From Arthrobacter gallicola (GTDB lineage Bacteria; Actinomycetota; Actinomycetes; Actinomycetales; Micrococcaceae): a DNA stretch of 64,000 nucleotides. The notes beneath the pieces were generated by a model. It had not been told where the DNA came from, ran no database searches, and was given only the letters and a program-made list of their open reading frames with translations. Below, piece by piece: positions 1-64,000 of this stretch; position 1 is the first letter of the stretch, and each line of letters begins with the position of its first letter. The stretch covers positions 664,185 to 728,184 of the forward strand of contig NZ_JACSQD010000001.1 of NCBI RefSeq assembly GCF_014836775.1, written 5' to 3'. The position numbers were made by a program, and so were the translations under genes.

Positions 1-283
1 GCTGGAAGGCGATCCCGTAGTCCTGATCCAGGCGGGCCTGCCGCGGAGGTTTCCCGAATACGCTGATCATTCCGGAACTGGGGGTATCAAGGTCAGCGAT
101 CAACCGCAGCAGGGTGCTTTTGCCGCAGCCGGAGGGACCGATCAGGGAAACGAATTCCCCGGCAGCGACCGTGACGCTGACGCCGCGCAGCGCCTGTACT
201 TCTTCCCGGCCAGACCGGAAGATCCGGTCCACGCCGCTCACTTCGACCGCGGCCGCCGGCCGGTCAGAATGGGCCTCATTCAT
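1..283 (-). CDS. ABC transporter ATP-binding protein (partial, N-terminal 94 residues)
   Basis: The gene starts at 283 and runs off the left edge, so only the N-terminal third is visible. It carries a Walker A motif GPSGCGKS (about residues 49-56) after the usual beta strand, and ends at an AFQ sequence where the Q-loop begins. The ATG overlaps the TGA of the upstream permease by four bases (ATGA), showing translational coupling. Family knowledge: ATPases paired with this permease type energise nitrate/sulfonate/taurine/pyrimidine-precursor importers. With the hydantoinase genes upstream, uptake of a pyrimidine- or hydantoin-like compound is likely (inference). The solute-binding protein is not visible and may lie further left. 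Confidence 0.9.
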   Translation of the reverse strand, partial: MNEAHSDRPAAAVEVSGVDRIFRSGREEVQALRGVSVTVAAGEFVSLIGPSGCGKSTLLRLIADLDTPSSGMISVFGKPPRQARLDQDYGIAFQ

Positions 284-1173
284 ACTGCCTGTTCTCCTCT
301 GCGGTAGCGGCGCAGCAACACGCCAATCAAAGCGACGCATCCCACTGCGGCCAGGCCCAGCACCACGGCTCCGAAAATAGGTGCCCAGGGTTTGCCCGGG
401 TCTCCCCCGGCTGCGGCCGCAAATTCCACGATCATGCGGCCGATTCCGCCCCGAAGTCCGATCGAGACCTCCGCAACGACAGTGCCGACCACCGCACTGG
501 CCGCGGCCAGCCGCAGGGCCGGCAGCAGATAGGGGACACTGGCTGGCAGCCGCAGCCTCAGGAACGTCTGCCACCAGCCCAGGGCGTAGGTGTGCATCAG
601 GTCCACATGCGCCTTCTCCGGAGCGCCGAATCCCCGCAGCGCTCCGACGGCTACCGGGAAGAACGCCAGGTAGGCCGCAATGACCGCCACCGACATCCAG
701 TTCTCCCAGACAAAGGGACCGAACTCGAGCTGGGAACCCCAGCGCCGCACCAGCGGAGCGATGGCAATCAGCGGCACCGTTTGGCTCAGGATGATCCAGG
801 GCAGCACCGCCGAATTGGCACTGCGGAAGCGCTGCATCAGCATGGCCAGCCCCAGGCCCACCACTGTCCCGAGCAGCCACCCGGCCCCGGCAATTGCCAG
901 CGTGAAGCCCGCCGCCTGCAGCACCGCGGCCCACATGGGCACGGCACCGGCGGCCGAGGATTCCGGGGCGAACAGCCGGGCGAGCATGGTCCAGGTGTGC
1001 GGCATGGCCAGGTCCGTGGTGCGCGGGAGCAGGGGAATACCCCCAACGCTCACACCCTCAGCGGGCCCGAGAGCCTTGTAGAGCTCCCAGACCAGGACGG
1101 GAATCAGCACCCCGCCCAGCCCCCAGAGGAGCCGGGCCGGCCGCATCCGTTCCTGCCGCCCACCCATTCTCAT
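280..1173 (-). CDS. ABC transporter permease (SsuC/TauC/ThiX-type, BPD_transp_1)
   Basis: A 297-residue integral membrane protein with about six hydrophobic segments, the first around residues 12-30. Near residue 200 lies a cytoplasmic EAA-like loop with the conserved glycine and downstream LP (ALGWWQTFLRLRLPASVPYL). Length and loop match permeases of the nitrate/sulfonate/hydroxymethylpyrimidine importer family. Both ends overlap neighbours by four bases (ATGA), so it is translated as part of one operon with the oxidoreductase and the ATPase. The substrate cannot be read from sequence; the catabolic genes upstream suggest a pyrimidine, dihydropyrimidine or hydantoin. Confidence 0.88.
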   Translation of the reverse strand: MRMGGRQERMRPARLLWGLGGVLIPVLVWELYKALGPAEGVSVGGIPLLPRTTDLAMPHTWTMLARLFAPESSAAGAVPMWAAVLQAAGFTLAIAGAGWLLGTVVGLGLAMLMQRFRSANSAVLPWIILSQTVPLIAIAPLVRRWGSQLEFGPFVWENWMSVAVIAAYLAFFPVAVGALRGFGAPEKAHVDLMHTYALGWWQTFLRLRLPASVPYLLPALRLAAASAVVGTVVAEVSIGLRGGIGRMIVEFAAAAGGDPGKPWAPIFGAVVLGLAAVGCVALIGVLLRRYRRGEQAV

Positions 1174-2186
1174 GCTTTGGCGGCCACGTTCTCGCGCAGG
1201 GCAGGAATGACGGTCTCGCCGTAAACCCGCAGGGTTTCTTCCTTGTTGTCGTGCTGGAGATAACCGGCGAACTGGGTGACCCCCAGCGCCTTGAGCTTCT
1301 CCAGCTTCTCCATGTGCTCTTCGGCCGTGCCGAGGATGCAGAACCGGTCCACGATTTCATCCGGGACAAAGTCGGTGTGGGTATTCCCTGCCCGTCCATG
1401 CTCGTTGTAGTCGTAGCCGTGGCGCCCGGATATGTAGTCCGTCAGTGCCTGCGGGACGGAGGAATCCGAACCGTATTTGGCAACGATATCCGCCACGTGA
1501 TTGCCCACCATGCCCCCGAACCAGCGGCACTGATTGCGCATGTGCTCCAGGTCGGTCCCGATGTACATGGGAGCGGCAACACAGAAGGAGATGCTGTCCG
1601 GATCCCGGCCGGCGTCCGCTGCGGCCTGCCGCACGGTGCGGATCATCCATTCGGCGATGTCGACGTCGGCAAGCTGCAGAATAAACCCGTCGCCTATTTC
1701 GCCGGTGAGCTTCAACGCCAGCGGCCCGTATGCTGCCACCCACACTTCCAGTTCCGAGCCTTTGCTCCACGGGAACTGCAGGGTGGCGCCGTTGTACTCA
1801 ACAGGACGTGAGTTCGCGAGTTCGCGGATCACGTGGATGGCCTGCCGCAGTGTCTTCAGCGTGGTCGGCGCACCGTTGGTCACCCGCACCGCGGAGTCCC
1901 CCCGCCCGATTCCGCACACTGTCCGGTTTCCGTACATCTGGTTCAGCGTCGCGTAGGTTGACGCCGTTACCGTCCAGTCCCTGGTGGCCGGGTTGGTGAC
2001 CATGGGCCCCACCTTGATGGCGCGGGTTTCCGCCAGGATCTGGCTGTAAATCACGTAGGGCTCCTGCCAGAGCAGGTGCGAATCGAAGGTCCAGACGTAG
2101 TCGAACCCGTGTTCCTCGGCCAGCTTGGCCAGGGCCACTGTCCGCTGCGCGGGTGGGTTGCACTGCAGTACCGCACCAAATTCCAT
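1170..2186 (-). CDS. Luciferase-like (LLM) flavin/F420-dependent oxidoreductase, hydantoinase-operon type
   Basis: A 338-residue protein starting at an ATG (2186) that opens with MEFGAVLQCNPPAQRT, eight bases after the dihydropyrimidinase stop. The reading frame is open further upstream, but that stretch is antisense to nothing useful and lies inside hydA. The TIM-barrel luciferase pattern is visible: an early FDYVWTFDSHLLW strand and helix, a central GIGRGDSAVR glycine-rich segment, and a C-terminal EEHMEKLEKLKALGV. It resembles the family annotated as F420-dependent (TIGR03842-like), but FMN cannot be excluded. The position inside a dihydropyrimidinase/carbamoylase operon suggests a redox step on a pyrimidine ring or breakdown product (inference). 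The stop overlaps the permease start. Confidence 0.85.
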   Translation of the reverse strand: MEFGAVLQCNPPAQRTVALAKLAEEHGFDYVWTFDSHLLWQEPYVIYSQILAETRAIKVGPMVTNPATRDWTVTASTYATLNQMYGNRTVCGIGRGDSAVRVTNGAPTTLKTLRQAIHVIRELANSRPVEYNGATLQFPWSKGSELEVWVAAYGPLALKLTGEIGDGFILQLADVDIAEWMIRTVRQAAADAGRDPDSISFCVAAPMYIGTDLEHMRNQCRWFGGMVGNHVADIVAKYGSDSSVPQALTDYISGRHGYDYNEHGRAGNTHTDFVPDEIVDRFCILGTAEEHMEKLEKLKALGVTQFAGYLQHDNKEETLRVYGETVIPALRENVAAKA

Positions 2187-2194
2187 GACTCCCC

Positions 2195-3616
2195 CTAGAC
2201 CAGGTACTGGCTGGTTGCGCGGTGGACGTAGCGTCCGTGGCCCTTGCTGCCCACATACTGGTTGCCGCTGACGACCACCGTGCCGCGGGACATCACGGTG
2301 TCCACATGACCCTGAATCTCGTAGCCCTCCCAGGCGGAGTAGTCCATGTTCATGTGGTGGGTTTTCCCCAGTCCGATCGAGGTGTGGCCGTTCGGATCGT
2401 AAATAACGACGTCGGCGTCGGCACCGGGGGCGATCACGCCCTTGGTGCCGTACATGCCAAACATGCGTGCCGGCGTCGTGCTGGTGATTTCGACCCAGCG
2501 TTCGAGGCTGATCTTTCCGTCGACAACGCCCTGGTACATCAGGTCCATCCGGTGTTCCACCGAGCCTATGCCGTTCGGGATCTTGGAGAAGTCCCCCACC
2601 CCTAAATCCTTCTGGCCCTTCATGCAGAACGGGCAGTGGTCGGTGGCGACCATCTGGATGTCGTTGGTGCGCAGTGACTGCCACATGTGGTCCTGATGGT
2701 GTTCGTGCTTGGACCGCAGCGGCGTCGAGCAGACCCATTTGGCGCCCTCGAAGCCTTCGGCGCCGAGCTGGTCCTCCAACGAAAGGTAAAGGTACTGCGG
2801 GCAGGTTTCGCCAAACACGTTCTGCCCGTTGTCCCGGGCCGCGGCCAGCTGCTCAACCGCCTGCTTGGCTGACACATGGACCACGTACAGCGGAGCTCCG
2901 GTGAGGTTCGCGAGCATGATGGCCCGGTGCGTGGCTTCCTCTTCCATCTGCCAGGCCCGTGCCACGCCATGGTAGTAGGGGTCGGTTTTGCCCTGCGCCA
3001 GCAGCTCAGCGACCATCGCGTCGATCGCGGGACCGTTCTCGGCGTGCATCATGGTCATCAGCCCGGTCTCGGCACCCACCCGCATGGCCTTGTAGATCTG
3101 CGCATCGTCGCTGTAAAACACCCCGGGATAGGCCATAAAGAGCTTGTAGCTGGAGACGCCTTCGTCCGGCAGGGCTTCCATCGCCTTGAGCGAATCGTCG
3201 TTGACGTCGCCGATGATCTGGTGGAAGCCATAGTCGATGGCGCATTGCCCGGCGGCTTTCTCATGCCAGGCGGCCAGCCCGTCCATCACCCGCTCCCCGT
3301 AGCGCTGGATTGCGAAGTCCACAATCGTGGTGGTGCCGCCCCAGGCGGCCGCCCGGGTTCCGGTCTCGAAGGTATCGGAGGCTTCGGTGCCGCCAAAGGG
3401 CATCTGCATATGGGTGTGGGCATCGATGCCGCCGGGAATGACGTATTTGCCGGTGGCGTCCAGGACCGTGTCCACGCCCGCGGCAAGGTCGTGGCCCAGC
3501 AGCGGAGAACCGGGAGCAAGCACGGCGGCGATTTTCTCTCCATCCACCAGAACATCCGCAGCGCTGCGGCCGGTGGCGGTGACGACAGTGCCACCGGAGA
3601 TCAGTGTTGTTGCCAT
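2195..3616 (-). CDS. hydA: Dihydropyrimidinase / D-hydantoinase
   Basis: A 473-residue cyclic amidohydrolase that opens dihydrouracil, dihydrothymine or 5-substituted hydantoins to N-carbamoyl amino acids. All dinuclear-metal ligands are present: DAHTH (His67, His69), the carbamylated lysine in SSYKLF (Lys158), HAENG (His191), VVHVSA (His247) and ATDHCPF (Asp326). Length is normal for the family. It lies 41 bp downstream of a carbamoyl-amide hydrolase that would take its product, and 8 bp upstream of the luciferase-like oxidoreductase. Physiological preference between pyrimidines and hydantoins is not decidable from sequence. Confidence 0.95.
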   Translation of the reverse strand: MATTLISGGTVVTATGRSAADVLVDGEKIAAVLAPGSPLLGHDLAAGVDTVLDATGKYVIPGGIDAHTHMQMPFGGTEASDTFETGTRAAAWGGTTTIVDFAIQRYGERVMDGLAAWHEKAAGQCAIDYGFHQIIGDVNDDSLKAMEALPDEGVSSYKLFMAYPGVFYSDDAQIYKAMRVGAETGLMTMMHAENGPAIDAMVAELLAQGKTDPYYHGVARAWQMEEEATHRAIMLANLTGAPLYVVHVSAKQAVEQLAAARDNGQNVFGETCPQYLYLSLEDQLGAEGFEGAKWVCSTPLRSKHEHHQDHMWQSLRTNDIQMVATDHCPFCMKGQKDLGVGDFSKIPNGIGSVEHRMDLMYQGVVDGKISLERWVEITSTTPARMFGMYGTKGVIAPGADADVVIYDPNGHTSIGLGKTHHMNMDYSAWEGYEIQGHVDTVMSRGTVVVSGNQYVGSKGHGRYVHRATSQYLV

Positions 3617-3657
3617 AAAACGTTCCTGCCCTTCGTTCGGTTACGGCCGGGCCCTGC

Positions 3658-4506
3658 CTATGGGGCGGTGATCGGGTTGTAGGCATCGGGACGCCGGTCC
3701 CGGTAGAATTGCCAGTTGTTCCGGGCCGTTCGGACCAGGTCCATATCCAGGTCCCGGATCATCAGCTCCTCCCCGTCCCGCGCGCCGCGCTCTCCGACGT
3801 AATTGCCCTGCGGGTCCGCGATATAGGACGTTCCATAGAAATCAACGGCTTCTTCACCGAACTCGTTGGTTTCCTCACCTACCCGGTTCGGCACCACCAC
3901 GTAATAGCCGTTGGCGGCCGCCGCTGTGGGCTGTTCCAGGTCCCAGAGCCGGTTGGAGAGTCCTGGTTTGGAGGCGTTGGGGTTAAAGACCAGCTGCGCA
4001 CCATTCAGCCCCAGCACCCGCCACCCCTCCGGGAAGTGCCGGTCGTAACAGATGGTGACGCCGACTTTTCCGACGGCGGTGTCGAATACGGGCCAGCCGA
4101 GGTTCCCAGGACGGAAATAGAACTTCTCCCAGAATTTCTCCACATGCGGGATATGGTTCTTGCGGTATTTACCCAGATAGGTTCCGTCCGCATCGATCAC
4201 CGCGGCGGTGTTGTAGTAGACACCCGGTTGTTCCTCCTCATAGACCGGAAGAATGATCACCATGTTGTGCTCAGCGGCGAGTTTGGAGAAACGCTCGGTC
4301 AGCGGGCCCGGCACGTTCTGCGCGTATTCGTAGTACTTGCTGTCCTGGACGATCCCGAAGTACGGGCCGTGAAAGAGCTCCTGGAAACAAATAACCTGCG
4401 CGCCTTCCGCGGCTGCCCGCCGGACGAAGTCCTCATGCTTGGCGACCATGGATTCCTCGTCGCCGGTCCACGTTGTCTGGGTCAGTGCGGTACGGACAGT
4501 TGTCAA
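3658..4506 (-). CDS. Nitrilase-superfamily beta-ureidopropionase / N-carbamoyl amino acid amidohydrolase
   Basis: I place the start at a TTG (4506), giving 282 residues beginning MTTVRTALTQ. GAGG lies five bases upstream of it, and the open frame further upstream lacks family similarity. The nitrilase Glu-Lys-Cys triad is complete: Glu43 in CFQEL, Lys116 in KYRKNH and Cys153 in ICYDRHFPE. The reaction would be hydrolysis of N-carbamoyl-beta-alanine or related carbamoyl amino acids to amine, CO2 and ammonia, directly after HydA. It is the promoter-proximal gene of the operon. Other carbon-nitrogen hydrolase substrates remain possible. Confidence 0.9.
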   Translation of the reverse strand: MTTVRTALTQTTWTGDEESMVAKHEDFVRRAAAEGAQVICFQELFHGPYFGIVQDSKYYEYAQNVPGPLTERFSKLAAEHNMVIILPVYEEEQPGVYYNTAAVIDADGTYLGKYRKNHIPHVEKFWEKFYFRPGNLGWPVFDTAVGKVGVTICYDRHFPEGWRVLGLNGAQLVFNPNASKPGLSNRLWDLEQPTAAAANGYYVVVPNRVGEETNEFGEEAVDFYGTSYIADPQGNYVGERGARDGEELMIRDLDMDLVRTARNNWQFYRDRRPDAYNPITAP

Positions 4507-4859
4507 AACAGCCTCAACCTTCCGGCAGCACTCCTGCCACCTTGTTCCGAAAAGACCGCCAGGGTCTCTCCATATCCTTTGGGCCAAAGATTTCCCCTGC
4601 GTTTCGGAGGCATTAAAGCTGCGGGGCAACTGTTTTCTCCGTGCCCGACATCCTTGGCTATGCGCGCCGGTTCTGCAAGAGTGTAGAAATTGCCGCAGGT
4701 ACGCTTTCAGCCCGGCGGCAGGCAACGTTTCTACGGCCGGTCTGGCCGGGATCCGCCGGCCCCGATTTGGGCCCTGGCCAAGATGCTCTTCTGGGTTCCC
4801 CGGAAATCTTTCCGGTGCATAACCCATCGGTCCCGCCCAAATCCCACCAGCGAGGTCAC
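4507..4859. other. Divergent intergenic region between the pyrimidine operon and the metal-chelate importer
   Basis: About 350 bp without a convincing gene; frames that cross it are extensions of flanking genes. It must hold both divergent promoters. It contains a perfect 6-1-6 palindrome (4577-4589) and a larger imperfect inverted repeat: GTAGAAA (4683-4689) pairs with TTTCTAC (4728-4734), and TTGCC (4690-4694) pairs with GGCAA (4721-4725). I looked for a cobalamin riboswitch B12 box ahead of the importer and did not see one. Confidence 0.6.
4577..4589. promoter_or_regulatory. Palindromic operator candidate CTTTGG-G-CCAAAG
   Basis: A perfect 6-1-6 palindrome lies about 70 bp upstream of the TTG start of the carbamoyl hydrolase, a typical place for a repressor or activator of the catabolic operon. 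It does not match the RutR consensus. Function is inferred from position and symmetry only. Confidence 0.35.
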
Positions 4860-5918
4860 ATGTCACGTTTCCGAACCACCGCTTCCCACCCTGCCCCTGC
4901 AGCCGGCGGAGCCCGACGGCGGACCGCGCCTTTGGCTGCAGCAGCAGTTTTCTGCGCCGCGGCGCTGCTTTCCGGCTGTTCCGCCGGACCAGCCGAAGAC
5001 CCGGCGGCGGCTGCACCCACCGGGGAAACCGCCGCGCCGGAAACTCCGGCGTACCCGCTGACCCTGGATAACTGCGGAACTCCCGTGACCCTCAGTGCCG
5101 CACCCGAACGGGTGGTCACGATCAAGTCCACATCCACGGAGATGCTCCTGGCCCTCGGGCTTGGCGGGAAGATTGTGGGAACGGCGTTCTCTGACGGCCC
5201 GGTGCCCGAAGTGTGGGCTCCGGCCACCGCTCCACCGGTCCTGGCCGAAAAGGTTCCCTCCCGGGAAGCAGTCCTGGCCCTGGAACCGGATCTGGTCTTC
5301 GCCGGCTGGGAATCAAACTTCTCCGCTGACGGCGCCGGGGAACGCACCCAGCTGGCGGAACTGGGCATCAACAGCTACGTCTCCCCTGCTGCCTGCCAGG
5401 AGGACGGCTACCGTCCGGATCCTCTGACCTTCGACGATGTTTTCGCTTCGATCACTGAGGCCGGGGACCTGTTTGGCGCACCGGAGGCCGCACAGGAACT
5501 TGTGGACGCGCAGCGCACTGAACTTGCCGGAATACAGCGCTCGGAAGCCGGGCTCACGGCCCTCTGGTACAGCTCCGGTTCAGACACCCCCTATGTCGGC
5601 GCGGGCAGCGGGGCACCGCAGCTGATGCTGGAAGCCGCCGGCCTGGAGAACATCGCCGCAGATATCAAGCAGGCCTGGAGCCCGTATTCCTGGGAGGCAG
5701 TGGCAGCCGCGGATCCGGATGTGATTGTCCTCGTGGATTCGGCCTGGGGCAGCGTGGAGAAGAAAAAAGCCGTACTCGAATCCCACCCGGTCATTTCCCA
5801 GCTCACAGCCGTGCGGGAGGGCCGGTATCTGGTGGTGCCGTTCGCTGCCTCTGAAGCCGGGGTCCGGAATGTTGAAACCGTCCGGTCCCTGGCCGACCAG
5901 GCCGCGGCGCTTGACTGA
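4860..5918 (+). CDS. Iron-siderophore/cobalamin ABC transporter substrate-binding lipoprotein
   Basis: A 352-residue lipoprotein. The ATG at 4860 follows a GAGG; the N-terminus has basic residues, a hydrophobic stretch and a lipobox LLSGC with the lipidated cysteine at position 40. The mature part begins after an Ala/Glu/Pro-rich linker and has the class III binding-protein pattern: APERVVTIKSTSTEMLLALGL near its start, then DLVFAGWESN, a long helix, and a C-terminal half ending with VRSLADQAAALD. The FecCD-type permease and ATPase follow with overlaps. The ligand (ferric siderophore, haem or corrinoid) is not decidable, and no riboswitch or clear iron box was seen. Confidence 0.88.
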   Translation: MSRFRTTASHPAPAAGGARRRTAPLAAAAVFCAAALLSGCSAGPAEDPAAAAPTGETAAPETPAYPLTLDNCGTPVTLSAAPERVVTIKSTSTEMLLALGLGGKIVGTAFSDGPVPEVWAPATAPPVLAEKVPSREAVLALEPDLVFAGWESNFSADGAGERTQLAELGINSYVSPAACQEDGYRPDPLTFDDVFASITEAGDLFGAPEAAQELVDAQRTELAGIQRSEAGLTALWYSSGSDTPYVGAGSGAPQLMLEAAGLENIAADIKQAWSPYSWEAVAAADPDVIVLVDSAWGSVEKKKAVLESHPVISQLTAVREGRYLVVPFAASEAGVRNVETVRSLADQAAALD

Positions 5919-7056
5919 CACCCGGGTCGGCCAGCCGGCAACCGGTCCGGTGCCCGAAACCGGGCCGGTGCCTGGGGTCGGGCCAGTATCCGGGACCGGG
6001 CCAGTTCCCGGGGCCGGACCGGCTGCGGCGCACGCCGCCGTACCGGAACTGCGTCCCGCCCGGCCCCGCGCCCGGCTTCTCGCCGTCGTCCTTGCTGCGG
6101 CCCTGGCGGCGGCGATGCTCTGGGCCCTGACAGTGGGTCCGGCAGGTCTGGGCCCGCGTGAGGCCTGGCTGGCCCTGGTTTCCCCGGGCAACAGCGCCCT
6201 CAGTCCCATCCAGGAAGCGATCATCCGCGAACTGCGGCTCCCCCGCCTGCTGACGGCGGCGGCTGTCGGTGCCGGGCTGGCGCTTTGCGGAGCGGTGATC
6301 CAGGCGCTGACCCGTAATCCCCTGGCCGATCCCTATCTCCTGGGCCTCAGCTCCGGTGCATCCCTGGGAGCGGTTTCCGTGCTTCTCCTGGGTGCCGCCG
6401 TCGCGCTTCCCGCCGCCGCCTTCGCCGGGGCCATGCTCGCCATGGTCCTCACGCTCACGCTTGCGGGGGCACTGGGTACCATCACGCCCACCCGGACGAT
6501 CCTTGCCGGTCTGGCGGTGTCTTCGCTTGCCGCCGCGGGCGCGTCCTTCGTTGTGTTCTGGACGGCCCAGGGCGATTCCTACCGTGAGGTGCTGGGCTGG
6601 CTGATGGGATCCCTGGCGGGAGCGGGCTGGAGCAGTGTCGGCATCGCCCTTCCGGTCCTGGCGGTGGTGGGCGTTCCGCTGCTGTTCTGCGGCCGGATCC
6701 TGGATGCCTTTGCCTTTGGTGACACCGCCGCCTCAGCTCTCGGGGTACCGGTGCCCACCGTGCGGTGGACCTTGCTGGGCGCCACCGCGCTGCTGACCGG
6801 AGCCTTGGTTTCCGTCAGCGGCTCCATCGGGTTTGTGGGTCTGGTGCTTCCCCATGCCGTCCGTCTGATTGCCGGGTCCGGGCACCGTGCTCTCCTGCCG
6901 CTCTCGGCGCTGGCCGGAGCGCTGTTCCTGGTCCTCGCGGATACCGCTGCACGGACGGTCTTCGAGCCGCGGGAAATCCCGGTCGGAATCGTGACCGCAC
7001 TGATCGGTGCCCCCGTTTTCATCGTCCTGCTGCTTCGCCGGCGGAGCATCTCATGA
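5911..7056 (+). CDS. FecCD/BtuC-type ABC transporter permease with repeat-bearing N-terminus
   Basis: The conserved permease begins around RLLAVVLAAALAAAMLW and shows the FecCD hallmarks: RLPRLLTAAAVGAGLALCGA, the QALTRNPLADPYLLGLSSGA loop, and a C-terminal GFVGLVLPHAVRLIAG motif near the coupling helix. The most upstream in-frame start is a TTG at 5911, overlapping the stop of the binding protein and giving 381 residues. GTG codons inside the following repeat (for example 5950) are alternatives. Before the first membrane segment lies a Gly/Pro/Val repeat (5947-6018) that is unusual for this family. The TGA overlaps the ATG of the ATPase. Confidence 0.87.
   Translation: MTDTRVGQPATGPVPETGPVPGVGPVSGTGPVPGAGPAAAHAAVPELRPARPRARLLAVVLAAALAAAMLWALTVGPAGLGPREAWLALVSPGNSALSPIQEAIIRELRLPRLLTAAAVGAGLALCGAVIQALTRNPLADPYLLGLSSGASLGAVSVLLLGAAVALPAAAFAGAMLAMVLTLTLAGALGTITPTRTILAGLAVSSLAAAGASFVVFWTAQGDSYREVLGWLMGSLAGAGWSSVGIALPVLAVVGVPLLFCGRILDAFAFGDTAASALGVPVPTVRWTLLGATALLTGALVSVSGSIGFVGLVLPHAVRLIAGSGHRALLPLSALAGALFLVLADTAARTVFEPREIPVGIVTALIGAPVFIVLLLRRRSIS
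5947..6018 (+). repeat. Four in-frame 18-bp tandem repeats in the permease N-terminus
   Basis: Units at 5947-5964, 5965-5982, 5983-6000 and 6001-6018 encode GPVP-type hexapeptides in front of the first membrane segment. The copies differ at several bases but keep frame. Confidence 0.85.
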
Positions 7057-7874
7057 GCACAGTCCGGACCTCTGCCCCTGCCAGCGGCCGCACGGTCAAG
7101 CAGCTGCAGCTGAGCGCGGACCGCGTCACGGTGACCCGGGGCGGGAAAACACTGGTGGACGGCGTCAGCTGCAGTCTTCGTCCGGGAACGGTAACGGGCA
7201 TCCTGGGGCCCAACGGGGCCGGCAAGTCGACTCTGCTGTATCTGCTCGCGGGTGTCCTCCCGGCAGACTCCGGCACCGTCCTGCTGGGCGAACACCCGCT
7301 GACCCGGATCAGCGCCCGGGAGCGCGCCCGCAGCATCGCCCTGGTGGAGCAGTCCCTGCCCGACGACGTCGCCCAGCCGGTCCGCGGGGTGGTGGCCCTG
7401 GGCCGGACACCCCACCGGAGCCTGTTCGCCGCGGACGGACCCGGGGATTCTGCTGCGGTGGAGCGGGCGCTGACGGCGGCCGGCGCCCAGCGGCTGGCGG
7501 AACGGATGTACCCGACCCTTTCCGGCGGCGAACGGCAGCGGGTGCAGCTGGCCCGGGCGCTGGCACAGGAACCCTCGGTGCTGCTGCTGGATGAACCCAC
7601 CAACCATTTGGATGCCGCCGCCCAGCTGGAAACCCTGGATCTGCTGCAGGACCTGGCTGCGGAAGGGCTCGCCGTCGCAGCCGCCCTGCATGACATCAAC
7701 CATGCAGCCTCCTCCTGCTCGCACCTGATCGTGCTCAGCGCAGGACGGGTGGCGGCGGCCGGACCGGCCAGGGAGATCCTGACCCCGGAGCTGATCCGCC
7801 GGGTTTACGGCGTTAATGCCACGCTGCTCGTCCACCCGGCAACGGGACGTCCCCTGATCGCGCTCAGCCGTTAG
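7053..7874 (+). CDS. Iron-siderophore/cobalamin ABC transporter ATP-binding protein (FecE/BtuD-like)
   Basis: A 273-residue ATPase that starts at an ATG overlapping the permease stop (ATGA). Walker A is GPNGAGKS (52-59), the ABC signature LSGGE (156-160) is followed by RQRVQLARAL, and Walker B is LLLDEP (177-182), followed by TNHLD; the H-loop is in AALHDINHA. The pattern is that of the FecE/BtuD subfamily. It completes a binding protein-permease-ATPase operon for uptake of a metal chelate or corrinoid. Confidence 0.93.
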   Translation: MSTVRTSAPASGRTVKQLQLSADRVTVTRGGKTLVDGVSCSLRPGTVTGILGPNGAGKSTLLYLLAGVLPADSGTVLLGEHPLTRISARERARSIALVEQSLPDDVAQPVRGVVALGRTPHRSLFAADGPGDSAAVERALTAAGAQRLAERMYPTLSGGERQRVQLARALAQEPSVLLLDEPTNHLDAAAQLETLDLLQDLAAEGLAVAAALHDINHAASSCSHLIVLSAGRVAAAGPAREILTPELIRRVYGVNATLLVHPATGRPLIALSR

Positions 7875-7968
7875 GCTGCGGGTTTGCAAACCTGTCCCGG
7901 GCCGCCGCGGATCCCGCCAGCCGCACCGCCGGCGATCCCGCCATCCGGAGTTCCCGGCGCTCCCCTGC

Positions 7969-8946
7969 TCAGCCCCCGGTGGAACGGGCACGGCGGCGGG
8001 CTTCGGACGCTGCCGCAGCGTAGCCGGCTGCATACCCGTCTTCATAACCCGCAGCGTGGCCGTCGTCGTATCCGGCGTTGTAGCCGGACCGGGTTCCGCT
8101 GCGCCGTCCGTCCTCGAAAGCTTCAGCGGAACCCTGCCGGAACATGTCCTCCTCCGCCGGACGCAGCAGGGCCTTGGCACCGGGGTCCCGGTCCATTCCG
8201 CCAACCGTGACCAGTGCCTCCAGCCCGCGGACCAGGGCAACGGGGACCCCGGAGGTTTTTCCTTTCACCAGATCGGCGGCTGCGGCTATCTCATCGGCCA
8301 CCGCCGTAACGGTGGCCGACATTGGCCGTCCGGAGCTGTCCGGCAGCCCGCGCAGATCCAGCAGCACGTTCAGTCCAGCAGCACCGATGGCGGCGTCGGT
8401 CTGTCCCTGCCGCCACGGCCGGCCCAGGGTATCGGTAATTACCACGCCGACGTCGACGTCCCAGTCCCGCTTCAGCCCCCGGCAGAGCCTGCGGGCAGAC
8501 GCATCCGGATCCAGCGGCAGCAGCAGGACTGTGCCTTCGGCAGTGTTGCTGGCGTCCACGCCGGCAGCTGCGGCCACAATACCGAGCCGGTTCTCCACAA
8601 TGCGCGTGATTCCATGCGCATGCGCGCGGCTGGCCACCACCCGCACAGTTTCCTGTTCGACGGCGTCGTCCCGGCGGTCCGCGGGCAGGACCCGCCCCTC
8701 GGCCTTGGACACGATCTTGGACGTCACCGCGAGGATGTCCCCGCTGCGCAGCTCCCGGCCGCAGGCCCAACCGATCAGTTCCACCAGGTTGTCCCCGGCC
8801 TGGATTTCTCCGATTCCCTGCACCGGAGTGATGAGCAGGCTCGCAGCCGCTGGGGGTTCCGTGCCCGGGGCGGATGCCCCGGTGCCCGGCGATGGTTCCC
8901 GCAACGCTTCCGGTGCCGGCAGGTCCCGGGTCCAGTCCAGTGTCAT
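7969..8946 (-). CDS. cofE: Coenzyme F420-0:L-glutamate ligase with GX3-repeat C-terminal tail
   Basis: A 325-residue protein starting at the ATG at 8946, overlapping the TGA of the upstream oxidoreductase (ATGA). It has the CofE/FbiB N-terminal pattern: [32 protein letters not shown], a central [17 protein letters not shown], and [19 protein letters not shown]. The enzyme adds glutamates to F420-0 using GTP. It lacks the nitroreductase-like domain found in mycobacterial FbiB. After the catalytic domain lies an unusual tail of eight GX3 tetrapeptides (residues about 280-311), then a basic end. Co-transcription with an F420-dependent enzyme supports the call. Other F420 biosynthesis genes are not in the window. 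Confidence 0.9.
8014..8109 (-). repeat. Eight GX3 (12-bp) repeats at the CofE C-terminus
   Basis: The encoded tail reads as consecutive tetrapeptides beginning with glycine ([32 protein letters not shown]). The periodicity resembles the GX3 repeats of Yae1-type proteins and FliH. Confidence 0.85.
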
Positions 8947-9947
8947 CGGTGCAGCTCCGGCAGAACGCTGGCGGAGAAGGTGTCGATCCATTCGCGCTGG
9001 TTTCGCCCCACATTGTGCAGGTAGACGCGGTCAAAACCGAGGTCCAGGAATTTCTGGATGTAGGCCCGGTGCACGTCAGGATCCTCGGAAATCAGCAGCC
9101 GGCCTTCGAAGTCCTCCGGGCGGACCAGCCGGGCCATCTGCTCCAGTTCGAAGGGCGAGCGGATATCCGCCTTCGGGAACTTCATTCCGCCGTTCGGCCA
9201 TTCGGTCATGGCGTTGGTGAGGGCTTCCTCGTAGGTCGGCGCCCAGCTCATGTGCAGCTGCAGAACCTTGGGCATGGTGTCCGGATCCTTACCTGCCTCG
9301 CGGGCACCGGCGTCGAACCGCGCAAACAGACCCTCGATTTTCTCCAGCGGAGCACCCACGGTAATGAGGCCGTCGGCGTGCCTGCCGGCACGCTTGGCGG
9401 TCACGGGACCGGCAGTGGCCACAAGGATCTCCGGGGCAACCTCCGGCATGGTCCACAGGCGCGTCGATTCCATCTTGTAGAAGGTGCCGCTGTGCCGCAC
9501 GTCCTTGCCTGCCAAGGAAGCCGCGAAGAGCTTGGAGATGATCTCGATCGCCTCGAACATGCGGTTGATCCGCTCCGGGGCTTCCGGCCAGTACTGGGCC
9601 GTCACATGCTCATTCAGCGCCTCACCGGACCCCAGCCCCAGCCAGTGCCGGCCCGGATACATGGCAGCGAGGGTCGCCGAGGCCTGGGCCACCATCGCCG
9701 GGTGCCAGCGGAACGTGGGCGCCGTGACGCCCGGACCGATGTCGCCCTTGGTTCGCTCCCCCAGAGCGGAGAGGACATTCCAGACAAAGGCAGACTGCCC
9801 CTGCGCCGGCACCCAGGGCTGGAAATGGTCCGCGGCCATCACTCCGGAGAAGCCGCGCTCTTCCGCGTAGGCGGACAGAGCCACGGCCTCCGTCGGATGA
9901 AATTGTTCCAGCATGGCCGCGTAACCGATCCGGAGTGGGGTTTTCAT
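8943..9947 (-). CDS. F420-dependent LLM-class oxidoreductase (FGD-like, TIGR03557-type)
   Basis: A 334-residue luciferase-like TIM barrel. It shows GYAAMLEQF at the first strand, [11 protein letters not shown], a [11 protein letters not shown] segment typical of F420-dependent glucose-6-phosphate dehydrogenase relatives, and [16 protein letters not shown]. The substrate is unknown; the subfamily is often annotated as F420-dependent without a defined substrate. It forms a two-gene operon with cofE, which strengthens an F420 rather than FMN assignment. Its ATG lies only six bases after a TATAGT -10 candidate, suggesting a leaderless mRNA. Confidence 0.88.
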
Positions 9948-9953
9948 GCAGCC

Positions 9954-9959
9954 ACTATA
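9954..9959 (-). promoter_or_regulatory. -10 promoter candidate TATAGT, leaderless for the F420 oxidoreductase
   Basis: TATAGT on the minus strand ends six bases before the ATG at 9947, so transcription would start at or next to the start codon. No Shine-Dalgarno sequence or convincing -35 element is visible. Confidence 0.4.
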
Positions 9960-10043
9960 GGCCAGCCTCCCTGCCCAACCCGGAAGCGGCGTGTTTCAGC
10001 CGTGCAACGAATGAGCCTCGGATGAAATCAGCCGGGGAAGGAA

Positions 10044-11387
10044 TCAGCTCCGGGCTGTGACCTGCGGAAGCAGGTCCTCTGCCGGAGGGGTCCACACGGC
10101 CGGATCAGCGGCAACCTGGTCACCCGACCGGATGTCCTTGACCTCGTGGCTGCCGTCTTCGGCGGTGAACCAGACAAAGGGGATCCCGCGCCGGTCAGCG
10201 TACTTGATCTGCTTGCCGAACTTCTCCGCCTTTGCAGCCACCTCAACGGAGATCCCGCGGCCGCGCAGTGCCGCGGCGACATCCTGCGCCGCGGACCAGG
10301 AATCGTCGTCGGCCAGGGTCACCAGGACGGCGGTGGGAACCGCGCGTGAGGCTTCAGCGAATTCCTGGCTGAGGATGCGCATCACCAGGCGGGTCACACC
10401 GATGGAGAGTCCGACGCCGGGGAAGGTGCGGCTGCCCTTGGTGGCCAGCGCATCGTAGCGGCCGCCGGAGCAAATGGAACCCAGCTGCTCGTGGCCCACC
10501 AGCACTGTCTCGTAGACGGTGCCCGTGTAGTAGTCCAGGCCGCGGGCAATCGAGAGGTCCGCGATGACCTTGCCCGGGGCACGCTTGGCCGCTTCAGCGA
10601 TGACCTGCTCCAGCTCATCGAGCCCGGTCTCCAGCAGTTCGTTCGTGACGCCGAGGGCCCGGACCTGCGAGGCGAAGGAAACGTCGTCGGTGCGGATGGA
10701 CGCGAGCTTCAGTGCGAGTTCCGCCTGCTCGGGGGTGGCACTAAGCTCTTCCTGCAGCAGCTCGGCGACGCGTGCCGGGCCAACCTTCTCCAGCTTGTCG
10801 ATGCTGCGCAGCACCCCGGCGGTGTCCTCCAGCCCAATCCCCCGGTAGAAACCCTCGGCCAGTTTGCGGTTGTTGACCCGGATGCGGAAGTCCGGGATCG
10901 GCAGGGCACCCAGGGCCTCAGCGATGACCAGCGCCAGCTCGACGTCGTACCGGAACGGCAGCTCGCCGTCGCCCACCACGTCGATATCCGCCTGCGTGAA
11001 TTCGCGGGCGCGGCCCTCCTGGGGACGCTCGCCGCGCCAGACCTTCTGGATCTGGTAGCGGCGGAACGGAAAGGCCAGGTGGCCGGCGTTTTCCACCACA
11101 TAGCGGGCGAACGGCACGGTCAGGTCAAAGTGCAGTGCCAGCTGGTTCGGATCCTGCTTGCCGCTGCTTTCGCCTTCCTCGGCCTGCAGCCGGCTGAGCG
11201 CGTAAACTTCCTTGTCGATTTCGCCCTTGCGCAGCAGCTGCCCAACGGTTTCCACTGCCCGGGTCTCGATGTTGGAGAAGCCGTGCAGCTCAAAGGTCCG
11301 CCGGAGCACATCCAGCACATGGAGCTCAACGAGGCGTTCCTGCGGTAGCCATTCGGGGAAACCGGACAGTGAGGCCTTGCGTGCCAT
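10044..11387 (-). CDS. hisS: Histidine--tRNA ligase
   Basis: A 447-residue class II synthetase starting at MARKASLSGFPEWLP (11387), with AGGAG about nine bases upstream. Upstream in-frame starts lack an RBS. It carries motif 2-like RGERPQEGRAREFTQADIDV, the histidine A motif in IARGLDYYTGTVYE, and a C-terminal anticodon-binding domain with LVTLADDDSW. It charges tRNA-His in the cytoplasm. It is divergent from the cyclophilin gene. Confidence 0.96.
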   Translation of the reverse strand: MARKASLSGFPEWLPQERLVELHVLDVLRRTFELHGFSNIETRAVETVGQLLRKGEIDKEVYALSRLQAEEGESSGKQDPNQLALHFDLTVPFARYVVENAGHLAFPFRRYQIQKVWRGERPQEGRAREFTQADIDVVGDGELPFRYDVELALVIAEALGALPIPDFRIRVNNRKLAEGFYRGIGLEDTAGVLRSIDKLEKVGPARVAELLQEELSATPEQAELALKLASIRTDDVSFASQVRALGVTNELLETGLDELEQVIAEAAKRAPGKVIADLSIARGLDYYTGTVYETVLVGHEQLGSICSGGRYDALATKGSRTFPGVGLSIGVTRLVMRILSQEFAEASRAVPTAVLVTLADDDSWSAAQDVAAALRGRGISVEVAAKAEKFGKQIKYADRRGIPFVWFTAEDGSHEVKDIRSGDQVAADPAVWTPPAEDLLPQVTARS

Positions 11388-11499
11388 GCGGGAGAGCTCC
11401 TTGGGTGGATCGGCTTGCGGAGGCGGGCGCAGAGGAGCGCCCGGAACCGGATACAGGGAAAGCACAGCTGCTGCATGCATAAACTGTGTGCGGCACTCA

Positions 11500-11505
11500 T
11501 TTTAG
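11500..11505 (-). promoter_or_regulatory. -10 promoter candidate TAAAAT for hisS
   Basis: TAAAAT on the minus strand lies about 110 bp upstream of the hisS ATG in the 233-bp divergent region with the cyclophilin gene. No good -35 is visible, so this is tentative. Confidence 0.25.
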
Positions 11506-11620
11506 CCTCTTCTGCTCCTGTGGGTGCCGCAGAGCACCCGGGCGCCGCCATGGCACCCGTCCAAAGGTTTGTTAAAGCCGCAGGTTCATTCGAGTCCAAG
11601 GTTCATTAAAGGAGGCAGCG

Positions 11621-12397
11621 GTGAAGGTGACCAACCGTACCGACCGCGAAACCCGCCGTCGTGTGGCCAGAATGGAAGCCCGCCAGGCACTGGTCCGGGA
11701 ACAGGGCCGGCGGCGCGCCAAGGACAATCTTTACGCGGGAATCGCCGGAGCCCTGGTTCTGGCACTGGCCGTCGCACTCCAGGTCTTCTGGTTCTCCTCC
11801 AATCCCACGGCCGAGGAGCTGGCACTGCTGGAAAGCCAGGCAAAGGCCACTCCCGCGGCAACTGACAGCGCCTCGGCCATCCCGGACCCCTCGCTGGCCG
11901 CAGGGCAGGTGCTCACGGGCACCCTGTCCCTGAACGGATCCGAGCTGGGAATCGAACTGGACGGCAACGCCGCCCCGCAGGCCGCGTCCGTCTTCAAATC
12001 CCTGGCTGACTCCGGCTTCTTCGACGGCAAGGACTGCCACCGGCTGACCACCGCGGAGAGCATGGGAGTCCTCCAGTGCGGATCCGCCGATGGCACCGGG
12101 GCCTCGGACCCCGGCTATCAGTGGGGTCCGGTCGAAAACTCTCCAGCCGACGGCGTCTATCCGGCCGGAACAGTGGCTGTCGCCCGCGCGGGGACCGCGG
12201 ATTCGCATGGTACGCAGTTCTTCATTGTTTATAAGGACTCGGTCATAACGCAGGAGACCGGCGGTTACACGATAATGGGTAAGGTAACGTCAGGGCTTGA
12301 TGTTGTGGAATCCATCGCTGCTGCCGGGACGGCAGACGGCGTCCAGGACGGAAAACCCCTAGCACCGGTGACGATAGATTCGTTTACCCTGAAGTAA
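11621..12397 (+). CDS. Membrane-anchored cyclophilin-type peptidyl-prolyl isomerase
   Basis: A 258-residue protein with a GTG start preceded by GGAGG at 11611-11615, five bases away. A basic cytoplasmic N-terminus (residues 1-36) precedes one membrane segment (about 37-58) and an extracytoplasmic cyclophilin domain with the conserved GTVAVARAG and GTQFFIVYKDS segments and a final IMGKVTSGLDVVESI. It catalyses proline isomerisation of exported proteins, or may act as a chaperone. The active-site arginine region of classic cyclophilins is poorly conserved, so enzymatic activity is less certain than fold. Confidence 0.9.
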   Translation: MKVTNRTDRETRRRVARMEARQALVREQGRRRAKDNLYAGIAGALVLALAVALQVFWFSSNPTAEELALLESQAKATPAATDSASAIPDPSLAAGQVLTGTLSLNGSELGIELDGNAAPQAASVFKSLADSGFFDGKDCHRLTTAESMGVLQCGSADGTGASDPGYQWGPVENSPADGVYPAGTVAVARAGTADSHGTQFFIVYKDSVITQETGGYTIMGKVTSGLDVVESIAAAGTADGVQDGKPLAPVTIDSFTLK

Positions 12398-12466
12398 ATG
12401 GCACGGCAAGTACATGGCACAGTGGCTTCGCTCAGCGGCCATCCATCGAGTGAAAGACTTTTAGCG

Positions 12467-13897
12467 GTGACAGACAGTCAGAAATCCGACGAAACCACCG
12501 GGACTGCTCCGGACAATCAGCGCATCCCTGCGCCCAGCCCAGCCGCCTTTGCGGCGCGGCGTCCGGCTGCTGCCCCGGCGGCGCCCCGTCCCGGAGCCGC
12601 TGCGCCTGCACCGGTAGTAGCCGCTCCGGCAGCACACACCACGCCGCTGGAAGAAGCCGCGCGCTTTGCCCGCGTCGAGGAAGACGGCCACGTTTTCCTG
12701 ATCGTGGGCAGCGAAGAGTTCCCCGTGGGCCAGTACCCGGACGCGACCCGGGATGAAGCGCTTGCCTATTTTGTGCGCAAGTACGACGACGCCGTCAGCC
12801 AGGTCATGCTGCTGGAGGCCCGGGTGGCCGCCAAGGCGCCGGCTTCAGACATGCACAAGACCCTCAAGCATCTGGCCGAGCAGGTTGCCGAGCGCAAGAT
12901 GGTGGGCGATGTGCTTGCCCTCGACGCCCGCATCGAAGCGCTGGCCGGGGAAATCAAGGCAGCGGAAGCGGCTGAGCGGGCCGAAGCCGAGGCCGTCCGC
13001 GCCCGTGAGCTTGCCGCCCGCGAGGCAATCGTCGCGGAAGCCGAGGAAATTGCTGCCAAGGACCCTGCCACCATCCAGTGGAAGACCAGCAGCAACCGGA
13101 TGAACGAGCTGTTCGAAGCGTGGAAGGCCGCGCAGAAGAACGGACCCCGTTTGGGCCGCAGCAATGAGGATTCCCTGTGGAAGCGGTTCCGTTCCGCCCG
13201 CACCGTCTTCGACCGGCACCGCCGGGCCTACTTCTCCCAGCTGGACAATGAGAACGCTGAAGCCAAGCGGGCCAAGGAAGAACTCATTGCCCGGGCCGAG
13301 GCACTGTCCACGTCCACCGACTGGGGCAACACCGCGTCCGAGTACCGCAGCCTGATGGACGAGTGGAAGGCCTCCAAGCGGGCCAGCCGCAAGGACGACG
13401 ACGCTCTCTGGGCACGCTTCCGCGCCGCCCAGGACAAGTTCTTCGCTGCCCGCCAGGCCGCCAATGAAGTCATCGACGAGGAGTTCGCCTCCAACCTGGT
13501 GGTCAAGGAAGCCCTGCTGAAGGAAGCTCAGGCCATCCTGCCTGTGACGGACCTGAATGCCGCCCGCAAGGCACTGCAGTCCATCCGCGACCGCTGGGAG
13601 GAAGCCGGCAAGGTTCCGCGCGCAGACATGGGCCGGATGGAGGCCGGCATCCGGAAGGTTGAGGAAGCCGTTAAGGCTGCCGAGGACGAGCACTGGCAGC
13701 GGAGCAATCCGGAAACCAAGGCCCGCACCAACAGCGCACTCAGCCAGCTCGAAGCAGCCATCGCCTCCCTCGAGGACGAACTTGCTGCCGCGCAGAAGGA
13801 CGGCAACGCGAAGAAAATTGCTGACGCCCAGGAGGCACTGGACGCCCGCAAGCAGTGGCTGGAAACCCTCCGGCGCTCAGCTCAGGATTTCTCCTAG
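12467..13897 (+). CDS. DUF349 domain-containing protein
   Basis: I prefer the GTG at 12467 (476 residues, MTDSQKSDETTG), which gives the acidic N-terminus usual for this group. An in-frame ATG at 12398, directly behind the cyclophilin stop, is an alternative. After a Pro/Ala-rich linker (about 20-60) a short beta domain is followed by long charged helices. DUF349 repeats recur with the pattern W-x-x-x-aliphatic-x-x-G and RFR (SLWKRFRSART, ALWARFRAAQDKF). Much of the chain is predicted coiled coil. Biochemical function is unknown to me; it is the last gene before a strong terminator. Confidence 0.85.
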   Translation: MTDSQKSDETTGTAPDNQRIPAPSPAAFAARRPAAAPAAPRPGAAAPAPVVAAPAAHTTPLEEAARFARVEEDGHVFLIVGSEEFPVGQYPDATRDEALAYFVRKYDDAVSQVMLLEARVAAKAPASDMHKTLKHLAEQVAERKMVGDVLALDARIEALAGEIKAAEAAERAEAEAVRARELAAREAIVAEAEEIAAKDPATIQWKTSSNRMNELFEAWKAAQKNGPRLGRSNEDSLWKRFRSARTVFDRHRRAYFSQLDNENAEAKRAKEELIARAEALSTSTDWGNTASEYRSLMDEWKASKRASRKDDDALWARFRAAQDKFFAARQAANEVIDEEFASNLVVKEALLKEAQAILPVTDLNAARKALQSIRDRWEEAGKVPRADMGRMEAGIRKVEEAVKAAEDEHWQRSNPETKARTNSALSQLEAAIASLEDELAAAQKDGNAKKIADAQEALDARKQWLETLRRSAQDFS

Positions 13898-13912
13898 CAC
13901 AGCCAGCTGTAC

Positions 13913-13956
13913 GGCCCGGATTCCGCTTTTCCACAGGCGGCGTCCGGGCCTTTCGC
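13913..13956 (+). terminator. Rho-independent terminator after the DUF349 gene
   Basis: An 8-bp perfect stem GGCCCGGA (13913-13920) and TCCGGGCC (13943-13950) with an inner CCGC/GGCGG pairing is followed by a T-rich TTTCGCATTT. It begins 15 bp after the stop codon. Confidence 0.75.
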
Positions 13957-13985
13957 ATTTCCCGGCCGCAGGACATCCTTGATGA

Positions 13986-14783
13986 ATGTCCCTGCCCAGT
14001 CCCTCCCCGGGGTCCATTCCGGAAGTCACCTCCACCGGCGGTGCCATTTTCCATCCGGGCGGTCTCTTCTCGGCCGAGGAACTGCAGGGTATGTGCCGGG
14101 ATCTGCTGGTTACCCGGGTCTACGGCTCCACCTATGTGCGCTGGGATGTGCGCCCGGGTCCCCTGGCCCGGGCCCTGGCGGCCCATCATCATCTTCCAGC
14201 AGCTCTGCGGGGACGCTATGTCTTTGGGCGGCTTACCGCGGCCTGGATCTACGGGTGTGCTCCCCCAGCCCGGCTGCTGACCCTGCTGGCGGACTCCCGG
14301 CGGCGGAGCACCTCGCTGCCGCCGTTCAGCGGCGCGGTGCTGCACCAGGTGATGCTGGGACCGGCGGACCGGCTGGACCTGGGCGGGGTGCCGGTGACAC
14401 AGCCGCTGCGCACCGCCGTCGACGTCGCACTCCACGTCCCACCCGCGGAAGCGGCAGACGTGCTGCTGCTGATGTCCCGTGAGCCCGGACTCAATGCGCC
14501 GCTCCATTACGTCCGGACGCTGCTGCGCAGCGGGCACCGTGTGCCGGGCACCCGGCGGGCACTGGAAGCGGTGGAGCTGGCTGAGGCAGCCGCCGCCGAA
14601 TCGCAGGGCCCGGAATCGGAGAAGGCGGAGGCGGTACCGGATGGTTCCGGTGCCGCCTCCGCGGGGCAGGCGTCCACTGGTACGGGTAGCTGCCGGGCCT
14701 ATAAGGTCCCGGAGACCCAAGATGGTGAGGTCCCGGACACCCAAGGCGGTGAGGTACCGGACCGTCCTGCGATCCTGCCCTAG
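13986..14783 (+). CDS. AbiEi-like (type IV antitoxin-fold) protein, uncharacterised
   Basis: A 265-residue protein. The segment GRYVFGRLTAAWIYGC, then a variable stretch, then LGGVPVTQPLRTAVDVALH resembles the core of AbiEi-family antitoxin/transcriptional regulators (hypothesis from motif pattern, not a confirmed hit). The usual N-terminal winged helix is short or absent, and no AbiEii nucleotidyltransferase toxin gene lies next to it, so any toxin-antitoxin role is doubtful. The C-terminal 60 residues are low complexity and end in 24-bp repeats. It converges on rel with only 11 bp between stop codons. Confidence 0.6.
   Translation: MSLPSPSPGSIPEVTSTGGAIFHPGGLFSAEELQGMCRDLLVTRVYGSTYVRWDVRPGPLARALAAHHHLPAALRGRYVFGRLTAAWIYGCAPPARLLTLLADSRRRSTSLPPFSGAVLHQVMLGPADRLDLGGVPVTQPLRTAVDVALHVPPAEAADVLLLMSREPGLNAPLHYVRTLLRSGHRVPGTRRALEAVELAEAAAAESQGPESEKAEAVPDGSGAASAGQASTGTGSCRAYKVPETQDGEVPDTQGGEVPDRPAILP
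14704..14760 (+). repeat. 24-bp in-frame tandem repeat at the AbiEi-like C-terminus
   Basis: Two full units (14704-14727 and 14728-14751) and a partial third encode VPETQDGE / VPDTQGGE / VPD. Confidence 0.85.
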
Positions 14784-14794
14784 ACCATACTGCC

Positions 14795-17224
14795 CTAGAC
14801 GCGGCGCTGGTTGCCCGTAGTGCGGTAGACGTCGTAAACGCCGTCGATCCGCCGGACCGCGCTGAGGATGTGGCTGAGGTACTTGGGGTCGCCCATCTCA
14901 AAGACAAACTTGGACATGGCTACCCGGTCACTGGAGGTGTTGACGCTGGCCGAGAGAATGTTGACGTGGTTCTCGGACAGGACACGCGTCACGTCCGAGA
15001 GCAGGCTCTTCCGATCCAAGGCCTCAACCTGGATTTCCACCAGGAACACGGAGGACTGGGTGGGAGCCCAATCCACCGGAACAATCCGGTCCGGCTGGTC
15101 CCGCAGTTCCTGAACGTTCCGGCAATCGGTGCGGTGCACCGACACACCCGAACCCCGGGTCACGAAGCCCACGATCGGATCCGGCGGAACCGGAGTGCAG
15201 CAGCGGGCCAGCTTTACCCAGACATCGCCAACACCGCGCACGGTGACGCCGGAGTCGGAGAACTTGGGCCGCCGCGCTGCCGAGGACACGGGTGTTTCCG
15301 CCAGGTCCTCTTCGGCACCCTGGTGGCCGCCCATGAGGTTGACCAGGTGTTCGATGACGTTTTGAGCTGATGTGTGGCCATCCCCAACCGCCGCGTACAG
15401 GGCGGAGATGTCCTGGTGGTGCAGTTCCTGCGCCACGGCCAGCAGGGCGTCATGACTCATCAGGCGCTGAAGCGGAAGGTTCTGCTTCCGCATGCCCCGG
15501 GTGAGCAGGTCCTTGCCCTTTTCAATCGCCTCTTCGCGGCGTTCCTTGGTGAACCACTGCCGGATCTTGTTCCGTGCCCGGGGGCTCTTGACGAAGCCCT
15601 GCCAGTCCTGGCTGGGACCGGCACCTTCGGCCTTGGAGGTAAAGATCTCCACCCAGTCGCCGTGCTGCAGTTCGCTGTTGAGCGGCACCAGCTTCCCGTT
15701 GACCCGGGCACCGATGGTCCGGTGACCCACCTCGGTGTGGACCGCGTAGGCGAAGTCAACGGGGGTGGAGCCGGCCGGCAGTGCCATCACTTCGCCCTTG
15801 GGGGTGAAGACGAAGACCTCGCGGGCATTGATTTCAAAGCGCAGCGAATCCAGGAACTCGTCCGGATCCGAGGTTTCCTGCTGCCAGTCAACCAGGGACC
15901 GGAGCCAGCCCATGTCGGTGTTGTCCGGGACCGTGCCGCCGTTTTTGGCGCTGTCCTTGTACTTCCAGTGCGCGGCCACACCGTACTCGGCGCGCCGGTG
16001 CATGTCATGGGTGCGGATCTGGATCTCCACCGGTTTGCCGCCCGGACCAATCACCGTGGTGTGCAGTGACTGGTACATGTTGAACTTCGGCATTGCGATG
16101 TAGTCCTTGAACCGCCCGGGCAGGGGGTTCCAGCGCGCGTGCAGTGCGCCCAGGGTGGCATAACAGTCCCGCACGGAGTCCACCAGGACGCGGACGCCCA
16201 TGAGGTCATGGATGTCGTCAAAGTCCTTACCCCGTACGATCATCTTCTGGTAGATCGAGTAGTAGTGCTTGGGGCGGCCGGTGATCGTGGCCTTGATCTT
16301 GACGTTGTGCAGGTCTTCGGCGATCTGGCTGCGGACGGTGGTGAGGTATTTCTCGCGCTCCGGGGTGCGGTCACCAACCATCCGGACAATTTCGTCGTAC
16401 ACCTTCGGGTGCAGTGCGGCGAAGGACAGGTCCTCGAGTTCCCACTTGATCGTGTTCATGCCGAGCCGGTGGGCCAGCGGGGCAAAGATCTCCAGGGTTT
16501 CGCGTGCCTTGCGCGCGGAGGACTCCGGGGAGACAAACCGCCAGGTCCGGGCGTTATGCAGCCGGTCAGCAAGCTTGATCACCAGGACCCGGATGTCCTT
16601 GGCCATGGCTACAACCATCTTGCGGACGGTCTCGGACTGGGCGGCGTCCCCGAAGGTCACCTTGTCCAGCTTGGTGACGCCGTCCACCAGCATGGCGACT
16701 TCCGGCCCAAACTCGCTGCGGAGTTCGTCCAGCGTGTAGGACGTGTCCTCCACCGTGTCGTGGAGCAGCGCGGCGGCCAGGGTGGTTCCCGTCATGCCCA
16801 GTTCGGCAAGGATGGTCGCCACGGCTACGGGATGGGTGATGTATGGATCGCCGCTCTTGCGCTTCTGGCCTTCGTGGCTGCGCTCGGCAACGAGATAGGC
16901 GCGCTGGATGAGTTCCAGGTCTTCGCGCGGGTTGTTGGCGCGGACGGTCCGCAGCAGCGGCTCGAGCATGGGCGAGTACCCTGTGCCGCCGCGTCCGGCC
17001 AGGCGGGCAAGTCTGGCCCGCGTCCCGTGGCGGCGCACCTGCACCGGCTTGGGGACTGCCTTGGGGGCAGCGGCGGACGCCGGTTCCACCGGTTCCCGTT
17101 GGACCTGGATTCCGGCAGACCCGTTGTTCCCGGCACCCGTTTCCCGGGAATTCATGGTACCTGGGGCTGCTGATGCACCCCGGTCTTTCCCTGCACTGTC
17201 GGCAGGCGTAGCGCTATCGGCCAA
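14795..17224 (-). CDS. relA: Bifunctional (p)ppGpp synthetase/hydrolase Rel
   Basis: An 809-residue long RSH protein for the stringent response. In order it has an unstructured N-terminus (about 1-80), the HD hydrolase domain with [10 protein letters not shown] and [10 protein letters not shown], and the synthetase domain with [17 protein letters not shown] and NMYQSLHTT. The TGS domain follows ([19 protein letters not shown]), then a zinc-finger/helical region with [16 protein letters not shown], and a C-terminal ACT domain. Both catalytic halves look intact, as in the single Rel of actinobacteria. It is separated from secF by a very strong hairpin, so it probably has its own promoter. Confidence 0.96.
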
Positions 17225-17281
17225 CTGCTGCCCTTTCTTTCCAGATATCTGCCCAGTCTATGCCCCCCGGCTGCTGCACTT

Positions 17282-17332
17282 ACACCACCGGTTCCGTTCT
17301 TCCCGGAAAGGGAGGAACGGAACCGGTGGTGT
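17282..17332 (-). terminator. Long perfect hairpin between secF and rel
   Basis: An 18-bp perfect inverted repeat (17282-17299 with 17315-17332) with a 15-nt loop lies 18 bp after the secF stop and before rel. No U-tract follows on the minus strand, so it may act as an intrinsic terminator of the I-shaped kind or as an mRNA-stabilising structure. Confidence 0.7.
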
Positions 17333-17349
17333 TTGGTGCTGCCGGGGAA

Positions 17350-18381
17350 CTACGTCGCTGCGGACGCAGCTTCCGGTGCGGAGGCTGCACGTGCCTGGTG
17401 TTCGCGGCGGTCCAGCACACGCTTGGCCTGCTTGACGATCTCCGGTTCCTTCCGGCGCAGCCACGCGTACAGCGGCGCCGCCACGAAAAGGGTGCCGAGG
17501 GTACCCAGGATGATCCCGATGAACAGAGCCAGGGACAGGTCCTTCAAGGTGCCGGCACCGAGAAGGTACGCACCGATAAAGAGGACGGAGGCGACCGGCA
17601 GAACCGCCACCACCGAGGTGTTGATGGAACGCACCAGTGTCTGGTTGACGGCCAGGTTGACCTGCTCGGCGAACGTACGCTTGGTCTGTTTGTCCAGGTT
17701 GGCGGTGTTCTCGCGGATCTTGTCGAAGACCACCACTGTGTCATACAGCGAGTAGCTCAGCACGGTGAGGAAGCCGATGATTGCCGACGGCGTTACCTCG
17801 AAGCCGCTGAGCGCGTACAGACCGGCGGTCGTTACCATCACAGCGAGCAGGCCGGTGATGGCCGCGGCAGACATTTTCCAGGTCCGGAAGTACAGGGCCA
17901 TCAGGACCGCGGCGAGGCCCACGAAGACCACCAGGCCGATCAGCGCCTGCCGGCTGACGTCGCTGCCCCAGGTAGGGCCAATGAACGTCGAGGTGACCTG
18001 GTCCTCGGAGACGCCGTAGTCCTGCGCCAGCGCGCTCTTGACTTCCAGGGTCTCGTCGTCGCTGAGTTCCTCGGTCTGGATGCGCATGGTGCCGGGGGAA
18101 ATGTTGGTAACCCGCGGATCGGAACCGGACACCACTTCGGCAACGGCTTCTTCGCCCACGGAAACCTGCGTGTTCTCCACTCCGGAGACGGTGAACTCAG
18201 ACCCGCCGCGGAAGTCGATTCCGAGGTTGAATCCGCCCTTGGCCACCGGAATCAGGATGGACATCAGGATGGCGGCGGCAGCGATCAGAAACCACAGCCG
18301 GTAGCGGCCAACGAAGTTGTAGGACCGTTTTCCGGTGTACAGCTCGTTGCCGAACGTGGCGAATCTGGGGAGCTTACTCAT
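17350..18381 (-). CDS. secF: Protein translocase subunit SecF
   Basis: A 343-residue polytopic membrane protein with SecD/SecF signatures. After the first membrane segment comes GFNLGIDFRGGSEFTV, then a periplasmic P1-like domain, then five further membrane segments with the SYSLYDTVVVFDKIRENT motif and NQTLVRSINTS. It works with SecD and YajC to drive protein export using the proton gradient. Its ATG shares one base with the secD stop (TGATG). The C-terminus is a short Ala/Glu tail. Confidence 0.96.
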   Translation of the reverse strand: MSKLPRFATFGNELYTGKRSYNFVGRYRLWFLIAAAAILMSILIPVAKGGFNLGIDFRGGSEFTVSGVENTQVSVGEEAVAEVVSGSDPRVTNISPGTMRIQTEELSDDETLEVKSALAQDYGVSEDQVTSTFIGPTWGSDVSRQALIGLVVFVGLAAVLMALYFRTWKMSAAAITGLLAVMVTTAGLYALSGFEVTPSAIIGFLTVLSYSLYDTVVVFDKIRENTANLDKQTKRTFAEQVNLAVNQTLVRSINTSVVAVLPVASVLFIGAYLLGAGTLKDLSLALFIGIILGTLGTLFVAAPLYAWLRRKEPEIVKQAKRVLDRREHQARAASAPEAASAAT

Positions 18382-20252
18382 CAGTTGCCCTCCTTCTCCG
18401 CGTCGCGGCCGTTCCCAGCCATTGAACCTTGCTTGCCGTCGGATTCGCCGCCGGTACCGGACTTTTTGCCGGCCGGCCCTGCTTTCCGCTGCGCTTCGGC
18501 TGCTGCCTGGCGCCGCTCGGCGATCGTCATGCGGCGTTCGGCTTCTTTGGCCGCGCCCTTGTTCTTTGCGGGAACCGGCTTCCAGGAACCCAGTGGACCG
18601 GTGCCCTGCCCGCCGTCAGCCTGCGTGTTGCCGCCGGCCACGCCGGCTCCTGCACCTGCCATGGCGGGTTCGCGCAGGCGCCCGGCCCCGCGGTACACCG
18701 GCACTGCGCCCAGGCGGGTGGCATCAAGCCCGGACCATTTGTGGCCCTGGCCGAAGAACCTGGTCTTGGCCAGCAGCACCATCACGGGGTGCGTAAACAT
18801 AAACACCACGATCAGGTCGGCAATGGCTGTCAGACCGAGCGTAAAGGCGAAGCCGCGGACGTTGCCAACAGCAACGAAGTACAGCACGACGGCGGCAAGC
18901 AGGTTTACTGCCTTGGACGCCAGGACGGTGCGCTTGGCCCGCTTCCAGCCAGTGTCGACGGCGGAGACCAGTCCCCTGCCGTCGCGCAGTTCATCGCGGA
19001 TTCGTTCGAAGTAGACAATGAACGAGTCCGCCGTGAGACCAATGGCCACGATCAGGCCAGCCACACCGGCGAGGGAGAGCCGGTAGTTGTGGGACCACCC
19101 GAGGATCGCGATCGCCAGGTAGGTCAGCACGCCGGCAACCACCAGCGACGCGATGGTGACGAAGCCCAGTGCCCGGTACTGGAACAGGGAGTAGACAGCC
19201 ACCAGGATCAGGCCGATAACACCGGCGATCAGGCCCATGCGCAGCTGATCTGCGCCTAGGGTGGCAGAGACCTGCTGCTCGCTCTGGATCTCGAAGCTGA
19301 TCGGCAGCGCGCCGTATTTGAGCTGTTCAGAGAGGGCCTTGGCACTCTCCTGGGTGTAGCTGCCGGTGATCTGGGCGTTGCCGTCGGTGATCGGCACGTT
19401 CATGGACGGCGCGGAAATGATCTGCCCGTCCAGGACGATCGCGAACTGGTTCTGCGAAGTGCCCTGCCCGAAAGCAACCAGGCGTTCGGATACTTCGCGG
19501 AACTTCTCGGTGCCTTCGCCATTGAAGTCGAGGTTCACGGCCCACTGGTTCAGTGACTGGCCCTGGCCGGTCTGGGACAGGCCGAAGCTGGCGTCCTCGA
19601 GCAGGGCGCCGGGCACCTCTACGGGACCGAGAATGTACTTGCCGGCCGTTTCCGGTTCACAGGCGACCATGGGCTGATCCGCCGGGGCCGGTTCGATCGA
19701 TGCCTCAAGCGTGGCCGGGTCAAGGCAGTTCGTGGTTTCGAACTCCTTGTAGAGCTCCGGAGTGACCCAGTTAAAGTCCGATCCGTTCTCCGGCTCGGCT
19801 GTGGGCTGCGGCAGCTGGTCATCCGGCGTCGGTGTCTCTGCGGCCGGCGCCTGGCCTGCACCGCCGAGGATGACGGCCCGGAATTCCATGGCCGCTGAGG
19901 CCTGGATCAGCGCCCGGGTTTCAGCGGATGGTGTACCGGGCAGCGAGACCACAACGTTGCGGCCGGACTGCGTCGTGATTTCCGCTTCGGAAACACCGCT
20001 GCCGTCCACCCGCTGGCGGATAATCTCCACCGCCTGGTCGAGCTGTTCCTGGCTGATTTCGGAGCTGCCGCCCTGAACCTTCGGCGACAGGATCATCTGG
20101 GTGCCGCCCTCAAGGTCGAGGGCCAGTTTGGGAGCCCAGCTGGCGTTGCTCATCATGGAGCCGCCGCCAAGCAGGAGGGCCAGGGCAGCGAAAATGACGC
20201 CCAGCCAAATGAGCGTCTTTTTCGCGGCGGGGCCGGAGCCGGTTCGAGGCAT
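18381..20252 (-). CDS. secD: Protein translocase subunit SecD
   Basis: A 623-residue protein. One N-terminal membrane segment is followed by LALDLEGGTQMIL, a periplasmic domain with IRQRVDGSGVSEAEI and an Ala/Pro/Glu-rich inserted stretch around residues 150-180, then a membrane bundle of five segments with AGLIVAIGLTADSFIVYFER. A basic, Ala/Gly-rich cytoplasmic tail of about 120 residues after the last segment is longer than in most SecD proteins. It is translationally coupled to secF; a hairpin separates it from yajC. Confidence 0.96.
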   Translation of the reverse strand: MPRTGSGPAAKKTLIWLGVIFAALALLLGGGSMMSNASWAPKLALDLEGGTQMILSPKVQGGSSEISQEQLDQAVEIIRQRVDGSGVSEAEITTQSGRNVVVSLPGTPSAETRALIQASAAMEFRAVILGGAGQAPAAETPTPDDQLPQPTAEPENGSDFNWVTPELYKEFETTNCLDPATLEASIEPAPADQPMVACEPETAGKYILGPVEVPGALLEDASFGLSQTGQGQSLNQWAVNLDFNGEGTEKFREVSERLVAFGQGTSQNQFAIVLDGQIISAPSMNVPITDGNAQITGSYTQESAKALSEQLKYGALPISFEIQSEQQVSATLGADQLRMGLIAGVIGLILVAVYSLFQYRALGFVTIASLVVAGVLTYLAIAILGWSHNYRLSLAGVAGLIVAIGLTADSFIVYFERIRDELRDGRGLVSAVDTGWKRAKRTVLASKAVNLLAAVVLYFVAVGNVRGFAFTLGLTAIADLIVVFMFTHPVMVLLAKTRFFGQGHKWSGLDATRLGAVPVYRGAGRLREPAMAGAGAGVAGGNTQADGGQGTGPLGSWKPVPAKNKGAAKEAERRMTIAERRQAAAEAQRKAGPAGKKSGTGGESDGKQGSMAGNGRDAEKEGN

Positions 20253-20298
20253 AGAGGTTTTCCTTTAGGCGTAATCGCCGGAGACAAAGTGATCCGGC

Positions 20299-20325
20299 GG
20301 GCCTGCGGACTGACCCCGCAGGCCC
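20299..20325 (-). terminator. Intra-operon hairpin between yajC and secD
   Basis: A perfect 10-bp stem (20299-20308 with 20316-20325, 7-nt loop) lies in the 82-bp gap between the yajC stop and the secD start. With only a weak T-run after it, it may attenuate or process the operon mRNA rather than end it. Confidence 0.5.
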
Positions 20326-20334
20326 TCGGAGAGT

Positions 20335-20817
20335 CTAGTTGTCTTTCTTGTTCTCTCGGTCCAGGCGCCGAAGCGTTTCTTCAGGCGTCTCGTCCCGCAC
20401 AGCTGCTTCGGCTGCTTCCGTGCGCTCGGCGCGCGGAGTCTCATCAGTGAGTGAGGAAGCGTCGTCCGGAACAACCGCTTCCGTTGTTTCCTCTTCGACG
20501 GGCGTGGTGGTTACAACCTTGGTCAGCGCCTGCAGGTGGATGGTGGCCGTGTTGCCCGGAGACAGTTCAAGGACAGCCTTGTTCTCTTCCTGGTCAACGG
20601 ACACGATGGTGCCGAACAATCCGAACTGGGTCATGACCTCGGTGCCCGGGACCATCTGGGTGCGCTGCTCCTGGACGGTCTTCTGGGTCTTCTTCTGCTT
20701 GCGGAACATCATGAAGATGAACAGTGCCAGCAGGATCGGCAGCAGGAGGTTCGAGAGGGCGAATCCGCCTCCGGTGCCGTTATCAGTGGTCGTCTGGGCC
20801 AAGACATTCAAGAACAC
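20335..20817 (-). CDS. yajC: Preprotein translocase subunit YajC
   Basis: A 160-residue protein with a GTG start and a weak ribosome site. One membrane segment (about residues 22-42, LSNLLLPILLALFIFMMFR) is followed by a basic turn and the conserved MVPGTEVMTQFGLFGTIVSV beta domain. The C-terminal 50 residues are acidic, Thr/Glu-rich and probably disordered. It is the first gene of the yajC-secD-secF export operon. Confidence 0.93.
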   Translation of the reverse strand: MFLNVLAQTTTDNGTGGGFALSNLLLPILLALFIFMMFRKQKKTQKTVQEQRTQMVPGTEVMTQFGLFGTIVSVDQEENKAVLELSPGNTATIHLQALTKVVTTTPVEEETTEAVVPDDASSLTDETPRAERTEAAEAAVRDETPEETLRRLDRENKKDN

Positions 20818-20883
20818 GAAGGGTTCCGTTTCTGTTGCGGTTGCTGGTTATCGGGTGCAGTAGCTGTTCACTCAGGCACCGGG

Positions 20884-20913
20884 TCTGACGCGCCGGCATG
20901 CGTAAGCGTCAGA
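20884..20913 (-). terminator. Hairpin downstream of ruvB / upstream of yajC
   Basis: TCTGACGC (20884-20891) pairs perfectly with GCGTCAGA (20906-20913) in the 171-bp gap after ruvB. No U-tract follows; the role as terminator is inferred from position. Confidence 0.4.
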
Positions 20914-20988
20914 TCAGTCTAAGGGGAAAACGAATCCGCGGCCCTTTAAGTTTCAATGTGCAGTGTAAGTCACGTGCGGTGTCCGGCG

Positions 20989-22062
20989 TCACTCGTCCGG
21001 GTGGGGTTTCCGGACTCCCGACCCGGAGTACATCGCGTCGGGGATGGCCTGCGCAGCGGACTCCGGCATGTCGAGTCCCAGGTGTTCCCAGGCAGCGCGG
21101 GTCGCGATCCGTCCGCGGGGTGTGCGGCCCAGCAGGCCTTCGCGGACCAGATAGGGTTCGGCGACAGTTTCCACTGTTTCAGGTTCTTCGCCGACGGCGA
21201 TCGCCAGCGTGGACAGCCCAACCGGTCCGCCATTGAACTTGGTCACCAGGGCATGCAGCACAGCCCGGTCCAGCCGGTCCAGCCCGCGTTCGTCCACCTC
21301 ATACATGTCCAGTGCCGCTCCGGCCGTGCGCGCGTCGATCTGGTCAACGCCGTGGACCAGTGCCCAGTCGCGGACGCGGCGGAGCAGGCGGTTGGCGATG
21401 CGGGGTGTACCGCGGGACCGCCCGGCAACTTCGGAGAAGCCGGCCGAGTTGACCTTCATGTCCATCAGCATGGCCGAGCGGCGCAGGACCAGTTCCAGTT
21501 CCGCAGTGGAGTAGAACTCCAGGTGCCCGGTGAAGCCGAACCTGTCCCGCAGCGGCCCGGGCAGAAGCCCGGCGCGGGTGGTGGCACCAACCAGGGTGAA
21601 GGGCGGGAGATCCAGCGGGATAGCTGTGGCTCCGGCGCCCTTTCCCACGACAATGTCTACGCGGAAATCCTCCATCGCCATGTAGAGCATTTCCTCGGCG
21701 GGACGCGACATGCGGTGGATTTCGTCGAGGAACAGCACCTCTCCTTCCGTGAGGGAGGAGAGAATTGCGGCCAGGTCACCGGCGTGCTGAATCGCCGGAC
21801 CCGAACTGATCCGCAGCGGTGCGTTCATTTCCGCGGCGATGATCATGGAAAGAGTGGTTTTACCCAGGCCCGGCGGCCCGGAGAGCAGCACATGGTCCGC
21901 GCTGCGGCCGCGCAGCCGTGAGGCTTCCAGGACGAGGGAGAGCTGTTCACGGACACGCTTCTGACCCACGAAGTCATCGAGGTTTTTCGGGCGCAGAGCG
22001 GCTTCGATCGCCTTGTCGTCCGGATCCGGGGCGGCTGCTGTCAGCGGTTCGGCAGCGGCCAC
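20989..22062 (-). CDS. ruvB: Holliday junction branch migration helicase RuvB
   Basis: A 357-residue AAA+ ATPase with a GTG start one base after the ruvA stop. It has [13 protein letters not shown], Walker [10 protein letters not shown], Walker B LFLDEIHR, the sensor segment [19 protein letters not shown], and a C-terminal winged-helix domain with [19 protein letters not shown]. It drives branch migration with RuvA. The operon runs pdxT-yebC-ruvC-ruvA-ruvB. Confidence 0.97.
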
Positions 22063-22063
22063 G

Positions 22064-22696
22064 TTATCCAGCCTGCTTCTGCGGTGCGCGGGAGCGTGAA
22101 CCGTCCTGGCCCAGGCGGCGCAGCGTCAGGCGCAGGATTTCTGCGACGTTCCCGCCCTTCGCCGCGTCCGGATGTTCGGCGGCGGTGGCTTCAATGGCGG
22201 CCGTGGCGTCCTTTTCGGACCAGCCGAGTCCGGTCATGGCGGCCAGCACCTGTTCAGTCCAGGCCGGGGCCGCCACCGGTGCTTCTTCGGTGCCGAGCGG
22301 AACGAGTTTGTCTGCCAGTTCCAGCACAATGCGGCGCGCACCCTTCGGCCCAATTCCGGAGACCTTGCTGAACGCCTTGTCATCCCCGCTGGACGCTGCG
22401 ATGCGAATCGCTTCCGGGCTGTGCACGGCCAGTACGGCGAGGGCCAGGCGGGGACCAACGCCGCTGACACTGAGCAGCGTCTCAAAGACCTCCCGCTCCC
22501 CCGGTTCTGCGAACCCGAACAGGGTCATGGAATCCTCCCGCACGATCAGCGCGGTGTGCACCTGCGCCTCCGTGCCGGTGCGCAGCGCGGCGAGAGTCTG
22601 CGGCGTCGCCTGGATGAGCATGCCGACGCCGTTGACGTCAAGAACGGCAGAGGAGGTGCCGATGTGCGTTACGACGCCGCGAAGGGACGCGATCAT
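22064..22696 (-). CDS. ruvA: Holliday junction branch migration protein RuvA
   Basis: A 210-residue protein starting at MIASLRGVV (22696), the standard RuvA start; a longer open frame upstream lacks similarity. It has an OB-fold N-terminus, helix-hairpin-helix pairs ([18 protein letters not shown] and [19 protein letters not shown]), and a C-terminal helical domain after an Ala-rich linker. A 102-bp gap after ruvC holds a degenerate LexA-like site. Confidence 0.95.
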
Positions 22697-22747
22697 GTGG
22701 GAACTCCGAGCAATAATCCGGGAACGGAAAAACATCCGTGAACTGAA

Positions 22748-22763
22748 TAGAACATATCTACGA
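22748..22763. promoter_or_regulatory. Degenerate LexA-like box upstream of ruvAB
   Basis: The 16-mer matches the actinobacterial SOS consensus TCGAAC-N4-GTTCGA at 9 of 12 fixed positions and has the same ATAT spacer as the strong site at 39476-39497. It lies about 52 bp upstream of the ruvA ATG. Confidence 0.3.
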
Positions 22764-22798
22764 ACAGCCTACTGGTCCGGTCCGGGTTTCCCGGCACT

Positions 22799-23407
22799 TC
22801 AGCGGCGGGCGCGTTTCGCTTTAGCCTCTGCCTCGGCCCACAGCCGCTGCGCCGCCGTCAGGCCGCCCTGCACCGGGCCGCCCCCGGCTGATGCGGAACC
22901 GGCGGACGAAACGTGACCGGGGCCAAGCGCCCCGCGGCGCCACGCATGGGTGATGGCCAGAGCCAGTGCGTCTGCCGCGTCAGCCGGGCGCGGCATTTCG
23001 TCAAGGCGCAGGATTTTGGTGACCATGCGGCCCACGGCTTCCTTGTTGGCCGAGCCGGAACCGGTCACCGCGGCTTTCACTTCGGTGGGGGTATGAAGGG
23101 CCACCGGAATGCCGCGGCGGGCGGCAGCGGCAATGACGACGCCGGAGGCCTGGGCGGTGCCCATCACGGTACTGACGTTGAGCTGGCTGAACACCCGTTC
23201 CACCGCTAGAACATCAGGGGTATGGGTGTCCAGCCACAGTTCAATCGCCTCGGAAATCGCCAGCAGGCGGGCATCCAGTGCGGTGCCCGCTACCGTACCG
23301 GCGACCCCGACGGCCACCAGGGTGGCCCGCCGGTTACCCTCCACGTCCACCACGCCCAGCCCGCAGCGGGTAAGGCCCGGGTCCACCCCCAGGACCCGGA
23401 TCGGCAC
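22799..23407 (-). CDS. ruvC: Crossover junction endodeoxyribonuclease RuvC
   Basis: A 202-residue resolvase with a GTG start ([16 protein letters not shown]). The RNase H-fold catalytic acids are visible: Asp in GVDPG, Glu in LAVERVFSQ, and the aspartates in [14 protein letters not shown]. It cuts Holliday junctions positioned by RuvAB. The C-terminus extends about 40 residues past the core as a Gly/Ala-rich then basic tail. It starts 10 bp after the yebC stop. Confidence 0.96.
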
Positions 23408-23417
23408 GGCGGGGTAC

Positions 23418-24173
23418 TCAGTCTTCTTCGAGCTGCGCGAGGACGTCCGCGGAGATGTCGGCGTTGGAGTAGACGTTCTGGACGTCGTCCAGGTCCTCCA
23501 CCGCGTCGACCAGCTTCATGAACTTCCGCGCGTTGTCTGCATCCAGCTCCACATGCATGGAAGGCAGGAACTCGGCCTCGTCCGTCTCGTATTCGATTCC
23601 GGCTTCTTCCAGGGCGGCGACGACGGCCCGCAGGTCCGCGGCTTCGGAGATGATCTCGAAGTTGTCCCCGGCTTCCTTGACCTCGTCAGCACCGGCGTCG
23701 AGCACTGCCATCAGCAGGTCGTCCTCGGTGAGGTCCTTCTTCGGCAGCGTGACAACACCCTTGCGGGTGAACATGTACGCCACCGACCCCGGATCGCCCA
23801 TGTTGCCGCCGTTGCGGGTCACGGCCAGCCGGACCTCCGAGGCGGCACGGTTCTTGTTGTCCGTAAGGCACTCGATCAGCAGGGCTGTGCCCTGGGGGCC
23901 ATAGCCTTCGTACATGATCGTCTGGTAGTCGACAGCCTCGCCCAGGAGCCCGGCGCCGCGCTTGACGGCCCGGTTGATGTTGTCGATGGGAACAGAGGTC
24001 TTTTTGGCCTTCTGGACGGCCAGTTCCAGGCCGGGGTTGCCGGCCATGTCGGCGCCGCCTGCGCGGGCCGCAACTTCGATGTTCTTGATCAGCTTGGCAA
24101 AGGACTTGGCACGCTTGGCATCAATGACGGCCTTTTTGTGCTTGGTGGTTGCCCATTTCGAGTGGCCCGACAT
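23418..24173 (-). CDS. yebC: YebC/TACO1-family transcription/translation regulator
   Basis: A 251-residue protein with the highly conserved start [20 protein letters not shown] and the [19 protein letters not shown] segment, followed by an acidic C-terminal domain. The family includes DNA-binding regulators and, for some members, factors that relieve ribosome stalling. It lies between pdxT and ruvC as in many actinobacteria, three bases after the pdxT stop. Confidence 0.95.
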
Positions 24174-24176
24174 GCT

Positions 24177-24929
24177 TTACGCGTCTCCTCTGATCATTTG
24201 AATAAATAGTTCGTGGATGCGGCTCTCCCCCGTGACCTCCGGATGGAACGAGGTGGCCAGCAGCTTTCCCGAACGCACTGCCACAATTCTAGCGACTGAA
24301 TCCTTTTCCGCCTGCGGTGCGGACCCGGCGGGGCTAACCTGGGCCAGCACCTGCACGCTGGAGCCTACCTTTTCCACCCACGGTGCGCGGATAAAAACGG
24401 CGTGCACAGCGGCTGCCGGCTGTCCGGGATCCTGTGAGGGCAGCGTCTGGAGCCCGTCAAAGACGAGTTCGGTTTCGAAGGACTCCCGCTGGCGGCCAAA
24501 GGCGTTGCGCCGCACCACGATGTCCAGTCCGCCCAGGGTCTGCTGGGGCTCCCCGGCGGCGTCCAGCGCGGGGTCAGTGATCCGGTCTGCCAGGAGGATG
24601 AGGCCTGCGCAGGAACCGTACACCGGGAAACCGGCGGCTATTTTCGCTTTCAGCGGCTCCGCTATCTGGTACAGCCGCATCAGCTTGTCGATGGTGGTGG
24701 ATTCTCCGCCCGGCAGGACCAGGCCGTCCACGGCATCCAGTTCGGCAGGCCGCCGGACCAGCATGGTCCGGGCTCCGGCCGCTTCCAGCGCCCGGATGTG
24801 TTCGCGCACCCCGCCCTGCAAAGCGAGCACCCCGACCAGCGGAGCGGCGGACCCTTCGGAACCAGGACCGGCGGCGCGGCGCCCGGTGAATCCCGATTCA
24901 TGTGGTTCCGGGGCAGTGATTTCCGTCAT
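24177..24929 (-). CDS. pdxT: Pyridoxal 5'-phosphate synthase glutaminase subunit PdxT
   Basis: A 250-residue class I glutamine amidotransferase. It has a 30-residue N-terminal extension before VGVLALQGGVREH, then GLVLPGGESTTI, nucleophile Cys107 in YGSCAG, and the His-Glu of the triad in SFHPEVTG. It makes ammonia for PdxS in vitamin B6 synthesis. The partner pdxS is 6.3 kb away (31250-32167) rather than adjacent, so the two are not in one operon here. Confidence 0.95.
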   Translation of the reverse strand: MTEITAPEPHESGFTGRRAAGPGSEGSAAPLVGVLALQGGVREHIRALEAAGARTMLVRRPAELDAVDGLVLPGGESTTIDKLMRLYQIAEPLKAKIAAGFPVYGSCAGLILLADRITDPALDAAGEPQQTLGGLDIVVRRNAFGRQRESFETELVFDGLQTLPSQDPGQPAAAVHAVFIRAPWVEKVGSSVQVLAQVSPAGSAPQAEKDSVARIVAVRSGKLLATSFHPEVTGESRIHELFIQMIRGDA

Positions 24930-24981
24930 TGGACCATTCTAGGTTGCCCGGGGGTGCACGGGATGGAACGGGGCCGTGGGA

Positions 24982-24987
24982 TATATT
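24982..24987 (+). promoter_or_regulatory. -10 promoter candidate TATATT, leaderless for murT
   Basis: TATATT ends eight bases before the murT ATG and there is no Shine-Dalgarno sequence between them, predicting a leaderless or nearly leaderless mRNA. No good -35 was found. Confidence 0.45.
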
Positions 24988-24995
24988 CGGTATCC

Positions 24996-26264
24996 ATGAG
25001 TTCTTTCTCCATCCTGGTAGGCAAGCTGGTCCGTGCCGCCTCCCGGCTGCGCGGCGGCGGGTCTGCCCTTCCCGGCCTGGTGGTGGAGAAAATCGACCCC
25101 GATTTCATCCGCCGCACCCTCTCCACCCTGCCCCTCGGCGTCGCCGTTGTTTCCGGCACGAACGGCAAAACCACCACTACCAAGATGGTGGTGGAACTCC
25201 TGGAGGGCCAGGGGCTGAAGGTTTTCACCAACCGCACCGGCAGCAATTTCACCCGCGGTGTGGCAGCAGCCCTGATCGGTGAAGTGAATCTGCGCGGCCG
25301 GCTCGATGCCGATATCGCCGTGCTGGAGCTCGATGAGGCCCATGCGGTGCACTTCGTGAAGCTGATCCAGCCGCGCTACGCGCTGCTCCTGAACGTTCTG
25401 CGGGACCAGCTGGACCGCTTCGGTGAGATCGACAAGACCACGCGGCTGCTGGAGCAGATTGCCCTGGCTACCACTGACACGGTGGTCCTGAACCGCGAGG
25501 ACCCGCGGGTGGCCTCCATCGCGGAATCGCTGTCGGGTCCTAAGACCACCTACTTTGGCTTGGACGTGTCCCTGCGCAGCACCTTCCCCAACGACGACGA
25601 GATGCGCGGCTCGCGCTCCGAAGCCCTCGCGGCTGCCCAGCCTGCCGACGTCGTGCTGGAGCGTGTTGCCGAAGACGAGGCGGATTTCCGCGTTGACGAC
25701 GAAGTCACCACCGCCTCGCTCAAACTCCGCGGCGTCTACAACATCTTTAATGCGGCTGCGGCCCTGACGTTTGCCCGGCAGATCCTTGGTGCCAAGGCGG
25801 ACCGGGGGGCACTGTTTGAGTCCCTGGCCAATGTGCAGCCGGCCTTTGGCCGCGGGGAATCACTGACCGTCAACGGTGCTCCGCTGGAACTGGTGCTGGT
25901 GAAGAATCCCTCCGGTTTCCGGCTTGGCCTGAAGTCCTTCGCAGCGCACGGCTACGCCACCATGATCGCGGTCAATGACAACTACGCTGACGGCCGGGAC
26001 ATGTCCTGGCTCTGGGACGTGGACTTTGAGACGCTCTCCGGCGGCGTGGACATGGTCAGCGGTGTCCGTGCCTATGACATGGCACTGCGGCTGAAATACG
26101 ACGACGTTCCGGTCCGGGAAGTCGATCCGGATCTCCCTGCTGCCCTGGCGAAGTTCATTGCCGCGGCGGGGACCGCGCCGATGCGCATTTTCTGCACCTA
26201 CACAGCCATGCTTACCGTCCGGCGGGAGCTCGCCAAGATCACGAAGGTGGAGGTGGTCTCTTGA
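24996..26264 (+). CDS. murT: Lipid II isoglutaminyl synthase, Mur ligase subunit MurT
   Basis: A 422-residue Mur ligase-like protein beginning MSSFSILVGKLVR. The ATP-binding loop GTNGKTT is at 54-60, followed by VLELDEAHAVHF, LLLNVLRDQLDRFGEIDKT and a DUF1727 C-terminal domain (SGFRLGLKSFAAHGYATMI, NDNYADGRDMSWLWDVDFE). With GatD it amidates the alpha-carboxyl of D-Glu in lipid II. The four-cysteine zinc ribbon known in staphylococcal and streptococcal MurT is missing; the only cysteine is near the C-terminus. It overlaps gatD by four bases (TTGA). Confidence 0.93.
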   Translation: MSSFSILVGKLVRAASRLRGGGSALPGLVVEKIDPDFIRRTLSTLPLGVAVVSGTNGKTTTTKMVVELLEGQGLKVFTNRTGSNFTRGVAAALIGEVNLRGRLDADIAVLELDEAHAVHFVKLIQPRYALLLNVLRDQLDRFGEIDKTTRLLEQIALATTDTVVLNREDPRVASIAESLSGPKTTYFGLDVSLRSTFPNDDEMRGSRSEALAAAQPADVVLERVAEDEADFRVDDEVTTASLKLRGVYNIFNAAAALTFARQILGAKADRGALFESLANVQPAFGRGESLTVNGAPLELVLVKNPSGFRLGLKSFAAHGYATMIAVNDNYADGRDMSWLWDVDFETLSGGVDMVSGVRAYDMALRLKYDDVPVREVDPDLPAALAKFIAAAGTAPMRIFCTYTAMLTVRRELAKITKVEVVS

Positions 26265-27001
26265 GCCGCGACATCCACGTCCTGCAGCTGTACCCGCGGG
26301 ACATGAACATTTACGGGGACTGGGGCAACGTCCTGGTCCTGAAGCAGCGCCTGAAGTGGCAGGGCTACAACCCGGTTGTCACCGAATACAACCCGGGTGA
26401 TGAGTTCCCTTCCGATGTGGACCTGATCGTCGGCGGCGGCGGCCAGGACAGCGGCCAGGTGGTCATCCAGCAGGATCTGCAGGCTCTGGCTCCCACCCTG
26501 CGGGCGCTGGCTGATGATGACCTGCCGATGCTGGCGATCTGCGGTCTCTACCAGCTCTTTGGCCGGTTCTTCAAGACGCACGACGGCGTTCTCATCCCCG
26601 GCATCGGCGTCCTGGACATTGAGACCCACGGCGGTCCGGACCGGCTGATCGGCAACGTGCTTTCAGTGAGCAGTGAGTTCGGTGAGATCCACGGCTATGA
26701 GAACCACAGCGGCCAGACCTTCCTGGGGCCTGATGCCCAGCCCCTGGCGCACGTGCGCAAGGGCGAAGGAAACAACTCCAAGGATGACACCGAGGGCGCC
26801 CGCTACCGGAACGTAGTGGCCAGCTATCTGCACGGGTCCCTGCTGCCGAAGAACCCGGCAATCGCCGACTTCCTCATCGAAAAGGCCGTCACCCGCCGCT
26901 ACGGCTCCTTGGACCCGGACCCCCTTCCGGATGCCGACCTTGCCGGTCTGGCCCGGCTTTCCGAGCTGGCCCGGAAGCACGCGTCCGACCGTCCACGGTA
27001 A
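26261..27001 (+). CDS. gatD: Lipid II isoglutaminyl synthase, glutaminase subunit GatD
   Basis: A 246-residue class I glutamine amidotransferase with a TTG start overlapping the murT stop. The nucleophile is Cys94 in AICGLYQLFG, and the catalytic His191 is in SYLHGSLLPKNP; both positions agree closely with characterised GatD. The YPRDMNIYGDWGNV start is typical. It supplies ammonia to MurT for peptidoglycan amidation. It converges on the CapA gene with 14 bp between stop codons. Confidence 0.94.
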   Translation: MSRDIHVLQLYPRDMNIYGDWGNVLVLKQRLKWQGYNPVVTEYNPGDEFPSDVDLIVGGGGQDSGQVVIQQDLQALAPTLRALADDDLPMLAICGLYQLFGRFFKTHDGVLIPGIGVLDIETHGGPDRLIGNVLSVSSEFGEIHGYENHSGQTFLGPDAQPLAHVRKGEGNNSKDDTEGARYRNVVASYLHGSLLPKNPAIADFLIEKAVTRRYGSLDPDPLPDADLAGLARLSELARKHASDRPR

Positions 27002-27015
27002 TCTCCGGTAGAGAC

Positions 27016-28272
27016 TTACCGCCCGGACACGTCCTGGCTTACCAGCCATTCGTGTGCCCCGGCGTCGGCGGCTCCCATGGATTCCACCACGGACACGGTC
27101 CGCTGCCGCACCTCGGTCTGCTGGGCTTCCGGGGCGCACGGTCCCTGCGGAAGGTCTGCAGCTACTGAGCACCAGCGGTACGGATCCCGCACGATCACCG
27201 AGGGCGCCCAGGCCAGGTCGCTGACCCGCCAGGCGCCGCCGTCGTCGTCCTGCGCAAACTGCGCGCGGACGATCAGGCCTTCGTTGTTGACCGGATACCA
27301 GGGCGAGAGCTCGGTGACGGCGTTGCCGAGACCATAGACGATCCAGGTGCCGTTGTAGTTTTCGATGGGCAGCACGGAGTGGGTGTGGTGGCCGTAGATG
27401 AGGTCAAATTCGCCGCTGTCGGCCAGGGCATGTGCGGTTTCGATCTGCTGGCTGTTGGGCAGCGAAGCGTATTCGTCTCCGGCGTGCACGCCGCCCACCA
27501 CCAGGTCCGCGCCCTGTGCCCGGGCGGCTTTGGCCCGCAGGATCATGTCCGCGGGATCGAGCAGGTCCACCTGCCAGGGATAGTCGGCGGTCAGTCCGTT
27601 CAGGCCGTAGGTCGCCTGGATGATTCCGATCCGGGCCCCGGAGGTGTCCATAATGAGCGGCACCCCGGAGGCGGCTTCGGAGGCGTAGGACCCGGTGTGC
27701 TTCAGTCCCAGCGAGTCCAGGACGGAGAGGGTCCGGTTCAGCCCGGCGGTGCCTGCGTCGATGGTGTGGTTGCTGGCCGTGGTGCAGGCCTGGTATCCCA
27801 CCGCCGCGGCCGCGGTGAGGATCTGCGGCGGCACGTTGAACATCGGGTAGCCGGCATACGGGCCGCCGGCCTCGGCAACCGGAGTCTCCATGTGGCAGAC
27901 GGCCAGGTCAGCACCGGACACGTAGGCACGCATTCCTTCCAGCAGGGGTTCAAAGTCCAGCGGCTGCTTGCCGGTGGCGGCTGCGTCCGCGGAAGCCTGC
28001 TCCCACAGCTGCGGATGCACCAGCAGGTCCCCGGCGAGCATCACCGTGGAGCAGCGCAGGCCCGGACATTCCACGCCGACGCCGGGTGTCGCCGTCGGCG
28101 TCGGAACCGGTTCAGGAGCAGCGGATTCAGCGTCAGCGGCAGCTGAACCCGGCCCGGAGGGGTCCGGAGCAACCGGTGCCGCCGTGCAGCCGGTGATTAT
28201 CAGCAGCGCAGCCACCCCAGACAGCAGCACCGCCGCCCCGCTGCGGACTGTGGCTTCGGACCTGATCTTCAT
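27016..28272 (-). CDS. CapA-family metallophosphatase-fold lipoprotein
   Basis: A 418-residue protein starting at MKIRSEATV (28272) behind a GGGGGG-type ribosome site. It has a lipoprotein signal with lipobox IITGC (Cys29), a Pro/Ala/Thr linker to about residue 70, then the CapA pattern: VMLAGDLLVHPQ, NVPPQI, TTASNHTIDAG, VVGGVHAGDEY and DLIYGHHTHSVLPIE. The fold is calcineurin-like; CapA/PgsA relatives take part in poly-gamma-glutamate or capsule export, but without CapB/CapC neighbours the substrate is open. It is divergent from the M3 peptidase. Confidence 0.88.
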   Translation of the reverse strand: MKIRSEATVRSGAAVLLSGVAALLIITGCTAAPVAPDPSGPGSAAADAESAAPEPVPTPTATPGVGVECPGLRCSTVMLAGDLLVHPQLWEQASADAAATGKQPLDFEPLLEGMRAYVSGADLAVCHMETPVAEAGGPYAGYPMFNVPPQILTAAAAVGYQACTTASNHTIDAGTAGLNRTLSVLDSLGLKHTGSYASEAASGVPLIMDTSGARIGIIQATYGLNGLTADYPWQVDLLDPADMILRAKAARAQGADLVVGGVHAGDEYASLPNSQQIETAHALADSGEFDLIYGHHTHSVLPIENYNGTWIVYGLGNAVTELSPWYPVNNEGLIVRAQFAQDDDGGAWRVSDLAWAPSVIVRDPYRWCSVAADLPQGPCAPEAQQTEVRQRTVSVVESMGAADAGAHEWLVSQDVSGR

Positions 28273-28419
28273 GGTTCCCCCCGGAACGTATTGAGAACGC
28301 AGCGTATTGTGCACGCACCTGCAGCGGGCCGCCGTGCGGCGGTGATGTGGCGGTCTGGGTTGAGCATACGCGGCCCGTCGGCTGGTTGGGCGGCGGCTCG
28401 TGTGAAAGTGTTGTTGACC

Positions 28420-30441
28420 ATGAGCAATGCCCTTCTTTCCGCGAGCACCCTCCCGTATGAACTCCCGGATTTCGCCGCTTTTTCAGATGATGCCTACCTT
28501 CCCGCCTTTGAGGCCGGGATGCAGGAACAGCTGGCTGAAATCAGTGCCGTAACCGCCAATCCGGACCCGGCGGACTTCGCCAACACCATCGCCGCACTGG
28601 AGCGGTCCGGCCAGGCTCTGGCCCGTGTGTCCGCTGTCTTCTTCAACCTGGTGATGTCCCATGCCACCGAGGCCGTGCAGGCCATCGAACAGCAGATCGG
28701 CCCGCGGCTGGCCGCCCACCAGGACGGCATCTTCCAGGACCAGACGCTCTTCGAGCGGGTCGGCAGCGTGCCGGAGACCGATCTGGATGAGGAGGAGCGC
28801 AGACTGCTGGCTGAGTACCGCCGCCGGTTCCTGCGCGCCGGGGCCGGGCTCGACGACGCCGGCAAGGCACGGATGCGGGAACTGAACACCCGGCTCTCCG
28901 AGCTGGGAACGGCGTTTTCGCAGAAGCTCCTGGCAGACACCAACGCCTCAGCGCTGGAGGTTGACGACGCCGCCGAGCTGGACGGTCTCTCCCCCGATGA
29001 CATTGCAGCGGCCGCCGCTGCGGCCCGGGACGCCGGGTCCGGGGCAAAGTACCTGCTGTCTCTGATCCTGCCCACTCCGCAGCCGGCACTGGCACGGTTG
29101 ACGGACCGCAGGACCCGGCAGCGGCTCTTTGAAGCCTCAGCGAACCGCGGCTTCCGGGACAATGAGCACGGCACGCTGGGCATTGCCGCGGAGATGGCCG
29201 CGCTGCGCGCTGAACGCGCGGCGCTGCTGGGTTACGGCAGCCACGCCGAATACGCCGTCGAAGACCAGACCGCCCCGTCCCTCGGCGCGGTCCGGGAAAT
29301 GCTGGCACGGCTGGTTCCCCCGGCCGTGCGCAACGCCGAGACGGAGGCGGGGAAGCTGCGCGCCGCGGCCGCAGGGGACGGGATCAAAGACCTGCAGCCC
29401 TGGGACTGGGCGTACTACTCCGAGCAGGTCCGCCGCGAGGAGTATTCCGTGGATCTGGAGGCCCTGCGCCCCTGGTTCGAGCTGGAACGCGTACTGAACG
29501 ACGGCGTGTTTTACGCGGCCAACCGGCTCTACGGCATCACCTTCACGGAACGCCGCGATCTGGCCGGCTACCATCCCGACGTCCGGGTCTGGGAAGTCCG
29601 GAATGAGGACGGGTCCGCACTGGGCCTGTTCCTGGGCGACTACTTCGCCCGGGACACCAAGAGCGGCGGGGCCTGGATGAATGAACTCGTCTCCCAGTCC
29701 CGGCTGCTGGACCGGCGGCCCGTGGTGGTGAACAACCTGAACATCTCCAAACCAGCCGACGGCGAACCGGTGCTGTTGAGCTTTGATGAAGTGGTGACGG
29801 CGTTCCACGAGTTCGGCCACGCGCTGCACGGACTGTTTTCCGACGTCGGGTACCCGCTGTTCTCGGGGACTGCCGTTCCGCGTGACTTCGTCGAGTACCC
29901 CTCCCAGGTTAATGAAATGTGGATGCTGTGGCCTGAAGTGGCAGCTCATTTCGCCCGGCATTACCAGACCGGTGAGCCGCTGCCGCAGGAAACCCTGGAC
30001 CGGATCCGCGCAGCGTCGCTGTGGGGTGAAGGCTTCCGGACTGCGGAGTACCTGGGCGCCACGCTGCTGGATCTGGCCTGGCACTCGCTTCCGCCGGCGG
30101 AAACGGTCACGGATCCGGCCGCTTTCGAGAAGGAAGCACTGACCCGCGCCGGAATCGACCCGGCCCTGGTTCCCCCGCGTTACCGCACCGGATATTTCAA
30201 GCACATTTTTGCCGGCGGGTACTCCGCTGCCTACTACTCCTACATCTGGAGTGAGGTGCTCGACGCCGACACGGTCCAGTGGTTCACGGAAAACGGCGGG
30301 CTGACCCGCGCCAACGGTGAAGCGTTCAGGTCCAAGCTGCTCTCCCGCGGCTATGCGGCCGATCCCCTGGAATCGTTCCGGGAACTGCGCGGCAGGAACG
30401 CGGACATCACTGCCCTGCTTGCCCGCCGCGGCCTCGCCTGA
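28420..30441 (+). CDS. M3-family oligopeptidase (Dcp/oligopeptidase A-like)
   Basis: A 673-residue cytoplasmic zinc metallopeptidase starting at MSNALLSAS (28420), with only a weak upstream GTGAAAG. The catalytic motif is HEFGH in TAFHEFGHALHGLFS, and the third zinc ligand region follows in FVEYPSQVNEMW. The family substrate loop is near the C-terminus in RYRTGYFKHIFAGGYSAAYY. It degrades short peptides and is normal in length. The following GNAT gene starts six bases after its stop. Confidence 0.94.
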   Translation: MSNALLSASTLPYELPDFAAFSDDAYLPAFEAGMQEQLAEISAVTANPDPADFANTIAALERSGQALARVSAVFFNLVMSHATEAVQAIEQQIGPRLAAHQDGIFQDQTLFERVGSVPETDLDEEERRLLAEYRRRFLRAGAGLDDAGKARMRELNTRLSELGTAFSQKLLADTNASALEVDDAAELDGLSPDDIAAAAAAARDAGSGAKYLLSLILPTPQPALARLTDRRTRQRLFEASANRGFRDNEHGTLGIAAEMAALRAERAALLGYGSHAEYAVEDQTAPSLGAVREMLARLVPPAVRNAETEAGKLRAAAAGDGIKDLQPWDWAYYSEQVRREEYSVDLEALRPWFELERVLNDGVFYAANRLYGITFTERRDLAGYHPDVRVWEVRNEDGSALGLFLGDYFARDTKSGGAWMNELVSQSRLLDRRPVVVNNLNISKPADGEPVLLSFDEVVTAFHEFGHALHGLFSDVGYPLFSGTAVPRDFVEYPSQVNEMWMLWPEVAAHFARHYQTGEPLPQETLDRIRAASLWGEGFRTAEYLGATLLDLAWHSLPPAETVTDPAAFEKEALTRAGIDPALVPPRYRTGYFKHIFAGGYSAAYYSYIWSEVLDADTVQWFTENGGLTRANGEAFRSKLLSRGYAADPLESFRELRGRNADITALLARRGLA

Positions 30442-30446
30442 CCGCC

Positions 30447-31160
30447 GTGGCCACCATCGCATCGTGCCAGCGCATGCAGCACGCCTGGTTCACCGCCCTC
30501 GCCGCGGCCACCGGAGGCCGGTCCTTCGGCACCCATGAGTCGCGCTGGGTCTGGCTCCCCGCCCGACGTCAGCTCATGCTGATGTTTCCCGACGTTATTT
30601 CGCCTGCGGGTATCCGTCCCGGCCTCGCTGAAGGGTCCCGCCTTGGTGCCTCGACGGTGGGTGTCTGGCTGGGCGGGTCCGTGGATCCTGCACCGCTGGA
30701 AGCCTTCGGTTTTCGGCGCGGTCCGCAGACCTGCTGGATGACTGCGCCGGTTCATGCTCCGCAGGCCTGGCCCGGGACCGCGGCATCAGTGGAGGTCCAG
30801 CCGCCGGAAGTCTCCGGGGCCGATGCCGAGGAACTGCGGGTAGGGCACACGGTCCCCCGGCAGGCCTGGCACATCGCCGCGCGTGACTCAGCGCGCCTCA
30901 CCGGGCGGGCGTACGCGTTTTATCCCAATGGCACTGCAGGGTTGTCCAAGGTCGGCGGTATTTTCCATCTCGCCGTCGGCGCGTCCAGCCGGCGCCGCGG
31001 CTTCGGCACCGCCCTGCTGAGCACGGCCGCTGCGGCAGCTGAGGCTGCCGGCGCGGAGCATCTGATCGTCAACGCGACGGCGCCGGGCCAGGATCTGTGC
31101 GCGGCCCGCGGCTTCTCTCTGGTGGGCCGGGGACAGACCTACTCGATGGCGATCGGATAG
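30447..31160 (+). CDS. GNAT-family N-acetyltransferase
   Basis: A 237-residue protein with a GTG start, probably co-transcribed with the M3 peptidase. The acetyl-CoA binding motif is visible in the C-terminal half: IFHLAVGASSRRRGFGTALLSTA, with the RRRGFGTAL pyrophosphate loop, and a final ARGFSLVGRGQTY. The N-terminal half looks like a degenerate GNAT domain. The substrate is unknown. Confidence 0.8.
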   Translation: MATIASCQRMQHAWFTALAAATGGRSFGTHESRWVWLPARRQLMLMFPDVISPAGIRPGLAEGSRLGASTVGVWLGGSVDPAPLEAFGFRRGPQTCWMTAPVHAPQAWPGTAASVEVQPPEVSGADAEELRVGHTVPRQAWHIAARDSARLTGRAYAFYPNGTAGLSKVGGIFHLAVGASSRRRGFGTALLSTAAAAAEAAGAEHLIVNATAPGQDLCAARGFSLVGRGQTYSMAIG

Positions 31161-31174
31161 GCCTGACCAACCGC

Positions 31175-31219
31175 AACGGCCGGACCGGGATGCTCTCCCT
31201 GGTCCGGCCGTTGTCTTTT
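31175..31219 (+). terminator. Rho-independent terminator between the GNAT gene and pdxS (convergent)
   Basis: A 12-bp perfect stem AACGGCCGGACC / GGTCCGGCCGTT (31175-31186 with 31201-31212, 14-nt loop) is followed by GTCTTTTGG. It ends the plus-strand unit and may also stop minus-strand transcription from pdxS. Confidence 0.8.
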
Positions 31220-31249
31220 GGGAACATTCCCTCAGCTGGAGTTTTCTTA

Positions 31250-32167
31250 TTACCAGCCGCGCTCCGCGAGGCGGTGCGGCTGTGGGATCTCGTCGACGTT
31301 GATGCCGACCATGGCTTCACCAAGACCGCGGGAAGCCTTGGCAATTTCGTCGGGATCGTCGTGGAACGTGGTGGCCTTGACGATGGCGGCGGCGCGCTCT
31401 GCCGGGTTGCCGGACTTGAAGATCCCGGAGCCCACGAAGACACCGTCAGCACCGAGCTGCATCATCATGGCAGCGTCGGCCGGAGTGGCAATGCCGCCGG
31501 CGGTGAAGAGCACCACCGGGAGCTTGCCGGAAGCGGCAACTTCCTTCACCAGTTCGTACGGGGCCTGCAGTTCCTTGGCCGCGACGTACAGCTCGTCCTC
31601 CGGCAGGGAGGAAAGCCGCGCGATTTCGGTGCGGATCTGGCGCATGTGCATGGTGGCGTTGGAAACGTCACCGGTGCCGGCCTCACCCTTGGAACGGATC
31701 ATCGCAGCGCCCTCGTTGATCCGGCGAAGCGCCTCACCCAAATTGGTGGCACCGCAGACGAAGGGAACAGTGAACTTCCACTTGTCGATGTGGTTGGCGT
31801 AATCGGCCGGGGTCAGGACCTCGGATTCATCGATGTAGTCAACACCAAGGGACTGCAGGATCTGCGCTTCAACGAAATGCCCGATCCGGGCCTTGGCCAT
31901 CACCGGAATGGACACGGCGTCAATGATGCTGTCAATCATGTCCGGATCACTCATCCGCGACACACCGCCCTGCGCACGGATATCCGCAGGAACCCGCTCG
32001 AGGGCCATTACGGCAACCGCTCCGGCGTCCTCGGCAATCCGGGCCTGCTCAGCCGTGACAACGTCCATGATGACGCCGCCCTTGAGCATCTCCGCCATCC
32101 CGCGCTTCACGCGGCTGCTGCCGGTCGAAGCAGCGTTTTCTGAGGCGGACGGGAAATCTGTAGGCAT
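31250..32167 (-). CDS. pdxS: Pyridoxal 5'-phosphate synthase lyase subunit PdxS
   Basis: A 305-residue TIM-barrel protein with the family segments [37 protein letters not shown], a Schiff-base lysine in [10 protein letters not shown], and [20 protein letters not shown]. It builds PLP from ribose 5-phosphate, glyceraldehyde 3-phosphate and ammonia from PdxT. The acidic N-terminal extension of about 15 residues is normal for actinobacteria. It is 71 bp downstream of the CDP-alcohol transferase gene and convergent with the GNAT gene. Confidence 0.97.
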
Positions 32168-32237
32168 GGCAAGGCTCTCTCGTAGAACGGGCTGTAAAGG
32201 CCATGGTATGCCCGGGCAGCGTCCGGCAAGGGCTCTG

Positions 32238-32864
32238 CTACGTATCTTTACCCAGCACCTCGGCTGTGGCCTGCCGGCGCACTGTGCCCATCCGCTGCAC
32301 GATTGTCACGCAGCTGGCCAGGCAGAGCAGCACCAGCACAACCAGGAGCACCACCTCCGGTACGCCCAGACCCACCAGGCCGGTGGCAGTCAGCAGGAAG
32401 ACCAGCCGTTCCGCACGTTCAGCGAGCCCCACGTTCGCGTTGAATCCGAGAGATTCTGCCTTGGCCCGGATGTAGGAAACCAGCATGCCCAGGACCAGAC
32501 AGATCAGGGCGGTGATGCCAATGGCATCGTTGTCCCCGCCGGTGAAGAACCAGATGCTGACGCCGGCGAACAGGGCACCGTCGGCGAACCGGTCGAGGGT
32601 GGAGTCCAGGAAGGCACCCCATTTGCCCTTCCGTGCCTGTTGCCGGGCCATGATGCCGTCAATAACGTCGGAGAAAATGAACAGCACAATGAAGATCGTG
32701 CCCCAGAACAGCTGGCCCAGCGGATAAAAGACCAGTCCGCCGATCATCACGCCGAGCGTGCCGAGGATGGTGACCGCGTCCGGGCTCACCCGGTGGCGGA
32801 TCAGCCAGGTGGCCAGCGGTGTGAACAGTGCGGTAAAGAAGCCGCGGGCATATTTGTTCAGCAC
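32238..32864 (-). CDS. CDP-alcohol phosphatidyltransferase (probable phosphatidylinositol phosphate synthase)
   Basis: A 208-residue membrane enzyme with a GTG start two bases after the HIT-protein stop. The complete CDP-alcohol motif D-x2-DG-x2-AR-x8-G-x3-D-x3-D is present ([10 protein letters not shown] then [10 protein letters not shown]), with about six membrane segments. The actinobacterial context (thrS-HIT-this gene) indicates synthesis of phosphatidylinositol phosphate from CDP-diacylglycerol. The mannosyltransferase and acyltransferase genes for phosphatidylinositol mannosides that often follow in relatives are absent here. Confidence 0.9.
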
Positions 32865-32866
32865 GC

Positions 32867-33475
32867 CTATGCCTCGCTGGTTCCGGAAGCGGACGCCGGG
32901 TCAGCGGCCTCTGCCGGCCATGCCTCGGCGACCTGGCGGCGGACTTCACCGAGCGTCTGCGTAATGGCCTTGGTCTGGGCGATGATCGGCAGAAAATTCC
33001 CGTCCCCGCTCCACCGCGGAACGATGTGCTGGTGCAGGTGCGCGGCGATCCCGGCACCACCGGCTGCTCCCTGGTTCATGCCCAGGTTAAAGCCGGCCGG
33101 CGCGGAGACCTTGCGCAGCACGCGCATGGCGGTCTGGGTCAGTGCCGCGATCTCCGCGGTTTCTTCCACGTCAATGTCCGTGTAGTCGGGAACATGCCGG
33201 TAGGGGCAGACCAGCAGGTGCCCGGCGTTGTACGGAAACAGGTTCAGGATGACGAACGCGTGCTTTCCGCGGTGCACGATCAGCGCTTCCTCGTCCGTGT
33301 GGGAGGGAGCCGTGCAGAACGGGCAGTTGTCCTCCGAGGAGACCTGTTCCTGCCCGCCCTTGATGTACGCCAGCCGGTGCGGGGTCCAGAGACGCTGGAA
33401 GGCATCCGGCACCCCCGCAAGTTCGAAGCTGTCGGTGACTTCGCCGTCGTGCGGATACTGCTCCTGGCTTTCCAT
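32867..33475 (-). CDS. HIT-family hydrolase
   Basis: A 202-residue protein with the histidine triad HLHQHIVPRW, an upstream CPFC zinc-type pair in the DNCPFCTAP segment, and NLFPYNAGHLLVCPYRHV. Actinobacterial members act on Ap4A or similar dinucleotides; the exact substrate is not predictable. It lies between thrS and the CDP-alcohol transferase in the same orientation, an arrangement conserved in actinobacteria. Confidence 0.93.
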   Translation of the reverse strand: MESQEQYPHDGEVTDSFELAGVPDAFQRLWTPHRLAYIKGGQEQVSSEDNCPFCTAPSHTDEEALIVHRGKHAFVILNLFPYNAGHLLVCPYRHVPDYTDIDVEETAEIAALTQTAMRVLRKVSAPAGFNLGMNQGAAGGAGIAAHLHQHIVPRWSGDGNFLPIIAQTKAITQTLGEVRRQVAEAWPAEAADPASASGTSEA

Positions 33476-33493
33476 GCGCTCTGTCCCCGTGCC

Positions 33494-35506
33494 TTACTTG
33501 TCCCGGTTCCGGACGGCTTCGACGATCCGCTTGACCGCTTCCTCGACCGGCACGCCGTTGTCCTGGCTGCCGTCGCGGAAGCGGAAGGATACAGCTCCGG
33601 CTTCGGCGTCCTCGCCGCCGGCGATCAGGACGAAGGGAACCTTTTCCTTGGACGCGGTGCGGATCTTCTTCGGGAAACGGTCGGTGCCGGCGTCCACCTC
33701 GGCGCGGATGCCCGCTTCCTTGAGCTTGCCGATCACGTCGTACATGTAGTCGTTGAAGGCTTCAGCGACGGGGATGCCAACCACCTGAACCGGAGCCAGC
33801 CAGGCCGGGAAGGCGCCGGCGTAGTGCTCGGTGAGCACCGCCATAAAGCGTTCCACGGATCCAAAGAGGGCGCGGTGGATCATGACCGGGCGCTGGCGGG
33901 TGCCGTCAGCGGCCTGGTATTCGAGTTCGAAGCGCTCGGGCAGGTTGAAGTCCAGCTGGATGGTGGACATCTGCCAGGTGCGGCCGATTGCGTCGCGGGC
34001 CTGCACGGAGATCTTCGGGCCGTAGAAGGCTGCTCCCCCGGGATCCGGGACCAGGTCCAGTCCGGAGGCCTCGGCAACCTCGGCCAGCGTGCGGGTGGCT
34101 TCTTCCCAGACCTCGTCGGAGCCGACGTACTTCTCCGGGTCCTTGGTGGAGAGCTCCAGGTAGAAGTCATCCAGGCCGTAGTCCTTGAGCAGGTCCAGGA
34201 CGAAGTTGAGCGTAGTGGTCAGCTCGTCCTTCATCTGCTCGCGGGTGCAGTAGATGTGGGCGTCGTCCTGGGTCATGCCGCGCACGCGGGTCAGGCCGTG
34301 GATCACGCCGGACTTCTCGTACCGGTAGACCGAGCCGAATTCGAACAGCCGCAGCGGCAGTTCGCGGTAGGACCGTCCGCGGGAGCGGAAGATCAGGTTG
34401 TGCATGGGGCAGTTCATCGGCTTCAGGTAGTAGTCCTGGCCGGGCTTGGTGACCTCGCCGGTTTCCGGATCGGTGACCTCGTCAACGTGCATGGGAGGGA
34501 ACATGCCGTCCCGGTACCAGTCCAGGTGGCCGGAAACCTCGTACAGGTGGCCCTTGGTGATGTGCGGGGTATAGACGAACTCGTAGCCGGCCTCGGTGTG
34601 GCGCTGGCGGGAGTAGTCCTCCATCGCCTTGCGGATGATGCCGCCCTTGGGGTGGAACACCGGCAGCCCGGAACCGAGTTCATCCGGGAAGGAGAACAGG
34701 TCCAGTTCGGTGCCCAGCTTGCGGTGGTCGCGGCGCTCGGCCTCCGCCAGGCGCTCCTGGTAGGCCTTGAGGTCGTCCTTGGTGGGCCAGGCGGTGCCGT
34801 AGATGCGCTGCAGCTGCTGGTTGTTCTGGTTGCCCAGCCAGTAGGCGGCAGCGGAACGGGTGAGGGCGAAGGCGTTGGAGATCAGCTTGGTGTTCGGCAG
34901 GTGCGGGCCGCGGCACAGGTCGCACCACACGGTGTCGCCGGACTTGCGGTCCACGTTGTCGTAGATGGTGATTTCGCCGGCGCCGACCTCAATGTTCGCG
35001 CCCTCGCCGGCTTCCTCGGCGCCGTCCTTCTTGCCGAGCAGCTCCAGCTTGTACGGCTCGTTGGCCATGGCTTCGCGGGCTTCATCCTCGGACACCACGC
35101 GGCGGACGAATTTCTGGTTCGAGTTGACGATCTTCTGCATCATCTTCTCGAGCGTCTTCAGGTCCTCCGGGGTGAAGGGCTCGGCGACGTCGAAGTCGAA
35201 GTAGAAGCCGTCCTTGATGTACGGGCCGATGCCCAGCTTGGCGTCGGGGCGCAGCTGCTGGACCGCCTGGGCCATCACGTGGGCGGTGGAATGGCGCAGC
35301 ACGTTCAGGCCGTCTTCGGAATCGATGGTCACGGCTTCAATGCTCTGGCCGGGGGCCAGCGGCGTGTCGAGGTCCTTCAGGACGCCGTCGACCTTCATAA
35401 CGACTACTTCGCGCCGTTCGAAGAAGAGCTGCGCACCGGTGGTGCCAGTATCCACCGTGGTCTCTTCGCCGTCGACGATGAGGGTGAACTGTTCCGGCAC
35501 TGACAC
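33494..35506 (-). CDS. thrS: Threonine--tRNA ligase
   Basis: A 670-residue synthetase. The GTG at 35506 ([13 protein letters not shown]) is chosen because AGGAG lies five bases upstream. An N-terminal TGS domain is followed by the editing domain with [10 protein letters not shown] and the catalytic core with [10 protein letters not shown] (zinc cysteine), [13 protein letters not shown] and [14 protein letters not shown]. The C-terminal anticodon-binding domain has [14 protein letters not shown]. It charges tRNA-Thr and hydrolyses Ser-tRNA-Thr. Confidence 0.97.
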
Positions 35507-35567
35507 GTTGTCTCCTAGATTCGTTTGTACTGGCGCCTCCGCACGGGTTTGCCCGTGCACCGCGCCT

Positions 35568-38500
35568 TTACGATGTTATCCGCTGTGCCGGAGCGCTACC
35601 AACCTGCCGCGCGGGTTCGCCTGCCCTACGGACTGGGCGCACTCCCTGCCCTGAGCCGGCATGCGGCAGGGAGGCGGTATCGGTGAGGTCCCACGCCTCC
35701 AGCGCCTGCATGCTGATTCCCCGCGGACCGGTGCGGCGCGTCACGCCGCGGACCAGCAGCAGTTCCGTGCCGAACAGCAGCGGGCCGGACTTCTCCTGGG
35801 CCTCGTGGAAAAACGTGCAGTCCACGCATCCGGTGCCGTCGTCCAGGCTGATAAACACCACCCGCCGGCCACCGCGCATGGGTGGGGTCTGGGTGGCCAC
35901 CCGGATGCCCGCCACCAGCACCTCGGTACCGCCGCGCAGATCCATCAGGGCTTCAGCCTTGGTCACGCCAAGGCCGTTAAGCAGCGGAGCGTAGCTGTCG
36001 ATGAGATGTGCGCTGACGTCGACGGCGAGCAGGTCCAGTTCGGTGCGGACCTTTTCCGGCAGGGTGGGCTCCGGCAGCGTTGGAACGAGGTTTTCCAGCT
36101 CGGTGTCCCCCAGCGGCAGAGCCAGCTGGCCCGGAATGGGATCGTATTTCCGCGAACCCGCTTTTCCCGGGACCTCGGCCAGATGCTGCAGCAGATCGGC
36201 CCGGCTGCCGCGGGAACCGCTCTCGCGGGCCAGAGTGTCGAAGGCACCCAGCTGGGCCAGCCGCTGCAGCGAGGGCCGCGACAGGCGGGCCCGGGCGCGC
36301 AGGTCCGCCAGCGAATCATACGGCTGCCCGGCAGCGATCCGCCGGACCTCCGCAGCGGAGAGGCCGTAGATCCCGGCGAAGCTGAGCCGGATGCCCAGGC
36401 GTTCCGGCAGGGCCTTCCGCCCGGGTCCCGCCGGGACCGGGGGCACCCGTTCCACCCGGTACGCCTCGCCGCTGCGGTTGATGTCCAGGGGCAGGATGGG
36501 AATGCCCATCCGGCGGGCTTCGGCTACCAGCAGCCGCCGCGGATACATTCCGGGGTCGTGCTCGAAGATGCCGGCCAGGAAGGCCTCCGGATGGTGGGTC
36601 TTCAGCCAGGCGGACTGATAGGTGGGCACGGCGAACGCCGCACCGTGGGCCTTGCAGAAGCCGAAGCTGCCGAAAGCCTTCAGCGTTTCCCAGACCTTGT
36701 CGATGGTTGCTGCGTCATAACCGCGTTCTGCCGCGGCGCGCCGGAAGAAGTCCTCCACCCCGGTCTCGGCGTCGGGGTTGCCCAGCAGCCGGCGCAGTTC
36801 ATCGGCCTTGGCCAGTCCGCAGCCGGTGAACACGTGGAAGGTGCGCAGCACCTGTTCGTGGAAAACGGTGACCCCGTGGGTTTCGGCCAGTACCGGGCGC
36901 AGTGATTCGTGCGGGTACACCTCCGGTGACCAGCCGTGCCGGTGTTCCAGGAACGGGCGCACCATGTCCGATTTCATCGGGCCCGGGCGGAAGAGGGAGA
37001 TGTCGATGATCAGGTCATTGAACTCACGCGGAGCCATTTTGCCGACCAGTTCCCGCTGGCCGGGAGACTCGATCTGGAAACAGCCCAGGGTGTGCGTGCT
37101 GCTGATCAGGTCATACGTGGGTTTATCGTCCAGCGGTACTGCATCCAAATCGATCCGCCCATCCTCACCGATCCAGGGCGGCGGCTGCCCGGCCTCGTCC
37201 AGCGGATGGGCCCCGGCCTGCGCAACCTCTTCCTTGGAGGGGTGAATCCGGATGATCTCCTTGAGCGCGAAGGCCATGGCGGACTGCATGCGCACCCCCA
37301 GCACATCCAGCTTGAGCATGCCCATCGGATCCATGTCGTGCTTGTCGAACTGGGACATCGGCAGGCTCAGGCCGCTGGGTTGGACGGGAGTGCGGTCCAG
37401 CAGCGAGGTGTCCCCCAGGATCACGCCGCACGGGTGCATCGAAATATGCCGGGGCAGCCGGTCCAGGCGCTCGGTCAGGTCCACCAGCAAATCCAGCTGC
37501 CGGTTCTGCTGCACGGCTTCGGCAACGTTGCGAAGTTCGGGTTTCTCTGCGAGCGCCTCACGGAAGTGGCTGGCGGAGAAGCGCCACAGGGCCTTGGCCA
37601 CGGCGCCGACCTCCTCTTCGGGCAAGCCCAGGGCCATGCCGGCGTCGCGCACCGCTCCGCGGGCCCGGTAGCCGTTCTGCATGCTCATCAGCGTTACCCG
37701 GCGTGCTCCGAAGCGGTCGAAGATCCGGTGATACACGTTGTGCCGTTCGGCGCTTTCGACGTCGATGTCGATGTCCGGCAGGGTAGAGCGGTCCTGGGAG
37801 AGGAACCGTTCAAAGATCAGGTCGTGCGCCAGCGGGTTCACGTGGCTGACGCCGAGCAGGTAGTTCACCAGGGAGGACGCGCCTGACCCCCGGGCCGCGG
37901 CACGCACCCCCATCTCCTTGATCATCGCGGAGACTTCGGCCACGGTCAGGAAGTAAGAGGCGAAGCCCAGCCGTTCAATGATGCCGAGCTCGTGGTCGAG
38001 CCGGTTGCGCAGCTCGGCCTCGGCAGGTCCGCTGAGGTGCCCGAAGCGCCTGCCGATGCCCGCTTCGCAGCGCAGCCGCAGTTCCGCGGCGGGTTCATTC
38101 CCGATCCCGATCACCGAGGCTTCCGGGACCACCGGCTGCTTCCAGCCCATGTCCGCTGCCGGGTCGATCCGGCAGGTATCCGCGAGCGCCTGTGTGGCAG
38201 CAAGCAGTTTCGCTGCCCCGGAGCGTCCGTAACCGGCTTCGTGGCTGATTTCCGCGGCGAGCGCAGCCATCTGCGCTCCGCTTTTGAGCCAGCCCTGCCC
38301 GTTGGGCTGCAGGTCGCTCAGCTGGGCCATGGAGGTGAGCGCCCGGGCGGCGTCGAGCACATCGGCGGTCGCGGCGCCGTCGTCGTCCACGTAACGCACA
38401 GCGTTGGTGAGGACGGCCGGAATGTTCATCTCATCTGCCAGCCGGTGCATGCGCACCGCGTGGGCCAGGCTGAGGTTCGCCCCGGGTGCACTCAGGTGAG

Positions 38501-39071
38501 TGACCACCTCGACGGCGAGCGCGGCGCGGGGAACCACGGACAGCCAGCGGGCGAAGAGAGTGCGGGCGACGGCGTAGCTTCGGTTACGCATGGCACGCCC
38601 GACGTCGGAGTGCGGGCCTACCAGCACGGTGAGCACCGCTTCCCCGTCCTCCCGCTCCTCCGGAGTCTCTCCCCTTACCCGGGCGGCGAGCTGCTCCAGC
38701 GTGATGCCCGCGGGCCTGCCTGCCCGGCCGCGCGATGGGGACGTTCCTGCATGCGCATCGGAGATCAGCCGGCAGAGTGCGTGGTATCCGGCTCCCCCGT
38801 TCTGTCCATGGGCCAGGATCACCACCCGCCCGGTAACGGAGGCGTCTTTGCCGTCCCCGTCGAGAACGGCCAGGTCCACGCCCACGATCGGATCGATCCC
38901 GGCGTCCATGCAGGCGCGCAGGTGTTTGACCGTCCCGTACAGGCCGTCACGGTCGGTGCAGGCCAGCGCGTCGGCGCCGTCCGCTGCGGCGGCCCGGGCC
39001 AGTTCCTCCGGCCAGGACGTACCGTAGTGGGCGCTGAACGCCGTGGCGACATGCAGATGGGTGAAGCTCAT
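35568..39071 (-). CDS. dnaE2: Error-prone DNA polymerase III alpha subunit DnaE2
   Basis: A 1167-residue C-family polymerase. The N-terminal PHP domain starts [14 protein letters not shown], the palm contains the catalytic aspartates in [10 protein letters not shown], and later segments include [24 protein letters not shown] and a C-terminal OB fold with [19 protein letters not shown]. Length and C-terminus match DnaE2, not the replicative DnaE1. It performs mutagenic translesion synthesis in the SOS response. It follows the DUF6504 gene by 12 bp, with a LexA box ahead of both. ImuA and ImuB genes are not nearby. Confidence 0.93.
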
Positions 39072-39083
39072 GGCACGTGGACG

Positions 39084-39395
39084 CTAGGCACTTTCCCGCA
39101 GCGCGTCATGCACGCGGATCATCCGCCAGGTATTTGAGGCCACCTGCCGGGAGATATCCAGGGTGCGCAGCTCCGACCGGCTGCTCAGCCGGGCCTGGAC
39201 CCGCCAGATCTCCGAATCCACCAGCCCTGGTCCGTGCCCGCGCTCGGCCCGTGGTTCTTCCTCCCACCAACTGCGCCGCTCGTACCAGCGCACCGGGTGG
39301 GCAGCCACCTTGTAGGTCCTTCCCTGCCAGGAAAGCCGCAGCGGAATACCCGCCGGTGAACACACCACCTCTATCGATTCACTGAAAAGTCCCAC
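39084..39395 (-). CDS. DUF6504-like small protein of the dnaE2 operon
   Basis: A 103-residue protein with a GTG start and GAGGGG five bases upstream. It is rich in Trp and Arg (RWYERRSWWEEE, IWRVQARLSSRS), as in the small DUF6504 proteins commonly encoded beside DnaE2 or Y-family polymerases in actinobacteria. Function is not established. It is the first gene behind the LexA box and is probably co-transcribed with dnaE2. Confidence 0.75.
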   Translation of the reverse strand: MGLFSESIEVVCSPAGIPLRLSWQGRTYKVAAHPVRWYERRSWWEEEPRAERGHGPGLVDSEIWRVQARLSSRSELRTLDISRQVASNTWRMIRVHDALRESA

Positions 39396-39407
39396 GGCTG
39401 CCCCTCA

Positions 39408-39450
39408 CTGTGCCTGTAACTGCTGCCTATTGCTGTGCTTGTAACTGCTG
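39408..39450 (-). repeat. 18-bp direct repeat in the leader of the dnaE2 operon
   Basis: Copies at 39408-39425 and 39433-39450 differ at one base and lie between the LexA box and the start codon at 39395. Confidence 0.7.
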
Positions 39451-39475
39451 TGCATGTACTTCAAAAGCCCGAACG

Positions 39476-39497
39476 GATTCGAACATATATTCGAATC
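39476..39497 (-). promoter_or_regulatory. LexA (SOS) box controlling DUF6504-dnaE2
   Basis: A perfect palindrome with 8-bp arms GATTCGAA / TTCGAATC around CATATA. Its core matches the actinobacterial SOS consensus TCGAAC-N4-GTTCGA at 11 of 12 fixed positions. It lies about 80 bp upstream of the operon's first start codon. Confidence 0.88.
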
Positions 39498-39603
39498 TCC
39501 AGTGTACGACCGCAGTCTGACAATCGGCACTGCGCCCCCTAGGAACCTCGTGGGAAGCTGCACCGGCCCGCGCTCTGGTTCCCGCTGGCGGCTTCCCAGG
39601 CTT

Positions 39604-39631
39604 CCCCGCCTCCCCGCCTCCCCGCCTCCCC
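39604..39631. repeat. 8-bp CCCCGCCT-type tandem repeat
   Basis: Three to four copies of an 8-bp unit follow the stop codon of the first exporter gene, in non-coding DNA. Confidence 0.7.
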
Positions 39632-39638
39632 GACAGGA

Positions 39639-41576
39639 CTATTCCGCCGCCGCCTCCACCCGGGACTCGGAGGAGAGCGGGATCTCACGCACAAACAGGC
39701 ACAGGATGGCCCCGGCTGCCGCGATCGGGACGCTCAGCAGGAAGATCGGCGGCATCGCCTGGCCGAACGCCGCCGCAATGGCCTCCTGCACCGGGGCGGG
39801 CAGGCTCCGGAGCAGGTCCGGACTTAGTGAGTTGATACTTCTCCCCGGAATCGCCGAGACAGCCCCGCCCGGTGCTGCAGCCAGCTGGTCAGTCAGCCGG
39901 TTGATGAAGATCGAGCCGAAGGCGGCGATTCCAAAGGACGCAGCAATCTGCCGGAAGTAGTTCGCGGCGGAGATCGCCGTTCCCATGTCCTGCCCGGGGA
40001 CACTGTTCTGCACAATCAGCACCAGGTTCTGCAGCAGCGCACCGATCCCCATCCCCAGCACGGCCATCCCCACGGCGGTGAACCAGTACGGTGTGCTCTC
40101 CGAGATCCGGGACAGCAGCAGCAGCCCGGCAACAATCACCGCGAACCCGGCAATGGGATAGACCTTGTACCGCCCGGTCCGGGAAATCAGCTGCCCGGTG
40201 CCGATCGAGGTGAGCAGCAGCCCGGCCATCATGGGCAGCATCATCAGCCCGGATTCGGTGGCGCTTGCGCCATTGACCATCTGCAGGAAGGTGGGCAGGT
40301 AGGAAATCGTGGAGAACATGGCAATTCCGACGGCGATTCCCGCCAGCACGGGCACCAGGAAGTTCCGCAGCTGGAACAGCCGCAGCGGCAGGATCGGTTC
40401 GGCAGCCCGGGTCTCCTGCCACACGAACAGGCCGGCAGCGATGACGGCGAGCGCCGAGAGTCCCAGGATCTGCGGGCTGGACCAGTCGTAAGTGGTTCCG
40501 CCCCAGCTGGTCACCAGCACCAGCGCTGCGGAGGCGGCCGCCAGGAGCACGGCTCCCGGATAGTCCAGCCGCGGGCGCGCGCCGTGGTGTTTAGGCAGGT
40601 GGAGGGAGGAGATAACGACGGCGAGCGCCACAGCGCCGATCGGCACGTTGATGTAGAAAACCCAGCGCCAGGACCAGGAATCGGTAATCCACCCGCCCAG
40701 CAGCGGTCCGCCGACCGAGGCAATACCGAAGGCCGCTCCGATCAGCCCCATGTACCGTCCGCGTTCCCGCGGGGAGACCAGGTCCCCGATGATTGCCTGT
40801 GCCCCGATCATCAGCCCGCCGCCGCCGATGCCCTGCAGTGCCCGGAAGGCGATCAGCTGGCCCATGTTCTGCGCCAGCCCGGACAGCACGGAGCCAATGA
40901 GGAATACAGCGATCGCGAAGATAAAAATGTTCTTGCGTCCGTACAGGTCACCGAGCTTGCCGTAGATGGGTAGCCCGATGGTCGCGGCGAGGATGTAGGC
41001 GGTCACCACCCAGGACAGGTGCTCCAAGCCGTTGAGGTCGCCCACGATGGTCGGCAGGGCGGTTGCGACAATGGTCTGGTCCAGGGCGGCGAGCAGGACC
41101 GAGAGGACCAGTCCGGTAAAAACCAGGACCCGGCCGCGCCTGGCCCTGCCGTCCCCTGCCGGATCGCAGTGGCCTCCCGGCGCTTCGGGGTTCCCCGGTG
41201 CGCCGCCCCTACCGGCATTCCGGGCACCCGTCCGGGTTCCGTCCCCGGTTTCCGCAATCAGGGACGAACCGCTGGCCCGGACCACGGACCCGCTGGCTTC
41301 AGTCTGCATTTGCTCGGGTGTTTTCCGGTGTTTGGGCGTTTTGACCGGGGCGGTCCGCCAGGAAACGGCTGCGGTCCCTGAACGCAGCTGGGTTCCTGCG
41401 CGCTTCCGGCCAGCCGCGGGCAGTGGTTCCGGATGGGGTGCCGAATGCGGTGCCGGATGGGGTTCGGGCGCTGCGTGGGCCGGAGCCGGCCGGCGGATGT
41501 GCCCCTGTCCCTGGAAGCTGGCGCTGCCCTTGGGTGCTGGTACTGCCCGGTGCACCCCGGTTTCCCGTTTGGCCAT
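39639..41576 (-). CDS. MFS multidrug exporter, DHA2/EmrB-QacA type (paralogue 2)
   Basis: A 645-residue transporter. A long cytoplasmic N-terminus of about 145 residues, with His/Pro/Ala-rich repeats and basic patches, precedes about 14 membrane segments. Family motifs are clear: LAALDQTIVATALPTIVGDL, GKLGDLYGRKN (motif A), RALQGIGGGGL (motif B) and GPLLGGWITDSWSWRWVFYINVP (motif C). It probably exports drugs or metabolites by proton antiport. The ATG overlaps the stop of the close paralogue upstream by one base (TAATG), with AAGGAGG ten bases before. Confidence 0.92.
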   Translation of the reverse strand: MAKRETGVHRAVPAPKGSASFQGQGHIRRPAPAHAAPEPHPAPHSAPHPEPLPAAGRKRAGTQLRSGTAAVSWRTAPVKTPKHRKTPEQMQTEASGSVVRASGSSLIAETGDGTRTGARNAGRGGAPGNPEAPGGHCDPAGDGRARRGRVLVFTGLVLSVLLAALDQTIVATALPTIVGDLNGLEHLSWVVTAYILAATIGLPIYGKLGDLYGRKNIFIFAIAVFLIGSVLSGLAQNMGQLIAFRALQGIGGGGLMIGAQAIIGDLVSPRERGRYMGLIGAAFGIASVGGPLLGGWITDSWSWRWVFYINVPIGAVALAVVISSLHLPKHHGARPRLDYPGAVLLAAASAALVLVTSWGGTTYDWSSPQILGLSALAVIAAGLFVWQETRAAEPILPLRLFQLRNFLVPVLAGIAVGIAMFSTISYLPTFLQMVNGASATESGLMMLPMMAGLLLTSIGTGQLISRTGRYKVYPIAGFAVIVAGLLLLSRISESTPYWFTAVGMAVLGMGIGALLQNLVLIVQNSVPGQDMGTAISAANYFRQIAASFGIAAFGSIFINRLTDQLAAAPGGAVSAIPGRSINSLSPDLLRSLPAPVQEAIAAAFGQAMPPIFLLSVPIAAAGAILCLFVREIPLSSESRVEAAAE

Positions 41577-43315
41577 TAGTTTTCAGCCTCCTTGTCCTGC
41601 TGCACGTTGTCCAGCTGCACGTTGGCCCTGGTCGACAGTGGTGTCGCCCGGATAAAGAGCGTCAGCACAAATGCGGCGCCCAGCGCTGGGATGCCCAGCA
41701 GGAAGACCGGCGGCAGGGCTTGCCCGAATGCGCCGGCGATAAACTCCCGCACCGGGGGTGGCAGCGCCTTCAGCTGCTCGGGGCTGATCGAGTTCAGTCC
41801 CTGGCTGGTCACGCTGCGGGCGGATTCGGGCGCATCGGCCAAATGGCTGTTGAGCCGGGAGATAAACACCGATCCGTACACGGCGATGCCCAGGGTCCCG
41901 CCGATCTGCCGGAAATAGTTTGCCGAGGAGACTCCGGTGCCCATGTTCTCGGCCGGGACACTGTTCTGCACGATCAGCACCACGTTCTGCATCAGCGCTC
42001 CGACGCCGAGGCCCAGCACGAACATTCCGACCGCGGTGAACCAGTAAGGGCTTGTTGCCGAAATGCGGGACAGCAGCAGCAGGCCGGCAATCATCACCGC
42101 CGCTCCCAGGATCGGATAGATCTTGTACCGCCCGGTCCGGGAAATCAGCTGTCCCGTTCCGATCGATGTGGTCAGCAGGCCCGCAGTCATAGGCAGCATC
42201 ATCAGCCCTGACATGGTGGCACTGGCTCCGTTGACCATCTGCAGGAAGGTCGGCAGGTAGGAAATGCTGCCGAACATCGCCAGCCCCACGGCGAAGCCCA
42301 CGAGCGTGCAGATCACGAAGTTCCGGATCCGGAACAGCCGCAGCGGCAGGATCGGCTCCGCTGCCCGCAGCTCCACCGGAATAAACGCGGCAACGGCGGC
42401 GGCTGCGACGGCGCCGAGGCCCAGGATCGCCGGTGAGCTCCACGCATAAACGGTCCCGCCCCAGCTGGTGATGGCCACCAGCGCAGCGCTGGCGACGGCG
42501 AGCAGGGCTGCTCCTGCGTAGTCCAGCTTGACCTCCGCAACGCTGCGTTTGGGCAGGTGCAGCGAGGTGATGATCAGGGCCAGGGCAACGGCGCCCAGGG
42601 GAAGGTTGATGTAAAAGACCCAGCGCCAGGACCAGTATTCGGTCAGGTAACCGCCCAGCAGCGGCCCGCTGACCGAGGCGACGCCGAATGCGGCGCCGAT
42701 CAGCCCCATGTACCGCCCGCGCTGGCGGGCCGGAACGATGTCCCCGATGATGGCCTGCGCGCCGATCATCAGGCCGCCGCCGCCGACGCCCTGCAGGGCC
42801 CGGTACGTGATGAGCTCAGCCATGCTGTTTGCCTGCCCGGACAAGGCCGACCCCAGCAGGAACACGATGATGGCGAAAACAAAGACGCTCTTGCGCCCCA
42901 GCAGGTCGCCCAGCTTGCCGTAAATCGGGAGCCCGATGGTGGAGGTCAGCAGATAAGCGGTAATCACCCAGGACAGGTGGTCCAGTCCGCGCAGTTCGCC
43001 GGTGATTGTCGGCAGCGCGGTGGAAACGATCGTCTGGTCCAGGGAGGAAATCAGGACCGCCATGATCAGTCCGCTGAAGATCAGGGCCAGCTGCCGCCGC
43101 GAGTGCGGAGCCGGAGGTTTGCCGGGTCCCGGTCCGGCTGGTTCCGGCTTCACCTCCGTTGCGGTGATGGTCCCGGTGCCCTGCGGTTGGTGCGGACCGT
43201 TCGGCTCGTTCGGCTCGTTCGGGTTGCGGTCACAGGGAGCCGGAGAGCCGAGGTCGGTGGCAGTTTTGGTAGCTGGATGGGCCGGGTCCGTGTTCCGGGC
43301 AAAGAATCGAGCCAT
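41576..43315 (-). CDS. MFS multidrug exporter, DHA2/EmrB-QacA type (paralogue 1)
   Basis: A 579-residue transporter starting at MARFFARNTDP (43315), with AGGAGG five bases upstream; a longer frame has no such site. It shares almost all motifs with the downstream copy: SSLDQTIVSTALPTITGEL, GKLGDLLGRKS, RALQGVGGGGLMIGAQAIIG and GPLLGGYLTEYWSWRWVFYIN. Its N-terminal tail (about 90 residues, NEPNEPNGPH) is shorter and different. The pair is a tandem duplication with translational coupling. The substrate is unknown and no TetR/MarR gene is adjacent. Confidence 0.92.
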   Translation of the reverse strand: MARFFARNTDPAHPATKTATDLGSPAPCDRNPNEPNEPNGPHQPQGTGTITATEVKPEPAGPGPGKPPAPHSRRQLALIFSGLIMAVLISSLDQTIVSTALPTITGELRGLDHLSWVITAYLLTSTIGLPIYGKLGDLLGRKSVFVFAIIVFLLGSALSGQANSMAELITYRALQGVGGGGLMIGAQAIIGDIVPARQRGRYMGLIGAAFGVASVSGPLLGGYLTEYWSWRWVFYINLPLGAVALALIITSLHLPKRSVAEVKLDYAGAALLAVASAALVAITSWGGTVYAWSSPAILGLGAVAAAAVAAFIPVELRAAEPILPLRLFRIRNFVICTLVGFAVGLAMFGSISYLPTFLQMVNGASATMSGLMMLPMTAGLLTTSIGTGQLISRTGRYKIYPILGAAVMIAGLLLLSRISATSPYWFTAVGMFVLGLGVGALMQNVVLIVQNSVPAENMGTGVSSANYFRQIGGTLGIAVYGSVFISRLNSHLADAPESARSVTSQGLNSISPEQLKALPPPVREFIAGAFGQALPPVFLLGIPALGAAFVLTLFIRATPLSTRANVQLDNVQQDKEAEN

Positions 43316-43452
43316 GGACGCCTCCTGGGGAGCCGAGCCGCTGTCTGAAATAGGGCGCACCTTCCATCAGAAGCCCGCAGCTTGGCAGAGTCAACAGCCG
43401 GGGCGGGGCGGTGCGGCACGCGCTTCAGCCCGCTGGAGACCCGGCAGCATGT

Positions 43453-44130
43453 CTAGGCGAATTCCATCCCGTCCGCTGGACGCGGGTGCGCCAGCCAGTA
43501 GCGGGAGCCGTCGGGGCTGCGGCGGACAATTCCCTCGTCCACCATCGCCCGCCGGACCATGGCGGGGTCATCGGAGTATTCGGCCAGGCGGGCCGTCACT
43601 TCCGCCTCGGTCAGCTGTGCCGGCGAACCGGCAGGGTCAGCCCCATCCATCCCTGGCTCCCCGCTTGTCCCAGCCCCCGAATCCCTTCCCGACCCGCCTG
43701 TGCCCGTACTCAGCGAACCGTGCCGGGAAAACACCTCTCCGGCCACATGATGCAGAAGCTCCAGCCGGTCCGCCCGCCGGCCGGGAAGATTTCCTGCCCG
43801 TCCGGGAGTCAGCAGCCGCAGCGGTGAGGAAACCGGGGCCGGACGGCCCACGGTCAGCAGATTCTGAAAGACGCCGGAATCCGCGCCGAGGGCTCCGTCT
43901 TCCGCGGCGGTGACCAGTCCGGCCTTTTCCAGCACTGCCAGGGATTTGAGCTCCGTCCGGTCCAGATCGGCGCTCTGCAGGGGCTGGCCGCTGTCCGCGG
44001 CGGAGATGATCCGGCCGTACAGGCGCAGCCTCCTGTCATCGGCGAGCGCCGCGGCGAGCGCCTTCCACCGATTGGAGGCACCGCCGTCGTCTGCGCCGGC
44101 ACCCGCACCCGGGACTCTTCCTGCCGTCAC
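43453..44130 (-). CDS. DUF2087 domain-containing protein, probable regulator
   Basis: A 225-residue soluble protein. The N-terminal half (RWKALAAALADDRRLRLYGRII, then SLAVLEKAGLVTAAEDG) looks like a winged helix. The C-terminal segment LTEAEVTARLAEYSDDPAMV, followed by RRAMVDEGIVRRSPDGSRYWL, matches the DUF2087 pattern, with a Gly/Ser-rich insert between (about residues 140-165). DUF2087 proteins are often annotated as transcriptional regulators. It lies upstream of and in the same direction as the exporters, so it could control them (inference). Confidence 0.75.
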   Translation of the reverse strand: MTAGRVPGAGAGADDGGASNRWKALAAALADDRRLRLYGRIISAADSGQPLQSADLDRTELKSLAVLEKAGLVTAAEDGALGADSGVFQNLLTVGRPAPVSSPLRLLTPGRAGNLPGRRADRLELLHHVAGEVFSRHGSLSTGTGGSGRDSGAGTSGEPGMDGADPAGSPAQLTEAEVTARLAEYSDDPAMVRRAMVDEGIVRRSPDGSRYWLAHPRPADGMEFA

Positions 44131-44312
44131 CGTTTCTCTCTCCTTCAGACCTCATAGCTTGCCCGGCGGGTGCTTTTTGCTTGTATTGCCGGTTCCCCGT
44201 GCCGGAAAGACCCGCAGTCCACGGGTGTCCCGACCCCGGACCCGTGACGTAGCCTACTGGCACTGGCTCACCAAACCCTGGCACGACCTCACCAACCGAG
44301 CGGAGCAGTCTT

Positions 44313-45620
44313 ATGGAATCGTGCTATCCCGTGCGTTCCTTTGCCGCGGCCGCTGTGGCTGCGGCAGGGAGTGCGGTGGCTGAACTGGCCGAGGCCGTCT
44401 CCGGCATACCGGTTTCCGCGTCAGCTGATCCAGCCCTGTCCCGGGCCTGGTTTGCCGGTTCGTTCCTGCCGGCGGGCTGGGACGTTCCCTCGCCCTGGGA
44501 CGCCCTGTCCCGCGACTATCCCTGCGCCGACGGGTGGATCCGGCTGCACACCAACGCCCCGCATCACCGGGCGGCCGCGCTCGCAGTGCTGGGTCTGCCG
44601 GCTGACGCGGACGCCGCCGGCGCCGCGCTCGCGGTCCGGCCCTGGAAGGGCGGGGAGCTGGAGGAAGCTGTCGTGGAGTCGGGAGGCTGTGCAGCCAGGA
44701 TGCTCACCGCGGAACAGTGGCTGAGCCATCCGCAGGGGCAGGCCGTGGCCGGCGAACCGCTGGTCGGCTGGTCGCAGCGCCGGCCGGCGAACCCGGTGAG
44801 CTCCGCGGGAACCGTCCAGCGTCCCCTCCGCGGAGTCCGGGTGCTGGACCTGTCCCGGGTCATCGCCGGGCCGGTGGCCACCCGGTTCCTTGCCGGCTTC
44901 GGTGCCGACGTGCTGCGGATCGATCCGCCGGACTGGAACGAACCTGCGCTGGAGCCCGAGATGACGATCGGCAAGCACTGCGCCCGGCTGGACCTGCGCA
45001 GTCCCGGCGGAGCCGCAAAGATCCGGGAACTGATTACCGGGGCAGACATTGTGGTGCACGGATACCGTCCCGGTGCGCTCGCCGGGCTGGGCCTGGATGA
45101 ACACCGGCTTCAGCAGCTGCACCCCGGCATCGTCACCGTGGCGGTCAACGCCTATGGCTGGACCGGCCCGTGGCGGGGCCGGCGGGGCTTCGATTCCCTG
45201 GTGCAGATGAGCTCCGGAATTGCCGACGCCGGTATGACCTGGGCGGCCTCGGACACGCCCCGGCCGCTGCCTGTCCAGGCCCTGGACCATGCCACCGGAT
45301 ACCTCGCCGCAGCTGCCGCCGTGCGCGCGTGGACCCGGAGGCTCGACGGTGAGGTCCATGCGGCACGGCTTTCCCTGGCGCGGACCGCCGTGGAACTGCA
45401 GCGTGCCGCCGACGCGCGGGATCCTGTTCCCCCACTCTGGAAGACCGGCCAGCCGGAGGAGAACACACCCGAATTTGCCATGACCGCCGAACAGACCCGC
45501 TGGGGGCCGGGACAGCGGCTTTCGCCGCCGCTGGTGTTTAGCCCGGAGGGAAACAGCCCAACGATGAGCTGGGAAGTCCCGGCGGCACCGCTGGGTTCAG
45601 CCGCTCCGGAATGGGCCTAG
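44313..45620 (+). CDS. CaiB/BaiF-type (family III) CoA transferase
   Basis: A 435-residue protein. The conserved family III domain starts at about residue 170 with RPLRGVRVLDLSRVIAGPVA, then GADVLRIDPPDWNE, a LDLRSPGGAAKIRELI segment, HGYRPGALAGLGLDEHRL and GWTGPWRGRRGFDSLVQMSSG. The first 165 residues are a degenerate domain rather than the usual short start, suggesting a fused, partly decayed second half. The CoA donor and acceptor are unknown, and no acyl-CoA metabolism genes are adjacent. Confidence 0.82.
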   Translation: MESCYPVRSFAAAAVAAAGSAVAELAEAVSGIPVSASADPALSRAWFAGSFLPAGWDVPSPWDALSRDYPCADGWIRLHTNAPHHRAAALAVLGLPADADAAGAALAVRPWKGGELEEAVVESGGCAARMLTAEQWLSHPQGQAVAGEPLVGWSQRRPANPVSSAGTVQRPLRGVRVLDLSRVIAGPVATRFLAGFGADVLRIDPPDWNEPALEPEMTIGKHCARLDLRSPGGAAKIRELITGADIVVHGYRPGALAGLGLDEHRLQQLHPGIVTVAVNAYGWTGPWRGRRGFDSLVQMSSGIADAGMTWAASDTPRPLPVQALDHATGYLAAAAAVRAWTRRLDGEVHAARLSLARTAVELQRAADARDPVPPLWKTGQPEENTPEFAMTAEQTRWGPGQRLSPPLVFSPEGNSPTMSWEVPAAPLGSAAPEWA

Positions 45621-45629
45621 GCCGCTCTC

Positions 45630-45971
45630 CTAACTCCTGCTGAACGCGTCCAGTCGCGCCTGGGCCTCGTCTTCGCGGCGGGTCCGCAGCTCGTAGTCGA
45701 TGAACGCATCGATCATGGCCCGGTAGGTCCGCTCCACCACTGTGGAGTCCTGATCCTGCGCTTCGGCGGTCTGCCGGACGTGGTTGATTACTTCGTCGAT
45801 CCGGTCTCTGGCCCTGACCTGGGCGTCGTCGTCCTTGAGTCCTCCGGCGAGCCGGACCAGCCTTTCCCGGCGCCAGATGAGCGCCACAATCTCTTCGTCA
45901 ATCTCGTCTATCGCGGTGCGCACGGCATCGAGCTGCTCGGTCATGGGGTCTGTTTCTACTGTTTCAGCCAT
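45630..45971 (-). CDS. AroQ-type chorismate mutase
   Basis: A 113-residue all-helical protein starting at MAETVETDP (45971). The AroQ pattern is visible: AVRTAIDEIDEEIVALIWRR with the first active-site arginine, then LVRLAGGLK with the lysine, RARDRIDEVINHVR, and a C-terminal helix YRAMIDAFIDYEL. It would convert chorismate to prephenate for Phe/Tyr. Small actinobacterial enzymes of this kind can depend on DAHP synthase for full activity. It is 10 bp from the MMPL gene in the same direction and convergent with the CoA transferase. Confidence 0.85.
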   Translation of the reverse strand: MAETVETDPMTEQLDAVRTAIDEIDEEIVALIWRRERLVRLAGGLKDDDAQVRARDRIDEVINHVRQTAEAQDQDSTVVERTYRAMIDAFIDYELRTRREDEAQARLDAFSRS

Positions 45972-45981
45972 GTGATCCAGC

Positions 45982-48222
45982 TTATCGGGAGCCGGCACCG
46001 GCCTCTTGCGGCTCATCAGTCCTGGAGACTTTGGCGAGTTTGGAAGGCCACCAGATCTTCGGGCCAATGTCATAGGACAGCGCCGGCACCAGCAGCGAGC
46101 GCACCACCAGGGTATCCAGCAGCACCCCGAAGGAGACAATGAAGGCGATCTGTGCCAGGAACAGCACCGGGATAACGCCAAGCGCGGCAAAGGTCGCGGC
46201 CAGCACAATGCCCGCCGACGTAATCACCCCGCCGGTAATCATCAGCCCGCGGATCACCCCGTTCCGGGTTCCGTGGACAAGGCTCTCCTCCCGGACACGG
46301 GTCATCAGGAAGATGTTGTAGTCCACGCCCAGCGCCACCAGGAAGATGAACCCGTACAGCGGAACCGCCGGATCGGCACCGGGGAAGTCCAGCACCTGGT
46401 TGAACACCAGTGCGGAGATCCCCAGGGTGGCACCGAAGGAGAGCATCACGGTGAGGATCAGCAGCACAGGCGCCAGGATGGAACGCAGCAGGAGCATCAG
46501 CAGGAACAGGATGACCACCAGCACCACGGGAATGATCAGGTTCCGGTCATGGGTTGCGGCGGCATTGGTGTCCACACTGGTGGCCGTGGTGCCGCCCACC
46601 AGGACACCTGGATAGCCGGCAAGGTCCGAGCGCAGTTCCTTCACCGTGTCCTGCGCCGCGTCGGAGTCCGGATCCTGGGTCAGGGTCGCTTCAAGCAGCA
46701 CCTGGCCGTCCACGGTCTTCGGTGCCGCGGATTCCGACCCGGGAATCGGCGGCACCTGCACGCCGTCGCCAGTGACCGGGAGCTGCCCGGCCGGTGTTCC
46801 GGAGGCGGCGACGGACACCGAGGCGATGTCCGGGTTAGCCAGTACCGTGTTGGCCACCGCCTGCAGCTCGTCCTGCGGAGCAATGATCAGCACCGGGCTG
46901 CCCGAGCCGGAGGGGAAATGCTCGCCGAGGACCTCCTGCCCGTCCCCTGACTGGGTCTCGCCAAGCACCACGTCGCTCTGCGGTATTCCGCTGGCCCGGA
47001 ACTGCAGGGTTCCGACGGCGGCGGCTGCCAGGACGATGGCACAGATGAGCCAGGTGCGGCGCGGGTGGGACCTAATGGTCCGGGCAGTCCGCGCCCAGAT
47101 TCCCTTCGACTCATGGTCCAGTTCGGCATGCCCGGAACCGAACACGGGCCGGCGCGGCCAAAAGGCCGCCCGGCCGAAAACGAACAGCAGCGCCGGCAGC
47201 AGCGTCATGGCTGCGAGGAAAGAGAAGGCAATACCGATCGACGCCACCGGAGCCAGCGCCTTGTTGGAGTTCAGATCGCTCAGCAGCAGGCAGAGCAGCC
47301 CGGCAATGACGGTGGCCGCAGATGCCAGGACCGGCTCGAACGTGCCCTTCAGCGCGGCCCAGGTGGCACTCCAGCGGTCACTGTAATCGCGCAGGGTTTC
47401 CCGGTAGCGCGAGACGTAGAGCAGCGAATAGTCGGTGGCTGCACCGATACCGAGGATGAACAGGATGCCCTGGACCTGGCCGTTGATGCTCACCAGGTTT
47501 GCCTTGGCCAGCCAGAACACCACCAGGATCGCAGCGGAGAGGGCGAATATTGAGGTCAGCAGCACCAGGATGGGCAGCAGCGGCGAGCGGTAGACAATGA
47601 TCAGGATGACCAGCACCGCTCCCACAGCCACTAGCAGCAGTGTGCCGTCAATTCCGCTGAATGCGTCGGAGATGTCCGCCAGCTGCCCGGCCGGACCGGT
47701 CACGTAACCGTCCAGGTCCTCCGGGGGTGATCCGTCCGCGATCAGGCTGCGCAGGTTCTCCACCGACGTTGTTGTCTCGGAGTCATCTGCCACCGGCACA
47801 AAGAACTCGGCGGCCTTGCCGTCCTGCGAGTACTGGACGGGAGAGATCTCGCCGGCTACGCCCTGCGCGCCTTCGACTGCCTGGGCACGCCCTTCGATGA
47901 AGGTGCGGTCCTCCGCGGTCAGCCCGCCGTCGTTCACGAACACCACGACGGCGGGAATCGCGTTGCTGTCACTGAACTGTTCCTGCAGGTCAGCAACCTG
48001 GGTGGAGGCAGAGCTGGCCGGCAGGTAGGAGGCCTGGTCATTTTCCGTGACTTCGCTGATTTTTCCGAAGTACGGTCCGCCGATCCCTCCGACCACAAAC
48101 CAGACGATGATCAGCACCACGGGAATGAGTATCCTCAGCCAGGCCGGAGGGCCGTTCCTGCTTCCAGGGCCGGCGGGCGAACGCCCTTGTGCACCGGTAT
48201 CTGGAGGGATCGCTGTGCTCAT
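45982..48222 (-). CDS. MMPL/RND-family membrane transporter
   Basis: A 746-residue protein starting at MSTAIPPDTG (48222). It has two repeats, each with one membrane helix, a large extracytoplasmic loop and a five-helix bundle. The signature GIGAATDYSLLYVSRYRE in the first and VALGVDYNIFLMTRVREES in the second carry the Asp-Tyr pairs of proton relay in MMPL proteins. It probably exports a lipid or drug; the substrate is unknown. The C-terminus ends in a short charged tail. Confidence 0.92.
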   Translation of the reverse strand: MSTAIPPDTGAQGRSPAGPGSRNGPPAWLRILIPVVLIIVWFVVGGIGGPYFGKISEVTENDQASYLPASSASTQVADLQEQFSDSNAIPAVVVFVNDGGLTAEDRTFIEGRAQAVEGAQGVAGEISPVQYSQDGKAAEFFVPVADDSETTTSVENLRSLIADGSPPEDLDGYVTGPAGQLADISDAFSGIDGTLLLVAVGAVLVILIIVYRSPLLPILVLLTSIFALSAAILVVFWLAKANLVSINGQVQGILFILGIGAATDYSLLYVSRYRETLRDYSDRWSATWAALKGTFEPVLASAATVIAGLLCLLLSDLNSNKALAPVASIGIAFSFLAAMTLLPALLFVFGRAAFWPRRPVFGSGHAELDHESKGIWARTARTIRSHPRRTWLICAIVLAAAAVGTLQFRASGIPQSDVVLGETQSGDGQEVLGEHFPSGSGSPVLIIAPQDELQAVANTVLANPDIASVSVAASGTPAGQLPVTGDGVQVPPIPGSESAAPKTVDGQVLLEATLTQDPDSDAAQDTVKELRSDLAGYPGVLVGGTTATSVDTNAAATHDRNLIIPVVLVVILFLLMLLLRSILAPVLLILTVMLSFGATLGISALVFNQVLDFPGADPAVPLYGFIFLVALGVDYNIFLMTRVREESLVHGTRNGVIRGLMITGGVITSAGIVLAATFAALGVIPVLFLAQIAFIVSFGVLLDTLVVRSLLVPALSYDIGPKIWWPSKLAKVSRTDEPQEAGAGSR

Positions 48223-48427
48223 GGGTCTCGTCGCATTCTCGCGAGAGCGTGGGCCAGCCCGTATCCGGGCCGATTCCCCGCCGGTGGGCATGCACTGCTG
48301 GAAATCCCATGACAGCCTTTGACCGGTCTCCGCGTCAACACATCCGGGCCGGCCGGTGCCTGCGCGGCACAAAAGACATGCGTGTGAGGTTCTGGGATTG
48401 GCGGCTTTTCAGTGGCAGGATCGGATC

Positions 48428-48952
48428 ATGTTGCCCCAGTTGAGTGTCGTCACCCTCGGTGTGCGTGATGTCGAAGTTACCTATGCGTTTTACGCCCGGC
48501 TGGGCTGGGAACCGCTCCAGTACGTGGCCGGCGAAGTGGTCTTCTTTCAGGTGGGCCACGGAGTGCTGCTCTCGTTCTTCCGCAGCGACCATCTGGCTGC
48601 AGAATCCGGAGCCACGGGAGCCGCCAGTCTGGCTCCGGTCACGCTGGGCCACAATGTGGACTCGCCGAACGACGTCGACGTTATTCTCCACGAAGCTGCG
48701 GCGGCCGGCGGGTCGATTGCCGCTCCCGGTACACAGATGAGCTGGGGAGGGTATTCGGGATACTTCACGGACCCCGACGGGTTCCGCTGGGAGGTGTGCC
48801 ACAACCCGGGTCTGTCGGTGGACGCGAACGGGAAGGTTACCCTGTCCGTCCTGGATCCATTGGGAGGGGAGAGCACCGGTTCCGGAGATGCTCCCGGGGC
48901 ACCGGTGTCAGGGGCAGCGGAGCCAGGGGCAGCCGAGGCCCGGTTGCTGTAG
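48428..48952 (+). CDS. VOC (glyoxalase/bleomycin-resistance fold) family protein
   Basis: A 174-residue protein with the two-module VOC pattern: SVVTLGVRDVEVTYAFYARLGWEP at the start, VFFQVGHGVLLSFF, and the second module ending YFTDPDGFRWEVCHNP, which provides the metal-ligand glutamate. The last 25 residues are Gly/Ala/Pro-rich. Substrate unknown. Its stop is 3 bp from that of the convergent SRAP gene. Confidence 0.85.
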   Translation: MLPQLSVVTLGVRDVEVTYAFYARLGWEPLQYVAGEVVFFQVGHGVLLSFFRSDHLAAESGATGAASLAPVTLGHNVDSPNDVDVILHEAAAAGGSIAAPGTQMSWGGYSGYFTDPDGFRWEVCHNPGLSVDANGKVTLSVLDPLGGESTGSGDAPGAPVSGAAEPGAAEARLL

Positions 48953-48955
48953 AAC

Positions 48956-49915
48956 CTAGAACAGGACGTCCTCCGTGGCAGGCGCCCGCACCCCGTCGGG
49001 TGCGCTGTCCGAAGCGGTGTCCTGCCCCGGTGCAGTGTCCAACCTCGGCGTAGTGTCCAGCCCTGGCACAGTGTCCAACCTTGGTGCTGCGTCCAGCTCC
49101 CGTGGCTCCAGCAGCCACGGACCATCGTTTCGCACACTGCCCACGGCTGGGTCCACCGCACGGATCTGCCAGTTTGACGCCGTCGGGTAGGCCTGGTCCA
49201 GGACCTGGCCCAGCAAATCCAGGGCTCCGGTGTTGTTGAGGGTTCCGAGTGCCGTCCAAGCATCGAGTGCAGCGGAAGACAGCGGCAGCGGAAGCCGGTT
49301 GTGAAGCGCGCCCAGTCCGGCCAGCACCGGGTGGGGATCCTCCGGATCGGGTGCAGCCAACGTGATGATGGTGGTGGACAGCAGCCAGCGGTCCGGGTCC
49401 CCCGGCGGCACAGCCGGGTCCGCCCACCACTCGTACAAACCGGCGAACCAGCTCAGCTTCCCGTCCGGCCGGTGCACAAAGTACGGCTGTTTGCTGTTTC
49501 CCGGGCCGGTTTTCCATTCGTAGTAGCCCTCCATCGGTACCGCGCACCGGCGGGAGAGGACGGCATCCCGGAAGGTCGGCTTTTCCAGCAGGGTTTCGCT
49601 GCGGGCATTAAACGCACGCACACCCACCGAGATGTCCTTCGCCCAGCCCGGAACCAGGCCCCAGCGGGCTACGTGAACCTGGCGGACGGCCTGTGGCTGC
49701 CGGGCGGAAACTTCTCCCTCCCTGACAGTCCCGGTCCCCGCTGTCTGAGGCGCTCCGGTCCCAGTCCCATCGATCAGGCGTTCGAGGACCACCGGGACGT
49801 CGGAGGTCGGCGCCACGTTCCAGGACTGGCGCAGCTCCAGGTTGGCATCAGCTTCAGCTTCGGCCTCCGCCACCAGGTCTCCGATGGCCTTGGCCATGAC
49901 GTATCGTCCGCACAT
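48956..49915 (-). CDS. SOS response-associated peptidase/HMCES-like abasic-site crosslink protein (SRAP, copy 1)
   Basis: A 319-residue SRAP protein. The start must be the ATG of MCGRYVMAK, because Cys2 forms the thiazolidine crosslink to abasic sites after Met removal. The other conserved residues are present: Asn in SWNVAPTSDV, Glu in EGYYEW and His in ALHNRLPLPL. It protects abasic sites in single-stranded DNA. The core ends near residue 275 and is followed by an unusual Leu-Asp-Thr-Pro repeat tail of about 45 residues. A second SRAP gene lies at 63235-63945. Confidence 0.92.
   Translation of the reverse strand: MCGRYVMAKAIGDLVAEAEAEADANLELRQSWNVAPTSDVPVVLERLIDGTGTGAPQTAGTGTVREGEVSARQPQAVRQVHVARWGLVPGWAKDISVGVRAFNARSETLLEKPTFRDAVLSRRCAVPMEGYYEWKTGPGNSKQPYFVHRPDGKLSWFAGLYEWWADPAVPPGDPDRWLLSTTIITLAAPDPEDPHPVLAGLGALHNRLPLPLSSAALDAWTALGTLNNTGALDLLGQVLDQAYPTASNWQIRAVDPAVGSVRNDGPWLLEPRELDAAPRLDTVPGLDTTPRLDTAPGQDTASDSAPDGVRAPATEDVLF
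49017..49106 (-). repeat. 18-bp in-frame tandem repeats in the SRAP C-terminal tail
   Basis: Five units at exact 18-bp spacing (49017, 49035, 49053, 49071, 49089) encode the hexapeptide series PRLDTV / PGLDTT / PRLDTA / PGQDTA. Confidence 0.88.
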
Positions 49916-49990
49916 CTTCCCAGTCTGCCGGTTCCAACGGGCGGGACGGAATTCGGGTGCGCCGCTGCCTGGCTGTCCCGATCCCCGGCC

Positions 49991-50014
49991 CGTCCTGCCG
50001 TCCTGCCGTCCTGC
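49991..50014. repeat. Three copies of CGTCCTGC
   Basis: A perfect 8-bp triplication lies in the non-coding gap between the SRAP start and the phoX stop, followed by a duplicated CCAGCTGGCTA. Confidence 0.8.
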
Positions 50015-50046
50015 CTAGCCGTCCAGCTGGCTATCCATCCAGCTGG

Positions 50047-52224
50047 CTAATTTCCGGGTTTCTCGGGCTTTCCGTTCCCGTTGTTCCCGCTGTTTCCGTT
50101 CCCGTTCCCGGGCTTAGTCTCCTGACGGAATACCTGGACGACGGAGGGCCGGGGTGCCCGAACGGTCCCCGCAGCCGGCACCGCGCCGTCGGGCACGTAG
50201 TCGGGGAAATAGGAGGTGTGCGCACCGTAGCTGCCGTCCTCCCCAGGGTGCTGCACGGCGACGAACACCATGGATTCCTCGTCATGGATCACCGGTCCGC
50301 ACGTTTCGCCGTCACGCGGCACGGAGAGGAACTGCTCCACCTTGCCGCGCTCCCGCCCCTCGAGCGCCACCTTGAACAGGCCGTCGTTGTAGCCAATGCC
50401 CGACGGCGCACCATCGGTGGAGATCCAGAGGTTGCCGGCAGTGTCGAAGGCCAAGTTGTCCGGGCAGGAAATGGGGCTCACCTTTTCCTGCGGGTAGCCG
50501 GAGAAGTACGTGGGATCTCCCTGCGCCGGATCACCGCAGAGCATCAGCAGGTTCCAGCTGAAGGTCGTGGCCGTGGCATCAGAACGGTCCTCCGTGATCT
50601 CCACGATGTGCCCGTCACGGTTTTCCCTCCGCGGGTTGACTTCATCTACCGGTGCGTTGGTGCCGGTGCCGCGGTTGGAGTTGTTGGTGCAGGCCACGTA
50701 CACGCGTCCGGTGGCGGGATTCGGTTCGACGTCCTCACAGCGGTCCATCTTGGTGGCCCCGGCCTTGTCAGCTGCCAGCCGCGTGTAAACCAGCACCTCT
50801 TCCACACTCATGCCCGCGACGGCCGACGTGCCGTGCTCTACCAGCGGGAGCCAGGTGCCTCGGCCGTCGAAACCGCCGTCGGCCGGAACGCTCCCGGAGC
50901 CGTCGATCTCGGCTGCCGGCGAACTCCCGGTGAACCGGGCAACGTACAGGTCGCCCTCGGTCAGCAGGGTCATATTGTGCCGCTTGTTGTTCTTCCGGTA
51001 CTTGTTCTTCGAGACGAACTTATACAGATAATCGAACCGCTCGTCGTCGCCGGAATATGCCACCGCCTTGCCGTTCCGGGCAATGATGACGTTGGCACCC
51101 TCATGCTTGAACCGGCCCAGACTGGTGTGCTTGCGCGGGACTGATTCCGGATCCTCGGGATCCAGTTCCACGATGTACCCGAAACGGTTTGGCTCGTTCC
51201 GGGTCTGCCCCGTTCGGGCGTCAAACCGCGGGTCCTCCCGCTCCCACCCCATGGCCGTGGGATCGCTGCCAAGGCCGTAGCGGCGGTCTTCAGGACTGGT
51301 CCCGCCGGCCCGGAAGAAGCCGTTGAAGTTCTCCTCCCCGGAGAGAACTGTCCCCCACGGCGTGCTCCCGCCGGCGCAGTTACCCAGGGTTCCCAGCACG
51401 TACCGGCCCTGCGGATCCGCGGCGGTCTTCAGCAGGTCCGAGCCGGAGGCAGGCCCGGTGAGCTCGAAGACCGTGTCCAGGGTGATTCGCCGGTTCAGGC
51501 GGGCGCCGCGGACATAGGACCAGGGCGTCCCGCGTGAACTGCGTTCCAGTTCCACCACGGAGAGGCCGACGGCGTTGCGGAAAATGCCGCGCCGCTGCGC
51601 TTCCTCGGCCGCCGTAGCCGGAGCTGCCGGAAACATGATCTGCGGATTGACGTACTCGTGGTTGCAGACCAGCAGTCCTTTTTTGCCGTTGGGCTGGCGG
51701 AGGATCTCCAGGTAGTCATTGTTGTACCCGAATTGGCGGGCCTGGGCCGCTGCGCTCTGCGCGTCGAAGTCGAACTCGGGCGAGTCGGCAAAGAGCGGGT
51801 CGCCCCAGCGCAGCAGCGGTTCCCAGCCGTAGCCTCCGGGGACATCCAGACTGTCGACGGCGGCATCCACCGGTGCTATCGGCGTAAACGCCAGCCGGCC
51901 TGGCTTGGAACTGCCGCGGCCGGGGTCAGCTGCCGCTGCGGGGAGCTCACCACCAAGGGTCAGCACTGCAGCACCCAGGATTCCGGCCGCGCCGGCACCC
52001 AGCGCCGAACGCCGGGAGAGTTCAGCCGAAACGATGTCCCGGAAGTAGCTGTTGGAGGAGGTGTTGCAGACCGCCTTGCTGCAGGCATTGTCACATTTCA
52101 AGGCGCAGGTGACCGCACTGCGCTTTCCGCGGGTGTGCCCGAGCATGGGCAGGAACCTCTTCTTGGCAGGGGGCGGGCCCGAAACAAACGCGGCGCGGGA
52201 ATCAGGGTTCATCTGCTCAGTCAT
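50047..52224 (-). CDS. phoX: PhoX-family (DUF839) alkaline phosphatase, Tat-exported
   Basis: A 725-residue secreted phosphatase. A long N-terminal region with four cysteines (CALKCDNACSKAVC) is followed by a twin-arginine signal SRRSALGAGAAGILGAAVL. The mature enzyme has DUF839 segments: YGWEPLLRWGDPLF, CNHEYVNPQ, GNCAGGSTPWGTVLSGEENF, LGRFKHEGANV, and a C-terminal NLAFDTAGNLWISTDG, matching Ca/Fe-dependent PhoX. It ends in a Gly/Asn/Lys-rich tail. It releases phosphate from esters outside the cell. It is divergent from mrx1 across a 246-bp region with a long inverted repeat. Confidence 0.92.
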   Translation of the reverse strand: MTEQMNPDSRAAFVSGPPPAKKRFLPMLGHTRGKRSAVTCALKCDNACSKAVCNTSSNSYFRDIVSAELSRRSALGAGAAGILGAAVLTLGGELPAAAADPGRGSSKPGRLAFTPIAPVDAAVDSLDVPGGYGWEPLLRWGDPLFADSPEFDFDAQSAAAQARQFGYNNDYLEILRQPNGKKGLLVCNHEYVNPQIMFPAAPATAAEEAQRRGIFRNAVGLSVVELERSSRGTPWSYVRGARLNRRITLDTVFELTGPASGSDLLKTAADPQGRYVLGTLGNCAGGSTPWGTVLSGEENFNGFFRAGGTSPEDRRYGLGSDPTAMGWEREDPRFDARTGQTRNEPNRFGYIVELDPEDPESVPRKHTSLGRFKHEGANVIIARNGKAVAYSGDDERFDYLYKFVSKNKYRKNNKRHNMTLLTEGDLYVARFTGSSPAAEIDGSGSVPADGGFDGRGTWLPLVEHGTSAVAGMSVEEVLVYTRLAADKAGATKMDRCEDVEPNPATGRVYVACTNNSNRGTGTNAPVDEVNPRRENRDGHIVEITEDRSDATATTFSWNLLMLCGDPAQGDPTYFSGYPQEKVSPISCPDNLAFDTAGNLWISTDGAPSGIGYNDGLFKVALEGRERGKVEQFLSVPRDGETCGPVIHDEESMVFVAVQHPGEDGSYGAHTSYFPDYVPDGAVPAAGTVRAPRPSVVQVFRQETKPGNGNGNSGNNGNGKPEKPGN

Positions 52225-52338
52225 GTCTGGTCTTCCTCCGGTGGGGTGCTTGCGCGGCCCACGCTGGCAGCCCCAGGCGGCCTGAAGGCGGACGCTGGTT
52301 TAACGGGAGGTGAATTTCGGGCCTGGTCCGCAGTTCCA

Positions 52339-52384
52339 GGGCTTTCCATTCCATGGAATGAGAGCCTCCGGGAATGGAAAGCCC
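52339..52384. promoter_or_regulatory. 14-bp perfect inverted repeat with nested palindrome between phoX and mrx1
   Basis: GGGCTTTCCATTCC (52339-52352) pairs perfectly with 52371-52384. The left arm also overlaps a separate perfect palindrome CATTCCATGGAATG (52347-52360), so two alternative foldings or two operators are possible. It is in the divergent promoter region. Confidence 0.6.
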
Positions 52385-52470
52385 GGCGCGGATGTTCCCA
52401 TGGCAGCAGAACCAAGCAGTAACCAGCAGCAAGCACGATCCAGCTCAAACGATCCAGCAAGGAGTTCCCA

Positions 52471-52746
52471 ATGCCCGCAACTGCCGAAGCGTTTACCCCC
52501 GAGGCCGGGACCATCACCATGTTCTCGGCCACCTGGTGCGGCTACTGCCGGCGCCTGAAGTCGCAGCTCGACTCCCAGGGCATCGGCTACACGGAGGTCA
52601 ATATCGAGGACGTTGAAGGCACCGCGGAGCTCGTGGAATCCCTGAACGGCGGCAACCAGACCGTGCCCACCGTGATCTTCCCGGACGGCTCGTCGGCAAC
52701 GAACCCTTCCGCGGCTGAGGTCAAGTCCCGCCTGGGCCTCTCATAG
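52471..52746 (+). CDS. mrx1: Mycoredoxin (glutaredoxin-like)
   Basis: A 91-residue thioredoxin-fold protein with an AAGGAG ribosome site. The active site is Cys23-Gly-Tyr-Cys26 (TWCGYCRRLK), followed by the cis-proline NQTVPTVIFPDG and NPSAAEVKSRL, the hallmark pattern of mycobacterial mycoredoxin-1. It reduces protein-mycothiol mixed disulphides. It lies just ahead of mscR, forming a small mycothiol cluster. Confidence 0.92.
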   Translation: MPATAEAFTPEAGTITMFSATWCGYCRRLKSQLDSQGIGYTEVNIEDVEGTAELVESLNGGNQTVPTVIFPDGSSATNPSAAEVKSRLGLS

Positions 52747-52756
52747 GGCAGGGCCC

Positions 52757-52790
52757 GCCGCCGGAAGTCCTCGAAGTGACTCCCGGCGGC
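52757..52790 (+). terminator. GC-rich hairpin after mrx1
   Basis: GCCGCCGG (52757-52764) pairs with CCGGCGGC (52783-52790), starting 10 bp after the mrx1 stop. No T-run follows, so termination is uncertain. Confidence 0.45.
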
Positions 52791-52865
52791 GGCCTCCCTA
52801 GGATGGAGGATGCCCCGTCAACTTCGGGGTGACCTGCGCAATTTCCCGAGAGGCAGCCCATCCCC

Positions 52866-53951
52866 ATGGTTCATAAGGTCCAAGCGGTAGTAGTCAAGGA
52901 AAAGAACGCTCCGGTGAGCATGGAGACCATTCTGGTCCCGGACCCCGGGCCCGGTGAGGCTCTGGTTGATATCCTCACCTGCGGCGTCTGCCACACCGAT
53001 CTGCACTACAAGCAGGGTGGAATCAGTGACGACTACCCCTTCCTCCTGGGACACGAAGCCACCGGCGTGGTGTCCGCCGTCGGCCCCGATGTCACCGAAG
53101 TGGCCCCGGGCGACCGCGTGATCCTGAACTGGCGCGCCGTCTGCGGTGAGTGCCGCGCCTGCCGCAAGGGCCAGCCGCAGTACTGCTTCAACACCCACAA
53201 CGCCACCCAGAAAATGACTCTGGAAGACGGCACCGAGCTCTCTCCTGCCCTGGGCATCGGAGCGTTCGCCGAGAAGACGCTTGTAGCTGCCGGCCAGTGC
53301 ACCAAGGTGGACGACGACGTCGATCCCGCCGCAGTGGGCCTGCTCGGCTGCGGCGTGATGGCCGGCATCGGCGCCGCCATCAATACCGGTGAGGTTAAGC
53401 GCGGGGAATCCGTGGCAGTGATCGGCTGCGGCGGTGTCGGCATCGCTGCAATCGCCGGTGCCAAGCTCGCCGGCGCCACCACCATCATCGCCGTGGACAT
53501 TGATTCCGCGAAGGTCGACCTGGCCCTGGCCAACGGAGCCACGCACGGCATCAACTCCCGCGACGAGGACCCGGTGGAGGCCATCCGCGCACTCACCGGC
53601 GGCAACGGTGCCGACGTCGTCATTGAAGCGGTGGGACGCCCGGAAACTTACAAGCAGGCCTTCTACGCCCGCGACCTCGCCGGCCGCGTGGTCCTGGTGG
53701 GTGTGCCGACCCCGGACATGCAGATTGAACTGCCGCTGGCGGACGTGTTCGGCCGCGGCGGATCCCTGAAGTCCTCCTGGTACGGCGACTGCCTGCCCTC
53801 CCGCGACTTCCCGATGCTGGTGGAGCAGTACAAGCTGGGCCGGCTGGACCTGGATGCCTTCGTCTCCGAGCGGATCGGCCTGGGCGACATCGAAGAAGCC
53901 TTCACCAAGATGCATGACGGCAAGGTCCTGCGCTCGGTGGTTGAACTCTAA
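52866..53951 (+). CDS. mscR: S-(hydroxymethyl)mycothiol dehydrogenase (MscR)
   Basis: A 361-residue class III-like zinc alcohol dehydrogenase. The catalytic zinc region is CGVCHTD (Cys42) and GHEATG (His63). Four structural-zinc cysteines lie in [17 protein letters not shown] (93, 96, 99, 107), and the NAD-binding loop is [10 protein letters not shown]. It oxidises the mycothiol-formaldehyde adduct to S-formylmycothiol and can reduce S-nitrosomycothiol. The stop shares a base with the following metallo-hydrolase start (TAATG). Confidence 0.93.
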
Positions 53952-54592
53952 TGGCCGCCCGCATCGACAAGGTTGTCACCTCCGGCACCTTCAGCCTGGA
54001 CGGCGGCACCTGGGACGTGGACAACAACGTCTGGATCATCGGCGATGACCTGCAGGTAATCATCATCGACCCGGCCCACGACGTGGACGCGATTGCCGAA
54101 GCCGTTGGTGACCGGGAAGTCATGGGAATCCTGCTCACGCACGGCCACGATGACCACATCCGTGCCGTGGCCGAGGCCCAGGACCGGTTCAGCGCACCGG
54201 TGCTCCTCCACGAGGCGGACCGGATGCTCTGGGACGCGGTGTTCCCGGATGAGGCTCCGGATGACGTCATCGAGGACGGCGATACGTTCGAGATCGCCGG
54301 AGTGACGCTCGAGGCGCTGCACACTCCGGGCCACTCCCCTGGCTCAGTCTGCTTCCTGCTGGATGACGAAGAAGGCAGCACCCCGGTGCTGTTCTCCGGC
54401 GACACGCTGTTCAGCGGCGGCCCCGGAGCCACCGGCCGCTCGTACAGCGACTTCGGGACCATCATCGAGTCCATCCGTGAACGGCTGCTCAGCCTGCCTG
54501 CGGAGACCGTTGTGAACACCGGCCATGGGGATTCGACGACGATCGGTGCCGAGGCTCCGCATCTGGACGAATGGATCGCCCGGGGGCACTAA
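53951..54592 (+). CDS. MBL-fold metallo-hydrolase coupled to MscR
   Basis: A 213-residue glyoxalase II-like hydrolase. The metal motif THGHDDH (64-70) is complete, followed by HTPGHSPGSVCF, LFSGDTLFSGGPG and a final NTGHGDSTTIG. The overlap with mscR suggests it hydrolyses the product S-formylmycothiol to formate and mycothiol, but this is inference from context. The gene is followed by a hairpin. Confidence 0.9.
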   Translation: MAARIDKVVTSGTFSLDGGTWDVDNNVWIIGDDLQVIIIDPAHDVDAIAEAVGDREVMGILLTHGHDDHIRAVAEAQDRFSAPVLLHEADRMLWDAVFPDEAPDDVIEDGDTFEIAGVTLEALHTPGHSPGSVCFLLDDEEGSTPVLFSGDTLFSGGPGATGRSYSDFGTIIESIRERLLSLPAETVVNTGHGDSTTIGAEAPHLDEWIARGH

Positions 54593-54610
54593 GCCCTGAA
54601 CGGTTTTATT

Positions 54611-54646
54611 GAAGGCGCTGTTTCCGGCTTCGGAAGCAGCGCCTTC
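54611..54646 (+). terminator. Hairpin after the mycothiol metallo-hydrolase gene
   Basis: GAAGGCGCTG (54611-54620) pairs with CAGCGCCTTC (54637-54646), with an inner TTCC/GGAA, 18 bp after the stop. There is no T-run on the plus strand. Confidence 0.5.
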
Positions 54647-54694
54647 AGGCTTGCTGCCTGGTTACTAACTTCCGGTACACGCTTCCGGTAATTA

Positions 54695-55786
54695 TTACCG
54701 GGCCTGCACCTGCCAGCACACGCCGTCGAGCCCGGCCCCGAAAGGGTCATCGGCCGCGGACCCGGGCCAAGGTTCGGTGTGCGGTGCGCTGGCTCTCTGC
54801 CAGTTGGTGGGTTCGCCGGCGGGTACCAGCACGTCATTCAGCCACCAGGTTTCCCCCGGTGCCCAGCCTGCCAGCATGGTTTTCGCGTCTCCGGCCGCCA
54901 AGACCACTCCCGCGGTGCTGAGGTAGCCGGTCACGGTCAGATGGACGGCATCATAGTGGTCAGCCACCGCACTGAAGTCCGGCATCACCCAGGTCCCGTC
55001 ACCGGAATGTGGCGCTGCCAGACTCCAGGTGCTTCCACGCGACCGTGTGACATCCAACGGGTAGCGTGCTGCAAGTTCCTGCCAGTCACCCGGACCGTGG
55101 ATCTCATAGATGCGGGTACCAGGGGCCGCACGCACGGGATACGAGCGCGCCAGCGTCCAGTCCAGGGCGTCTTCCACCAGTTGCAGGCCTGCCGGGCCGT
55201 TGCCGGGGACGGCCGGTGTGCTGCTGACGACGCCGGACAGAGTGGGTGAGGACCACCAGCGTCCAGTCCACCCGGTGGAGAACGGTGTGTTCGCTTCCTG
55301 CGTGGTGATCCCTGCCCGCCACCGGGCCAGGGCCGGTCCAGCCCCCTGCAGTGCGGGAGGAGACGTTCCCGGCACCGTACTGGTCTGGATCCACTGCACG
55401 CAGTGGGTCACCGGAGCGGCAGGTTCGCTCCACCAGGCAGCGGCCGGCGAGCGCACGACGGCGGCGGCCAGGGGAAGCAGCGCCCTGCAGGGTTCGGCTT
55501 CCGTCAGCAGCTGCGCTGTTTCATCCGGCGGCTGCCAGTACGCTGCCTGCCTGACGATCCGCACCAGGCTGCGGTGCAGGTCTGCACTGCTGAACTGGGG
55601 CCGCTCCGGGATACCCGCCAGGGTCCGCAGTACCTGCTCACTTTCACGGGACAGTCCCGGAGCCGGCAGCAGCGTGCTTCCGTAGGATTCGCCGGGACGC
55701 CGTGGTGCTGCGAGTTTCGCGAGTTCAAGGCAAAGCCCGCGTCCGCGGGGACCAGCGAGCAGAGCCGTGGTGGATGTGAAATCCAT
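54695..55786 (-). CDS. Conserved-looking hypothetical protein, 363 residues
   Basis: I do not recognise a named family. The protein is soluble, Trp- and Pro-rich, with no signal or membrane segment. Its C-terminal third (YEIHGPGDWQELAARYP, then MPDFSAVADHYDAVHLTVTG, then MLAGWAPGETWWLND) has a well-structured beta-rich look. The N-terminal 200 residues are helical and Ala-rich. Codon bias fits the genome. It is convergent with the mycothiol cluster and downstream of a triplicated 50-bp sequence. Confidence 0.7.
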   Translation of the reverse strand: MDFTSTTALLAGPRGRGLCLELAKLAAPRRPGESYGSTLLPAPGLSRESEQVLRTLAGIPERPQFSSADLHRSLVRIVRQAAYWQPPDETAQLLTEAEPCRALLPLAAAVVRSPAAAWWSEPAAPVTHCVQWIQTSTVPGTSPPALQGAGPALARWRAGITTQEANTPFSTGWTGRWWSSPTLSGVVSSTPAVPGNGPAGLQLVEDALDWTLARSYPVRAAPGTRIYEIHGPGDWQELAARYPLDVTRSRGSTWSLAAPHSGDGTWVMPDFSAVADHYDAVHLTVTGYLSTAGVVLAAGDAKTMLAGWAPGETWWLNDVLVPAGEPTNWQRASAPHTEPWPGSAADDPFGAGLDGVCWQVQAR

Positions 55787-55854
55787 CGATCAAACGTACC
55801 AGCCGTCTCTGTGTGTCCGGACGCGTAGCCCCTGGACGGTTGAAACGGCCAAGA

Positions 55855-55999
55855 CAAGATAACCCTCACGTCCCGCTGGACCGGGTCGCTGACCACCGTC
55901 AGGGCAAGATAACCTTCACGTCCCGCCGGGCCGGGTCGCTGATCACCGTCAGGACAGAACAGCACTCATGCCCCGCCGGGCCGGGTCGCTGACCACAGC
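55855..55999 (-). repeat. Three tandem 50-bp repeats derived from the 3' end of the SRPBCC-like gene
   Basis: Copies starting near 55855, 55905 and 55955 share the cores CCGGGTCGCTGA and CACCGTCAGG. The right-hand copy includes the last codons and stop (55966-55968) of the SRPBCC-like gene; the two others lie in non-coding DNA beyond it. Confidence 0.88.
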
Positions 56000-56847
56000 A
56001 CGGCGCGGTCTCTGATGCTGGTCAGGCAGCGGCGCATGGTGGCCCAGTCCACCGCGTCGAGCGGCAGGGCTGCCAGCCCGCCGGGACGCAGCCGGTACCG
56101 GAACCGGCCGCGTACCAGCAGTCTCGTCTGCCCGCTGCGGACCGGCTGCAGCAGCCATAGCCAGGTGGACCGGCCGTCGCCGTCGGTCCAGAGCATCCAT
56201 TCATTGGGCTGGACTTCCTTGATCCGCAGGCGGTGGCCGGTACCGGGTTGCAGCAGGTCCGCAATGTCATCTCCGATTCCGTCCCCGGTGTCTGCAGCCG
56301 GCAGAAGTGTGAAGAACCGGCGCGGGGCCGGGACCCCCTGGGACCTGGAGTCCGGAACGGTGAAGTCCGGAGCATCTGCGGAGCCGGCAGAGTCAGAGCC
56401 CGGGGAGTCGGCGCCGGGAGAGTCGGAGCGCGGGGAGTCGGCGCCGGGAGAGTCGGAGCGCGGGGAGTCAGCGCCGGGAGACTCAGCGCCCGGAGCACTG
56501 GATCCCGCAGCCTTGGAATCTGGAGCACTGGAATCCGGAGCGCTGAGCCGGTCGAGGAGGTACCAGCCGGTACGTCCGTGGCTCAGCAGGTTCACGAAGG
56601 ACCAGATCTCCGGCGCGGAAGCCGAGATCAGGATGCTGCGCGTATGCTGGCTCACCGGGCCCGAAAGCACTGCGTCGCCGGGCATTCTGTGCCCCGATGG
56701 TGGCATGGAGCGCTGCTGCCGGCGGTGCTGGATGAGCCGGAGGTAGATTCCCGCGGCGGATCCGGCCGCAGCCGCCGCACCCAGCGCCCGCCGATAGGGT
56801 CTGCCTGCGGTCCCGAAGGCATCCCGCCAGCGCGCCACAAAAGGCAC
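55966..56847 (-). CDS. SRPBCC-like protein with Ser/Asp/Pro insert
   Basis: I start it at the GTG (56847) that overlaps the TAG of a short upstream frame (TAGTG), giving 293 residues; the true N-terminus is uncertain. After a hydrophobic segment (ALGAAAAAGSAAGIYLRL) comes HTRSILISASAPEIWSFVNL and HGRTGWYLLDRL, then GHRLRIKEVQPNEWMLW, SGQTRLLVRGRFRYR. This is the order seen in SRPBCC/polyketide-cyclase-like proteins. A repeat-rich Ser/Asp/Pro loop of about 60 residues interrupts the domain. Ligand unknown. Confidence 0.65.
   Translation of the reverse strand: MPFVARWRDAFGTAGRPYRRALGAAAAAGSAAGIYLRLIQHRRQQRSMPPSGHRMPGDAVLSGPVSQHTRSILISASAPEIWSFVNLLSHGRTGWYLLDRLSAPDSSAPDSKAAGSSAPGAESPGADSPRSDSPGADSPRSDSPGADSPGSDSAGSADAPDFTVPDSRSQGVPAPRRFFTLLPAADTGDGIGDDIADLLQPGTGHRLRIKEVQPNEWMLWTDGDGRSTWLWLLQPVRSGQTRLLVRGRFRYRLRPGGLAALPLDAVDWATMRRCLTSIRDRAVLWSATRPGGA
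56401..56490 (-). repeat. 30-bp tandem repeat encoding a Ser/Asp/Pro loop
   Basis: Units 56401-56430 and 56431-56460 are identical over all 30 bases and a third (56461-56490) is diverged. They encode the decapeptide PGADSPRSDS inside the SRPBCC-like protein. Confidence 0.92.
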
Positions 56848-57044
56848 TAGTCCTGTTCCCGCATGCTCAGGCCCGGCAGTCTCAGTTTCAGGACAGCCAG
56901 GTTCAGGACAGCCAGGCCCGGCACTCTCGGTTTCAGCACTCTCAGTTTCAGAACAGCCAGTTCCAGAACAGCCAGCGCGCGGCTGCCGGCAGAAATCCTG
57001 CCCTCCAGACCGACTCCGCTGAACGTCCCGCCGTCGTCGAACAT
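56847..57044 (-). CDS. Short frame with strong ribosome site, upstream part of the SRPBCC-like gene or coupled leader
   Basis: A 65-codon frame beginning MFDDGGTFSGVGLEG, with AAAGGAG seven bases before the ATG, the best start signal in this locus. The first 25 codons have normal high third-position GC. It then enters a repetitive stretch (about 56870-56975) and ends at a TAG overlapping the GTG of the SRPBCC-like gene. Either it is a coupled leader peptide, or it is the real N-terminus, separated from the rest by a frameshift in the repeat. Confidence 0.5.
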   Translation of the reverse strand: MFDDGGTFSGVGLEGRISAGSRALAVLELAVLKLRVLKPRVPGLAVLNLAVLKLRLPGLSMREQD

Positions 57045-57141
57045 GGTGGCACTCCTTTGCCTTGCCGTGCCCCTCGATGATAAACCCGGGAGTCCGCCCC
57101 GGCACCGGTTAGCCCGATGTACCGTGACGGCCTTCATCCAG

Positions 57142-57174
57142 CCGGAGCCTCTCCGGGAGCTATCCCGGCTCCGG
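57142..57174 (-). terminator. Hairpin at the end of the PIG-L gene
   Basis: CCGGAGCC (57142-57149) pairs with GGCTCCGG (57167-57174), with inner GGGA/TCCC; the stem spans the stop codon of the PIG-L gene. No T-run follows. Confidence 0.4.
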
Positions 57175-57975
57175 CAGACCCTCAAAAACGTCGCCAAGCA
57201 CGGCTGCCTCGGCTGGTCTGGGCGGCCAGGCAATGACCAGGGCTTCCGCCCCGACAGCGCGGGCCCACCGGGCGTCTTCCTCGGCGTCCGGCGGAACACC
57301 CGGGGAGACAACATGGCGCTGGGTCCGGTGCTCCATAAGTCCGGCAACCACCCGGTGGGCCACGGTGCTGACATCCACCTCAATGCCTATCTGCTCATCC
57401 GGCACCGGATGCAGGTCATACATCCGGCCGGCGTCCCAGGGGTCCAGACCGTGGAGAATCCGCCCGCGGTTCCAGCGCTCCCAGGTGGAGCGGCGGAGGG
57501 CACCGTGGACCAGCCGCAGCAGGCCTGGACCGCCGTCGTCCCGCAGGTCCGAAAACGCCACGTCGGTGGCTGCCCCTACCGCAATATGGTCCGGATGGCC
57601 GGTAATGCCGTCGGGCCCAAAGGTGGCGACGACGTCGGGCCGCTCCTCCGCGAGGATCACGCCGATGCGGTCCGTGAGTTCCGTCTGCGGCACACCGGCG
57701 AGCGCGCCGTCGTCATAGTCCAGCCACTCGTGCCGGTCCGGAGGACGGCCGTGCGCCGTCCAGGCGGCGTCCATTTCCCGGCGCCGAATCCGGCCAAGCG
57801 GTTCATGCAGCGGCGGGTAGGCGGGATCGACCTGCCCGGCACCGCCGTCCGTTGCATGGACCAGGATGAACCGGAACCCGGGATCGTATTCGTGGAGTGC
57901 TACTGTGCCGGCCAGCCCGTAGGCATCGTCATCGGGGTGCGCGACCACCAGGGCCAGAACGCGCGGGGCGGACAT
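57160..57975 (-). CDS. PIG-L/LmbE-family deacetylase
   Basis: A 271-residue zinc hydrolase starting at MSAPRVLALVVAHPDDD (57975) behind GGAGG; a much longer open frame upstream is antisense to the lipase maturation factor and rejected. The AHPDD motif and the GHPDHIAVG histidines supply the metal site. Relatives include MshB and Mca of mycothiol metabolism, but this one lacks clear features to assign it to either; deacetylation of an N-acetyl sugar derivative is the safe statement. Confidence 0.88.
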   Translation of the reverse strand: MSAPRVLALVVAHPDDDAYGLAGTVALHEYDPGFRFILVHATDGGAGQVDPAYPPLHEPLGRIRRREMDAAWTAHGRPPDRHEWLDYDDGALAGVPQTELTDRIGVILAEERPDVVATFGPDGITGHPDHIAVGAATDVAFSDLRDDGGPGLLRLVHGALRRSTWERWNRGRILHGLDPWDAGRMYDLHPVPDEQIGIEVDVSTVAHRVVAGLMEHRTQRHVVSPGVPPDAEEDARWARAVGAEALVIAWPPRPAEAAVLGDVFEGLPEPG

Positions 57976-58050
57976 TTCGCCACCTCCGAAGCTGGAGAGT
58001 TTTTGCCACCAGTCCCAGCTTAGGAGCATCGGGGCTAGTGTGGTGGCGCC

Positions 58051-59487
58051 ATGGAATATTTCAATGCCGAGGGATATGAGCTGGCGCGGCAGGTCCTGCA
58101 GCGCGGCACGGCGGCCGTGTTCCTGCTCGCGTTTGTGGCTGCGGCAGCCCAGTTCCCGGCACTGCTGGGTGAGCGCGGCCTGCTGCCGGCACCCCGGTAC
58201 CTGGAACGGACCGCAGGCCGGCGGATTCCCACACTTTTCCGCCTGCACTACTCGGACCGTTTTCTCCGTGCGGTGGCGTGGTCCGGCGCCGCGGCCGCTG
58301 CTTTGCTGGTGGCCGGGCTGCCGCAGCAGGGCCCGCCCTGGGTGCCTCTGCTGATGTTTGGCCTGATCTGGTTCCTGTACCTGTCGATAGTGAATGTGGG
58401 CCAGGTGTTCTACGGGTTCGGCTGGGAGTCCCTGCTGCTTGAAGCCGGCTTCCTGGCCGCCTTCCTGGGCTCTAACGAGGTTGCGCCTCCGGTCACGGTG
58501 CTGTTCCTGTTCCGCTGGCTGGTGTTCCGGCTGGAGTTCGGTGCCGGATTGATCAAGCTGCGCGGCGACCGGGTGTGGCGGGACCTGACCGCGCTGTACT
58601 ACCACCATGAGACCCAGCCGATGCCCAATCCGGCCAGCTGGTTCTTTCATCATCTCCCCAAGCCGCTGCACAAGGTTGAGGTGCTGGGCAACCACTTCGC
58701 CCAGCTGGTGGTTCCGGTATTTCTTTTCTTCCCGCAGCCGGTGGCTTCCATCGCAGCCGCCCTGGTAATCCTCACGCAGCTGTGGCTGGTGCTTTCGGGC
58801 AACTTTGCCTGGCTCAACGTCCTGACCATTCTGGTGGCCTTCAGCGCCGTGAACGATGCCGCCGTGCAGGCAGTTCTGCCCTGGGCGTCCTTCAGTTCAC
58901 CGGAACCGGGCAGCACACCGGTGTGGTTTGCGGTGGTGGTGCTGATGATGACGGCGGCCATGCTCTACTGGGCGTGGGAGCCGCTGCGGAACCTGTTCAG
59001 CCGGGACCAGCTGATGAATGCGTCCTTCAACCGCTGGCATCTCTCCAACGCCTATGGTGCCTTTGGCAGTATCACCCGGCGGCGGAACGAAATAGTCATT
59101 GAGGGGACCCTGGACGAGCCGGGGCCGGACGCGCGCTGGCTGGAGTATGGCTTCCATGGCAAGCCGGGTGACCCGGGACGGCTGCCGCGCCAGTTCGCTC
59201 CCTACCACCTGCGGCTGGACTGGCTGATGTGGTTCCTGGCCCTGGGTGCCTCCGGCGGGAACTGGTTTCCGGTTCTGCTCGGAAAACTGCTCGCTGCGGA
59301 TCCGCAGACGCTGAAGCTTCTGCGCGTGGACCCGTTTGACGGTGCGCGGCCGCGCTGGATCCGCGCCCGTGTCTTCCGGTACCGGTTCTCCACACCGGAA
59401 GAACTGCGCCGCTGGCACGTCTGGTGGGTCCGTGAACCTTCCGGCGTCCTGGTGGATCCCCTCCAGCTCAGGCCCCGGGACGTTTGA
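58051..59487 (+). CDS. Lipase maturation factor family membrane protein
   Basis: A 478-residue protein with about nine hydrophobic segments and the LMF pattern: FRLHYSDRFLRAVAW, GQVFYGFGWESLLLEAGFLA, FRLEFGAGLIKLRGD, LTALYYHHETQPMPNPASW, and a C-terminal soluble domain with RQFAPYHLRLDWLMWFLALG. Animal LMF1 helps lipases fold in the ER; the bacterial role is unknown. It is divergent from the PIG-L gene across 75 bp. Confidence 0.88.
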   Translation: MEYFNAEGYELARQVLQRGTAAVFLLAFVAAAAQFPALLGERGLLPAPRYLERTAGRRIPTLFRLHYSDRFLRAVAWSGAAAAALLVAGLPQQGPPWVPLLMFGLIWFLYLSIVNVGQVFYGFGWESLLLEAGFLAAFLGSNEVAPPVTVLFLFRWLVFRLEFGAGLIKLRGDRVWRDLTALYYHHETQPMPNPASWFFHHLPKPLHKVEVLGNHFAQLVVPVFLFFPQPVASIAAALVILTQLWLVLSGNFAWLNVLTILVAFSAVNDAAVQAVLPWASFSSPEPGSTPVWFAVVVLMMTAAMLYWAWEPLRNLFSRDQLMNASFNRWHLSNAYGAFGSITRRRNEIVIEGTLDEPGPDARWLEYGFHGKPGDPGRLPRQFAPYHLRLDWLMWFLALGASGGNWFPVLLGKLLAADPQTLKLLRVDPFDGARPRWIRARVFRYRFSTPEELRRWHVWWVREPSGVLVDPLQLRPRDV

Positions 59488-59538
59488 GCCGCCGTAACTG
59501 TCTGAGCCCCCGTAACTAAGGAACCGGTCCCGGCGGCC

Positions 59539-60324
59539 CTAGGATCCGTCCGGTTTGGTTACCACCGTGTGCGTGGCGTGGTCGTAAAGGAACGTCACCG
59601 GACCCCCGGCATGATGGAAACCGTAGTTCGCGCCGTCGAAGTGGGCGCCGTACCCGTAGTTCTCATCCCAGGAACCGTTCAGGGCAGCCTTGTACTCGTA
59701 GTCACCGGAGGGAAGATCGACCGTGAGTTTCCACAGTTCATCGCTGCGGTCAAAGCCCAGCTGGACCGCAGGGTCCGCGGGCGCCCAGTCCTCGCCGCCA
59801 AGCAGGGCACCGAAATTACCGGTCACAGCAACCGCATTCGGCTGGGGAAAGGACGGCCCGTCATAGTGGTCCTCAGGATGGGATCCGTGCGGCTGCCCGG
59901 CAGGCACAGCGGAGGCGTCACGCAGCGCCTCCTCCAGCACTTCCTCGCTGTGGGTTTCCGCCTGCGTCACCACGGTCTGGGACTCCTTGGTCCCCCTCAG
60001 GGCAGCCTGCAGCTGTTCCACCTCCGGGAAATCGGCCAGGGCGGCGCGTCCCGTTCCGGTGATGCTCCAGCCGGCGCGGCCTTCCTTCAGGATCCAGCCG
60101 GCCTTCACAAGCTTGGTGCTGGCGGTGACCAGGGCGCGTTCACCGCGGGCAACTCCGCTGGCCAAGAATTCGGCTTCGGTTCCTTCCAGGGGCACCCGTT
60201 CCAAAACCTGCTTCAGCACATCGGCCCGGCCGGTCCTTGCGGGATTGGATGGATCCTGGCTGGCCAGGATTTCCAGGATGGCTTTCAGCCGGACGGCAGT
60301 GTTTTCAACGCTCTTCTTAGGCAA
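59539..60324 (-). CDS. Winged-helix (Mrr_N-like) protein fused to a pullulanase X25-type glycan-binding domain
   Basis: A 261-residue cytoplasmic protein of two parts. Residues 1-115 form a winged-helix region (RADVLKQVLERVPL, then ALVTASTKLVKAGWILKEG, RAGWSITGTGRAALADF) like the Mrr N-terminal domain. Residues about 160-255 read like an X25/starch-binding beta sandwich: VTGNFGALLGGEDWAPADP, LPSGDYEYKAALNGSWDENY, GGPVTFLYDHATHTV. No signal peptide or catalytic domain is present. It might be a carbohydrate-sensing regulator (hypothesis). Normal X25 domains occur in secreted amylases. Confidence 0.75.
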   Translation of the reverse strand: MPKKSVENTAVRLKAILEILASQDPSNPARTGRADVLKQVLERVPLEGTEAEFLASGVARGERALVTASTKLVKAGWILKEGRAGWSITGTGRAALADFPEVEQLQAALRGTKESQTVVTQAETHSEEVLEEALRDASAVPAGQPHGSHPEDHYDGPSFPQPNAVAVTGNFGALLGGEDWAPADPAVQLGFDRSDELWKLTVDLPSGDYEYKAALNGSWDENYGYGAHFDGANYGFHHAGGPVTFLYDHATHTVVTKPDGS

Positions 60325-60417
60325 GGCGGGGTCCTCCAGATCGGTTGCGGCTGGTTTGTTCTGTCTGCTGGGCGGGCTCTGCGTCCAGGACCGCTTCGAT
60401 GCGGTTCGCGCCTGATG

Positions 60418-61197
60418 CTAATGGGCACAGGCTGTGGTGGGAAGTCCGGGGGCCGGCCCGGCAGAGAATGCGGGCAGGCGGGACGCATCCCCTTGACGGA
60501 GCCGGGCATACCTGCGATAGCCGGCCAGGAGGGCGGCTTCGGCGTCATCCATCGTGAGCCCCGGGACCAGGTCCTCGGCGGCGCCTGCGGTAGCGGGGTC
60601 CCAGTCAAGGCCCAGGGCCGCGTAGACGGATGTCAGCACGCGGCGCAGCGGAGCGGCATTGCGGACCACCACCACCGAGGAAAACAGCCAGGCTCCGGAC
60701 ACCACACGCTGCGCGGTTCCCACCAGCTTGATGCGGTTATCTCCCGTTCCGCCATGCACGGTGTACTCCCCCGGGCAATACTCTCCCGGGATTTCCCCCA
60801 CGCCGGCCGGCACCCCGGCGTCCTGCAGTGCTGTGGCCAGCAGCTCGGCAAAGCAGGAAAAGCGGGCCAGGGAACGGGCGACGGCGTTGGGCTCGGGTTC
60901 AATGTGATCCACGATCAGGCAGCCCTCGTGGTAGGCAGCCGCCCGTCCGCCAGCTTTGCGGATCAGCGGTTCGAAGCCCTGGTCGCGGCAGGCAGCGGCG
61001 GCGGCGGCGAATCCCGGCAGCCGGGCATCGCGCTGGCCGAAGGCAACCGTGGGCCGGGGACGGTAGATCCGCAGCGCAGGGCCGAGCTCCCCATTCCGGG
61101 CCGAGGCCAGCATTGCCAGGGCGGCCTCGAGGTCCGCAGCCGCTCCGATCGATTGCTCCTGGCGGTAAACGTCCAGGACTTTGGCGCGTTCTTCCAC
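60418..61197 (-). CDS. Lipoate-protein ligase A family protein (LplA/LipM-like)
   Basis: A 259-residue BPL/LplA/LipB-fold protein with a GTG start three bases after the thioesterase stop. It has the RIYRPRPTVAFGQRD segment, the RKAGGRAAAYHEGCL loop typical of lipoate ligases, and a KLVGTAQRVVSGAWLFS segment with the catalytic-type lysine. It would transfer lipoyl or octanoyl groups, but a biotin-ligase-like or other acyltransferase function remains possible. Confidence 0.82.
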   Translation of the reverse strand: MEERAKVLDVYRQEQSIGAAADLEAALAMLASARNGELGPALRIYRPRPTVAFGQRDARLPGFAAAAAACRDQGFEPLIRKAGGRAAAYHEGCLIVDHIEPEPNAVARSLARFSCFAELLATALQDAGVPAGVGEIPGEYCPGEYTVHGGTGDNRIKLVGTAQRVVSGAWLFSSVVVVRNAAPLRRVLTSVYAALGLDWDPATAGAAEDLVPGLTMDDAEAALLAGYRRYARLRQGDASRLPAFSAGPAPGLPTTACAH

Positions 61198-61200
61198 CGG

Positions 61201-61986
61201 TTAGCCCCTGCCCAGGGGGCGGACCGTGAGGATTTGTTCGCTGCGTCCGAAAGGACCGGTCTGGTCGTGCAGAACCGAGGAGGTCAGACCGATGCCGTCC
61301 GTGCCGAAGGTGACACGGGTATCCAGTCCCAGCCAGCGGCCCTCGGGTTTGCGGTACAGATGCATCTGCAGGTCCACGTTGGGGAACATCCAGCTGTCCC
61401 CGCCCGGCGGGACCCGTGCTGCTATGCCGTTGGCTGCGTCCACCAGGCCCAGCAGGCTGACGAGGTCCGGGGTGGGTTCACCGTCCACCATCTCAAAGGG
61501 TGAGCGCACCCAGACCTGGCCGCGGCCGGGGCGCAGTCCGGGCACAGCACGGAATTCCAGGGAATTGATGAAGTTACCCGGCCAGGCGGTCATCCCGTCG
61601 AAGCTGGCGGTTTCCTCCGGTCCGGGCATCGTTTCATCCTCCACCGCGGCTACCTCAGCGGAGTTCCCTAGGGCGAGCCGCCAGGCCGTCGCCCGGATGG
61701 CGGTGCGCCCGCCGGATATGAACTCGGCTTCCAGCAGCTCGATCGTGCGGCCGGGCCGGATGACCTTGGTCCGTACATCGAACGTGCCCTGCGGAATGAT
61801 GCCCAGAATTTCGAAGCTGACCCGTGCCAGCCGCATGTCCGGCCGGGGATCGGTCTTTTCCAGGCAATGAACCAGAAGGCCGGCGGCCGGAGCCATGTGC
61901 TGTTCGTGCGCGTTCCAGGCCCCCTGCGTGTGCGGCGTTGACTCGAACGTTCCCTCACCCAGCGGGCGGTAATACGATTCCGGCAC
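61201..61986 (-). CDS. TesB-like thioesterase family protein (double hotdog)
   Basis: A 261-residue protein. The GTG at 61986 (VPESYYRPLGEGTFESTPHT) is preferred because AGGAGG lies four bases upstream; an in-frame TTG further up lacks this. It has two hotdog halves: WNAHEQHMAPAAGLLVH and DPRPDMRLARVSFEILGIIP in the first, VDLQMHLYRKPEGRWLGLD and VTFGTDGIGLTSSVLHDQTG in the second. It probably hydrolyses acyl-CoA. It is coupled to the lipoate-ligase-like gene. Confidence 0.85.
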   Translation of the reverse strand: MPESYYRPLGEGTFESTPHTQGAWNAHEQHMAPAAGLLVHCLEKTDPRPDMRLARVSFEILGIIPQGTFDVRTKVIRPGRTIELLEAEFISGGRTAIRATAWRLALGNSAEVAAVEDETMPGPEETASFDGMTAWPGNFINSLEFRAVPGLRPGRGQVWVRSPFEMVDGEPTPDLVSLLGLVDAANGIAARVPPGGDSWMFPNVDLQMHLYRKPEGRWLGLDTRVTFGTDGIGLTSSVLHDQTGPFGRSEQILTVRPLGRG

Positions 61987-62202
61987 AAATCCTCCTGGCA
62001 GGTGCTCCAAAGATGCGCTTTTAGGCTACAGGAGCCGGTGCGGGCCGGAGCACTTCCCCGCCGCGGTGCCGCCGGCTTTGCGGCCGGCCCTTCCAGCCCG
62101 TCCGGCCCAGCGGCAGAATGAGTGACCGGACAGCCGGTCAGGCAGTGTCCCGTTGCAAACCGGCTGGGCCTGGACAAACCAACTAGACGAAACCGAGGAC
62201 GC

Positions 62203-63171
62203 ATGAAGTACACACATTTGGGCCGGTCCGGCCTGCAGGTTTCCCGGCTGTGCCTGGGCACCATGAACTTCGGGCCGAAAACCTCCGAACAGGACGCCCA
62301 CACGATCATGGACGCGGCCCGGGAAGCCGGAATCAATTTCTTCGACACCGCGAACGTCTACGGCTGGGAAAACAAGGGCCTGACGGAGGAAATTGTGGGC
62401 CGCTGGTTCGCCAAGGGCGGTGGCCGGCGCGGCAGCACCGTTATTGCCACGAAGCTGTATGGCTCGATGGGTCCGGGCCCGAATGACACCTTCCTGTCAG
62501 CGCTGAACATCCGTCAGGCCCTCGACGCCAGTCTCAAACGCCTTCAAACCGACCACATCGATCTGTACCAGTTCCATCATGTGGACCGGAACACGCCCTG
62601 GGACGAGATCTGGCAGGCCATGGAAACCGCCGTCGCCCAGGGCAAGGTCATCTACAACGGCAGCAGCAACTTCGCCGGCTGGCATCTTGCCGAGGCGCAG
62701 GAAAGCGCCCGCCGGCGCCGCTTCAACGGGCTGATCAGTGAGCAGTCCATCTACAACCTGCTCCAGCGGACCGTGGAACTGGAAGTCATTCCGGCCGCAC
62801 AGAAGTACGGGCTGGGGCTGATCCCCTGGTCTCCGCTGCAGGGCGGACTGCTCGGCGGCATCCTAAAAGCCCAGAATGACGGCGGCAGGCGGGCCGAGGG
62901 GCGGGTCCAGGATCTGCTGTCCAAGCACAGGGACCAGATCCAGGCGTATGAGGACCTGGCTGCGGAGCTGCAGATCGAACCTGGGATCCTGGCTCTCGCG
63001 TGGCTGCTGCACCAGCCTGCGGTGAGCGCTCCGATCATCGGGCCGCGGATCTCCGGTCAGCTGGACGACGCGCTCGCAGCCCTGGATGTGGAGCTCGACG
63101 ACGACACCCTGGCGAAGCTGGACACCATTTTCCCCGGGCATCGGCCGGCTCCTGAGGATTATGCCTGGTAG
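62203..63171 (+). CDS. Aldo/keto reductase
   Basis: A 322-residue TIM-barrel NADPH-dependent oxidoreductase starting at MKYTHLGRSGLQVSRL (62203) behind GAGG. The catalytic tetrad is visible: Asp in FFDTANVYG, Tyr in the same segment, Lys in VIATKLYG and His in LYQFHHVDRN. The cofactor loop ALAWLLHQPAVSAPIIGPR is near the end. The subfamily resembles Kv-beta/YajO-type reductases; substrate unknown. It is convergent with the second SRAP gene. Confidence 0.92.
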   Translation: MKYTHLGRSGLQVSRLCLGTMNFGPKTSEQDAHTIMDAAREAGINFFDTANVYGWENKGLTEEIVGRWFAKGGGRRGSTVIATKLYGSMGPGPNDTFLSALNIRQALDASLKRLQTDHIDLYQFHHVDRNTPWDEIWQAMETAVAQGKVIYNGSSNFAGWHLAEAQESARRRRFNGLISEQSIYNLLQRTVELEVIPAAQKYGLGLIPWSPLQGGLLGGILKAQNDGGRRAEGRVQDLLSKHRDQIQAYEDLAAELQIEPGILALAWLLHQPAVSAPIIGPRISGQLDDALAALDVELDDDTLAKLDTIFPGHRPAPEDYAW

Positions 63172-63234
63172 ACCGGGGCGGAGCCCGGCTGGTTAATTGG
63201 CTCTCGGGATGTGGCTGGCTGGCGCTGGGGTTCT

Positions 63235-63945
63235 CTATGCCTCCGGTCCAGCGGGTTCAATCAGCTGTGGACCATTGTTGCGGACCGAGTTGACCTCGGT
63301 GGAGACCACCCTGGGGGTGAGCACCGGATCGGGTATGGCTTCCAGCACGCGGGCAATGGCTTCCGCGTCCGTCAGCGCAGGATCCAGCCATTCGGCGTAC
63401 ATGTCCGGCGGCACCACCAGCGGGGTCCGGTCATGGATGTGTCCGAGTTCATCCGCCGCCTTTGTGGTGATGATCGTGACAGAAAGCAGCCACTTGTGCT
63501 CATGGTCCTCGGGCAGGTTGGGATCCGGCCAGAACTCATACAGTCCGGCGAATGCCAGCGGTTCCGGAACGGGAGGATGCAGGTAGGTCGGAACCTTGCC
63601 CTCCTCCGTCTTCTCCCACTCGTAGTACCCGTCGGCGGGTACCAGCGCCCGCCGCTTTACTGCAGCCTTGCGGAACGCTGGTTTTTCCAGAATGGTCTCC
63701 CGCCGCGCGTTAATCAGCCGGGCCCCTATCTTCGGGTCCTTGGCCCACACCGGAACGAGTCCCCATTTTGCTGTCGCCAGGCGGCGTACGGTTCCGTCCG
63801 GCCCGCGGCGCTCGGTGATAATGCGCACGTCATCGGTGGGTGCCACGTTCCAGGAGGGATCCACGTCCTCCCCCACGACTTGGTCTGCTGCAAAGGCTGA
63901 CACCAGGTCTGATGTCGCCCTGGCCATCACGTATCGTCCGCACAT
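63235..63945 (-). CDS. SOS response-associated peptidase/HMCES-like abasic-site crosslink protein (SRAP, copy 2)
   Basis: A 236-residue SRAP protein of standard length. The ATG at 63945 (MCGRYVMARATSD) is required to expose catalytic Cys2. Asn in SWNVAPTDDV, Glu in DGYYEW and His in HIHDRTPLV are all present, so it looks fully active. It has neither the repeat tail nor the loop insertions of copy 1 at 48956-49915. The two are paralogues, not a recent duplication. Confidence 0.93.
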   Translation of the reverse strand: MCGRYVMARATSDLVSAFAADQVVGEDVDPSWNVAPTDDVRIITERRGPDGTVRRLATAKWGLVPVWAKDPKIGARLINARRETILEKPAFRKAAVKRRALVPADGYYEWEKTEEGKVPTYLHPPVPEPLAFAGLYEFWPDPNLPEDHEHKWLLSVTIITTKAADELGHIHDRTPLVVPPDMYAEWLDPALTDAEAIARVLEAIPDPVLTPRVVSTEVNSVRNNGPQLIEPAGPEA

Positions 63946-64000
63946 GGCCAACATTGTGCCCCAAAACCCGATCCGGGCACAGCAGCAAACCCACCCGCCG

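Follow-up and report, generated by a model that had tools for sequence, protein, structure and literature searches.

Within a 64,000-nucleotide stretch of Arthrobacter gallicola DNA (NZ_JACSQD010000001.1, positions 664,185 to 728,184 of the forward strand; hereafter the window), a single gene encodes the fusion of an N-terminal Mrr_N-related winged helix with a C-terminal X25 β-sandwich. The best explanation of this protein, to which we give slightly less than an even chance, is that it is a cytoplasmic α-glucan-responsive one-component DNA-binding protein with a dimer as its working model, for which we infer the cytoplasmic place, the binding of glucan and DNA, the dimerisation, the direction of regulation and the targets. 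The N-terminal winged helix would contact DNA, and the C-terminal X25 domain would read internal α-1,4-glucan in the form of glycogen or long maltodextrins. Glucan chains would draw the two X25 lobes of the dimer together, this closure would alter the seating of both winged helices on the DNA, and target-gene expression would thereby be set by the carbon store. The dimer is proposed because the X25 modules of Sca5 are described as non-binding when single and as clamping one glucan when paired (PMC9112005). The fuller account, of a bacterial transcription factor that reads a polymer store, with glycogen clamping the X25 lobes of the dimer, and that arose by a one-time capture of an amylase X25 behind a restriction-type winged helix followed by disulphide loss in the cytoplasm, seems doubtful when taken as a whole.

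The gene begins with a TTG codon that is retained in 14 of 16 aligned sequences from the Arthrobacter genus, with a purine-rich ribosome site ahead of it (Table 1). An open reading frame on the opposite strand (59569-61503, plus strand, 644 aa) was discarded, because a codon-usage gene caller picked the minus-strand gene unforced and because the minus-strand protein is conserved. Across seven ortholog pairs, in some of which dS was near or above 1 and thus saturated, the winged helix had a dN/dS of 0.03-0.15, the X25 domain one of 0.06-0.16 and the linker one of 0.13-0.47. Given the open reading frame, the conservation of its orthologs and these ratios, 59539-60324 therefore encodes a real gene under constraint, and the ratios together with the variable linker are the pattern expected of two functional domains joined by a tether. 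Among the relatives, one ortholog (genome G057, loci L028/L061) has a complete open frame yet no ATG, GTG or TTG near its start, and one genome (G018, loci L009/L068) contains the fusion in two copies.

Table 1. Features of the fusion gene and its product, in window coordinates.
Feature	Position	Strand	Basis
Complete gene (261 aa; start codon TTG; stop codon 59539-59541)	59539..60324	minus	Conserved across 51 aligned orthologs
Ribosome-binding site GGAGG, 8 nt before TTG	60333..60337	minus	Sequence reading
Possible -10 element TAGCAT, weak candidate	60415..60420	minus	TA and downstream T invariant in 16-sequence upstream alignment
Mrr_N-type winged helix (predicted), ~residues 2-110	59995..60321	minus	Sub-threshold Pfam, ortholog matches, AlphaFold2
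Linker with low-confidence helix, ~residues 111-159	59848..59994	minus	Low pLDDT
X25 β-sandwich, ~residues 160-258	59551..59847	minus	Pfam 66.8 bits; 2wan Z 14.2; 7rpy Z 11.6
W180, equivalent of Sca5 W620	59785..59787	minus	56/56 fused X25s; 7rpy alignment
K212, equivalent of Sca5 K654	59689..59691	minus	56/56 fused X25s; 7rpy alignment
W219, equivalent of Sca5 W661	59668..59670	minus	56/56 fused X25s; 7rpy alignment

A sequence-only reading of this DNA had described an Mrr_N-type winged helix joined to an X25-type domain, and had put forward profile searches of both halves as a check. The X25 half was confirmed: X25_BaPul_like (PF22058) lies above its cut-off in Pfam (66.8 bits vs 27, residues 165-254) and was matched in 35 of 35 orthologs at E<=0.01. 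The other half stood in part, since Mrr_N (PF14338) matched 27 of the same 35 orthologs (best 6.8e-8) and the structural model is of a winged helix, but the window protein itself scored below the cut-off (25.1 bits vs 29.5, residues 15-97); its winged helix is therefore called Mrr_N-related and not a Pfam member. AMPK1_CBM was matched in 12 of the 35 orthologs. Beyond X25, every Pfam family fell under its cut-off in the 261-aa protein, with AMPK1_CBM and CBM_20 sub-threshold, and a scan of the protein against NCBIfam gave no match. The reading had also held that catalytic domain and membrane segment are lacking, and both points were borne out: Pfam found no catalytic domain, Mrr_cat nuclease or NTPase in the protein, and a hydropathy scan, which is distinct from signal-peptide prediction, found no membrane-like stretch, with a best 19-residue value of 0.58 in the window protein and 0 of 51 orthologs above 1.6. 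At the level of architecture, a one-component regulator layout is present, with a DNA-binding-type and a ligand-binding-type domain in a single chain.

An AlphaFold2 model built on a 35-sequence alignment (mean pLDDT 85.6, pTM 0.48) orders the protein as a winged helix (~2-110), a low-confidence helix (114-138), a disordered segment and a β-sandwich (160-258). When the whole model was compared with the PDB by Foldseek, two matches were returned at E <0.001, both of them X25 domains (2wan and 7rpy). Structural alignment of the sandwich gave Z 14.2 with 2wan (rmsd 2.2 over 94), Z 11.6 with Sca5 X25-2 in 7rpy (rmsd 3.4 over 103) and Z 10.5 with SusF (rmsd 2.4 over 94). The X25 fold (Z 8.2-14.2) and the W, K and W residues are thus shared with Sca5/Sas20 (7rpy), SusE/SusF and the pullulanase of Bacillus acidopullulyticus (2wan), whose X25 domains occur within amylolytic or cell-surface proteins, whereas the fusion has a single X25 behind a winged helix. 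In the account of the Sca5 and Sas20 domains, K654 and W661 of Sca5 X25-2b contact maltotriose, W481 of Sas20 (the W661 equivalent) is essential, and mutation of Sas20 W440 (the W620 equivalent) lowers affinity ~100-fold (PMC9112005). All three equivalents are invariant among the fused X25s (Table 1); N233 is retained in 54 of 56, and may differ in position from Sca5 N684, given the ambiguous alignment there.

The 56 distinct fused X25s were compared with 41 X25s of the fetched loci that come from open frames of >500 aa. Six scanned proteins, all GH13, contain ten of these 41, and the remainder are assumed to be similar. One relative's GH13 protein (L083:5473-8610, minus strand) has three tandem C-terminal X25 modules. 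Cysteines at both the 177- and 184-equivalents, which flank W180, were found in 38 of the 41 long-frame X25s vs 0 of the 56 fused ones, so that the pair present in actinobacterial amylase-type X25s is absent from the fusion. The three long-frame X25s without the complete pair comprise a truncated fragment and two domains from Bacillales, and two fused X25s keep the first cysteine (177-equivalent) only. Loss of the pair matches what would be expected of a domain relocated into the reducing cytoplasm. In a tree of 96 X25s, built from 99 columns and with many forks open, the 56 fused domains are split off by a single branch (SH-aLRT 90); when the tree is rooted on the Bacillales copies, a root that is uncertain, they nest within the amylase-type domains. 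The simplest account would be a single capture of an amylase-type X25 behind the winged helix, with subsequent loss of the disulphide.

Modelled alone, the winged helix reached a pTM of 0.82. It aligns to many winged helices with Z <=8.8 (DNA-bound NsrR, rmsd 2.3 over 79), and these fold matches mix DNA binders with non-binders such as cullin WHB (Z 8.5). On the strength of these structural matches the predicted winged-helix fold is regarded as secure; DNA binding is a further step that we infer. Foldseek returned nothing at E<=0.001 for the isolated domain (best E 0.065), and the regulator family is therefore left unnamed. The median net charge is +3 for the winged helix and -8 for the X25 domain, and in some orthologs the N-domain is neutral or mildly acidic (L022, for example, at -1).

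The sequence relatives of the winged helix are restriction proteins. In a class-level survey of 296 genomes, the domain was matched in 14, three of them from the window's family; nine of the eleven matches outside that family were scanned (Pfam, E<=1e-4), and comprised six AAA_5 McrB-like proteins, one Mrr nuclease and two unmatched proteins. Inside the family, the four N-terminal relatives that were scanned divide evenly between AAA_5 proteins and Mrr nucleases. At phylum level, four proteins that have only the N-terminal part were matched by the whole-fusion profile. The strongest match spans positions 6-141 with E 1.4e-18, by which the ortholog family is homologous to Mrr N-termini; the three of the four that were scanned are Mrr nucleases. 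The fusion thus shares an N-terminal Mrr_N winged helix with the Mrr type IV restriction endonucleases and lacks their Mrr_cat nuclease domain; the McrB-like AAA_5 proteins with an Mrr_N-type N-terminus likewise have a related winged helix, and the fusion lacks their NTPase domain. Mrr_N itself has been described as presumed DNA-binding (PMC3874153). Such McrB-like AAA_5 proteins were seen at L086:4097-6253 and L087:4386-6536 (both minus strand) and at L142, L144, L145, L146, L147 and L151, with the winged helix at or near the N-terminus, or ~200 residues in for L146 and L147; these may represent a type IV restriction branch whose reader is of Mrr_N type.

It is at the winged helix that the main rival explanation arises, in which the protein is a glycogen adaptor that does not bind DNA: its X25 domain docks it on glycogen, and a partner is recruited by the winged helix, here a module for protein-protein contact. 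The intact X25 site residues suit such an adaptor, winged helices that do not bind DNA score like DNA binders (the cullin WHB match), and the X25 domain bears a weak sequence resemblance to the plant glucan phosphatase DSP4 (E 5.9e-4) and to AMPK beta (E 0.12). The AMPK beta glycogen-binding domain and SEX4/DSP4 are β-sandwiches that bind glucan inside cells; they belong to a eukaryotic kinase subunit and phosphatase without a winged helix. Against an adaptor, the nearest sequence relatives of the winged helix, the Mrr nucleases and McrB-like proteins, act on DNA, and across the 51 fusion loci no conserved partner gene adjoins the fusion gene. We consider this explanation unlikely, and the three that follow less likely still.

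An X25 with a new ligand or a purely structural role, in a protein that regulates something unrelated to glucan, would fit the reported lack of binding by lone Sca5 X25 modules (PMC9112005), and near-site positions do deviate from the amylase type in many orthologs (39 of the 56 fused X25s have H234 and 48 have E235), the window protein having neither residue. The invariance of the binding-site tryptophans and lysine in all 56 speaks against such a change of ligand, for which the chances appear low. The linker, in turn, could suggest a protein that ties glycogen particles to the chromosome or is nucleoid-associated, and that regulates little in a sequence-specific way. Across the 51 orthologs it ranges from 0 to 141 residues and from -23 to +11 in net charge, and the basic, Ala/Lys/Pro-rich linkers of some orthologs, at up to +11, would suit that role; other orthologs have a linker of strong negative charge (to -23) or no linker at all, so that a basic tail is no family feature, and a tether seems improbable.

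In the window's family (taken to be Micrococcaceae; 149 genomes), 63 genomes match the protein and 47, in 10 of 32 genera, have both halves together; the remaining 16 have one half alone, either an X25 within long frames or an N-terminus resembling that of Mrr. Among the matches listed for 297 genomes of the order, full-length ones (at least 14) are confined to this family, and so are the two found in a phylum survey of 346 genomes. When GTDB species contigs were scanned, 12 loci emerged, namely 11 full-length Arthrobacter copies and one Bacillales X25. Three plasmid and two phage records match the X25 part alone, and none in either collection extends over 80% of the protein; an origin in a mobile element was rejected because no full-length copy occurs there. 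X25-like matches at MT835825.1:4653-4943 and MT836818.1:1178-1459 lie in "Bacteriophage sp." records from human faeces, which are possibly bacterial contigs. We regard the fusion as a family of long standing that is under constraint.

A link with glycogen is hinted at by co-occurrence. The branching-enzyme model TIGR01515 scores above its cut-off in 102 of the 149 family genomes and in 47 of the 47 with the fusion, leaving 55 GlgB-positive genomes without it; LMF1, used as a control gene, passes its cut-off in 67 genomes of the 149, and 12 of these 67 lack GlgB above cut-off, although one of the 12 (G133) has a contig-edge fragment. The co-occurrence has a hypergeometric value of 1.9e-10 and a Fisher value against LMF1 of 0.0013, neither of which is a probability since both ignore kinship. 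The presence of the fusion is nested within GlgB genomes, and this is suggestive only, because kinship confounds it. The A. gallicola genome has GlgB and gave no other match to the fusion protein, so that no other X25 is detectable there in that way.

The neighbouring genes do not add to this link. At the 12 loci from the Arthrobacter genus, the gene order reads SRAP peptidase, aldo/keto reductase (opposite strand), acyl-CoA thioesterase, lipoate-ligase-like protein and fusion gene (12/12), followed in 8 of the 12 by a lipase maturation factor on the opposite strand. In the window, this is an LMF1 homolog at 58051-59487 (plus strand), convergent to the fusion gene. Across 51 fusion loci (leaving out L082, an X25 fragment only), neighbours are stable inside a genus and differ between genera, and ten conserved neighbours picked as representatives include no glycogen gene. 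In single-contig genomes, glgB lies ~2 Mb (G131) and ~0.25 Mb (G104) from the fusion gene. A glycogen-operon context was therefore rejected, and the survey near glycogen genes that the sequence-only reading had advised came out negative: the fusion gene is not beside them, and context support is missing. That reading's central proposal, a glycan-sensing DNA-binding protein, thus keeps the backing of the domains, the site residues, the cysteine loss and the GlgB nesting but loses that of glycogen-gene context.

A defence context was rejected as well. PADLOC gave no match for the window protein or for one ortholog, and a GmrSD_C-type (HNH) gene that comes next on the same strand is limited to six loci of one genus (L049, L051, L055, L056, L062 and L070); its product has, by eye, a hydrophobic N-terminal stretch, which suggests export. 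That the fusion is a restriction-derived sensor of foreign DNA, such as glucosylated phage DNA whose sugar the X25 would read, is very improbable, for although its winged-helix relatives are restriction proteins and a GmrSD_C-type gene follows it in those six loci, it has no nuclease domain and no PADLOC match, is retained across 10 genera with non-defence neighbours in the Arthrobacter genus, and has in the GmrSD_C-type product a neighbour that is apparently exported.

No operator common to several genera was found in the 51 upstream regions, nor a broadly shared dyad, the best 5-base dyad occurring in 5 of 51, all of a single genus. The motif TCACASTCRGTCAC is present upstream in two genera with differing neighbours; exact copies stand at the fusion gene in 10 of 13 genomes and three more occur elsewhere, and in these genera the exact motif is nearly confined to the fusion promoter. 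It was chosen from the same sequences, and is for that reason treated as a lead. A GTCACACTCGGTCAC-like motif lies ~110-135 bp ahead of residue 8 in two genera with unlike neighbours (loci L016, L018, L022, L023, L029 and L070, and L066, L069, L071, L072, L073 and L075). When a 12-site matrix was applied to the other 39 upstream regions, none scored above the shuffled 99% level of 7.5 (best 4.0), and 4 of 39 exceeded the shuffled 95% level of 1.3.

Taken together, the architecture, predicted folds, binding-site residues, cysteine loss, single fused clade, conservation and GlgB nesting support an α-glucan-responsive DNA-binding protein. Against it stand the non-binding of lone Sca5 X25s, the cullin WHB-like folds, the sub-threshold Mrr_N score and the non-basic N-domains of some orthologs, together with the absence of glycogen-gene linkage and of a cross-genus operator, and the GlgB genomes without the fusion. 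The closest working analogues are the plant BZR1-BAM proteins BAM7 and BAM8, in which a DNA-binding domain is joined to a domain derived from a starch enzyme and which are described as proposed metabolite sensors (PMC6394054). They are not members of this family, being plant, nuclear proteins with a β-amylase-like barrel and unrelated domains. The sequence-only reading had named the design as one not known to it as characterised, and this agrees with an open-access literature search for X25 with a winged helix, for fusions of glycogen-binding and DNA-binding domains and for PF22058, which gave no paper describing it.

The layout of a one-component regulator is known, and a sensor of polymer-binding type is unusual. 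Control of glycogen in bacteria is known to act via small metabolites and enzyme allostery, and in eukaryotes AMPK-beta is thought to sense the glycogen reserve directly. If the proposed explanation is true, the family would show clearly how a domain was captured from one compartment into another, with the lost cysteine pair as its visible trace, and a protein that joins polymer-binding and DNA-binding modules would enable the cell to sense its reserve directly; the fusion may thus allow genes to be switched in response to the sugar that the cell has stored.
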